Shown in pieces: positions 1-41,479 of a stretch of 41,479 bases of DNA. Made by a program: the position numbers and the translations under genes. The notes beneath the pieces are model-generated. The model was not told the origin of the DNA. It did not search any database and worked only from the letters and a program-made list of their open reading frames with translations. Origin of the DNA: Gammaproteobacteria bacterium (GTDB taxonomy: Bacteria > Pseudomonadota > Gammaproteobacteria > Enterobacterales > Kangiellaceae); assembly GCA_013373545.1 (NCBI GenBank), contig JABXHQ010000104.1, positions 1 through 41,479 on the forward strand, in the 5' to 3' direction. How positions within the stretch are numbered: position 1 is the stretch's first letter; the number at the start of each line of letters is the position of its first letter.

Positions 1-96
1 GCCAGCGGATAGGGCCGCGATAAAACGTGAAGTGTCCCTCAAGCCTTTGATTTTCAGCGTAAATGCAGCCTTCGGCCTTGGTATTTCATGATTCAT
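1..96 (-). CDS. possible N-terminal fragment of an unidentified protein
   Basis: An ATG at 96 on the minus strand opens a frame that stays open to the window edge (32 codons, starting MNHEIPRP). The visible part has several basic residues followed by the start of a hydrophobic run (RFIAALSAG), which could be a signal peptide or first membrane segment. There is no clear Shine-Dalgarno sequence before it. Its position, divergent from the DUF2066 gene, is where purM lies in many gammaproteobacteria, but the residues do not resemble the start of PurM. The fragment is too short to identify and may be chance. Confidence 0.25.
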   Translation of the reverse strand, partial: MNHEIPRPKAAFTLKIKGLRDTSRFIAALSAG

Positions 97-147
97 TCGA
101 TTATGATAGCGGGTTAAATCGTTTAAATTTGTTATTAAGGTTTAATC

Positions 148-1362
148 ATGCGCAAAGTCGTTTGGGTGATGTTACTTGCCCTGTGGAGTTGGCTGCCAGC
201 AGAGGCAGCGACCAATGATCGCTTTCGGGTCAAGGTTAAAGTTGAAGACCGTTCAGGCGGCGCTCAGCAGCAAGGCATGATTCGTGCGTTTCGAGAAGTC
301 ATTATTCGCGCCTCCGGAACCAAGCGAGCCCTCGAAGCCTTTTACATTCAAGAAAGTTTCAAAAAAGTCGCCAGTTTTATTCGCACCTATGAATATCGTG
401 AGGGCGAATTGGATCCACAGACTCAATCGCGTCCGTTGTATCTCATCGTTACCTTTGATGGCAACTCCATCCGGCGACTGTTGCAAGACTCTGCTGTGCC
501 GATGTGGAGCGGGAGTATACCGGTGTCTTTGTTATGGATGGCTCATGAAGAAACTGGACAACGTCAAGTGGTCAATGCCAGTGAGTCTGAGCAAGCCGCA
601 ATGAAAAGTCGATTAATAGAGCAAGCCAATCGTCGTGGCTTGCCGGTGCTGTTTCCGCTAATGGATTTGGAAGATGAAATGCTGCTTTCCGTGAGCGATG
701 TATGGGGGCGTTTTACCGATCCCATTATTGCGGCGTCTGAACGTTACGGCAGTGATGTTATTGTAGCCGGTCGTATTATTAATGATGATGGAAATTGGCA
801 GGGACGTTATTTTCTAAAAATTAACGAGCGGCAATTTTTACAGGATTTTAGTGGTAATGAAGCGGACAGCGTGGTGGCTGAAATGATGGACTGGTTGGCC
901 GAATCATTGTGCGAGGTTTATTGCGTAACTGAGTCTTTTACAGCGAATAACCAATGGCAGCTGTTAGTGCAAGATGTGGGGAGCTTTTACTCGTATCGTA
1001 GTTTGTTAAATTATCTTGAACGCTTATCGGCCATCCGCAAAGTTGAAGTTGCCGCGAGTAAAGGACGCATGACCATGCTCAATGTCGACTTGGTCGGTGA
1101 CATTGACGCATTACGCCAAGCGATTCAGCTTGACGGTAAATTAGTGGTTGTGACCGATGAGTCGGCGTTAACCACCGCACTCGAATATTTTGAGCGCAAA
1201 GAGGGCGTGGCGAGTCTACCAGAACCGGCTGCGACACCCGCTCCGGTGGAAAATGCACAGCCGGTGGCTACCCAAGAGGGTAATGGTCTTCCGATGCAGC
1301 CGTTACCGCTGGTAGAGCAGCCCGCGCCGCGGAATATTCTATTGGTTAAGTGGCGTCCGTAA
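148..1362 (+). CDS. DUF2066 domain-containing secreted protein
   Basis: This 404-residue protein begins with a signal peptide of about 21 residues (a basic start, then VVWVMLLALWSWLP, cut near AEA-A). The mature part matches the DUF2066 family, which is widespread in gammaproteobacteria and has no settled function: an N-terminal RFRVKVKVEDRSG segment, a conserved FREVIIRASG-type strand, and the LLWMAHEETGQRQ region near residues 128-140. The last 50 or so residues are a proline-rich, low-complexity tail. The gene comes directly before a CDP-alcohol phosphatidyltransferase (1-nt gap), PerM and Hda. This order is conserved in gammaproteobacteria and suggests one transcript. A periplasmic location is inferred from the signal peptide. 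The family call is fairly sure; the function is unknown. Confidence 0.85.
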   Translation: MRKVVWVMLLALWSWLPAEAATNDRFRVKVKVEDRSGGAQQQGMIRAFREVIIRASGTKRALEAFYIQESFKKVASFIRTYEYREGELDPQTQSRPLYLIVTFDGNSIRRLLQDSAVPMWSGSIPVSLLWMAHEETGQRQVVNASESEQAAMKSRLIEQANRRGLPVLFPLMDLEDEMLLSVSDVWGRFTDPIIAASERYGSDVIVAGRIINDDGNWQGRYFLKINERQFLQDFSGNEADSVVAEMMDWLAESLCEVYCVTESFTANNQWQLLVQDVGSFYSYRSLLNYLERLSAIRKVEVAASKGRMTMLNVDLVGDIDALRQAIQLDGKLVVVTDESALTTALEYFERKEGVASLPEPAATPAPVENAQPVATQEGNGLPMQPLPLVEQPAPRNILLVKWRP

Positions 1363-1363
1363 T

Positions 1364-1978
1364 ATGCTGAACCAACTGCCCAATGCGATAACGGTTATGC
1401 GCGTCCTATTGGTCGCACCTTTGGTTTATTTATTGGCGCAGTCACAATATTACTATGCGTTGTGGGTATTTTTTATTGCCGGTATTTCTGATGGTATTGA
1501 TGGCTTTTTAGCGAAGCGTTTTAATTGGAAAAGTCGCTTTGGCGCAATTGTCGATCCGCTGGCCGATAAACTATTGCTCGTTTCAACGATGCTGATGTTA
1601 AGTCTGCTCGGACACATGGACTGGTGGTTATTTGGGTTAGTGACTTTACGTGATTTAATTATTGTCGTGGGTGCCGTCATTTACCATAAAGCGCTGGGTC
1701 CCTATGAAATGCAACCGAGTCGCTTGTCGAAAAGTAATACCTTTCTGCAAATTTTATTTGTGGTTTCGCTGCTGGTTCACTTGGGAATTTTTATGCTGCC
1801 TAACTGGTATTTAATTAGCATTGAAATTACCGTGTATGTGTCAACAGTTGCCAGTGGGCTGCATTACATTTTGTTATGGGGCGGACGATATCGACGTAAT
1901 CGAGGCGATGATCGTCATCGAGTTAGTTCTTTCTCGCAAACTGATGATTTGTCTAAGCCGCCGCGCGACGAACCGTAA
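1364..1978 (+). CDS. CDP-alcohol phosphatidyltransferase family protein
   Basis: This 204-residue integral membrane enzyme should transfer a phosphatidyl group from CDP-diacylglycerol to an alcohol, with release of CMP. The family motif D-x2-D-G-x2-A-R-x8-G-x3-D-x3-D is present with D43, D46, G47, A50, G60, D64 and D68, but the motif arginine is lysine (K51). Several hydrophobic helices follow (about 72-100, 127-150 and 155-172), then a basic, charged cytoplasmic tail (RYRRNRGDDRHR). The four metal-binding aspartates suggest an active enzyme. The acceptor alcohol cannot be told from sequence; the context next to PerM and DUF2066 rather than uvrC means I do not call it the main PgsA or a cardiolipin synthase. 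The ATG lies 1 nt after the previous stop, so translation is probably coupled. Confidence 0.85.
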   Translation: MLNQLPNAITVMRVLLVAPLVYLLAQSQYYYALWVFFIAGISDGIDGFLAKRFNWKSRFGAIVDPLADKLLLVSTMLMLSLLGHMDWWLFGLVTLRDLIIVVGAVIYHKALGPYEMQPSRLSKSNTFLQILFVVSLLVHLGIFMLPNWYLISIEITVYVSTVASGLHYILLWGGRYRRNRGDDRHRVSSFSQTDDLSKPPRDEP

Positions 1979-2003
1979 CCGGCTAATCAATGGAGAAGTT
2001 TAA

Positions 2004-3212
2004 ATGGGTGATTTAAAGCGCTGGTGGTGGCTGGGTGTAATCCTGGTATTGACTGGGTTCGTTTATCTGTTAAGCCCAATTTTAACGCCGTTTTTTTTAG
2101 CGGCGACCTTTGCTTACTTAGGTGATCCTCTCGCTGATTGGCTCGAGTCAAAAAAATTAAATAGAACCATGGCTGTAGTCGTGGTTTTTCTCGTGTTTAC
2201 TTTGCTTGGTATGGCAGCCGTGTTAATGATGGTGCCATTATTAAAACAGCAAGTCGATTTAGTGGCGGAAAAAACGCCAGTCGTAATTGAATATTTTAAA
2301 ACCGAAATTTATCCATGGATCAGTGAGCACTTAGGTTCGCAAGATGCTGCCTTTGAATTGAAAGATCTCGAGCGAGCGATTAAAGAGCAGTTAACCGGCA
2401 ACGCAGGTTTAATTGCGAATATTATGAAATCCGTGTCGAGCTCCGGGTTAGCTTTGTTTGCTTGGTTAGGTAATCTCGTTTTGATTCCGGTGGTAACGTT
2501 TTACTTGCTACGAGATTGGGATATCTTGACCGCCAAAACAACTAAGTTGTTTCCGCGTCATGTTGAGCCGGTGGTAAAGCAATTAGCCGGTGAATGTAAT
2601 GAAGTATTGAGCGCATTTGTCCGCGGACAACTGTTAGTGATGCTTGCGCTGGGCATTATCTACGCCGTAGGTTTGTACTTTGTTGGGCTCGATCTAGCAT
2701 TGCTGGTAGGAATGATTGCGGGTCTTGCAAGCATCGTCCCTTACCTAGGGTTTATTATCGGGATTATTTTTGCAGTGATTGCCGCTTTGATTCAATTTGG
2801 CGATCCGCAGGTGTTAATTTGGATCGCTTTGGTTTTTGCCATTGGTCAAATGCTAGAAGGTATGGTGTTAACGCCACTGTTGGTTGGCGATAAGATTGGC
2901 TTGCACCCGGTTGCGGTTATCTTTGCAGTACTTGCCGGCGGCCAATTGTTCGGATTTTTAGGTGTGTTGTTAGCACTGCCAGTTGCGGCGGTGATTATGG
3001 TTTTATTGCGGCACGGACATGATCGTTATATTAATAGCGTGCTCTATGGCAATCAAACGCATGGTGACGTACTGGCGCAAGTTGAAGTGGTGCCAGAAGC
3101 TGAAGCATCAGCGAATCAACCAACCTCTGAAATGGCTGTTGAGAATATCGAAGAGACGACTGAAAGCGCGCATCCGCTTACAGAAGACTCGCCGCCTACG
3201 CCGAAAAGTTAG
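2004..3212 (+). CDS. AI-2E family (PerM-like) transporter
   Basis: This 402-residue polytopic membrane protein belongs to the AI-2 exporter (PF01594) superfamily, whose members include PerM, TqsA and Na+/H+ antiporters. Hydrophobic segments lie at about 8-35, 57-80, 147-168, 208-262 and 271-340. The large extracytoplasmic loop (about 85-145) and the signature PVVTFYLLRDWD (162-173), RGQLLVMLALG (208-218) and VPYLG (245-249) are typical. The C-terminus adds an acidic, Ser/Thr/Pro-rich tail of about 55 residues. A good RBS (ggagaag) precedes the ATG. It sits 5 nt before hda, and this perM-hda linkage is common in gammaproteobacteria. The substrate is not established for this subgroup. Confidence 0.88.
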   Translation: MGDLKRWWWLGVILVLTGFVYLLSPILTPFFLAATFAYLGDPLADWLESKKLNRTMAVVVVFLVFTLLGMAAVLMMVPLLKQQVDLVAEKTPVVIEYFKTEIYPWISEHLGSQDAAFELKDLERAIKEQLTGNAGLIANIMKSVSSSGLALFAWLGNLVLIPVVTFYLLRDWDILTAKTTKLFPRHVEPVVKQLAGECNEVLSAFVRGQLLVMLALGIIYAVGLYFVGLDLALLVGMIAGLASIVPYLGFIIGIIFAVIAALIQFGDPQVLIWIALVFAIGQMLEGMVLTPLLVGDKIGLHPVAVIFAVLAGGQLFGFLGVLLALPVAAVIMVLLRHGHDRYINSVLYGNQTHGDVLAQVEVVPEAEASANQPTSEMAVENIEETTESAHPLTEDSPPTPKS

Positions 3213-3217
3213 CCACT

Positions 3218-3889
3218 ATGCAACAGTTACCGCTTAATATAGTTTTGGATCAAGAAGTCGATTTTGCGGCTTATTTAATTGGTAAAAATCATTTTCTAAT
3301 TGATTTTTTAAAGAGTCTATCGCTCGATAAAAGTGAGTTTGTTTATCTTTGGGGAGATGCCGGAAGTGGCAAGTCTCATTTGATTCAAGCCATGGCCAAC
3401 CGGTTCCAAGAAGCCGCTTTTTTACCGCTTGCGGAGCCTGAGTTGGTGCCTGAAATGCTGTTAGGAATGGAAAGTTTTCCACTGGTTTGTATTGACGATA
3501 TTGATGCAGTCGTCGCCGATAGCGCTTGGGCAGAAGGGTTGTTTCATCTCTATAACCGAATAAAAGATGCCGGTGGAAGTTTAGTCATTAGCGCTAATGC
3601 ACCACCCACAGATTTAGCCATTGAGTTGGCTGATTTACAATCGCGCTTGTCGGCGATGACCGTGTTTAAAATACAGCCGCTTTCCGATAATGATAAACAA
3701 GTTTTATTGCAGCAAAAGGCAGCCGCGAAAGGGCTTACGCTTGGCTCTGAAGTGGCTCAGTATATGATGAGTCGGAGTTCCCGTGATTTGCATCATCTTA
3801 TGCGCGCGCTGGATCGGCTGGACACCGCATCGCTGATCTCTCAGCGCAAAATAACGGTGCCCTTGGTAAAAGATGTGTTAAAAATTTAA
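3218..3889 (+). CDS. hda: DnaA regulatory inactivator Hda
   Basis: Hda is an AAA+ protein that, bound to the DNA-loaded sliding clamp, stimulates ATP hydrolysis by DnaA and so prevents re-initiation. This 223-residue protein has the expected short architecture: an N-terminal clamp-binding peptide (QQLPL, residues 2-6), a P-loop GDAGSGKS (46-53), a Walker B LVCIDDID (89-96), the LQSRL sensor/arginine-finger region and a small helical lid. It lacks the DnaA DNA-binding domain. The ATG is 5 nt after the perM-like stop, with no strong RBS, so translational coupling is likely. It ends 4 nt before the convergent AhpD-like gene. Confidence 0.93.
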   Translation: MQQLPLNIVLDQEVDFAAYLIGKNHFLIDFLKSLSLDKSEFVYLWGDAGSGKSHLIQAMANRFQEAAFLPLAEPELVPEMLLGMESFPLVCIDDIDAVVADSAWAEGLFHLYNRIKDAGGSLVISANAPPTDLAIELADLQSRLSAMTVFKIQPLSDNDKQVLLQQKAAAKGLTLGSEVAQYMMSRSSRDLHHLMRALDRLDTASLISQRKITVPLVKDVLKI

Positions 3890-3893
3890 TCGC

Positions 3894-4250
3894 TTATTGC
3901 TGCGCTTGTTCAGCAAATAGGAATTCTAAACTTTCTGCAGCGTGGCGCAGATGGGGAATTACAATTGAACCGCCAACCAACATAGCAACGCCCATCGCTT
4001 CATCAATTTCACTCTTGCTATAGCCAGCTTTTACGGCACCCTCTAAGTGGTAGTCAATGCAGTCGTTACAGCGCAATACCATAGAGGCGACTAAGCCTAA
4101 AAGCTCTTTGGTTTTTGCATCAAGAGCACCATCGCCATAGGCTTGCTTATCGAGAGAGAAAAAGCGTTTGGTCAGTAAGTTGTCTGTGGTCAGTGCTTTC
4201 TCGTTACCCGCCAATCGTTTGCTGCGAAATTCTTCAAAAGGGTGTGTCAT
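3894..4250 (-). CDS. carboxymuconolactone decarboxylase / AhpD-like family protein
   Basis: A 118-residue, single-domain alpha-helical protein of the CMD/AhpD family (PF02627). It has the AhpD-type motif C61-x2-C64-x3-H68 (CNDCIDYH) with an upstream glutamate (E49), the residues that give AhpD-like proteins peroxidase or disulfide-exchange activity. The length fits the small CMD-type subgroup, which acts as homo-oligomers. A redox role is inferred; no substrate can be assigned. It lies downstream of speB on the same strand across an 86-nt gap that is filled by a degenerate tandem repeat. No ahpC is visible in the window. Confidence 0.85.
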   Translation of the reverse strand: MTHPFEEFRSKRLAGNEKALTTDNLLTKRFFSLDKQAYGDGALDAKTKELLGLVASMVLRCNDCIDYHLEGAVKAGYSKSEIDEAMGVAMLVGGSIVIPHLRHAAESLEFLFAEQAQQ

Positions 4251-4274
4251 GGTGTCTCCAATAACTACAGTTTC

Positions 4275-4346
4275 AATGTGCTAATTTATTATGCTGTTAA
4301 TGTGCTAAATAGCTGTGGTTTTAATCTACCAAATTGCTATGGTTTT
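4275..4346. repeat. degenerate 24-bp tandem repeat, three copies
   Basis: Three adjacent 24-bp units can be aligned: 4275-4298, 4299-4322 and 4323-4346, with a trace of a fourth starting AATGTA at 4347. Units 1 and 2 share AATGTGCTAA and match at about 17 of 24 positions. Units 2 and 3 match at about 19 of 24 and share the ends GCTGTGGTTTT / GCTATGGTTTT. The array begins in the speB-AhpD spacer and runs into the last codons of speB: the speB stop (TAG, minus strand, 4337-4339) falls inside unit 3. Because 24 is a multiple of three, the repeat keeps the speB reading frame. Confidence 0.7.
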
Positions 4347-5254
4347 AATGTAAGTATGTGCAATAAATCAAGACCAATATTGGCCGCGGCCAACGCCGTT
4401 ACTTCACTATTATCATAAGCCGGTGCAACTTCAACCACATCCATCCCGACTAAGTTAATGCCTTGCAATCCACGAACAATTTCAAGGGCTTTGTGACTAC
4501 TAATACCGCCGCAAACCGGGGTACCAGTGCCGGGCGCATACGCCGGATCGAGACAGTCGATGTCAAAGGTGACATAGGTTGGGCGGTCTCCCACGCGTTG
4601 CTTAATCGCCGCAACAATTTGTGCCGTCGATAGATTATTGGCATCGATTGCTGATAATACTTCAAAAGGATGATCTTCACGGGTGTAGTCGGTTCGAATG
4701 CCCACTTGGATGCTGTGGTTTGGATCGATCAGACCTTCGTTTGGTGCGTGGTAAAACATAGTGCCGTGATCATAGCGCGAGCCTTGAGAATAAGTATCGG
4801 TGTGGGCATCAAAATGAATCATAGCTAACTTGCCATGAACGCGATGATGAGCGCGCAGTAATGGTAGCGTGATAAAGTGGTCACCACCGAAAGTAAGCAA
4901 AGTTTTGCCAGACTGAATGATTTCAAAGGCGAAATCAGCGAGTGATTGAGTAAAGGCTTCAGCATCCCCAGGCGGAAAAATAAAGTCGCCAACATCGATC
5001 ATCGACAATCGTTCACTTAATTTGAAGTCCCACGGCCAGCGTTGATCTTCCCATGCTAAATGAATTGATGCTTGACGAATCGCTCCTGGGCCCATTCGGC
5101 TGCCGGAGCGTCCGGTAGTCGCCATGTCGAACGGCACACCGAGTACGGCGACATCAGCGTTACTGGTTTGCGGACTAAAATTCAACGGGCGGCGTAAATA
5201 GCCGAAAGCATTTGAATACAATGAGTGGTCGGGGGTAGTTGCTAATGTGCTCAT
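4337..5254 (-). CDS. speB: agmatinase
   Basis: Agmatinase (ureohydrolase family) hydrolyses agmatine to putrescine and urea using two Mn2+ ions. All metal ligands are in place in this 305-residue protein: GGDH (H126), the FDAHTD block (D149, H151, D153) and DIDCLDP (D231, D233). The GTGTP loop (242-246) and E275 (DVVEVAP) are also present. The N-terminal [13 protein letters not shown] segment (48-60) is typical of agmatinases. It is divergent from spermidine synthase across 277 nt, so both putrescine formation and its aminopropylation are encoded back to back. Neither arginine decarboxylase nor SpeD is in the window. Its last codons lie within a 24-bp tandem repeat, so the exact C-terminus may vary between strains. 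Confidence 0.93.
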
Positions 5255-5531
5255 CGCTGTGACCTATGGTTACCTTTAAATTTGAGTTGGGTGCTAGCAC
5301 CGTTTGAACTCATTATAGCGTTAGTGTTTAGAAATAAAATATGTACAGATAAACAATTTCCAAGCCTAGACTGTTAACACCGATAAGCCGCCATCTCATC
5401 GTACCGTTAGCGCACATTGGGTAACCCGTATAGACAAATGGAGGGTATATTTCCCGGTGGTTTTTAATTACAATGTTCGCTCGACGCACACTGTCTAGTT
5501 AAACCGCTAACCACTCTCAGCAGGAAGATTT

Positions 5532-6389
5532 ATGGCCGATAAATACTTAGAATCGCTCTATCCAACCTACGGGCAATATTTTGCCATGGATCAAGTGTTA
5601 TTTGAGCATAAAACCGACCATCAGCACTTGGTTATCTTCGATAACCAGCAATTTGGCCGGGTGATGGCTTTAGATGGTATTATTCAGACGACTGAAAAAG
5701 ATGAGTTTATCTATCATGAAATGCTCACCCACGTCCCCTTGATGGCGCACCGTTCGCCTAAGTCGGTATTGATTATTGGCGGCGGCGATGGTGGAATCTT
5801 ACGCGAAACCTTACGGCACAAAAATATCGACCGGGTTGTCCAAGTTGAAATTGATCAAGCGGTTATTGATATGTGCAAAGAGTACTTTCCCAAGCACTCA
5901 AATGGCGCGTTTGATGATCCAAGAGCCGAAATTGTTATCGCCGACGGTATGGACTACGTAAAACAATCGACGGAAACGTTTGATGTTATTATTTCTGACT
6001 CAACCGATCCGATGGGACCGGGTGAGGTTTTATTTACTAATGACTTTTATCGCCTTGCCAAAGCCCGCTTAAATGAGGGCGGTATTATGGTAGCGCAAAA
6101 TGGTGTGTGCTACATGCAAACGGACGAAGTACTGAATACTTGTCGACGTCTCGGTCCCCTTTATAAGGATCAAACATTTTACACTTCTGCAGTACCCACT
6201 TATATCGGAGGATTGATGACCTTAGCATGGGCAACGGATGACACAACCTTACGTAGCCAAAGTCGAGATGAGATAGAGGCTCGGTTTAAAGCCAGCCAAA
6301 TTGACACTCGTTATTACAACCCTGAATTACATATGGCGGCATTCGCGTTGCCGCAATATATTCGTAAAGCCATCGATTCATTGGTATAA
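5532..6389 (+). CDS. speE: spermidine synthase
   Basis: This enzyme transfers an aminopropyl group from decarboxylated S-adenosylmethionine to putrescine, giving spermidine. The 285-residue length is normal. It has the N-terminal beta domain (DGIIQTTEKDEFIYHE, 48-63), the nucleotide-binding GGGDGG (83-88), E106 (VVQVEID), D138 (IADGMDY), and the catalytic/substrate loop SDSTDP (155-160). A strong RBS (caggaag) precedes the ATG. The gene heads a co-directional set with a pentapeptide-repeat cyclase 11 nt downstream, whose Shine-Dalgarno overlaps the speE stop. The 277-nt spacer to speB must carry promoters for both directions, but I could not pick convincing boxes. Confidence 0.95.
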   Translation: MADKYLESLYPTYGQYFAMDQVLFEHKTDHQHLVIFDNQQFGRVMALDGIIQTTEKDEFIYHEMLTHVPLMAHRSPKSVLIIGGGDGGILRETLRHKNIDRVVQVEIDQAVIDMCKEYFPKHSNGAFDDPRAEIVIADGMDYVKQSTETFDVIISDSTDPMGPGEVLFTNDFYRLAKARLNEGGIMVAQNGVCYMQTDEVLNTCRRLGPLYKDQTFYTSAVPTYIGGLMTLAWATDDTTLRSQSRDEIEARFKASQIDTRYYNPELHMAAFALPQYIRKAIDSLV

Positions 6390-6400
6390 GGTAGTCGCAC

Positions 6401-8125
6401 ATGGAAGTCTCTTCACTGTTAGAATTACTCGATATGGGGCGCAGCGCGTGGAACGAGTGGCGTGAAGCGAATGCAGCTGTGGCCATTAACTTATCGGGGC
6501 ATGACTTTTCTAATCGTGATTTCTCTGGATTTGATTTTTCAGAAGTTAACTTATCGTATTGTAATTTAGCTAAATCCGATCTAAGCCGAGCAAACTTTAT
6601 ATCGGCTAATTTACAACATGCCAAAATGGGGTTTTGTAACCTCGAGTCGGCTAAGTTTATTGCTGCGGAATTGGCGCATGCTGATTTGACCTTAGCGCAT
6701 ATTAAAGGCGCTAAGTTTTTAACTGCTCAACTGACCCACACTAACTTTTCTTATGTGGATTTTTCTGGCCACTCATTGCAAGGTATGGATTTTCGTAAAT
6801 CAAAATTATCCGGAGCAATTTTAAGAAGCCAAAATTTAAAAGGAATGAGTTTTGCGGAAGCTGATTTATCGCAAGCCGATTTAACCGAGGCCTGTTTAGA
6901 AGACTGTAACTTACAAGGCGCGAATTTAACGCGGGCAGTGTTAACCGACTGCCTAATGCGGGGAGCATTCTTAAAAGAGAGCGACCTAACCGAAACGGAT
7001 CTCTCGAATAAATCGTTAGTGCGGGTTAATTTTTCTGGTGCAAAGCTTGAAAACTGTGACTTTAGAAATAGCGACTTAGAAGGAGCCGTGTTTGACAATG
7101 CGATTTTAACTGGCAGTAAGTTTTTTAATGTTAAACATAAAGGCTGGTCGATAAAAAATGTGCGTTGTGAACATGCGTTTTGGGATAAAGAAGGCGTGAT
7201 CTCTTCACGATATCGAGTTCAGGAGTTTGAAAAGCTATATGCTGAATCTATCGTAATTGATTTACGGTACGATAAATACATCGCGCCGCATGAACTGAGT
7301 GCTTTACCAATCTTAGTTGAACATTTAGAAGCTCGTCATTGGGGCATTAAACTACGCGTTAAAAGTATTCGCGAAGAAGCCGGGGGCAGTCGCGTAAGCA
7401 TTGTGGTGCAAGATACCGGTGGAATGAATGCCGAGCAGTTAGAGCAGGATTTAAAAGAAGAGGCCAGTCATTTATTAGCTGCACAAATTTCGATGCGCAA
7501 TGATCGACGTTTATTGACCGAGTTTAAGGAAAGTTTAGCGCAAGTTAAGAACCAGTTTTGGCCACAGCTATTAGAATTGGCGGCAGACTCTGAAGCCGGC
7601 AAGATGCGTATGTTTACCATCATGTTGCTCGATCTCAAAGGATTTTCACGATGGAAGGGTGATGAGCTTACTGAAAAATTAACTTTGTTTCGCGGTTTAG
7701 TGCAACCGATTTTAAAACGTTGGAAAGCAAGCTACCCCAATATGGAAGGAGATTCTTTGCGTGCAACGTTTCAAAATGCTGCGGTTGGCGTCGCCTGTGC
7801 GAGCATGATTAAAAATGTTTTAGATGCGGCCGGATTTCCTTGTCGTATCGGTATGGATTTGGGCGAAGTTGTGCTGCAGTACAATGAAATCACCGAGCAA
7901 ACCGATTTATCTGGAGAAGCGGTCAATTTCGCTGCTCGTCTAGAGTCGTTAGGGCAGGGCGGCGAGTTATTAATTTCTGAACGCGTTTGGCATTACGTTA
8001 AGCATCAAGGCGAGTTTTTTAATTACGAACCGCGCATGGTTCGATTAGAGAAAGGTGTGGGCAATTTGCGTGCAGGTGAGCAAGTTCATTGTTATGCCGT
8101 CACGATGCTCAAAACTTTAGTTTAG
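6401..8125 (+). CDS. pentapeptide-repeat protein fused to a class III nucleotide cyclase domain
   Basis: A 574-residue two-part protein with no signal peptide. Residues about 28-245 are roughly forty pentapeptide repeats of the A(D/N)LXX type (for example FAEADLSQADLTEA), which should form a right-handed quadrilateral beta-helix. A linker of unknown type (about 258-400) follows. Residues about 403-535 match the class III adenylate/guanylate cyclase catalytic domain: metal-binding D411 (LLDLKGFS) and D451 (MEGDS), and transition-state N509 and R513 (VNFAARLES). D502 fits the second purine-selecting position of adenylate cyclases, but the usual lysine four residues before the second metal aspartate is N447. 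Catalysis is therefore plausible but substrate choice is uncertain. It is probably co-transcribed with speE and the next gene. Confidence 0.85.
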   Translation: MEVSSLLELLDMGRSAWNEWREANAAVAINLSGHDFSNRDFSGFDFSEVNLSYCNLAKSDLSRANFISANLQHAKMGFCNLESAKFIAAELAHADLTLAHIKGAKFLTAQLTHTNFSYVDFSGHSLQGMDFRKSKLSGAILRSQNLKGMSFAEADLSQADLTEACLEDCNLQGANLTRAVLTDCLMRGAFLKESDLTETDLSNKSLVRVNFSGAKLENCDFRNSDLEGAVFDNAILTGSKFFNVKHKGWSIKNVRCEHAFWDKEGVISSRYRVQEFEKLYAESIVIDLRYDKYIAPHELSALPILVEHLEARHWGIKLRVKSIREEAGGSRVSIVVQDTGGMNAEQLEQDLKEEASHLLAAQISMRNDRRLLTEFKESLAQVKNQFWPQLLELAADSEAGKMRMFTIMLLDLKGFSRWKGDELTEKLTLFRGLVQPILKRWKASYPNMEGDSLRATFQNAAVGVACASMIKNVLDAAGFPCRIGMDLGEVVLQYNEITEQTDLSGEAVNFAARLESLGQGGELLISERVWHYVKHQGEFFNYEPRMVRLEKGVGNLRAGEQVHCYAVTMLKTLV

Positions 8126-8158
8126 GTCAATAACATTATCGTTTATTAGGGATCGCAT

Positions 8159-9025
8159 ATGCAAAATTTAGTTTTGTCTGTTTTAATATTTTCAGCTATC
8201 AACGCAACTGCGATCCCTGGAACGGATATCACTATTTTTAAATTATTGGCGACTAAGTCAGCGACCGCGCAATCGGCTGACCGTTTGACTCTAGAGCCAA
8301 CGACGCACACCGTGCAGCGCAAAGGGTATGATAATCAACCTAAATTTATTGATAACCATGCATTACTTTTCACGCGCGAAATTGCGGGACAAACTGAAAT
8401 TATTCGTTGGTCGCTGGGAGATTCAAAGCAAACCCAAATGACGGAAACACCGGTTAGCGAATATTCACCGACGCCGTTAGCAAAAGGCCAGTTTTCAGTG
8501 GTGGTTGCTGCTGGCGAACAACAATCCTTATGGATTTATCAAGATGGAAAGGCGCTACAACGGGTCAATGGTCCCGTCGAGCCAGTGGGGTATCATGCTT
8601 GGCTTGGCAATGATGTGCTAGCCATGTTTCGGCTTGCTGATCCGCATGAGTTAGTAGTGTATTCCATTGCTAAGGACCAGATGCAGGTGGTAGCTAAGAA
8701 TATTGGCCGCACTTTAATCAGTCAAAATACTGACCAGTTGTGGTTTACTTTAATTGAAGGCGACCAGGCGTTTATTGCGCAATACAATCACACCGATGGT
8801 AGCGTTCAGCGAGTCACCGCATTACCCAGCAAACGAGAAGATTTTGCATGGCATCCAAAGCATGGCTTTATCGCTAGCGATGGGCAGCAATTGTTACGCT
8901 GGCAAACGGGTTTTGAGGCATGGCAACCGCTAGTGATGTCAAAGCCAATAGCCTTGACCGATTTAACCCGTATCGCGATCAGCCCAGACGGTACGATCTT
9001 AGCGCTGGTTCATCAAGACCGATAA
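8159..9025 (+). CDS. secreted TolB-like beta-propeller protein
   Basis: A 288-residue protein beginning with a hydrophobic signal sequence (NLVLSVLIFSAINATA). The mature part has repeated short beta-rich blades of the WD40-like/PD40 type: an N-terminal IPGTDITIFKL, then QPKFIDNHALLFTRE, YSPTPLAKGQFSVVV and a final RIAISPDGTILALV. Such proteins resemble the TolB propeller, but the length and the lack of a TolB N-terminal domain mean it is not TolB itself. A periplasmic binding or scaffold role is inferred only from the fold. It follows the cyclase gene by 33 nt with a modest RBS (aggg) before the ATG, so it is likely in the same operon. Confidence 0.7.
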   Translation: MQNLVLSVLIFSAINATAIPGTDITIFKLLATKSATAQSADRLTLEPTTHTVQRKGYDNQPKFIDNHALLFTREIAGQTEIIRWSLGDSKQTQMTETPVSEYSPTPLAKGQFSVVVAAGEQQSLWIYQDGKALQRVNGPVEPVGYHAWLGNDVLAMFRLADPHELVVYSIAKDQMQVVAKNIGRTLISQNTDQLWFTLIEGDQAFIAQYNHTDGSVQRVTALPSKREDFAWHPKHGFIASDGQQLLRWQTGFEAWQPLVMSKPIALTDLTRIAISPDGTILALVHQDR

Positions 9026-9120
9026 ACTAGGTTAAGTTTGCGATAAAATTACCAAATCCAAGCAAATCTGTAAAAGTCTGCTAATTTTAACTTCAGTAGC
9101 TACTATTTGAGGACAGCTGT

Positions 9121-9957
9121 TTGGAAGTTGATTATCAAAAACTGGTCAGCGATATTGCGCGCGCTGCGGACAGTGGTCGGATTCGAATTCCTTCATTTCC
9201 AGAAAACCTAATTAAGTTAAAAGAAGCGCTTAATAACCCAGAAATTTCCGTGCGCTATTTAGCTCAGCTGGTGCATACCGATCCGGTGCTGGCAAATCGA
9301 ATTTTTGCCATCGCTCAGTCGGCCGCTTATCAGCTTAATACCGAGCAAGATAACCTGTTAAAGGTGATGCAACGACTGGGCATGAATGTTATCCGTGGCG
9401 CCATTTATAATCATTGTTTGGCGCAGCTGTTTAATGATCGGCAATATAAACGAGTAGAAGTAGTCGCAAGCTTTGTGCGTAATCGTTCTCTTGAAGTTGC
9501 CGGAATAGCCTACGCTATTACCAAGCGCTACGATTTAGATGATCCTTCCTTAGCGCTACTATCCGGGTTGTTTCATAATGTTGGGGCTTTAGTGATTTTA
9601 AATTGGCTATCACAAAATACCAGTCGCCAACTAACTGAGAAAGAACAAAAGGCTCTGGTGGTTTATGGGCAATATAAGTTCGCCGATCGTGTGTTAGAAA
9701 AGTGGCAAATTCCCGAAACCTTACGTCGGGTGATCAGCGCTGGAGAAGATTCAGTTGATACCTTTGATGAGCGTAACCGATTTGTCCATCTGGTAAATGT
9801 TGCACGTTGGGTCAGTCGTATTTTGCGCAGTCAAAAAACTATTGAAGATCCGCCGCTGTCATCGCTGGCGTTATTTAATCTAGATGTTGATGAAGTTTTG
9901 CAAGACAAAGACGTGTTACTTAAAGAAATGATCCGCGTCATTCAACTCATGCGTTAA
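9121..9957 (+). CDS. HDOD domain-containing signalling protein
   Basis: A 278-residue cytoplasmic protein built largely of one HDOD domain (PF08668), a degenerate relative of the HD phosphohydrolases found in signalling proteins. Family marks are IPSFPENLIKLKEALNNP (23-40), LVHTDPVLANRIFAIAQSA, a central LGMNVIRGAIYN and LSGLFHNVGALVI (about 148-160). No GGDEF, EAL or receiver domain is attached. The start is a TTG at 9121; it is favoured because a clear GAGGA lies at 9109-9113, 7 nt before it. A bidirectional terminator follows the stop. It trails the cyclase and TolB-like genes by 95 nt and may have its own promoter. Confidence 0.85.
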   Translation: MEVDYQKLVSDIARAADSGRIRIPSFPENLIKLKEALNNPEISVRYLAQLVHTDPVLANRIFAIAQSAAYQLNTEQDNLLKVMQRLGMNVIRGAIYNHCLAQLFNDRQYKRVEVVASFVRNRSLEVAGIAYAITKRYDLDDPSLALLSGLFHNVGALVILNWLSQNTSRQLTEKEQKALVVYGQYKFADRVLEKWQIPETLRRVISAGEDSVDTFDERNRFVHLVNVARWVSRILRSQKTIEDPPLSSLALFNLDVDEVLQDKDVLLKEMIRVIQLMR

Positions 9958-9962
9958 GGATA

Positions 9963-9990
9963 AAAAAAGGGAGCCGAAGCTCCCTTTTTT
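9963..9990. terminator. bidirectional intrinsic terminator between the HDOD gene and pckA
   Basis: GGGAGC (9969-9974), loop CGAA, GCTCCC (9979-9984), flanked by an A-run on the left and six T on the right. The symmetric A/T flanks allow termination from both sides, as expected between convergent genes. Confidence 0.9.
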
Positions 9991-10004
9991 ATCACTGCCA
10001 TCGC

Positions 10005-11546
10005 TTATAAAGCAGGACCTGCTTTAATAATGTCATCAGAGACTGTGAACTTTTTAAAGTTCTCAATGAAGAGTTTCGCTAACTCTTGCGCAGCTGCGTC
10101 GTAATTTTCTGGGTTTGCCCAAGTTGATTTTGGATTCAACAAAGCTGGGTCAACACCTTCAACTGCAACCGGTGCTTGCAAGTTCAAGTAAGGAATAGCT
10201 TGGGTTTCAACATCACGTAAAGCTCCCGATTGAATCGCCGTGATAACCGCACGCGTTGTTGGAATGTCAAAACGCTTACCACCATCGCCGTATGGACCGC
10301 CTGTCCAACCCGTATTCACTAAATAAACTTTTGCGTTATTGGCCGCGATACGCTTCATTAATAGTTCAGCATAAACACCAGCTGGACGAGGGAAGAAAGG
10401 CGCACCAAAACAGGTTGAGAAGGTTGATTCAATTGCAGCAGTCGAACCAATTTCGGTTGAGCCGACTTTAGCAGTGTAGCCGCTTAAGAAGTGATAAGCT
10501 GCCGCTTCTTTGCTTAAGATGGAAACTGGAGGTAAAACGCCGGTTAAATCACAAGTTAAGAAGATAATGGCATTCGGCTCACCGGCAGCATTGGCGTCTA
10601 CTTTACGCTCAATGTGATCGCGTGGATATCCGGCGCGTGAGTTTTGAGTTAATGAAACATCGGTGTAATCTGGCGTTCCCTGATCATCCAACACAACATT
10701 TTCAATAATGGTGCCGTGTTTAATGGCATTCCAAATAACCGGCTCATTCTTTTCACTTAGGTCGATACATTTTGCATAGCATCCACCTTCAATATTAAAT
10801 ACGGTGCCTTCACCCCAGCCATGCTCATCGTCACCAATCAAGAAACGATCAGGATCGGCAGACAAGGTTGTTTTACCGGTACCCGATAAACCAAAGAATA
10901 AGGTGACATCACCTTCGCCATCGGTATTAGCCGAGCAATGCATTGGTAATACGTCTTGTGCTGGTAATAAGAAGTTTTGCACAGAGAACATGGCTTTTTT
11001 CATTTCGCCCGCATAACGCATGCCGGCAATTAACACTTTACGCTGTTTGAAGTTGATAATTACACAACCGTAGCTGTTGGTGCCATCACGCTCTGGATCG
11101 CAGCGGAAACCAGCTGCGTTAAGAATTTGCCATTCTGGGCGGTTATCGGGATTGTAGCTATCGACGCGGATAAATAAGTTGCGCGCGAAGAGGTTCTGCC
11201 AAGCGGTTTCAGTGCGTACATTAACCGGTAGAAAATATTCATCTCCGGCACCCACGTGGAGTGTAGACTGAAAATATTCGTCTTGGGTTTCAAGGTGCGT
11301 TGCCACACGATCCCACAGAGCGTTGAACTTATCTTCATCAAAAGGACGGTTTACGTTGCCCCAATCGATGTCATTCTCGGTGGTCTCTTCCTTGACGATG
11401 AAACGATCATTGGGTGAACGTCCCGTTCTTTCTCCTGTTTCCACGGATAATGCGCCATTTGCGGCAATGTTGCCTTCTCCGCGTTCTACGGCTTTGGCAA
11501 CCAGTTCATCTGTGGATAAATTTAAATGCACCTTAGCTTGTGACAT
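10005..11546 (-). CDS. pckA: phosphoenolpyruvate carboxykinase (ATP)
   Basis: PckA converts oxaloacetate and ATP to phosphoenolpyruvate, CO2 and ADP, the entry step to gluconeogenesis from TCA-cycle carbon. In this 513-residue protein the ATP-type signature is clear: TGRSPNDRF (41-49, oxaloacetate-binding arginine), the P-loop [10 protein letters not shown] (219-228), the metal-binding LIGDDEHGW (236-244) and [11 protein letters not shown]. The length is slightly shorter than the E. coli enzyme. A gaggaag RBS lies 7-10 nt before the ATG. Its long upstream region is shared with a divergent CrbR-like regulator, which suggests, but does not prove, that pckA is controlled together with acetate or 3-hydroxybutyrate use. 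Confidence 0.97.
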
Positions 11547-12010
11547 GTGACTACTTCCTCGGGCGTATCGGTTTAGTTCGGCTAAAAAGTGCGCGCGATT
11601 GTATCAGGTTAGATGGGCTAAATCGAGATTTTTATCGGAAAAAAATGAAGAAAAACAGTGAGTTAACGAATAGGGTGTTGTAATTTATTTTCATTATTTG
11701 ACATTAATAGTGAATAACTTTAGCTGCAACAAATTCATCGATAACCTTTGATTCTATGTATAAACAGTAAGTTAGCGGCATTGCTTCGGAATTACATATG
11801 ATGATCGCGACGAAAATACCGCTGCTTATGGCGCTATTTATGTAATTTTATTACATTTATGTTGCTCAATGATCGTCCGCTTAGCGCTGATCGTGGTCGG
11901 TAGACTGGTTGTACTAAAGTATTATTGCCTTCGATTGCCTTTGCCTGAAGATCGGTAGAGAATGGTAGTGAGTCGGGCCGTTGCGTCGAAATTTAGTTTA
12001 AGGGGTGTTG
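11547..12010. promoter_or_regulatory. 464-nt divergent regulatory region between pckA and the CrbR-like gene
   Basis: No plausible gene is present. It must hold promoters for both directions. Visible elements are an AT-rich stretch with TTGACA at 11699-11704 (no good -10 at the right distance), a perfect 7+3+7 palindrome at 11840-11856 (listed separately), a second ATTACATATG near 11791, and TACTAAAGTA at 11912-11921, one base from the palindrome TACTATAGTA found upstream of bdhA. AGGGG at 12001-12005 is the RBS of the regulator. Confidence 0.5.
11840..11856. promoter_or_regulatory. perfect inverted repeat, candidate operator
   Basis: ATGTAAT TTT ATTACAT: two perfect 7-bp arms around a 3-bp spacer, about 155 nt before the CrbR-like start. 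The size and symmetry fit a dimeric regulator site. It has no T-run and is not a terminator. The binding protein is unknown. Confidence 0.4.
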
Positions 12011-12661
12011 ATGAATACACTGAAAATATTAATTGCGGATGATCATCCTTTGTTTCGAGCCGCCTTGATCCAAGCCTTAGGGACCTACTCAACTGCGCTG
12101 GAGATAATAGAAGCCGAAAATCATCAGCAAACCGCAACTGCGATGCAAACCCCGGATCTCGACTTAGCTTTGGTCGATCTTAATATGCCAGGTGAGCAAG
12201 GTATTTTGCATCTATTTGAACTATGCAAACAGCATCCCGACGTTGTTATTGTGGTCATTTCGGGCCACGATGATACGCCCACAATCCATAAAGTGAGACA
12301 GTCGGGAGCCGCCGGCTTTATTACTAAGTCTACTTCAATGCAAAACTTAACCCACGCCATTACTGCCATCATTGAACAGGGTGAGTATTGGCCGGAGTCG
12401 TTTGATAGCGGGGAAGATGCCGCCGAGTACCAAACGCTTAATGCAATTGCCAGTATGACGCCGCAACAAAAGCGTGTACTAGCCATGATTGCTGACGGAA
12501 AATTAAATAAGCAAATTGCTTATGATCTTAACTTACAAGAAACTACCATTAAGCAGCACGTTTCGGCTATTTTACGCAAGCTCAATGTCTACAACCGCAC
12601 TCAAGCAGGATTAATTTATCAACAAGCAACTGAAAGCCATGCCGCGGCAATTAGCGTTTAA
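12011..12661 (+). CDS. crbR: LuxR-type response regulator, CrbR-like
   Basis: A 216-residue NarL/FixJ-type response regulator. The N-terminal receiver has the acid pair (IADDHPLF), phospho-acceptor D56 (LVDLNMPG) and the lysine of GFITKS. The C-terminal helix-turn-helix (about 146-205) starts TPQQKRVLAMIADG and contains NKQIAYDLNLQETTIKQHVS. I start at ATG 12011 rather than GTG 12005 because AGGGG (12001-12005) is correctly spaced only for the ATG. The gene converges on a transporter-type hybrid histidine kinase with a 21-nt gap. That pairing is the arrangement of CrbS/CrbR (MxtR/ErdR in Pseudomonas), which controls acetyl-CoA synthetase and acetate use in Vibrio and Pseudomonas. Orthology is inferred from architecture and context. 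Confidence 0.8.
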   Translation: MNTLKILIADDHPLFRAALIQALGTYSTALEIIEAENHQQTATAMQTPDLDLALVDLNMPGEQGILHLFELCKQHPDVVIVVISGHDDTPTIHKVRQSGAAGFITKSTSMQNLTHAITAIIEQGEYWPESFDSGEDAAEYQTLNAIASMTPQQKRVLAMIADGKLNKQIAYDLNLQETTIKQHVSAILRKLNVYNRTQAGLIYQQATESHAAAISV

Positions 12662-12682
12662 TACGCTGTGTATCAGTGCATT

Positions 12683-15600
12683 TTAAAGTAATGTATTTTT
12701 AATCAGTGCGCGCAACTTCATGGCTTTTATCGGCTTGTAAAGCATCGGAATATTTCGCTCATTTGCCTTGTCTCGCAATCGTTCGCTGCGATCGGCTGTG
12801 AGTAAAAACACAGCACAAGGGTTTTGCTCGGTAACATAATCCATGACCATAAAGCCGGTCTCTTGGTTATCCAAATGATGATCAACCAATAGCAAGTCAA
12901 ATGTCTTTAGGTGTTTCAAGCGCTTAACTTCGGCTAATGAGCGACAAGTGGTAACGGTTGCTCCCCACTGCTCGAGCAGCGTACGCATAGAATGCAAAAT
13001 ATCTTGGTCATTGTCGACGCAAAGCAGTGTTAAATGGTCAAATTGCGCACTGTCATGAGGAGGCACTGGAGCGGTTACCTTATCCTGAAAACTGCGCTCT
13101 ACGAGCGGCGTAGTAACGCTGAAGCAAGATCCTTGCGATAGCTGAGAGCTGACGTTGAGCGGATGTTCAAGCAGGTTGGCGCAACGTGCTGCAATGGCTA
13201 AGCCAAGACCATGCCCAGTCTGGCTGGAGTGTTGATCAACTCGAGTAAACTCTTCAAAAATCTTTGACTGCATCGCCCGTGCTACCCCACAGCCTTGATC
13301 CCACACTGATATTTTTACTTGCTGCTGTTGAACGCGAGCGCCGACGAGAACTTTTCCGTGTTGGCTATAACGGATCGCATTACTGATGTAGTTTTGCAGT
13401 ATCCGCCGTAACAAAGAAGGATCGGACTCAACCACTGCTGAAGTAAAACAAGGTTTCAATTGAATTGATTTTTGCTCGGCGATAACGGCAAACTCATCAC
13501 ACAAGTCTTTAAGTAATGGATACAGCGCAAAGCACTGACGCTTAACGGTTATCACGCCGGCATCCAACTTAGAAATTTCTAGTAAATCGCTGAGCAATTC
13601 ATCGGCAAGATTAAGTGAGCGTTGAATTAAATTAAGTTGCTGCTGCATCTCGCCACTCGGTGTTTTGGCTGAGAGGGCTTGGGTTAATAGCGAGGCGGCG
13701 TTCAATGGTTGCAAAATATCATGACTCGCCGCCGCTAAAAACCGCGTTTTACTTAAGTTGGCTGCGTCCGCTGATTTTTTTGCTAAATCCAATTGTCGAT
13801 TACTGGCCAACAGCTGTTCTGTTCGTTGATTGACTCGATCTTCTAAAGAAGCATTGACTTCAGCGAGTTGCTGTTGCTTTTGTCTTAACTCCGTAATATC
13901 GATAAACACCGTTACAAAACCACCACCCGGCATAGGGTTTCCTTGCACAGTAATGACCCGACCATTGTGTTGTCGTTCAAAGGAATGTGCGCTAGCTTGT
14001 TTAAGATAATTTAAGCGCTTTTCGACCGCGGCTTGTCGATCACTGTCACCGAATAAGCCTTGAGTAGCATTAAAGTAAATAAGATCTTTGATGGGGCGAC
14101 CAACCACGAGTAACTCGTCCGGGTAATTAAATAGCTGTTGATAATGTCGGTTCCAAGCAACCAGTTTTAAGTTGCTATCGATAACACTGATCCCATGCGA
14201 AATGTTTTCCATGGCCGATTGCAATAACTCTCGATTAAATGTAAATACTTGGGTGGCTTCATCAACCATATCTACCACATCTCTTAGTGGTACCGATTTT
14301 TTACCCGTTAGTGTATCCATGATTATTTGTGCGGAAGATCCGCCAATCACACGACTGAGTCGCCGCTGACAAGTTTCGATATCTTGAACCGAAGCAACAA
14401 TAGTATGGGCACTGGCAATTGTTTGCGCATCATAATGACGGTTAATGTAGTCAAAATTTTCAGCCTTTCCAATAAAACGCTCATTCAACTCAAACAAGTC
14501 GGCCAGAGTAACGTGGTTATCATTATAAGCACTGTCGCTGGTTTGACTGAGGGCCTTTGAGCTAACAAATTTCAAAGCTTGTACGCACTCATCTTTAGTC
14601 GCTTGCGTATTAAGTGAAACAAATATAAGCGTTAACGCGTTAAGTAATAGTGACCAAAATACGCCAAGTGTTAAGGAGTCAAAAATAGATGTGTCTAACC
14701 AAAAGCTAGGTGCTAGTTGGGAGAATCCAAACCAGGGACCGCTGTACCAATCGTTAGCTAAATATCCGGCATGACAAAGTGATGGAATAAGTAACAGATA
14801 GGTCCAAGTAATTATGCCGATGAATAAGCCGGCAAAAACACCGCGTTTATTTGCTGGACGCCAATAAACTGCCGCCACAATCGCGGGCGCGAATTGCGCA
14901 ACCAACGAAAACGATAATAAACCTAACGAGGCTAGCTCAAAAGCTGAAGCAATTGTACGGTAGTAGATAAAAGCTAATAGCATCAGGCTAATAATAATTA
15001 ATCGACGCGCCATCAACAGCCAACGTTGGATATTTTGCTTTGGACGACGGTTAATCTTTTGAATGCTCATGGCCAGCGGTAATAGAATATCATTTGAAAT
15101 CATGGTGCTGAGTACAACACTCACAATAATGATCATGCTAGTCGCTGCAGAAAATCCTCCAAGGTAAGCAATTAAAGAAAATAGGGCAGAACCTTCACTG
15201 AGCGGAAATGCCAGAATAAAAGTGTCAGGCGCAACATTTAGCTGGTTAAAATAAATAAGACCGGCAATCGCGATGGGTAGAATAAATAAGTTGATCAGTA
15301 ATAAATAACTGCCGAATATCCAACGTGCGCGACGAACATCGGCTTTCGCTTTATTTTCCACAACCAATACATGAAATTGTCGCGGTAAACAAAAAATAGC
15401 TAGTAAGCCCAATAAGGCATGGACCCAATAGAGCAACGGTGAATAGTTTTGCTGCCACGCCGATTCGATCGATTGTACTTGGGCAGCTTGCTCCAAAAGG
15501 TCGCCAACACCATTAAAAATATAAAAGCAAATGTAAATGCCTAAAGCTAAAAATGCGATAAGTTTAACGACTGATTCGAATGCGACTGCATGAATAATTC

Positions 15601-16165
15601 CGGTTTGATGTTCTGCTGCATCAACGCGACGAGTACCAAAAACGATCGCAAAAAGACCCATTAATAAGCTAATGTATAATGCTGCGTCTTGCAGTATGCC
15701 ACTTGGAGCATCGATAGGATTTTGGCCAGTGGTAGTTAATAATGCATAGGATATTGTTAGTGCTTTGAGCTGTAAGGCAATGTAGGGAACTAAAGCAATG
15801 AAAGCAATTAGAGTGATGGTTGCGGCTAACAATTGCGACTTACCAAATCGAGAAGAAATAAAATCAGCAATTGACGTTATATTATTCTGACGACCAACAC
15901 TGACCAATTTACTGAGAAAACGCCAGCCAAAAAATAGCAATATCAATGCGCCAATATAGGTCGGAGCAAAATACCAGCCGGTACTTGCCGCTTGTGCAAT
16001 GGTGCCAAAGAAAGCCCAGCTAGTACAAAATATTGCTAACGATAAGGAGTAGATCCAGGTGTTATGTTTGGCTGATGTTTTCCTTTGTTCGAAAAAATAA
16101 GCAATTGCAAACAGTAGTGCAATATAAATAAGCGAGCAGAAAATTATTAGCCAGCTGGAAATCAA
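12683..16165 (-). CDS. crbS: sodium/solute-symporter-type hybrid histidine kinase, CrbS-like
   Basis: A 1160-residue protein. Residues 1 to about 520 form a complete SLC5/SSS (PutP-like) transporter domain with about 13 membrane helices. A cytoplasmic linker of the STAC type (about 525-640) follows, then a PAS domain (about 645-760), a coiled coil (760-800), HisKA with H815 (AASHDILQPLNAAS), HATPase with N929 and GTGHGLGL-type G2 box (SQTGHGLGLA, 981-990), and a C-terminal receiver with D1051/D1053, phospho-acceptor D1095 and K1144. This is the CrbS/MxtR architecture. In the family the transporter domain is thought to couple a substrate or its transport to signalling; the signal here is unknown. 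It lies downstream of a GntP permease on the same strand (95-nt gap), so the two may be co-transcribed. Confidence 0.88.
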   Translation of the reverse strand: MISSWLIIFCSLIYIALLFAIAYFFEQRKTSAKHNTWIYSLSLAIFCTSWAFFGTIAQAASTGWYFAPTYIGALILLFFGWRFLSKLVSVGRQNNITSIADFISSRFGKSQLLAATITLIAFIALVPYIALQLKALTISYALLTTTGQNPIDAPSGILQDAALYISLLMGLFAIVFGTRRVDAAEHQTGIIHAVAFESVVKLIAFLALGIYICFYIFNGVGDLLEQAAQVQSIESAWQQNYSPLLYWVHALLGLLAIFCLPRQFHVLVVENKAKADVRRARWIFGSYLLLINLFILPIAIAGLIYFNQLNVAPDTFILAFPLSEGSALFSLIAYLGGFSAATSMIIIVSVVLSTMISNDILLPLAMSIQKINRRPKQNIQRWLLMARRLIIISLMLLAFIYYRTIASAFELASLGLLSFSLVAQFAPAIVAAVYWRPANKRGVFAGLFIGIITWTYLLLIPSLCHAGYLANDWYSGPWFGFSQLAPSFWLDTSIFDSLTLGVFWSLLLNALTLIFVSLNTQATKDECVQALKFVSSKALSQTSDSAYNDNHVTLADLFELNERFIGKAENFDYINRHYDAQTIASAHTIVASVQDIETCQRRLSRVIGGSSAQIIMDTLTGKKSVPLRDVVDMVDEATQVFTFNRELLQSAMENISHGISVIDSNLKLVAWNRHYQQLFNYPDELLVVGRPIKDLIYFNATQGLFGDSDRQAAVEKRLNYLKQASAHSFERQHNGRVITVQGNPMPGGGFVTVFIDITELRQKQQQLAEVNASLEDRVNQRTEQLLASNRQLDLAKKSADAANLSKTRFLAAASHDILQPLNAASLLTQALSAKTPSGEMQQQLNLIQRSLNLADELLSDLLEISKLDAGVITVKRQCFALYPLLKDLCDEFAVIAEQKSIQLKPCFTSAVVESDPSLLRRILQNYISNAIRYSQHGKVLVGARVQQQQVKISVWDQGCGVARAMQSKIFEEFTRVDQHSSQTGHGLGLAIAARCANLLEHPLNVSSQLSQGSCFSVTTPLVERSFQDKVTAPVPPHDSAQFDHLTLLCVDNDQDILHSMRTLLEQWGATVTTCRSLAEVKRLKHLKTFDLLLVDHHLDNQETGFMVMDYVTEQNPCAVFLLTADRSERLRDKANERNIPMLYKPIKAMKLRALIKNTLL

Positions 16166-16260
16166 AGTACATTGCCTACAGTGTTAAAGGTTGGCCAAGC
16201 GTTAAGTTGGATACAAGTATTGGCGATGAAACTTTTCAACGCCATTATTAATGGTTCAAG

Positions 16261-17556
16261 TTAAAGAATAAATATGGCTAATGCAAGTGCTAATCCGATC
16301 AAGGGTGTGACCACCGTCAGGGCAGCCATTGGACCATAGGCGGCGCGATGGGTTTCACCACAGATTGCGCGAATCGTGGTCACAACGTAGCCGTTGTGGG
16401 GCAGCGAATCAAGCGCACCACTGGCAATGGCGACCACGCGGTGAAGTTGCTCGGGATCGACGCCAGCATCAAGATAATGCGGTGCTAGCACGGGTAACGC
16501 GATGGCTTGTCCGCCAGACGCAGAACCGGTTAGTCCAGCAATAACACTCACGGCGATGGCTGCTCCAATCAGTTCGTTTCCCGGGATAGAGGTCATGGTT
16601 TCTACGGCGACAGCAAATGCGGGTGACGCTTTTGCCACTGTGCCAAAGCCAACCACGGCTGCAGTATTCCCGATCGCGAGTAACGCACCCGTGGTACCTT
16701 CCCCGAGCGCTTTGTTTAAATCGTGAACAAAGTTTAAATTGATGATCCAAGCACAAATGCTGCCAGCGAGTAGTGCAAGGATCAGAGCGTTTTGTTTTAA
16801 TGAATCATGAAATAAATAAGCAATCACCAAAACCACAATTAATGGGAGTAAGCCTTTTATTGGATGTGGTAACCGTTGCTGGCGCGGTTTTGGATCGGTG
16901 TCTCGACTCGCAAACCGCTCGCCATTTTGGACCGCTTTGCGGATCATTTTATTTAACCACCAGTAGCCAAATAACGCCATGAACACAGCCACCACTAAAC
17001 TTACTTCCCAAGCTGCCATATGAGTCGTACCCAAATACTTGACTGGGATCCAATTCTGAATTTCTGGTGATCCCGCCGAGGTCATGGTAAATGTCACTGA
17101 GCCAAAAGCCATTGTCGCTGGAATAAAGCGCCGCGGAAGATCGCCTTCTCGAAATAGTGCGAGGGCCATGGGGTAGACTGAAAATGCAACAACAAATAAA
17201 CTGACGCCTCCATAAGTTAATACGGCGCAGGAAATCACAATCGCGAGCGCTGCGTATTTAGCGCCTAACTTAGCGACTAAAAAATGTGAAACGCTTTGCG
17301 CGCAACCGGTATCTTCCATGACTTTGCCGAATAGTGAACCTAGTAAAAACATTAAGAACCAAGACTGTACAAAACCAGCAAATCCGCTTGAGTAGAAATG
17401 TATAAACGATTGCTCGCCCACGGTTAATAATTCGAGTCCTCCACACAGGGCGACAATAAGCGCACACAATGGTGCGGCGATTAGTAAGTTCATACCACGT
17501 ATGGTTAAGATTATGAGCAGGGTGAGCCCACCGATTAAACCAACAAGACTGAGCAT
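16261..17556 (-). CDS. GntP family organic acid permease
   Basis: A 431-residue inner-membrane carrier with about 12 hydrophobic segments. It matches the GntP/gluconate:H+ symporter family: an N-terminal GLIGGLTLLIILTIRG, a conserved FLLGSLFGKVMEDTG (75-89), central TSAGSPEIQNW, and a C-terminal GSASGGQAIALPVL and DSLPHNGYVVTT. Members import gluconate, and some family members are annotated as D-beta-hydroxybutyrate permeases next to bdhA. In this window, with 3HB hydrolase and dehydrogenase nearby and a CrbS-like kinase just downstream, a short organic acid such as 3-hydroxybutyrate is a better guess than gluconate, since no gluconate kinase is seen. A taagg RBS precedes the ATG. Confidence 0.88.
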   Translation of the reverse strand: MLSLVGLIGGLTLLIILTIRGMNLLIAAPLCALIVALCGGLELLTVGEQSFIHFYSSGFAGFVQSWFLMFLLGSLFGKVMEDTGCAQSVSHFLVAKLGAKYAALAIVISCAVLTYGGVSLFVVAFSVYPMALALFREGDLPRRFIPATMAFGSVTFTMTSAGSPEIQNWIPVKYLGTTHMAAWEVSLVVAVFMALFGYWWLNKMIRKAVQNGERFASRDTDPKPRQQRLPHPIKGLLPLIVVLVIAYLFHDSLKQNALILALLAGSICAWIINLNFVHDLNKALGEGTTGALLAIGNTAAVVGFGTVAKASPAFAVAVETMTSIPGNELIGAAIAVSVIAGLTGSASGGQAIALPVLAPHYLDAGVDPEQLHRVVAIASGALDSLPHNGYVVTTIRAICGETHRAAYGPMAALTVVTPLIGLALALAIFIL

Positions 17557-17620
17557 TAATGGATGCCTTATGTTACTAACGATTAATTACCGATAGTCTG
17601 CTACAGCGGCTTTGTGAGGC

Positions 17621-17638
17621 CTATAGTACTATGGTACT
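17621..17638. promoter_or_regulatory. CTATAGTAC motif with inverted repeat, candidate operator
   Basis: In the divergent spacer between the GntP permease and the TonB-dependent receptor, CTATAGTAC (17621-17629) overlaps an inverted repeat AGTAC-TATG-GTACT (17625-17638). The same 9-mer occurs upstream of bdhA (27239-27247). TATAGT could instead simply be a -10 box, although I see no matching -35. Confidence 0.35.
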
Positions 17639-17708
17639 GATTAATTTTTACTATGGTTGAGGTAATGTAGGGTCCATCAGCAACACATGGACTCGAAAGG
17701 TTAACAAA

Positions 17709-20036
17709 ATGAATAATAAAACAAATGGTCGAAAAAGATTCTCATGGTCAATGTTGGCATTGTCAGTTGCCGCCGCATGCTCAAATGTAGCGTTTGCTGC
17801 GGAAGAAGAGGTGCCTGCGGAGAAGGCGGAAAAAGCCCAGAAGAAACCTAACAAAGGTGAAATTCCGGTTGTCACAGTCACTGCCCGACGCACTGCGGAA
17901 AACTTGCAAGAGGTACCAGTGGCAATCACGGCATTGAGCGATTTAGAACTCGACGCAGCGGGGATTGAGTTGATTACCGAAGTACAACGATTCTCGCCAA
18001 ATACGACCTTGCAGCAAAGTCGTGGAACCAACTCAACCATGACCGCTTTTATTCGCGGAGTGGGACAGCAAGACCCTTTGTGGGGCTACGAGCCAGGCGT
18101 TGGTATTTATATTGATGACGTTTATATTGCGCGGCCGCAAGGTGCGGTTTTAGATATTCTAAACATCGATCGGGTGGAAGTATTACGAGGTCCGCAAGGC
18201 ACATTATATGGCAAAAACACCATTGGTGGTGCGGTTAAATACGTCACTAAACCAATGTCGGGCGATGCTGAGTTTTCGGTCCGCGGTGCCTTGGGTAGTT
18301 TTAATCAAAGGGATTTAAAATTAACCGGTCAGGTGCCGCTGAGTGATACTTTGTATATCGGTTTTGGTGCCGCGTCGTTGAATCGAGATGGTTATGGAGA
18401 GTTTTTAACTTCGGATTTAGCCAATCAAGATCTGGAAAATTACAATAAAGAAGTTTCGGCGGCTCGGTTTACTTTAGAGTATAGCCCTTCGGAACAGTTT
18501 TTTATTCGCGCAAAATGGGATCGTACGGTTGATGATTCGAACAGTAAAGGTGGTTATCGTTTATTACCCAGTTTACTTACCAATGCGCCAGTTCCAGACT
18601 CGGTTTATGATTCATACACCAGTATGCCTACGTTTAATAAGGTAGAAGTAGAAGGCACCAGTTTAACCGCTGAATGGCGCTTAAACGATAGCAGCTCAAT
18701 TAAGTATATTGTGGCAGAAAGAGAAAACTACTCTCCAACCAATATCGACTTTGATAACACTTCACTGCGAATTTTTGATGTGCCTGCGGTCTATGATGAC
18801 GAACAACAAACGCAAGAGTTGCAATACAATTATGCTACCGACGCTTTGAAGTTTGTCGCCGGTTATTATTATTACAATGCAGAATCCTGTGGAGTTTTTG
18901 ATGCGATTTTAGAAGTGTATGGACAGTCGTTAAGTTTGCCCGGATTAACCCGTGAAGTCTCCGGCTGTAGCCACTCTCAAAGCAACGCTGTCTATGCGCA
19001 GACTTCGTTTGATATTGATGAGCGCTGGTCGATGACGGCAGGGCTCCGATATACCAGTGATGAAAAGCATGCGATTGTTCGTAATGGACTTATTTTTGCC
19101 ACGGTCTATCCATACAGTGATTGGGTTCCGGGCTACACTCGTCCGGAGGGCGAGCTGGTTCCTGTTGTGCTGAATGACTCTGAAGATTGGTCGCGAGTAA
19201 CACCGAGACTTGGCGTTGAATATCAGTACTCTGATGACATTATGTTTTTTGCCAGCTATGGTGAAGGCTTTAAATCGGGCACTTTTAATCCTCGAGCCTC
19301 AGCGGCGGAGCCAGCGGCTGATCCGGAAGTGGTTGACTCTTTTGAACTGGGTATGAAAAGCGATTGGGGCACTAACTTTCGCGCGAATGTGACTTTGTTT
19401 ATGCTGGAACACCAAGATCGTCAATATATCGGTCTAGTTCCAGGTGAAGATGCGGCTGATTTAAATCAGTTTTTAAGTAATATTGGCGAGTCAGACGCTA
19501 GCGGTATCGAAGCTGAACTCACTTACATAGCGTCTGAAGATCTGACCTTTGATGCTGCGATTGGTTACATTAATGCTGACTTTAAGCAGGTTATTGAGAT
19601 TGATGCGAACAGTGGCCTTCCGGTAGATATCTCTGATCGATTCAGTGTTTCGAATACACCTGAGTTAACCATGAATTTAAGCGCTAAGTATGTATTTGAA
19701 TCGGAGCATGGTGATTTCGTAGTTAATGGTGGTTATTACTATCGCAGTGATTATGATTTATTTGAAATCGATTCTTTACTGAACCAAGACGGTTATGGTT
19801 TGGTCAATATGGGACTCACCTGGTATAGCAACAAAAGTAACTTAACCGCGAGTTTACATATTAAAAACCTAACTGACGAAGAGTATATGATTGGCGGTTA
19901 TCAATTTGTGACTCCGGATCCTTCTGATCCGAGCAACACCAGTTTATACACGCCAGGTCTTGGCGGAGACAATACGTTAATTGCCTATTATGGTGAGCCA
20001 CGTACGATAAGCTTAACAGTTGGGTATCAGTTCTAA
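17709..20036 (+). CDS. TonB-dependent outer-membrane receptor
   Basis: A 775-residue outer-membrane receptor. A signal peptide of about 30 residues (cut after VAFA) is followed by a charged linker and a TonB-box-like PVVTVTARR (53-61). The plug domain (about 65-175) carries GVGIYIDDVYI and VEVLRGPQGTLYGKNTIGGAV. The rest is a 22-strand barrel ending in a terminal aromatic (VGYQF). Two cysteines in a predicted surface loop (ESCGVF and SGCSHS) may form a disulfide. Such receptors import siderophores, vitamins, glycans or other small nutrients using TonB energy; the ligand is not readable here. Divergence from the GntP permease suggests a link to organic acid or oligomer uptake, as inference. 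RBS aaagg precedes the ATG. Confidence 0.93.
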   Translation: MNNKTNGRKRFSWSMLALSVAAACSNVAFAAEEEVPAEKAEKAQKKPNKGEIPVVTVTARRTAENLQEVPVAITALSDLELDAAGIELITEVQRFSPNTTLQQSRGTNSTMTAFIRGVGQQDPLWGYEPGVGIYIDDVYIARPQGAVLDILNIDRVEVLRGPQGTLYGKNTIGGAVKYVTKPMSGDAEFSVRGALGSFNQRDLKLTGQVPLSDTLYIGFGAASLNRDGYGEFLTSDLANQDLENYNKEVSAARFTLEYSPSEQFFIRAKWDRTVDDSNSKGGYRLLPSLLTNAPVPDSVYDSYTSMPTFNKVEVEGTSLTAEWRLNDSSSIKYIVAERENYSPTNIDFDNTSLRIFDVPAVYDDEQQTQELQYNYATDALKFVAGYYYYNAESCGVFDAILEVYGQSLSLPGLTREVSGCSHSQSNAVYAQTSFDIDERWSMTAGLRYTSDEKHAIVRNGLIFATVYPYSDWVPGYTRPEGELVPVVLNDSEDWSRVTPRLGVEYQYSDDIMFFASYGEGFKSGTFNPRASAAEPAADPEVVDSFELGMKSDWGTNFRANVTLFMLEHQDRQYIGLVPGEDAADLNQFLSNIGESDASGIEAELTYIASEDLTFDAAIGYINADFKQVIEIDANSGLPVDISDRFSVSNTPELTMNLSAKYVFESEHGDFVVNGGYYYRSDYDLFEIDSLLNQDGYGLVNMGLTWYSNKSNLTASLHIKNLTDEEYMIGGYQFVTPDPSDPSNTSLYTPGLGGDNTLIAYYGEPRTISLTVGYQF

Positions 20037-20066
20037 CCCTAGATATTTGTTTAGTGTACTCTGGTT

Positions 20067-20090
20067 AGCCCGCTTAGTGCGGGCTTTTTT
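20067..20090 (+). terminator. intrinsic terminator of the TonB-dependent receptor gene
   Basis: AGCCCGC (20067-20073), loop TTAGT, GCGGGCT (20079-20085) and a run of six T. Its 15-base core is the exact reverse complement of the core of the next hairpin. Confidence 0.92.
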
Positions 20091-20106
20091 CTTGCGAGCT
20101 AAAGAT

Positions 20107-20133
20107 AAAAAACCCGCACTAAGCGGGTTTTTT
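20107..20133 (-). terminator. intrinsic terminator of the korB operon
   Basis: An 11-bp perfect stem: AAAAAACCCGC (20107-20117), loop ACTAA, GCGGGTTTTTT (20123-20133). On the minus strand it ends in a U-run, just after the korB stop. The symmetric flanks could also act on plus-strand transcripts. Confidence 0.9.
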
Positions 20134-20136
20134 AGG

Positions 20137-21189
20137 TTAACGAAAACTGTCGTTAATGGCGTCTAAGGTTTTACTGCCCGGACAGAGTTTGTCTTTATCG
20201 AGTTGATTCAAAGGGGTCGTTGTTGTCCCTAAGAGTTCATGTGTATCAGGTGTTTGCGGGTTAAGGTATAGTAAACCCGTTAATACTTCACCTTTTTCTT
20301 TGTGCTTTTCAATTTCATTCATAGCGCTACGACGGCTGCTGAAATCGAGTGACTCAGTCGCTTTATGTAAACGAACCGCGCTACCATCATGAAGGGTAAT
20401 TTCTTCCGTTTGTCCCGGTTCATACTCGGTGGTAATTTCTTCTTTTAACGGAACAAAGTCAAAGGTACCGGTCGCATTCATATGTTCGCGAACATGGTCA
20501 TAACTTTTGGTTGAGTTAGCGGTGTTGTTAAAGGTTACGCATGGGCTCACAACATCGATTAAGGCAAAACCACGATGTGAAACAGCTGCTTTAATAAGTG
20601 GAATTAATTGTTCCTTATCACCCGAGAATGAACGCGCTACAAAACCAGCTCCTAACTGTATAGCGGTTTCACATAAATCGATACTTGAGTAAGGATTTGG
20701 AATGCCTTTCTTACTGGCTGACCCACGGTCGGCGGTTGCTGAGTCTTGACCCTTGGTGAGTCCATAACAACCATTGTTCATGACAATGTAAACCATATTA
20801 AGGTTACGACGCACGACATGTGCAAATTGACCCATGCCAATTGAAGCCGTGTCTCCGTCACCCGAAACGCCAATGTAAACTAAATCTCGGTTCGCTAGGT
20901 TGGCACCAGTTGCAACTGACGGCATGCGGCCATGAACTGAGTTAAAACCATGAGAGTTGCCAAGAAAGTAGGCGGGGGTTTTCGATGAACAACCTATTCC
21001 AGACATTTTCGCAACTTTGTGCGGCTCAATAGAAAGTTCAAAACAAGACTGCAAAATGGCCGCGCTGATACTATCGTGACCGCAACCGGCACATAAAGTC
21101 GATAACGCACCTTCATAGTTCGCTCGTGTATAACCCAGATCATTAACCGCAAGTTGCGGATGTCGAATATTAGGACGAATAAAACTCAT
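20137..21189 (-). CDS. korB: 2-oxoacid:acceptor oxidoreductase, beta (TPP-binding) subunit
   Basis: The 350-residue beta subunit of an OFOR-type enzyme, which decarboxylates a 2-oxoacid with CoA and passes electrons to ferredoxin or a similar acceptor. It shows the cluster cysteines C33 and C36 (LCAGCGHD), C67 (GIGCSSK) and C217 (VSPCVTF) for the proximal [4Fe-4S], the HGR motif (86-88), and the TPP/Mg motif GDGD (110-113) with NNGCYGLTKGQ (138-148). The C-terminal 90 residues are typical of KorB-like proteins. It follows korA by 5 nt and ends at a terminator. 2-Oxoglutarate is the likeliest substrate from the KorB-like layout, but pyruvate or another 2-oxoacid is possible. Confidence 0.9.
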   Translation of the reverse strand: MSFIRPNIRHPQLAVNDLGYTRANYEGALSTLCAGCGHDSISAAILQSCFELSIEPHKVAKMSGIGCSSKTPAYFLGNSHGFNSVHGRMPSVATGANLANRDLVYIGVSGDGDTASIGMGQFAHVVRRNLNMVYIVMNNGCYGLTKGQDSATADRGSASKKGIPNPYSSIDLCETAIQLGAGFVARSFSGDKEQLIPLIKAAVSHRGFALIDVVSPCVTFNNTANSTKSYDHVREHMNATGTFDFVPLKEEITTEYEPGQTEEITLHDGSAVRLHKATESLDFSSRRSAMNEIEKHKEKGEVLTGLLYLNPQTPDTHELLGTTTTPLNQLDKDKLCPGSKTLDAINDSFR

Positions 21190-21194
21190 AATAA

Positions 21195-23039
21195 CTATCC
21201 TCGATCCGCTTGCTGTAACGGAGTTACTTTGTTCTGGTTAATCGTGGCTTCAATCTGTTCAACGATATAGGTTGCAGTGATTGGCATGCCGTCGTAATTC
21301 AACACCGATGTAAGGCGAGCCGGATCCAATTGCAATTCGTTGACTAACAAAGTTTTCATTTGCCCATCACGATTTTGTTCGATGACAAAGATGGTGTCAT
21401 GCTGAGCAATAAACGCTTCCACCTCAGCGGTAAACGGAAAAGCTTTAATTTGCAGTCCATTAACACTGACGTTTTGCTGTTGCATTAAGTCAATTGCTTC
21501 ATGTGCTGCATCAGTTGAGGTTCCAAAGAAAATAGCACCGACTTTGCTTTGTTTATTCTCGATGCGGATATTCGGCTTAGGCACCAGTGTTTTCGCCGTG
21601 TCCCATTTTTTCTCTAGTCGCTGCATCGAGCGTACATAAGCTTCCGAACTCTCAGTATAAGCAGCGTACTCATCGTGGGAAGAACCACGCGTAAAGTAAC
21701 TTCCTTTGGTTGGATGAGTTCCCGGAATTGTCCGGTAGCCAATACCTTCGCCGTCAACATCGAGATAACGTCCCCAGCGTTCTTTTAGGTTTTCTAGCTC
21801 ATCGGTAGACAGTACTTTGCCGCGGTTATAATCGATTTCATCATTCCACTCGAAAGCGTCACACATGTTGTCGTTCATTCCGAGATCTAAGTCACTTAAA
21901 ATAATTACCGGTGTTTGTAAGTATTCGGTTAATTCAAAAGCGTTGAACGACATGTCGAAACATTCTTTTGGATTTGCCGGATAAAGACACACATGCTTAG
22001 TGTCGCCATGCGAAGCGTAAGCGGCGGCCATAATATCCGACTGCTGTGTTCGCGTTGGCATACCCGTGGAAGGACCGGTTCGTTGCACATCGACTAACAC
22101 GCCTGGAATTTCTGCAAAATAGGCGAGGCCGAGAAATTCAGCCATTAACGAAACGCCGGGGCCAGAGGTTGCGGTAAATGCGCGAGCACCATTCCAGCTG
22201 GCGCCTAACACCATTCCCATTGCGGCAAGCTCGTCTTCAGCCTGAACAATGGCAAAATTGTTCATGCCATTGGCTGGGTCAACGCGCAGTCGTTTGCAGT
22301 ATTTTTCAAAAGCATCGACAACCGAAGTGGATGGAGTGATTGGATACCAGCCAGCAACGGTGGCTCCAGCATAAATGGCGCCGAGCGCGGTACCGGTATT
22401 TCCGTCGACTAAGATTTTACCTTGATTCAAATCGCGGCGTTCTATCTTTAATTGACATGTTTCGGCGTAATATTCTTTTGCGTAGCGATAGCCTAACTCG
22501 AGCGCATGGATATTCGGCGTGATGAGTTTTTCTTTACCTTTGAATTGGTCTTGAACTAATTCGGCAAAGACTTCAAATTCTATATTCAATAGGTAGGATA
22601 GGGCGCCCACATAAATGATATTTTTAAATAATTGGCGTTGACGCGGATCGGTGTATTCTTGAATGCAAATATCCGTTAACGGAATGCCGATTAAATGTAT
22701 ATCATCGCGTTTATATTTTGGCGCTAACGGCTTACTGTTGTCATATAAAAAATAACCACCCGGCAACACTTCTTGGAAATCTTGCATCATGGTTTGACCG
22801 TTTGTGGCGACCATAAAGTCAACACCACCGCGGCGTCCTAGGTAACCTTTTTCACTGACCCGAACTTCATACCAAGTGGGTAGTCCCTGAATATTCGAAG
22901 GGAAAATATTTTTCGGAGTAACCGGTACGCCAGAGCGAAAAATCGATTTGGCAAACATGTTGTTTGCACTCGCCGAACCGGTTCCATTGATATTGGCAAA
23001 TTTTATGACAAAATCGTTTACTGCTGCTATTTTGTGCAT
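21195..23039 (-). CDS. korA: 2-oxoacid:acceptor oxidoreductase, fused gamma-alpha subunit
   Basis: A 614-residue subunit in which the gamma domain (about 10-195; GTGSASANNMFAKSIFRSG, GRRGGVDFMVA) precedes the pyrimidine-binding alpha domain (about 205-590), the fusion order seen in KorA-type enzymes. Alpha-domain marks are YPITPSTS (232-239), QAEDE with E268, TSGPG (291-295) and RTGPSTGMPTRTQQSD (320-335), the motif that positions CoA and the 2-oxoacid. Its ATG lies inside the end of the upstream flavoprotein gene (13-nt overlap), which implies coupled translation and fixed stoichiometry. No pyruvate-specific features are evident. Function with KorB is certain from layout; substrate is not. 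Confidence 0.92.
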   Translation of the reverse strand: MHKIAAVNDFVIKFANINGTGSASANNMFAKSIFRSGVPVTPKNIFPSNIQGLPTWYEVRVSEKGYLGRRGGVDFMVATNGQTMMQDFQEVLPGGYFLYDNSKPLAPKYKRDDIHLIGIPLTDICIQEYTDPRQRQLFKNIIYVGALSYLLNIEFEVFAELVQDQFKGKEKLITPNIHALELGYRYAKEYYAETCQLKIERRDLNQGKILVDGNTGTALGAIYAGATVAGWYPITPSTSVVDAFEKYCKRLRVDPANGMNNFAIVQAEDELAAMGMVLGASWNGARAFTATSGPGVSLMAEFLGLAYFAEIPGVLVDVQRTGPSTGMPTRTQQSDIMAAAYASHGDTKHVCLYPANPKECFDMSFNAFELTEYLQTPVIILSDLDLGMNDNMCDAFEWNDEIDYNRGKVLSTDELENLKERWGRYLDVDGEGIGYRTIPGTHPTKGSYFTRGSSHDEYAAYTESSEAYVRSMQRLEKKWDTAKTLVPKPNIRIENKQSKVGAIFFGTSTDAAHEAIDLMQQQNVSVNGLQIKAFPFTAEVEAFIAQHDTIFVIEQNRDGQMKTLLVNELQLDPARLTSVLNYDGMPITATYIVEQIEATINQNKVTPLQQADRG

Positions 23040-24829
23040 GGTGTAACGGCCTCTTTATCTTGTCCGGCTTTGGTAACGGTGTATAAAAATTTCTGCATAT
23101 CCCAAGCAGACGTTGGGCAGCGCTCAGCGCACAGTCCGCAATGTAAACAAACATTCTCGTCTTTCACCATAACGCGACCCGTTTTTAAGTCACTGGAAAC
23201 ATAAAGGTCTTGTTCAGCGTTAGTGGCGGGGGCTTTGAGTCGCTCTCGAAGATCCGACTCCTCACCATTATTGGTAAAGTTAATGCAGTCGGTCGGGCAG
23301 ATGTCGACACATGCATCACATTCGATACACTTATTCTCGGTAAATACTGTTTGTACATCACAGTTCAAGCAACGTTCAGCTTCGTCGTAGGCTTGTTGTA
23401 AATCAAAGCCAAGTTCCACTTCCATTTTACGATCGGAAAGCGCTGCGGTCTTGTCGGCCAAAGGCACAATAAAGCGATCATCATCAGAAACCGCGTTATC
23501 GTAGGTCCACTCATGAAATCCCATTTTTTGGGTGAGCAAGTTGGTGCCTGGCGCAGGGCGCTCGGTAACATCTTGTCCCTGACAAAAACGGTCGATGGAA
23601 ATGGCTGCCTGATGACCATGAGCAACAGCGGTAATAACATTCTCTGGGCCAAAAGCTGCATCGCCGCCGAAAAAGACTTTATCGAGGGTCGATTGGAAAG
23701 TGGTCTTGTCAACAATTGGCATATCCCACTCACCAAACTCAACGCCTAAATCGCGTTCGATCCAAGGAAATGCATTCTCTTGCCCAATCGCCATTAATAC
23801 GTCATCGCACTCCATGAATACAATTTCACCGGTTGGCTCTAAGCGACGCTTCCCATTTTCGTCGTAGTGAGGCTCAACGACTTCAAAATTCATTCCGACA
23901 AGGCGACCATTCTCGGTGACAAATTCTTTTGGTGAATGATTTTCATAAATTGGAATATCTTCGTGCTCAGCATCTTCAATTTCCCAAGGCGATGCTTTCA
24001 TTTCGCTTTTTGGACTGCGCACGACTACTCGCACGTCTTTACCACCAATTCGTTTTGAAGTTCGACAGCAATCCATCGCGGTATTACCACCGCCCAACAC
24101 CAAGACTTTTTCGCCGATGGTTTTGGTGTGTTCAAACGCGACATTGGCAAGCCATTCAATACCTACATGAATGTTAGCGTCGCCGTCTTCTCGGCCAGGC
24201 AGTTTGGCTAGGTCGCGACCACGCGGAGCACCCGTGCCAATAAAGATAGCGTCATAACCTTTATCGACAATTGACTTGAGACTATCAACGTATTGATCGA
24301 AATGCGCGTTGATACCCATATCAAGAATATAATTGACCTCTTCATCGAGCACACTTTCAGGCAAACGAAAGGAAGGGATTTGGCTGCGCATAAAACCACC
24401 GCCTTTGCGCTGCGCATCGTATAAATCGATACTGTAGCCAAGCGGAGCCAAGTCACGAGCAACCGTAAGTGAAGCTGGGCCACCGCCAATGAGTGCCACG
24501 CGTTTACCATTTTTCTGCTCTGGAATAACCGGCATGCGGTGCTTTACGTCATCTTTATTGTCAGCGGCTACACGCTTGAGGCGACAAATAGCGACCGGTT
24601 CTTCATCGACCCGTCCACGACGGCAGGCGGGTTCACAGGGGCGGTCACAAGTTCGGCCCAGTACGCCTGGAAAAACATTCGATTCCCAATTAATCATGTA
24701 AGCGTCGGAATAACGGCCGCGGGCGATTAATCGGATGTACTCGGGGACCGGTGTGTGCGCGGGACACGCATACTGGCAATCAACCACCTTATGAAAATAT
24801 TCGGGGTTGGAGATGTCTGTTGGTTTCAC
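23027..24829 (-). CDS. GltD-like NAD(P)/FAD oxidoreductase fused to a 2[4Fe-4S] ferredoxin domain
   Basis: A 600-residue flavoprotein and first gene of the kor operon. An N-terminal iron-sulfur segment has C18, C22, C61, C65 and C69, as in the glutamate synthase small subunit. An FAD fold (GGGPAS, 115-120) and an NAD(P) fold (GGGNTAMD, 246-253) follow, and GGDAAFGPENVITAVAHG (388-405) closes the flavin domain. The C-terminus carries a two-cluster ferredoxin: C501-C504-C507-C511 and C561-C564-C567-C571, with extra cysteines at 487, 490 and 515. It can plausibly carry electrons between KorAB and NAD(P)H. The start is GTG with an aggaag RBS about 9 nt upstream. A 251-nt spacer before it must hold the operon promoter; I see no convincing boxes there. 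Confidence 0.85.
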   Translation of the reverse strand: MKPTDISNPEYFHKVVDCQYACPAHTPVPEYIRLIARGRYSDAYMINWESNVFPGVLGRTCDRPCEPACRRGRVDEEPVAICRLKRVAADNKDDVKHRMPVIPEQKNGKRVALIGGGPASLTVARDLAPLGYSIDLYDAQRKGGGFMRSQIPSFRLPESVLDEEVNYILDMGINAHFDQYVDSLKSIVDKGYDAIFIGTGAPRGRDLAKLPGREDGDANIHVGIEWLANVAFEHTKTIGEKVLVLGGGNTAMDCCRTSKRIGGKDVRVVVRSPKSEMKASPWEIEDAEHEDIPIYENHSPKEFVTENGRLVGMNFEVVEPHYDENGKRRLEPTGEIVFMECDDVLMAIGQENAFPWIERDLGVEFGEWDMPIVDKTTFQSTLDKVFFGGDAAFGPENVITAVAHGHQAAISIDRFCQGQDVTERPAPGTNLLTQKMGFHEWTYDNAVSDDDRFIVPLADKTAALSDRKMEVELGFDLQQAYDEAERCLNCDVQTVFTENKCIECDACVDICPTDCINFTNNGEESDLRERLKAPATNAEQDLYVSSDLKTGRVMVKDENVCLHCGLCAERCPTSAWDMQKFLYTVTKAGQDKEAVTPCTK

Positions 24830-25080
24830 TCGTACTTTCTTCCTTTACTTCTTTTATTGTATTTCTTAGTCGGGGGAGCAACTAAATTGGCGCCTGTATA
24901 GCGCAGGCTCAATTCGTAACAACTTTGCTACCCTAACTTTCCTTAGCCTCCTTTTATCATATTTTTTATGCGATGAATATTCCGACCAGTAAGCTTGTTT
25001 AACTCATCAAGTTATAAAGAACTGGCTGGGCTTTAGAACCACCTCGGTTGTGTTAGCCAAAGCCGCATCAAGTCAGTGCC

Positions 25081-27141
25081 CTAATCGGTTGAATTATGCT
25101 CAATTCGGTGCCAGCTAAGTCCCTCTGCAGTTGCGCTAAAGTGCCATTTTGCGGCGCTGAAAGGCGGTAAGTGATCGGATTCTAGCGGCTCCAATTGACC
25201 GTTTTTGAGCGCGCGGGTGCGGGTTTCAACAATGCCGGAGGGTGGCAAGGCTCGGTGCTCAAAATGGTGCTGCCACAAGCTTGTCATGGCTGCTTCAAAA
25301 TAACCATGCAATGGCACTAAAGTTTGGTTGTATGGTGGATAGGCGAGCAGTGCATCGAAATGCTGTCCATGGCTAATTTCGTAGTAGCGTAGGTTTGAAT
25401 TGTTGCGCTGCTGCATTTGCTGCTTCCAGTAATAAGGGCGGGAGGTTTGATTGACCAATAACAAGCGGTCGGCTTGGCCATGAACAATGATGGTCGGCGT
25501 CGATTGTAAGTTACCGCTGAACTGAATCTCTTGAACGCCTTGTCGCAACCGGTTGATTAAGTTTGGCGACAAGTGCGCACTAAACTCTGTGGCAAGTGGC
25601 TCAGTGCCAAGCGCCCACGCACCGTAACAAAAGGTCTGAGCTACATTTGTTGGGTAAGCGGCAAATTTCGGCCAACGCTTTTGAATATTGAAATAAGTGC
25701 TCGGCACAATATCCGCGGTCGGCGGAATGCCGCTGCTTAAAGCCCATACTTTGGCTAGCTGGATGTCGTTTAGTTGATTAACGCTGGTAGTGGGGGAGTT
25801 TTGAAAGGCACTACCACAGGGATCGTCAAAAAGTTTTAAGCGGGCATAAGCCGAAGAGTAAGTGGCATTAAGTGCATCCCATAATCCCATGGCGGTATAA
25901 ACCGGGCCGAGTCCGCGAGCGCCCGGGTTTAAGCCATAATCGGTGAGGTTCTGTTCTGCCTTAGCCGCTGCCTCTGCAATCGAAGTGGCAGTGATTAACT
26001 TAGCTTTGATAAGCCATGTGCACGCCTGTGCTGCTTGTTTTTTAAATACCAAGGTGCTGGGTAGCTCCGGTATGACTTGCCAATTGGCGCAAGGGGTGAA
26101 TAAGCTTTGCCGCACAAAAGAGTTGAAGGTTGGCTCTAGAGTAATCGATTGCCTAGCTGTGGCGCTGGTAACTGAGAAAGTTGCGGCGCTCATTGATAGG
26201 TTCGGCTCGCCGGCCATAGTGGCATCAATTAAGCCTGTTGTATCTTGCTCGGTCGCTGCAATCACAGCTCCACCGGCATTTGATATGCCGGCGGCCATTA
26301 CCCAAACTTGTTGCTTGGTAAATTTTCTACCGAAATGATCGCTTAATGCGCGAAGACCGAGATCCGCTGCAATTAAAGTGAATTTCCCCCAATCCTTTTG
26401 GCTATTGGTGGTTGAGTGGGCATGCCGAGTAGCGACCCAATTACCGGGGGTTTTGGGAAGTTTTTCGGTGTTGACCCAGCCAGGATTCTGCTGCGTGATC
26501 TGGCCATCGAGAATTAGCTGTTTGCTGGATTCTAGAAAGTAAAACCCACTGCCAGTTCCTTTATCGGTGTAACTCACCGCACAGCCTTTGCTGAGCGCCC
26601 AAAATCCAGTAACGCCAACCGCTCCGTAAACATTGCGCGACCCAGAAGAGGGGGACACCACTAAGCACGGCCGCTGTTGATTAAATGTTGCCGGAATTTG
26701 CACCGCAATCACGGCGCTGGTGCGCCCGGCTTCGCTAGCGGTAGTGGCGAGGTATTCGACACCTGGCACCGGTTTTAAAGGGTGAGCGTACAGACGGTTA
26801 AAGCCACCTGCGCTGGATGTGTCAAGTAGAGCTCTTATATTGGTGTAGTAAGCCAGAGCGCGTGGCTTAGTGGCCGGTGGAGCAATCGAACTTTGCAATT
26901 GCTCTGGAGTCAATCCAGCGGTCAATAGGTCGTCATTGACTGGACGCCGAAACTTTTGCCAGGGCTTAGCAAGCTGATACTGGAGAGTGCTGTGCCCATT
27001 CTTTGTCTGATCGGCTGGTTGCGCTAATGCCTGGTCTGCAAAAGCCGGTTGGGTGAGTACCGGGCAGGCCAATAGGGCAAGTAACAGTCCTTGTCCAATC
27101 ATTCTTGGGTTTAGCTTGGCAGAGTTAAGCGATAGGTTCAT
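25081..27141 (-). CDS. secreted D-(-)-3-hydroxybutyrate oligomer hydrolase
   Basis: This enzyme hydrolyses water-soluble oligomers of 3-hydroxybutyrate to monomer, completing poly-3-hydroxybutyrate breakdown. The protein (686 residues) matches the 3HB-oligomer hydrolase family (PF10605): YTDKGTGSGFYFLES, the nucleophile elbow GISNAGG with likely catalytic S287, GEPNLSMSAATF, HGQADRLL, and the C-terminal SHGQHFDALLAYPPYNQ that should carry the catalytic histidine. I start at ATG 27141 because aagg lies 6 nt before it and it gives a clean signal peptide cut after AFA (residue 35); an upstream ATG at 27174 has no RBS. It is divergent from bdhA, the next enzyme in the pathway. No PHB depolymerase or synthase is seen. 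Confidence 0.92.
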   Translation of the reverse strand: MNLSLNSAKLNPRMIGQGLLLALLACPVLTQPAFADQALAQPADQTKNGHSTLQYQLAKPWQKFRRPVNDDLLTAGLTPEQLQSSIAPPATKPRALAYYTNIRALLDTSSAGGFNRLYAHPLKPVPGVEYLATTASEAGRTSAVIAVQIPATFNQQRPCLVVSPSSGSRNVYGAVGVTGFWALSKGCAVSYTDKGTGSGFYFLESSKQLILDGQITQQNPGWVNTEKLPKTPGNWVATRHAHSTTNSQKDWGKFTLIAADLGLRALSDHFGRKFTKQQVWVMAAGISNAGGAVIAATEQDTTGLIDATMAGEPNLSMSAATFSVTSATARQSITLEPTFNSFVRQSLFTPCANWQVIPELPSTLVFKKQAAQACTWLIKAKLITATSIAEAAAKAEQNLTDYGLNPGARGLGPVYTAMGLWDALNATYSSAYARLKLFDDPCGSAFQNSPTTSVNQLNDIQLAKVWALSSGIPPTADIVPSTYFNIQKRWPKFAAYPTNVAQTFCYGAWALGTEPLATEFSAHLSPNLINRLRQGVQEIQFSGNLQSTPTIIVHGQADRLLLVNQTSRPYYWKQQMQQRNNSNLRYYEISHGQHFDALLAYPPYNQTLVPLHGYFEAAMTSLWQHHFEHRALPPSGIVETRTRALKNGQLEPLESDHLPPFSAAKWHFSATAEGLSWHRIEHNSTD

Positions 27142-27236
27142 GGGATACCTTAAAATGAAAGCGGCTAAGTGCATGCTAAAAAAAGATTAACATCATTGCA
27201 GGAGAGTCTAAATAGAATCGGCGCCAACGGCGTTAA

Positions 27237-27246
27237 TACTATAGTA
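27237..27246. promoter_or_regulatory. palindrome TACTATAGTA, candidate operator
   Basis: A perfect 10-bp palindrome in the divergent spacer of the oligomer hydrolase and bdhA, 70 nt before bdhA. With the next base it contains CTATAGTAC, also found upstream of the TonB-dependent receptor. TATAGT may serve as a -10 box instead. Confidence 0.35.
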
Positions 27247-27315
27247 CAGTAACTCTGCAGGGCGGATTTTGTCATGCTAGTGATTCAATCAATCGTCATC
27301 CTGTGAGTTAAATTT

Positions 27316-28074
27316 ATGAGCAAGCAAGCGGTATTAGTGACCGGTGCTGGAAGTGGAATTGGCCTTGGTATTGCCGAGTTTTTTGCGCAACGTAATTACC
27401 AAGTAATTGTTACTGATCGCAGTGTTGAGTCGTTATCTCAAGCACAACAGCAGCTGGCGCAGCATGATTGTCAATTTTATTGTCTCGATGTTACGTCACA
27501 GTCTTCGGTAAACGAGCTGATGCAAAACCTTGAGCGCGGGCCCGACATTCTAATTAATAACGCCGGTATTCAACATGTCGCTCGGCTGGAAGATTTCCCT
27601 ATGGAGCAATGGCAGCGCTTATTGGAGATTATGCTGGTTGGCGTAGCGCGGGTAACCCAAGCGTTCTTGCCAACTATGAAAACGCAGAACTTTGGTCGAA
27701 TCATTAACATTGGCTCATTGCATTCAGTCGTTGCGTCACCGTATAAAACGGCTTATATCGCAGCGAAACATGGGTTGTTAGGTTTTGCAAAGTCGTTAGC
27801 ACTTGAAGTGGCAGAACATGACATAACTATCAATACCGTTTGTCCGGCTTATGTGCGCACTCCGCTCGTCAGTGATCAAATTGCCCAGCAAGCTGCGCAA
27901 CATGGCATTTCCGAACAAGCCGTGGTGGAAACCATTATGTTAAAGCCGATGCCGAAAAAATCGTTTATCGAGGTTGCCGAAATTGCAGCGGCGTGTGAGT
28001 ACTTTTGTCAGCCGCTGGCGCGTAATGTGACGGCACAAACCTTGTTGCTCGATGGCGGTTGGACCGCGCAATAA
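27316..28074 (+). CDS. bdhA: 3-hydroxybutyrate dehydrogenase
   Basis: A 252-residue short-chain dehydrogenase that oxidises D-3-hydroxybutyrate to acetoacetate with NAD+. The Rossmann motif TGAGSGIG (9-16), NNAG (81-84), and the catalytic S134, Y147 and K151 are present. Substrate-binding residues known from Pseudomonas HBDH are kept: Q86 (NNAGIQH), H136, K144, Q188 and the C-terminal GGWTA. The fourth member of the usual SDR tetrad, asparagine, is methionine here (M106, EIMLVG); this may be a clade trait of one 3HBDH group. The ATG has only weak RBS. The gene is divergent from the oligomer hydrolase and ends 6 nt before ispB on the other strand. Confidence 0.9.
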   Translation: MSKQAVLVTGAGSGIGLGIAEFFAQRNYQVIVTDRSVESLSQAQQQLAQHDCQFYCLDVTSQSSVNELMQNLERGPDILINNAGIQHVARLEDFPMEQWQRLLEIMLVGVARVTQAFLPTMKTQNFGRIINIGSLHSVVASPYKTAYIAAKHGLLGFAKSLALEVAEHDITINTVCPAYVRTPLVSDQIAQQAAQHGISEQAVVETIMLKPMPKKSFIEVAEIAAACEYFCQPLARNVTAQTLLLDGGWTAQ

Positions 28075-28080
28075 CTCAAG

Positions 28081-29061
28081 TTATGCGCTGCGGCCCAGTG
28101 ATAAGTCGGCAAGGTCGAATAGTGCTTTGCGAAATGGCGTGTCAGGGAGGTCTGCGATTGCTGCTTTAGCGGCATTGGCAAACTCGAGCGCTTTGGCGCG
28201 GCAATAGTCGACCGCACCACTTTGTTGAATCAGCATTAAAATTTGTTCTAAATGCGTGGTGTCTCCAGCTAGGATGGCATCGCGGATCAGTTGTGCATCA
28301 GCGTTTTCAACATTGGCCATGGCATACATAAGCGGTAATGTTGGTTTGCCTTCCGCGAGGTCGTCGCCGACGTTTTTACCCATGGTCTGGGCATCGGATA
28401 GATAATCCAATAAATCATCAACGACTTGAAACGCCATACCGAGATTTAAGCCGTAGTCGTGCAAGGCGCTACGGTGTGTCGAGTCGGAGTCGAGCATTGC
28501 GCCCAGCTCACATGCCGCAGCAAACAAGATAGCGGTTTTGCGTCGAATGACTTCGTAATACTCTTGCTCCGCGATATCGGGTTCATTGACATTCATTAAC
28601 TGTAAAACTTCACCTTCCGCGATGAGGTTAGTGGTATCAGCGAGCAATTGCATAACCGCCATTGAGTCAACTCGAACCATCATTTGGAAAGCGCGCGAGT
28701 AGAGAAAGTCGCCGGTGAGTACACTGGCCTCATTGCCGAACAATGCATTGGCGGTTTTTTCGCCACGGCGCAATTTAGAATCGTCAACGACGTCATCGTG
28801 AAGCAGGGTCGCGGTATGAATAAACTCGATAATGGCTGCCAAGGTGTGATGCTGCTCTCCGCGATAACCGCAGGCATTTGCGGCCAGCAATACCAGTAAC
28901 GGGCGCAGTCGCTTACCGCCACTGTTAACAATGTAAAAACCAAGTTGATTGATTAGTGCTACATCTGACTTTAACTCGTTGTAAATCAACTGGTTAGTAG
29001 CATCTATATCCGATTGGATTAATTCTTTGATGGCAGTAAATGTCGGGCCGCTGTTAGGCAT
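28081..29061 (-). CDS. ispB: octaprenyl diphosphate synthase
   Basis: A 326-residue trans-polyprenyl diphosphate synthase that extends farnesyl diphosphate with isopentenyl units to make the ubiquinone side chain. The two aspartate-rich motifs are present: DDVVD (89-93) and DDLLD (215-219), with GGKRLRP (48-54) and the chain-entry LRRGEKTANALFG. The position divergent from rplU-rpmA is the conserved location of ispB in gammaproteobacteria, which supports IspB over FPP synthase. Chain length (C40 or other) cannot be fixed from sequence. Confidence 0.94.
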   Translation of the reverse strand: MPNSGPTFTAIKELIQSDIDATNQLIYNELKSDVALINQLGFYIVNSGGKRLRPLLVLLAANACGYRGEQHHTLAAIIEFIHTATLLHDDVVDDSKLRRGEKTANALFGNEASVLTGDFLYSRAFQMMVRVDSMAVMQLLADTTNLIAEGEVLQLMNVNEPDIAEQEYYEVIRRKTAILFAAACELGAMLDSDSTHRSALHDYGLNLGMAFQVVDDLLDYLSDAQTMGKNVGDDLAEGKPTLPLMYAMANVENADAQLIRDAILAGDTTHLEQILMLIQQSGAVDYCRAKALEFANAAKAAIADLPDTPFRKALFDLADLSLGRSA

Positions 29062-29206
29062 GAGTGTATTCGTTTTCTTTCATTCTAGGTTTTTTTGTGG
29101 TCTGCATGCTAGGGCGCTGATTGGGATTGGTCAAGGGTAAATTGGTAATCGATAACTTGGGATGATGTATTTGCGCACCGATTTAGCGCTAAAGTCGCTT
29201 AATTAC

Positions 29207-29235
29207 TTGCTCCGCAGGAGTAAAACCCTTATAAT
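29207..29235 (+). promoter_or_regulatory. sigma-70-type promoter of rplU-rpmA
   Basis: TTGCTC (29207-29212), 17-bp spacer, perfect TATAAT (29230-29235), followed by a GC-rich discriminator (tcgcgccc) typical of growth-rate-controlled ribosomal promoters. About 105 nt of leader precede the rplU ATG. Confidence 0.7.
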
Positions 29236-29347
29236 TCGCGCCCTTCGGATTACCCGAATACGACTAACGCCCTCGTTGCTGGTTGTTTAAGCTCGGTAAA
29301 TTTGTTATCGACACCAACGCTGTGGGGTACGACTGGAGAGTAAACTC

Positions 29348-29659
29348 ATGTACGCAGTTTTTCAAAGCGGTGGTAAACAACACCGTGTTAAAGAAGGTCA
29401 AACGATTAAGTTAGAAAAAATCGAAGCCGAAACCGGTTCAACTATCGATTTTGACAAAGTATTAATGGTTGGCAGTGGCGCGGACGTAAAAGTTGGTGCA
29501 CCTTATGTTGATGGCGCGAAAATAACTGCTGAGGTAGTTTCGCAAGGTCGTCACAAGAAAATCAAAATCATCAAATTCAAACGCCGTAAGCACCATATGA
29601 AACAAATGGGGCATCGTCAGTGGTTCACTGAAGTGAAAATCACTGGTATCAACGGTTAA
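29348..29659 (+). CDS. rplU: 50S ribosomal protein L21
   Basis: The 103-residue L21 begins [14 protein letters not shown] and ends with the basic [19 protein letters not shown] segment that binds 23S rRNA. Full length for the family. RBS tggagag precedes the ATG. It forms an operon with rpmA (17-nt gap). Confidence 0.98.
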
Positions 29660-29676
29660 TAAGTAGGAGATAACTC

Positions 29677-29934
29677 ATGGCTCATAAAAAAGCTGGTGGT
29701 AGTACCCGTAACGGTCGCGATTCAGAATCGAAACGCCTTGGTGTTAAACGCTTCGGTGGTGAAGTTGTCCCTGCAGGTAGCATTATTGTTCGCCAACGTG
29801 GCACTCAGTTTCACCCAGGTGATAACGTGGGTATTGGCCGCGACCACACTTTGTTTGCGAAAGTAGACGGTGAAATCAAGTTTGCAGTTGCTGGCCGTAA
29901 CAATCGTCGTACGGTAAGCGTTATTCCAGCGTAA
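29677..29934 (+). CDS. rpmA: 50S ribosomal protein L27
   Basis: The 85-residue L27 starts [19 protein letters not shown], the N-terminal tail that reaches the peptidyl transferase centre, and contains [10 protein letters not shown] and [16 protein letters not shown]. The tail begins directly at M-A-H, so there is no Firmicutes-type cleaved extension. RBS taggaga lies before the ATG. A strong terminator follows, with obgE beyond it. Confidence 0.98.
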
Positions 29935-29960
29935 TCTCGCTCGAATACAAGCTTTGATGA

Positions 29961-29986
29961 AAGCCCCGCAATTGCGGGGCTTTTTT
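29961..29986 (+). terminator. intrinsic terminator after rpmA
   Basis: A perfect palindrome with stem GCCCCGC / GCGGGGC around AATT, followed by a run of six or more T. It should reduce read-through from the L21-L27 operon into obgE. Confidence 0.92.
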
Positions 29987-30018
29987 GTAGATTGTTGCGC
30001 GGCTCGGTTATACTTTAA

Positions 30019-31173
<1,155 letters not shown>

Positions 31174-31222
31174 TGGCTACATATCGTTCATAGTAACCTT
31201 AGAACATAAAAATCTAGGGCAT

Positions 31223-31250
31223 AAAAAAACCGGCAATCGCCGGTTTTTTT
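31223..31250. terminator. bidirectional intrinsic terminator between obgE and rpsT
   Basis: A 12-bp perfect stem, seven A then CCGGC (31223-31234), loop AATC, GCCGG then seven T (31239-31250). It lies between convergent genes, so it probably serves both. Confidence 0.93.
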
Positions 31251-31269
31251 ATAATTCTTGCTAAGAGTA

Positions 31270-31533
31270 TTAAGCCATTGCTTTAACTTTGGCGGCTAAA
31301 CGACTCTTATGACGCGCTGCTTTATTCTTGTGAATAAGGCCACGGCTTGCAGCTCGGTCAAGAACTCCAGAAACGTTAACAACTGCTGCTTGAGCAGCTT
31401 CTTTGTCACCGCCGCTGATTGCAGCTAGTGCTTTTTTCAATTGCGTGCGCATCATAGAACGACGGCTTGCATTGTGCTGACGACGTCCTTCAGCTTGACG
31501 CGCTCGCTTTTTGGCGGATTTAATGTTAGCCAA
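31270..31533 (-). CDS. rpsT: 30S ribosomal protein S20
   Basis: The 87-residue S20 starts [15 protein letters not shown] and is a basic helical protein of normal length. The start codon is TTG (minus strand, 31531-31533), with AGGAG about 7 nt upstream. E. coli rpsT also starts with UUG, where the weak start is part of autogenous translational control, so a similar control is likely here. A near-consensus promoter lies at 31583-31611. Confidence 0.97.
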
Positions 31534-31582
31534 GGTTATACTCCTGCTAATTCGTTTGCGATCCAGAAATTTAAGGCCGCGA

Positions 31583-31611
31583 ACTATGCCTTTTTTCCCG
31601 CGCTATGTCAA
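31583..31611 (-). promoter_or_regulatory. sigma-70-type promoter of rpsT
   Basis: On the minus strand: perfect TTGACA (31611-31606), 17-bp spacer, CATAGT (31588-31583), then a GC-rich discriminator (tcgcggcc). The leader to the TTG start is about 45 nt. Confidence 0.75.
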
Positions 31612-31769
31612 GCCGTTGCCAACAATATTACGTGATTTTATTGGTCACTGGACCGACAAGTGGTAATATAACCGCCATCAAGCTGCAGTGGTCGCTGCGC
31701 GTCATTGCGCAGGGGACTTAAGGCAGTATTGAGTATTCGCGCTTTTTAGTGTCAACCAGGAGACATAAA

Positions 31770-32930
31770 ATGAATAAGTATTTGCTAGGAGCCGCTCTAT
31801 TAGCCGCTGGTGTTAATGTGGCCGCGGAAGTCGATCGTACAGTTTATTTCACTGTGCTTGGCGGGGTGCAAGATTTTCATTCGGGAAAAGAAGACAACTT
31901 TCCGATCATGAGCAATAGCCTTGATGAAAGCGAAGTTGTCGGTGCTGAACTTGGGTTTATGTTCACCAAAAACTCAGCGTTTCAATTGAGCTACAACAAA
32001 CTTAATCCGGATGATGCGATTGGGTTTGGTGATGAAGACTTAGTTTTAACCTCACTCGATTATGTACATTATTTTGCCAATGATTCAAAGGGCGGCCCTT
32101 TCCTACGTCTAGGTGTTGGACGTTACACTTTCGATAGTGAAGTGGCGGGTGGTGGCTGGATGGAGTCTGACATCGGCCGTTTAGGGATTGGCTTTGAAGA
32201 TGAATTAAACAGCGTATTGAGTTGGCGTGGTGAGTTAGGCGTTATTCGTGACGACACCACCAAACGTTTCGACACTCAGTTGCTAGTAGGCTTTACTTTT
32301 AATTTTGGCGGCTCTGATCCAGCGCCGGTTCCGGTTAAAGCTGTTGAAACGAAAACCGTCACCAAAAACACCCGCACTGATAGCGATCGCGATGGTGTGT
32401 TTGATGATGTTGATCAGTGTCCTGCCACCGCTGCTGGCGTAGTGGTTGATCCTCGTGGCTGTGAACTTGATAGCGACGGCGATGGTGTGGTCAACTCAAA
32501 AGACGCATGTGCTGCTACTCCGGCTGGAGCGAAAGTTGATGCTAAGGGCTGCCGCTTAATGTTAGATGAAACAGTACGGATAACCCTGAACGTTAAATTT
32601 GCCAACAATAGTAGTGAGATTCGCACCTCATTCGAAAGCGAGTTCCAACAAGTGGCTGAGTTTATGAAGCAATATCCAGACACTAAGCTTGTGGTCGAAG
32701 GGCATTCTGACAGCGTTGGCAAAGATAGTTATAACCAGTGGCTCTCAGAAAAACGTGCGCAAGCGGTTGCGAATTACTTAATGGCGAATTACGGCCTAAG
32801 TAGCGAGCGAGTATCTTCGGTCGGTTATGGTGAGACACGTCCTGTAGCGGACAACTCGACGGCTGATGGACGAGCTAAAAACCGTCGTGTTGAAGCGGTT
32901 ATTGAAACCACGGTGAAACGCGCGCAGTAA
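31770..32930 (+). CDS. OmpA-family outer-membrane protein with calcium-type linker
   Basis: A 386-residue protein. The start at ATG 31770 is chosen because AGGAGA lies 7 nt before it and a signal peptide follows (KYLLGAALLAAGVNVAA); a GTG 21 nt upstream has no RBS. Residues about 20-190 form an eight-stranded OmpA-like barrel ending GFTFNFGG. Two TSP3-type Asp-rich repeats (DSDRDGVFDDVDQCP and DSDGDGVVNSKDAC) link it to the OmpA peptidoglycan-binding domain (about 265-380) with EGHSDSVG and AKNRRVE, the Asp and Arg that hold diaminopimelate. This is the OprF-like layout. It sits between rpsT and murJ, with a terminator behind, and is probably a single-gene unit. Confidence 0.93.
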   Translation: MNKYLLGAALLAAGVNVAAEVDRTVYFTVLGGVQDFHSGKEDNFPIMSNSLDESEVVGAELGFMFTKNSAFQLSYNKLNPDDAIGFGDEDLVLTSLDYVHYFANDSKGGPFLRLGVGRYTFDSEVAGGGWMESDIGRLGIGFEDELNSVLSWRGELGVIRDDTTKRFDTQLLVGFTFNFGGSDPAPVPVKAVETKTVTKNTRTDSDRDGVFDDVDQCPATAAGVVVDPRGCELDSDGDGVVNSKDACAATPAGAKVDAKGCRLMLDETVRITLNVKFANNSSEIRTSFESEFQQVAEFMKQYPDTKLVVEGHSDSVGKDSYNQWLSEKRAQAVANYLMANYGLSSERVSSVGYGETRPVADNSTADGRAKNRRVEAVIETTVKRAQ

Positions 32931-32976
32931 CACTTGCTATTCACCTAAAAAGGCTGGTTTAATCAGCCCTATGCGA

Positions 32977-33004
32977 AAGCCTCTGATTCGTCAGGGGCTT
33001 TTTA
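32977..33004 (+). terminator. intrinsic terminator after the OmpA-family gene
   Basis: AGCCTCTGA (32978-32986), stable loop TTCG, TCAGGGGCT (32991-32999), one T-G wobble, then a T-run. It ends about 40 nt before the murJ start. Confidence 0.88.
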
Positions 33005-33041
33005 TTAGGTCGTCGGATAAGCAATAGTAGGGACAGAACAC

Positions 33042-34586
33042 TTGAAGAAAGTGAGTTTACTCAAGTCAGGCATAGTGGTTAGCGCAATGACGTTATTATC
33101 GCGCGTGCTTGGTTTGGTGCGTGATATCGTTATTGCCAACGTATTGGGAGCGCAAGCGGCAACCGATGTATTTCTGGTAGCGCAAAAAATCCCAAACTTT
33201 CTGCGTCGCTTGTTTGGTGAGGGAGCCTTTGCCCAAGCGTTTGTTCCGGTGTTAAGCGAATATCAACAACTCCAAGATCGGCAAGCAGTACTCAACTTAG
33301 TCAGCAAAGTATCGGGCACCTTAGGCGGTATTTTATTAGTGGTAACGCTGCTCGGTGTGGTTGGCTCTCCGCTATTAGCCGGTATTTTTGGTTATGGTTT
33401 TATCGAGAAAGGTGAAACCGAAAAATATTATCTAGTTTCTGAGCTACTTAAAGTTACTTTTCCGTATATTTTATTTATTAGCTTAACCGCCTTTGCTGGG
33501 AGTGTGTTGAACTCTCTCGGACGTTTTGCGGTGCCTGCATTTGCTCCCGTGTTATTGAACATTTGTATTATCTTCGCGGCGGTGTGGATATCACCGTTGC
33601 TAGAAGAACCGGTGCGAGCGTTAGCTTGGGCCATTTTTGTTGCCGGTATTTTACAATTGTTGCTCCACTTACCATTTCTTTGGCGCCAAGGATATTTAGT
33701 GAAGCCACAATGGGGTTGGCGCGACAGTGGCGTGCGCAAAGTTCTAAAGCTCATGATACCTGCGCTGTTTGGCGTATCGGTGGCGCAAATTAATTTGTTG
33801 CTCGACACTGTGATTGCGTCATTTTTAGTCACCGGAAGCATTACATGGTTGTATTTAAGCGATCGGATGCTGGAGTTTCCGCTCGGTATTTTTGGGATCG
33901 CCATTGCAACGGTTATCTTGCCAAGCCTATCGCGGCAACATGCGCAAAATGACGCGGCCACTATGAGTCGGATGTTAAATTGGGCGCTGCATATGGTTTT
34001 ACTAATTGGCTTACCCGCAGCCGTTGGCCTTTTTATTCTCGCGGAACCGGTGATGTTGAGTGTTTTTCAACATGGCAATTTTTCGCTTTATGATGCTTCT
34101 ATGGCAGCGCTGAGTTTGCAAGCCTATGTGTTTGGTTTGCTAAGTTTTATGTTCATTAAAGTATTAGCCACCGGGTATTTCTCGCGCCAAAATACTCGCA
34201 CGCCAGTGAAAATTGGCATTATCGCGATGGTGATCAATATGGTGGTGAACTTATTGCTGTTTAAGCCCTATGGTCATGTTGGGCTGGCCATTGCGACGGC
34301 GGTATCTGCAACCATGAACGCGAGTTTGTTGTGGGTCGGGTTGATTCGTAATCAAACCTTACAAATGGATCGCCAGTGGTGGTGGTGGGGATTGCGCGCG
34401 GTATTAGCGGCGACGGTCATGTTTGCGGTGATTGAGTGGCTCCAGCCAACGCTTGAACAGTGGCAATTGAGTAGTTTATGGCAGCGTGGCTGGCAGTTGG
34501 CCTTGTGTATTAGCTTGGGTGTGGTGAGTTACCTGTTCTCATTATGGGCATTGGGTCTACGGCTTCGCGATGTTAAATCCTCATGA
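33042..34586 (+). CDS. murJ: lipid II flippase MurJ
   Basis: MurJ moves lipid-linked peptidoglycan precursor across the inner membrane. The 514-residue protein has about 14 membrane helices and the family N-terminal block: SAMTLLSRVLGLVRDIV (14-30), D42 and PNFLRRLFGEGAFAQAFVPV (51-70), which includes the arginines essential in E. coli MurJ. The start is TTG at 33042, with AGGGA 8 nt before it; a GTG nine bases later has no RBS at the right place. It heads a likely transcript with ribF, ileS, lspA, fkpB and ispH, an order common in gammaproteobacteria. Confidence 0.95.
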   Translation: MKKVSLLKSGIVVSAMTLLSRVLGLVRDIVIANVLGAQAATDVFLVAQKIPNFLRRLFGEGAFAQAFVPVLSEYQQLQDRQAVLNLVSKVSGTLGGILLVVTLLGVVGSPLLAGIFGYGFIEKGETEKYYLVSELLKVTFPYILFISLTAFAGSVLNSLGRFAVPAFAPVLLNICIIFAAVWISPLLEEPVRALAWAIFVAGILQLLLHLPFLWRQGYLVKPQWGWRDSGVRKVLKLMIPALFGVSVAQINLLLDTVIASFLVTGSITWLYLSDRMLEFPLGIFGIAIATVILPSLSRQHAQNDAATMSRMLNWALHMVLLIGLPAAVGLFILAEPVMLSVFQHGNFSLYDASMAALSLQAYVFGLLSFMFIKVLATGYFSRQNTRTPVKIGIIAMVINMVVNLLLFKPYGHVGLAIATAVSATMNASLLWVGLIRNQTLQMDRQWWWWGLRAVLAATVMFAVIEWLQPTLEQWQLSSLWQRGWQLALCISLGVVSYLFSLWALGLRLRDVKSS

Positions 34587-34654
34587 GGCCTGTCACCGTG
34601 CGATCCAATCGGTTATAATCCGGCGCTTTTAACCCGAAGGTAATCAAAACCAGA

Positions 34655-35581
34655 ATGCAGCTCATACACGGCCTTAACCGTATTCCGGAACAGCTTCAAG
34701 GTTGTGTGGCAACCATCGGAAAATTTGACGGTATTCATTTAGGCCACCAACAAATTTTAGCCGCGGTTAGTGCGCAAGCTCGTTCGATGGGGTTGGCATC
34801 AGCGGTTATTGTGTTTGAGCCCGATCCGCAAGAATATTTTGCTGGCGACAAAGCACCGGCGCGGCTGACCCGGTTTGCTGAAAAATGGCGATTATTTGCA
34901 CAAATGGGTATCGAAAAAGTTATTTGCCTTCGTTTTGCAAAGTCGTTAGCGTCGATGAGCGCGCAGGACTTTATCCAAGAGTTGTTAATTCGACGCCTGC
35001 AAGTAAAGCATCTAATTGTCGGTGATGATTTTCGGTTTGGTCGACAGCGTCAAGGCGACTATGAGTTACTACAGCAATTAGGTGCTGGCCACTTTGGAGT
35101 GCAAAATACAGCATCGATAAAGCAGGGCACTGAACGCATTAGCAGTACGTTGATTCGTCACAAGCTACAACAGGGTGATTTTACCGCTGCTGAGCAACTG
35201 CTTGGGCGTGCCTTTAGTATGACTGGGCGAGTCGTGCATGGTGATAAATTAGGTCGTACCTTAGATTTCCCGACCATTAATGTGCCGCTAAGACGACGTG
35301 TATCACCACTACAAGGTGTATACGTGGTTAAAGTATACGGTCTTGATGAACCGGTGTTTGGTGTCGCCAATGTCGGAACTCGACCGACGGTAGATGGGCA
35401 AAGTGCTCGTGTTGAGGCTCATCTATTTGATTTTGATCGAGATTGCTATGGCGCACAAGTGGAGTTGGTGTTTTTACACCGAATTCGCAATGAGCAAAAG
35501 TTTGCTTCAGTTGAGGCATTAAAAAAACAAATCCAATGTGATGTAACAGAAGCCAAAGCTTGGCTAAAAAATTTAAATTAA
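34655..35581 (+). CDS. ribF: bifunctional riboflavin kinase / FAD synthetase
   Basis: RibF phosphorylates riboflavin to FMN and adenylates FMN to FAD. The 308-residue protein has the N-terminal nucleotidyltransferase with GKFDGIHLGH (22-31; most homologues have Asn where K23 stands) and ISSTLIR, then the flavokinase domain from about 185: GRVVHGDKLGRTLDFPTIN, GVYVVKV and an EAHLFDFDRDCYG segment. The gene follows murJ by 68 nt and precedes ileS by about 20 nt. Confidence 0.95.
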   Translation: MQLIHGLNRIPEQLQGCVATIGKFDGIHLGHQQILAAVSAQARSMGLASAVIVFEPDPQEYFAGDKAPARLTRFAEKWRLFAQMGIEKVICLRFAKSLASMSAQDFIQELLIRRLQVKHLIVGDDFRFGRQRQGDYELLQQLGAGHFGVQNTASIKQGTERISSTLIRHKLQQGDFTAAEQLLGRAFSMTGRVVHGDKLGRTLDFPTINVPLRRRVSPLQGVYVVKVYGLDEPVFGVANVGTRPTVDGQSARVEAHLFDFDRDCYGAQVELVFLHRIRNEQKFASVEALKKQIQCDVTEAKAWLKNLN

Positions 35582-35602
35582 ACGAGTTTGGAACTATTCA
35601 TT

Positions 35603-38404
35603 ATGGCTGACTATAAAGCAACGCTAAACCTTCCAAAAACGGACTTCCCAATGAAAGCCAGTTTGGCTCAGCGGGAACCGAAAATGCTAGAGCAATGGAA
35701 TAAGAGCGCGATTTACAACCAGATTCGAGCAGCGAGTGCGGGTCGGCCGAAATTTATTTTACATGATGGTCCTCCGTATGCGAACGGTGATATTCATATC
35801 GGCCATGCGGTTAACAAAATCTTAAAAGACGTGGTGCTGAAGTCGCGTAGCTTAAGTGGCTTCGATGCACCTTATGTTCCGGGGTGGGATTGCCATGGTT
35901 TACCGATTGAACACAACGTCGAAAAGAAAATTGGTAAAGCGGGGGTAAAGGTTCCGTTTGCAGAGTTTCGACAAAAGTGTCGCGATTACGCGGCGAAACA
36001 AGTTGCTGGGCAAAAACAAGATTTTATTCGTCTTGGAATATTTGGCGATTGGGAAAATCCTTACCTGACAATGAACTTTGAGTTTGAAGCTAACATTGTT
36101 CGCGCGCTGGCTAAGATTGTTATGAACGGTCATTTACACAAAGGTGTTAAACCAGTTTATTGGAGTGTGGTCGGTGGTTCGGCATTAGCTGAAGCGGAAG
36201 TTGAATACCACGATAAAACGTCGCTATCAATTGACGTACGCTTTGCTGCTGATACAAGTTTATTGCAAGCTTTTGCTTATGATAACGCGGCACAGCTGCC
36301 GGTATCTGCGGTGATTTGGACTACCACGCCATGGACCTTACCAGCGAACCAGGCCATTTCAATTCATCCAGAACTTGATTATGCATTGGTAAAAGTTGAT
36401 TGTGGTAATGGTCCTGAATTAATCGTATTAGCCGCCGATATGGTCACGGCGATTATGGCGCGCTGGGGCTTTGAAAATTTTGCTGTGGTCGCAACCACAA
36501 GCGGTCAACAATTGGAAAATATTCAAGTTCAGCATCCGTTTATTGATAAACGTGTTCCGCTAATTTTAGGTCATCATGTAACCACTGATGCCGGAACCGG
36601 TTTAGTACACACCGCGCCCGATCATGGTGCCGACGATTTTAACGTGGGTAAACAATACGGTCTTGAGTTGCTCAATTATGTTGGGCCAGATGGCGTTTAC
36701 TCTCAAGCGACACCGCTAGTCGCTGGCGAGCACGTCTATAAAGTCGATGATAAGATCTGTGAGTTGTTAACGGAGCGGAATGCGCTGTTGTTTAAAACAA
36801 AAATGACCCATAGCTATCCACATTGTTGGCGAACGAAAACACCGTTGATTTTCCGCACCACACCACAGTGGTTCGTCAGTATGGAAAAGAATGGATTGCG
36901 AGAAAAAGCATTAAGCGAAATCAAGAATGTGCAATGGGTTCCTGATTGGGGACAAGCACGAATTGAAGGTATGGTTGATGGCCGTCCCGATTGGTGTATT
37001 TCTCGGCAACGCACTTGGGGCGTTCCGCTGTGTTTGGTGATCAATAAAGAAACCGGCGAGTTACATCCTCAAGCCGTTGAGATTATGGAAAAGGCTGCGC
37101 GAGCAATCGAGCAGTCAGGTATTCAAGCTTGGTTTGATATGCCGCTTGAAGAATTATTACCAGAAGCTTCTAGCGATTACGTAAAAATTGATGACACACT
37201 CGACGTATGGTTTGACTCAGGTGTTACTCACGCCTGTGTGCTGGCTGTTCGCGAAGAATTACAAGAGCCAGCAGATATTTATTTAGAAGGCTCAGATCAA
37301 CATCGTGGTTGGTTCCAGTCTTCATTGCTAACCGGTGTTGCAATCAATAATCGAGCCCCTTACAAAGCGGTCTTAACTCATGGTTTTACCGTGGATGAGA
37401 AGGGCGAGAAAATGTCGAAATCGAAAGGCAATGTTATCGCTCCGCAGCAAGTTATTAATGAGCTCGGTGCCGATGTGTTGCGGCTATGGGTTGCGTCTAC
37501 CGATTATCGCGGTGAAATTGCGGTTTCTAACGAAATCCTAAAACGTACTGCAGATACTTATCGGCGCATTCGAAATACCAGTCGCTTTTTACTAGCTAAT
37601 TTAAGTGGTTTCGATCCGGCACAAGATATGGTCAGTAGTGCAGAAATGCTGCCACTCGATCGTTGGGCAGTGAATGCTGCACTCGAGGCGCAAAATCAAA
37701 TCACTGCAGCTTATGATAGCTACACTTTCTGGCAAGTCGTGCAGCACATTCATCATTTCTGCGCGATGGATATGGGCGGCTTTTATTTAGATGTGATCAA
37801 AGATCGTCAGTACACGGCAAAGCGTGGCAGTTTAGCGCATCGTTCATGCCAGTCGGCGATGTATCATATTTCCCAAGCGTTATTGCGCTGGATGGCGCCG
37901 ATCTTATCGTTTACCGCAGAAGAAGCGTGGCAATTTTTGCCGGGCCAAAACGATGCGACTATTTTTGTCGCAACCTGGTATGAAGGATTAGCCGCTTATC
38001 AAGATGACAATTTGTCACTTGAAGATTGGCAAGCCATCCGTGAAGTAAAAGGTGTGGTGAATAAGTCGATTGAAGCGATGCGAGTGGCGAAAACAATTGG
38101 TAGCTCGCTCGAAGCGAACGTGGTGATTAACGTTAGCGAACAATGGTTGGCACCGCTGCAAAAGTTGGGTAATGAGTTACGCTTCGTGTTAATCACTTCA
38201 AAAGCCAAAGTGCAGTTATCCGATGCCGGTGAAGCGACGGCATTAGACGGCGTTAAATTGGAAATTAGCGTTTGTGAAGAAGTTAAATGTGAGCGTTGTT
38301 GGCATCGTCGTGAAGAAGTTGGCTCGATTGCTGAGCACCCAACTTTGTGTCAGCGCTGTGTTGATAATGTCGACGGTGACGGAGAAGTTCGGGAGTATGC
38401 TTAA
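35603..38404 (+). CDS. ileS: isoleucyl-tRNA synthetase
   Basis: A class I aminoacyl-tRNA synthetase of 933 residues. The start ATG at 35603 gives [18 protein letters not shown], which matches the usual IleRS start; a TTG 15 nt upstream is not needed. HIGH is at 65-68, the KMSKS loop is [10 protein letters not shown], and the editing domain has [11 protein letters not shown]. The C-terminal zinc site CERCW ... CQRC is complete, as in the eubacterial type that is sensitive to mupirocin. The stop overlaps the lspA start by one base (TAATG), a sign of coupled translation. Confidence 0.98.
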
Positions 38405-38925
38405 TGTTGGCTAAATTCATGCGCAGTGGATTGGTCTGGTTAGGCTTAACGCTGGTTGTCGTCATCCTTGATCAATGGACCAAAGTCTGGGCCGTTTCAG
38501 CGCTCAGTGGTGGGCGAATAATTGAGGTGATGCCGCATTTTGATTTTCGTCTTGCTTATAATTATGGTGCTGCCTTTAGCTTTTTGGCCGATGCCGGTGG
38601 TTGGCAGCGATACTTTCTGGCGGGAATTGCCGTTGCGATAAGTCTATGGATTATTTATGAACTAGCGCGCTCCAAAGCCAGTCAAAAGTGGCATGGCTTT
38701 GCCTATGCGATGATTTTAAGCGGCGCTATTGGTAATGTTTATGACCGCGTGACCCTTGGGTACGTGGTGGACTTTATTGATTGGTACTGGGAGAAAAGCG
38801 GTTATCATTGGCCAGCATTTAATATTGCTGACTCGGCGATCTTTATTGGCGCTGTTATGTTGATAATCGATGCTCTGTTTTTTCATAAAAAACGTGAAGC
38901 CCAAAAACAACAAGCGGAAGCGTAA
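38404..38925 (+). CDS. lspA: prolipoprotein signal peptidase
   Basis: LspA cleaves the signal peptide of lipid-modified prolipoproteins at the inner membrane. The 173-residue protein has four membrane helices and the catalytic aspartates D114 (GNVYDRV) and D143 (FNIADS), with NYGAAFSF (53-60) and VDFIDWY. The ileS-lspA one-base overlap and fkpB 3 nt after it are the conserved order. The basic tail after the last helix is common. Confidence 0.97.
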   Translation: MLAKFMRSGLVWLGLTLVVVILDQWTKVWAVSALSGGRIIEVMPHFDFRLAYNYGAAFSFLADAGGWQRYFLAGIAVAISLWIIYELARSKASQKWHGFAYAMILSGAIGNVYDRVTLGYVVDFIDWYWEKSGYHWPAFNIADSAIFIGAVMLIIDALFFHKKREAQKQQAEA

Positions 38926-38928
38926 CCG

Positions 38929-39387
38929 ATGACCTCAAATCTAACAGTTTACCCCGGCGCTAAAGTATTTGTGCATATGACGCTTACCTTAAATGATGGT
39001 AGCGTCGCCGATTCAAGTCGGGTCAATGGTAAGCCAGCTATGATTGAGCTTGGCAATGACTCGGTTAGTACTGCCATGGAGAATGAATTGCTAGGACTTA
39101 CGGTTGGCGCGAAGAAAACGTTTAAGTTAGCTGCCGTTGACGCGTTTGGTGATAGCAATCCAAACCTTGTTCAGTTTATGGATATGCATCATTTTCCACA
39201 TGATATTGAGCTTAAAGAAGGGGCCGTCGTCGCTTTTGAACAGCCATCTGGCGAACCGATGCCGGGCATTATTCGCGAAGTTCAAGGTCACTCGGTAAAA
39301 GTCGATTTTAATCATCCACTGGCAGGTTACGCGGTTACCTTCGAAGTTGAAGTTTTATCGATCGACGAACCACCAGTCAGTCATTGA
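38929..39387 (+). CDS. fkpB: FKBP-type peptidyl-prolyl isomerase, SlpA/FkpB type
   Basis: A 152-residue cytoplasmic FKBP of the SlpA type. The FKBP strands flank an insert-in-flap domain; marks are [33 protein letters not shown] and [18 protein letters not shown]. The family catalyses proline isomerisation and has chaperone activity. It sits between lspA and ispH as in E. coli. No signal peptide is seen. Confidence 0.94.
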
Positions 39388-39400
39388 GAGTGATTCCGTT

Positions 39401-40354
39401 ATGGAAATATTATTAGCTAATCCGCGCGGTTTTTGTGCCGGCGTCGACCGCGCCATTGAAATTGTTAATCGTGCAATCGAGGTATTCGGTGCGCCGATTT
39501 ATGTGCGTCATGAAGTTGTTCACAATAAATTTGTGGTCGATGGGTTGCGCGAAAAAGGCGCCGTATTCGTTGAGCACATTGCCGAAATCCCGGAAAACAG
39601 CATTTGTATTTTCAGTGCCCATGGCGTTTCACAGCGAGTAAAAGCCGAGGCAGAAAAACGCAATTTAAAAGTATTCGATGCCACCTGTCCTTTAGTCACT
39701 AAAGTCCATATGGAAGTGGTACGCGCATCGCGTCGTGAAGAAGAGTGTATTTTAATTGGCCATAAAGGACATCCAGAAGTCGAAGGCACTATGGGGCAAT
39801 ACGGTGCTAATCCGCAGCAAACAAACGATGCCTCAGAAAATGGTATTTATTTAGTGGAAACGGTGGCTGATGTGCAAGCGCTGACCGTGAAAAATCCGCA
39901 GCAATTGCATTTTGTTACGCAAACCACTTTGTCAGTGGACGATACCAAACAAATTATTACCGCTTTGCAAGAGAAGTTCCCCCAGATCCAAGGGCCAAAG
40001 AAAGACGATATCTGCTACGCTACGCAAAACCGACAAGATGCCGTGCGAGCACTCGCGGCGGATGTCGATGTGGTTTTGGTGGTTGGCTCGCAAAATAGCT
40101 CGAACTCGAATCGCTTACGTGAGCTAGCTGAGAAACAAGGTATTGCCGCTTACTTAGTCGATAACGCTGAAGAGATTAACGCGCAATGGCTAGCGCAAGC
40201 GAAGAAAGTGGGCGTGACCGCCGGTGCGTCTGCTCCAGAAGTGTTGGTGCAACAAGTTATCGCCCGACTCGAAGCCTTAGGTGGGCACACGGCTGCAGAA
40301 GTTGCTGGTAAGCCGGAGGATATCGTTTTTGTGCTACCCCCTGAGCTGCGCTAA
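39401..40354 (+). CDS. ispH: 4-hydroxy-3-methylbut-2-enyl diphosphate reductase
   Basis: IspH (LytB) reduces HMBPP to IPP and DMAPP with a [4Fe-4S] cluster, the last step of the MEP pathway that also feeds IspB in this window. The 317-residue protein starts [18 protein letters not shown] at ATG 39401; an upstream TTG in the same frame lies inside fkpB and is rejected. The cluster cysteines are C12, C96 (DATCPLV) and C205 (ICYATQN), with HPEVEGT (124-130) and SSNSNRL present. A weak hairpin terminator follows. Confidence 0.97.
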
Positions 40355-40355
40355 G

Positions 40356-40377
40356 CGCTGATATTTTTCAGCGTTTT
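40356..40377 (+). terminator. probable weak terminator after ispH
   Basis: CGCTGA (40356-40361), loop TATTTT, TCAGCG (40368-40373), then only four T. The stem is short and the T-run broken by G, so it may leak. Confidence 0.5.
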
Positions 40378-40509
40378 GTGAAGACGTTCGCAATATAAAT
40401 CAAACAGTTAACCGCTTATCGGATGCTTGGATGCGCTTGTCGAGCGGCGGTTGTATGTTGTCAAAATCGCATTAAGATTAGCATTAAGTAAATTTAACAG
40501 TGAAATCTT

Positions 40510-40995
40510 ATGCGCTCCTTCGGATTCTCGATCATTGAATTGATGCTCACCGTGACTGTCATGGGAATATTAGCCGCGTTTGCCATCCCATCGTTTCAGG
40601 CCACGATAGAAAACAATCGTTTAATTAATTGCTCCAATAAGTTGGTTGCTGCGGTTCAGTTCGCCAAGAACCAGGCTATTGTTCTGCGCCAGACGGTAGT
40701 GGTGTCTGGGGGAGCCGGTGCGGAGCCAAATTTCAAAGTGGGTCTCGATCCAGACGGCGATAATGTGGTGGATGTGGCCGATGAAATGAAAGTTTTTACC
40801 TGCGACAGTGATGACATTACGATTACGCCTAATCCTGACGTTGACTACGTGTCGTATGGTCCAAGTGGTTTTCGTGCCGATGGCCAAGGCCAAGTGGTGT
40901 TTTTATCCTGTAATACCCGTGGTAAAGGCAAATCATTAACCGTATCGATGGGCGGCTCGGTTGCCAGTAAAGACGCGGAAGAAGGAGACTGTTGA
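40510..40995 (+). CDS. fimT: type IV pilus minor pilin, FimT/GspH-like
   Basis: A 161-residue pseudopilin. It has a type III signal with a short leader MRSFG cut before F, glutamate at +5 (FSIIELML), and a hydrophobic alpha helix (TVTVMGILAAFAIPSF). The C-terminal part is of the GspH/FimT type, beta-rich with three cysteines (LINCSN, VFTCDS, LSCNTRG). It overlaps the next gene by one base (TGATG) and begins a minor pilin cluster. About 130 nt before it hold a short direct repeat (GCATTAAG twice at 40468 and 40481, roughly) but no certain promoter. Confidence 0.88.
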   Translation: MRSFGFSIIELMLTVTVMGILAAFAIPSFQATIENNRLINCSNKLVAAVQFAKNQAIVLRQTVVVSGGAGAEPNFKVGLDPDGDNVVDVADEMKVFTCDSDDITITPNPDVDYVSYGPSGFRADGQGQVVFLSCNTRGKGKSLTVSMGGSVASKDAEEGDC

Positions 40996-41479
40996 TGAAT
41001 CGTCGTTACCAATCGGGTGTCTCGTTAATTGAAATCTTAGTGACGGTGTTGGTGTTAGGCATTGGCTTGTTAGGCGTGGCAGCGTTACAAGTGACCAGTA
41101 TCAACAGCAACCAAGAAGGTTTGTTTCGTGGCCAAGCAACTGAAATTGCTGAAAGCGTGGCGGCTCGCATGCGCTCAGCAAAGTTAGCGATTTATGATGG
41201 CACGACAACCCTTAACCAAGTTATTACCGCTTACGCTGAAGAACCGTATGCATGTGCGAATCCGCCAACTTCTTGTATCACAGGTACTTGCTCAGCGGCT
41301 CAACTAGTCGCGTTTGATAAATATGAAACCTGCTTGATGGCGCAAAACGAATTGCCAGAAGGGCAAATTTATGTGCGTTTGATGTCGGGTGTTCGTTCTC
41401 GCGTAGTGGTCGCATGGACACCCGCCGCTGCACGTAGTGATCTCGGACAAAAACAAATTCTTAATGCTGAGTGTGCCAA
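40995..41479 (+). CDS. pilV: type IV pilus modification protein PilV, N-terminal part (cut by window end)
   Basis: The frame starts at ATG 40995 with GGAG about 9 nt before it and is open to the window end (161 codons). The leader MNRRYQSG is cut before VSLIEILVTVLVLG, with Glu at +5, the PilV/type IV prepilin pattern. The following LLGVAALQVTSINSNQEGLFRGQATEIAES fits PilV, in which LQ..sl..aq.a.....ia..i is typical. It overlaps the fimT-like stop by one base, so the two are coupled. The rest of the cluster (pilW, pilX, pilY1, pilE) is expected beyond the window. Confidence 0.85.
   Translation, partial: MNRRYQSGVSLIEILVTVLVLGIGLLGVAALQVTSINSNQEGLFRGQATEIAESVAARMRSAKLAIYDGTTTLNQVITAYAEEPYACANPPTSCITGTCSAAQLVAFDKYETCLMAQNELPEGQIYVRLMSGVRSRVVVAWTPAAARSDLGQKQILNAECA

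Follow-up and report, generated by a model that had tools for sequence, protein, structure and literature searches.

Results

The window, meaning the whole analysed stretch of 41,479 nucleotides, carries on its minus strand a triad of genes whose products we call KorCAB. The gene korC (23027..24829) starts with GTG and codes for a flavoprotein of 600 aa (66.9 kDa), korA (21195..23039) for a gamma-alpha fusion of 614 aa (68.4 kDa), and korB (20137..21189) for a TPP/[4Fe-4S] beta subunit of 350 aa (37.7 kDa). In the list of open reading frames korC and korA overlap by 13 nt and korA and korB lie 5 nt apart, showing that the three overlapping or nearly touching genes of the preliminary description are located exactly where it had put them. 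On its other side korC is flanked by a gene for a 3HB-oligomer hydrolase, and the neighbourhood includes 3-hydroxybutyrate genes. The intergenic stretch upstream of korC (24830..25080, minus strand) is the presumed location of the promoter; a search for a sigma-70-like site found none in it. Between korB and a convergent TonB-receptor-type gene we located a terminator-like hairpin (20067..20085, plus strand) with 7 pairs and a T tail. Support for it is weak, as the region gave 3 terminator-like matches and its shuffled versions a mean of 6.2.

KorA contains the Pfam domains POR (gamma, 19-184) and POR_N (220-383) and exceeds the cut-off of the NCBIfam family TIGR03710 (572 vs 482.75 bits). KorB matches TPP_enzyme_C; its top NCBIfam family, TIGR02177 PorB_KorB, scores 207.9 bits and stays below the cut-off of 261.9 for this curated subfamily, which weakens the name PorB_KorB and not the enzyme type. 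In the alignments the YPITP motif at 232 of KorA is present in 48 of 49 rows and Arg320 in all 49, and the window protein has both. The cluster cysteines of KorB are equally well kept (Cys33, Cys36 and Cys67 in 49/49 rows, Cys217 in 48/49 with one gap, all four in the window protein), as are GDGD (at 110), Lys70 and Leu144, each in 49/49. By our reading of the alignment, these conserved residues correspond to residues of the S. tokodaii OFOR given in PMC5020499. The family match, the motifs and the cluster cysteines bear out the earlier assignment of korA, as a gamma-alpha fusion, and korB to a 2-oxoacid:acceptor oxidoreductase.

For KorC, Pfam gives Fer4_20 (17-93), Pyr_redox_2 (110-405) and a Fer4_7 dicluster (500-575), and the protein thus runs from a Fer4_20-like N-terminus through FAD and NAD(P) Rossmann domains and an RCLNC motif to a C-terminal 2[4Fe-4S] ferredoxin domain. 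The folds and the ferredoxin that had been proposed are confirmed by this result. The GltD-like N-terminal Fe-S segment is also present, with one correction: the alignment shows that it lacks the leading CxxC pair of GltD and NfnB. Of the 19 cysteines checked, 18 are invariant and the remaining one is found in 42/44 rows. The motif R-C487-L-N-C490, which follows the FAD/NAD(P) domains and is invariant in the KorC rows, is likely to replace the missing pair. An AlphaFold2 model of KorC from a 15-row alignment was poor (mean pLDDT 59.9; below 50 for residues 433-600). Because it fails in the C-terminal third, we leave the cluster layout, including the role of C487 and C490, as a sequence prediction.

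KorC reached no cut-off among the best 25 of 51 NCBIfam flavoprotein families, the top one being PRK12771 (391.9 vs 516). It shares the N-terminal Fe-S domain and the FAD and NAD(P) domains with NfnB, GltD and DsrL and adds the C-terminal 2[4Fe-4S] domain, which PMC7596348 describes for DsrL too. An assignment as GltD was rejected: the scores fall short of the cut-offs for TIGR01316 (261.7 vs 471.75), TIGR01318 (202.7 vs 482.95) and TIGR01317 (160.8 vs 447.7), and the genes alongside encode KorA and KorB, not the large subunit of glutamate synthase. A bifurcating Nfn transhydrogenase was rejected as well, since Pfam finds no second FAD/[2Fe-2S] domain of the small-subunit type in KorC, the partner gene is absent alongside (KorA and the 3HB-oligomer hydrolase are encoded there instead), and KorC, unlike NfnB, has no YRR motif. 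In the 30 genomes in which we found KorC it accompanies KorAB.

These genomes come from a survey of 369 Gammaproteobacteria genomes with KorC at E<=1e-150 and KorA of the same clade at E<=2.6e-198. KorC occurs in 30 of them (about 8%) and KorA in the identical 30. In 29 genomes korC and korA are neighbours on one strand, their matched stretches being separated by -10 to 163 nt; in the 30th they lie split at two contig ends. KorB follows KorA in 30/30, and the order C-A-B is kept in 17 of 19 named loci. Additionally, the distance matrices of the subunits correlate with r = 0.87-0.90 over 43 triads, and 0 of 1000 permutations reached such values. Relatives in the same order, with 50-91% identity depending on the subunit, are present in contigs labelled Gammaproteobacteria/Betaproteobacteria, Bacteroidota and Kiritimatiellales, and the triad is therefore not a chance arrangement. 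A flavoprotein that does not co-occur with KorAB would have spoken against the preliminary description; at the gene level the two go together throughout. Beyond the triad we found no conserved neighbourhood: in the 50 loci the most widespread cluster of neighbouring open reading frames occurs in 6, SDR-type proteins come second with 5 loci, and the other clusters examined are lineage-specific. Aromatoleum aromaticum EbN1 carries on its plasmid 2 a triad (EBN1_RS21825-21835) in the same order C-A-B with 64/59/60% identity; the surroundings differ, with genes for acyl-CoA dehydrogenases, for a second FAD protein and for conjugation, and the annotation is generic.

The genome of the window encodes a full-length 2-oxoglutarate dehydrogenase E1. 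This gene is present in 27/30 triad genomes compared to 280/369 overall (p = 0.07), a trend opposite to that expected if the triad generally replaced the dehydrogenase. Such a replacement may hold in the three triad genomes without E1 (G176, G314 and G368; G314 has only a 21.7-bit fragment). That the other 27 keep the dehydrogenase counts against a need for KorCAB. We also considered the triad as a substitute NADPH source for the oxidative pentose route and rejected this, as zwf is present in 19/30 triad genomes and 201/369 overall (Fisher p = 0.34). Malate synthase (PF01274) was not found in the window's genome by a search that detected 6 of 14 controls. Isocitrate lyase was not found there either: the sole PF00463 match (57.5 bits, cut-off 26, covering 151-245 of 526) was identified as PrpB, the methylisocitrate lyase (542 vs 353 bits). 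The gene for methylcitrate synthase adjoins that for PrpB. With neither isocitrate lyase nor malate synthase found, another route of C2 assimilation is needed.

Discussion

An enzyme of this kind was reportedly described by Ebenau-Jehle, Boll and Fuchs in 2003, namely the 2-oxoglutarate:NADP+ oxidoreductase (KGOR) of Azoarcus (Aromatoleum) evansii. It is reported to consist of three subunits of ~63, 62 and 37 kDa and to hold thiamine diphosphate, FAD and Fe-S as cofactors; KorC, KorA and KorB have 66.9, 68.4 and 37.7 kDa. The alpha subunit of KGOR is placed in the GltD/NfnB/DsrL protein family in PMC10134865, and here too a GltD/NfnB-family Fe-S flavoprotein is encoded with KorAB. The setting is different: the title of the 2003 paper points to anaerobic aromatic degradation, whereas our genome has 2-oxoglutarate dehydrogenase E1, and 3-hydroxybutyrate genes near the triad. 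We consider it quite probable that KorCAB is a self-contained three-subunit 2-oxoglutarate:NAD(P)+ oxidoreductase of the kind reported from A. evansii, most likely NADP-linked and working in the oxidative direction. The earlier proposal of an OFOR that is coupled to NAD(P) by its third subunit is the best reading and has a reported biochemical precedent in the 2003 study.

In the complex that we envisage, KorAB would decarboxylate 2-oxoglutarate on thiamine diphosphate to give succinyl-CoA. The two electrons would exit via the single [4Fe-4S] cluster of KorB to the 2[4Fe-4S] ferredoxin domain at the C-terminus of KorC, from where the N-terminal Fe-S clusters of this subunit would pass them to FAD, and NADP+ would be reduced at the second Rossmann domain. 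KorCAB could then bypass 2-oxoglutarate dehydrogenase without lipoate and supply NADPH (or reduced ferredoxin if needed), probably during growth on C2 or ketone-type substrates. The KorAB of Magnetococcus marinus and the KOR of M. tuberculosis use free ferredoxin and are not known to have a KorC. Oxidative working of the M. tuberculosis enzyme in an aerobe, linked to beta-oxidation, is described in PMC2773412.

Regarding the substrate, 6n2n, the KorAB of M. marinus, comes first among the solved structures that match KorA over its full length; it has the same KorA/KorB architecture and is a 2-oxoglutarate-specific enzyme. This argues against another 2-oxoacid (pyruvate, 2-oxobutyrate, branched-chain acids or a broad set) as the chief substrate, as do the three triad genomes without E1, whose gap the triad could fill. 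Some observations point the other way: among solved chains KorB is nearest to the broad-specificity enzyme of S. tokodaii (1.1e-45) and matches 6n2n less well (2.6e-42), Lys70 and Leu144 match residues of that enzyme, and the host already has a 2-oxoglutarate dehydrogenase E1. The place of S. tokodaii Asp468 is taken by Ser, Thr or Ala in the KorA rows; according to PMC5020499 the S. tokodaii enzyme needs this residue for 2-oxoglutarate, and Leu is reported in one 2-oxoglutarate-specific enzyme. Overall we regard a different chief substrate as rather unlikely. A comparably small chance is given to the same complex with NAD+ as its coenzyme; it would then be a counterpart of 2-oxoglutarate dehydrogenase that makes NADH without lipoate. 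None of the 44 KorC rows has YRR, the motif with which NfnB binds the phosphate of NADP (PMC7596348); they show VRS (34, including the window protein), ARK (7), IRT, LRT or ARR (1 each), and by the rule given there VRS is closer to the NAD-type DsrL, likewise without YRR. Against NAD+ stand Arg271 in the NAD(P) domain, invariant in 44/44 rows, a position at which no acidic residue occurs, the separate group formed by the 8 rows with ARK or ARR, and the name of the A. evansii enzyme, NADP+-linked in its title. Finally, each of the four Emticicia-lineage loci has the genes for both NAD(P) transhydrogenase subunits 129-130 nt upstream of the triad; together with Arg271 this supports NADP as the putative coenzyme of KorC.

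The direction of the reaction leaves less room. OFORs are reversible in principle, and with potentials of about -0.5 V for 2-oxoglutarate/succinyl-CoA+CO2 and -0.32 V for NADP, reductive carboxylation is uphill from NADPH. The suggestion that the enzyme runs either way, perhaps with reductive carboxylation, is not supported, and the full 2-oxoglutarate dehydrogenase E1 in the genome also speaks against it. That the enzyme adds CO2 to succinyl-CoA or acetyl-CoA, with NADPH or ferredoxin as the reductant, is highly improbable; the C2 route still wanted with no malate synthase found and just a methylisocitrate lyase keeps the idea barely alive. Nothing points to a reductive cycle: ATP-citrate lyase was found in 0/30 triad genomes by a search that detected no control either. 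An equally long shot is a hidden CO2-fixing step during growth on 3-hydroxybutyrate or acetate, in which the KorCAB of heterotrophs that lack the glyoxylate shunt would carboxylate acetyl-CoA or succinyl-CoA in vivo with low-potential electrons from ferredoxin, the flavin branch being checked by NADP(H). Very unlikely, too, is a role of KorCAB as the source of low-potential electrons for benzoyl-CoA reductase or nitrogenase, special reductases of the kind that relatives are proposed to feed. PMC9973337 and PMC2984482 describe such a path from KorAB of T. aromatica via ferredoxin to benzoyl-CoA reductase, and 4/30 triad genomes have nifH; at E<=1e-30, however, nifH is absent from the window's genome and from 26/30 triad genomes.

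KorCAB is most likely a well-preserved further example of a known, little-studied kind of enzyme and no new system. The earlier label "under-described" is fair for the sequences and not for the enzyme kind, known from A. evansii since 2003; among the best 12-20 of up to thousands of literature matches, as far as their available text goes, we found no description of the triad in aerobic heterotrophs. A 2-oxoglutarate oxidoreductase whose own subunit delivers the electrons to NAD(P) would be a compact module, carried by 30/369 sampled Gammaproteobacteria genomes and by Bacteroidota and Kiritimatiellales contigs, mostly beside 2-oxoglutarate dehydrogenase E1 (27/30). Two kept routes from 2-oxoglutarate to succinyl-CoA pose a testable physiological question. 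In EbN1 the subunits are annotated as "FAD-dependent oxidoreductase" and "2-oxoacid:ferredoxin oxidoreductase", and with such generic names metabolic models may route the electrons to ferredoxin instead of NADPH.

Results and Discussion

The three genes are best explained as encoding an NADP-linked 2-oxoglutarate oxidoreductase, with an NAD-linked enzyme being the less likely reading of their sequences. They lie head to tail on the minus strand: korC (24829-23027, GTG start, 600 aa) comes first, korA (23039-21195, 614 aa) overlaps it by 13 nt, and korB (21189-20137, 350 aa) follows 5 nt beyond korA. Pfam assigns Fer4_20, Pyr_redox_2 and a C-terminal 4Fe-4S dicluster domain to the flavoprotein KorC, POR and POR_N to KorA, and TPP_enzyme_C to KorB. 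With NCBIfam, KorA exceeded the TIGR03710 cut-off and the top family of KorB, TIGR02177, scored below its cut-off; for KorC no cut-off was reached among the best 25 of the 51 families matched. The genome (3.63 Mb, 99% complete; the window is its contig 33) gave one POR-domain match.

The triad is real and well conserved. Its closest named relatives, with 81-91% identity depending on the subunit, belong to Pleionea; a Gammaproteobacteria MAG is also among the nearest (86-91%). In our sample of 19 loci, made up of 17 with KorA from named genomes and two plasmid loci, the order C-A-B on a single strand was present in 17, including L010, where KorC is truncated by the contig end. The 'Deltaproteobacteria' MAG contig L017 starts within KorA and is thus uninformative on the order, and no KorC was detected in the 13.8 kb examined of the archaeal contig L018, whose KorAB are merely 42/54% identical. 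In L011, about 1.9 kb carrying two ORFs separates KorA from KorB. Of 369 Gammaproteobacteria genomes, 30 contain KorC (E<=1e-150) and 32 contain KorA (E<=1e-60), all 30 KorC genomes among them. G104 and G265 have KorA without KorC, and their sole KorA is distant (31-32% identity); G213, a KorC genome, holds a distant KorA besides that of the triad. KorC and KorA are adjacent on the same strand in 29/30 genomes (spacing -10 to 163 nt by match ends), each sits at a contig end in G161, and KorB follows KorA in all 30. These 30 genomes, from 24 genera, are not independent samples but relatives, so a Fisher value calculated on them should not be taken for a probability. Additionally, the distances correlate across the three subunits (r 0.87-0.90, 43 triads). 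In the KorC tree, a quick search with SH-aLRT support only and many unsettled forks, rows titled Bacteroidota and Kiritimatiellales are interspersed among proteobacterial ones, a mixture that fits transfer of the module as one piece. A korCAB set is also present on the plasmid 2 of Aromatoleum aromaticum EbN1 (typed conjugative), near acyl-CoA dehydrogenase and trb genes. The KorB match of L017 (1434-2810) is split into two segments, one covering residues 1-201 and the other 191-350, with about 290 nt between them, which is an insertion or an assembly oddity.

KorA retains YPITP and Arg320. In KorB, GDGD as the motif for ThDP, the four cysteines of the cluster, Lys70 and Leu144 are likewise kept. 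Alignment to the S. tokodaii OFOR matches these positions of both subunits to residues studied in that enzyme (PMC5020499). Because the four cysteines are kept and Pfam finds no ferredoxin domain, KorB is assigned one [4Fe-4S] cluster without a ferredoxin domain of its own. Across 44 rows, the KorC ferredoxin cysteines (501, 504, 507, 511, 515, 561, 564, 567, 571) are invariant except Cys 515 (42/44), as are all N-terminal ones (18, 22, 61, 65, 69, 82). The CxxC pair standing ahead of the latter in GltD/NfnB is missing from the KorC N-terminus and seems to be found at 487/490 instead. KorC 469-493 aligns to residues 24-48 of the NfnI chain 5jca (i-Evalue 19, weak on its own), directly preceding the stretch that aligns to KorC 17 onwards, and the motif is placed equally late in the solved chains 9bov and 8oh5, whose names are molybdopterin oxidoreductase and formate dehydrogenase. 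By eye, Lys85 would take the place of the Glu ligand described for NfnB (PMC7596348), with Cys82 one helix turn earlier. The order of parts suggests that electrons would pass from the KorB cluster to the KorC ferredoxin domain, on to the N-terminal clusters, and via FAD to NAD(P).

In NfnB, the 2'-phosphate is bound by a YRR motif (PMC7596348). At this position KorC carries VRS in 34 rows, ARK in 7 and IRT, LRT and ARR in one each; the eight ARK/ARR rows are separated by a single branch (SH-aLRT 100). YRR is thus replaced and the Arg is invariant (44/44), which leaves NADP as no more than the likely coenzyme. Independent support for NADP comes from the Emticicia lineage, where in 4/4 loci (L005-L008) the triad lies 129-130 nt downstream of the NAD(P) transhydrogenase genes pntA1-pntA2-pntB, in which the alpha subunit is divided between pntA1 and pntA2 and pntB encodes the beta subunit; this linkage belongs to one lineage and is probably one event.

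The 2-oxoglutarate:NADP+ oxidoreductase of Azoarcus evansii, described in 2003, reportedly has three subunits of ~63, 62 and 37 kDa (calculated for KorC, KorA and KorB: 66.9, 68.4 and 37.7 kDa), contains FAD, thiamine diphosphate and Fe-S, is specific for 2-oxoglutarate and is active with NADP+ and viologens, not with NAD+. Its N-terminal sequences, from the same 2003 study, are said to resemble three adjacent Bradyrhizobium genes. If this description is right, our triad is of the same kind in the respects compared, NADP+ and 2-oxoglutarate being its likely coenzyme and substrate. It is a further example of an enzyme kind already known. PMC10134865 places the A. evansii alpha subunit in the GltD/NfnB/DsrL family. 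Given this match, the mechanism of the preliminary description, an NAD(P)-coupled OFOR, was largely right and its novelty low; the proposed reductive direction we do not accept.

Around the triad we find genes for a 3-hydroxybutyrate-oligomer hydrolase (25081-27174, minus; PF10605, 404.5 bits), a 3-hydroxybutyrate-dehydrogenase-type SDR (27316-28074, plus; TIGR01963, above cut-off), a GntP-type permease (16261-17556) and pckA (10005-11546). Within 12005-16165, two convergent genes encode an ErdR-like response regulator (plus) and a hybrid histidine kinase (minus; 1160 aa, near the NahK/ErcS group), both scoring under their family cut-offs; such pairs control acetate/ethanol use. In Pleionea mediterranea (L003), too, homologues of the hydrolase and the SDR are located upstream of korCAB. 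They were not seen at the loci L004 and L016, where ispB-like and pckA homologues flank the triad. In L009 (Porticoccaceae), 233 nt upstream of the triad, there is a gene for an acyl-CoA synthetase whose N-terminal domain is of the acetyl-CoA-synthetase type. None of the neighbour families is shared by a majority of the compared loci. A plausible but purely conjectural role is to oxidise C2 units derived from ketone-type substrates, by analogy with the M. tuberculosis enzyme, which works together with beta-oxidation (PMC2773412).

The genome also encodes 2-oxoglutarate dehydrogenase E1 (1317 bits), zwf and a CoA-transferase of the pcaI/scoA family. The glyoxylate shunt seems absent despite pckA and the 3-hydroxybutyrate genes, because the single isocitrate-lyase-family match (C95, L060) is prpB, methylisocitrate lyase, adjoining a methylcitrate synthase gene, and the genome search gave no malate synthase match. 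This is a reason for testing the reductive direction all the same. Since the triad is spread in genomes that mostly also hold the classical dehydrogenase, we consider it of moderate interest. E1 was not found in three korCAB genomes of 97-99% completeness, G176, G314 and G368, and is present in G091, labelled the same genus as G314. These three are natural test cases, in which the triad may be the sole route from 2-oxoglutarate to succinyl-CoA.
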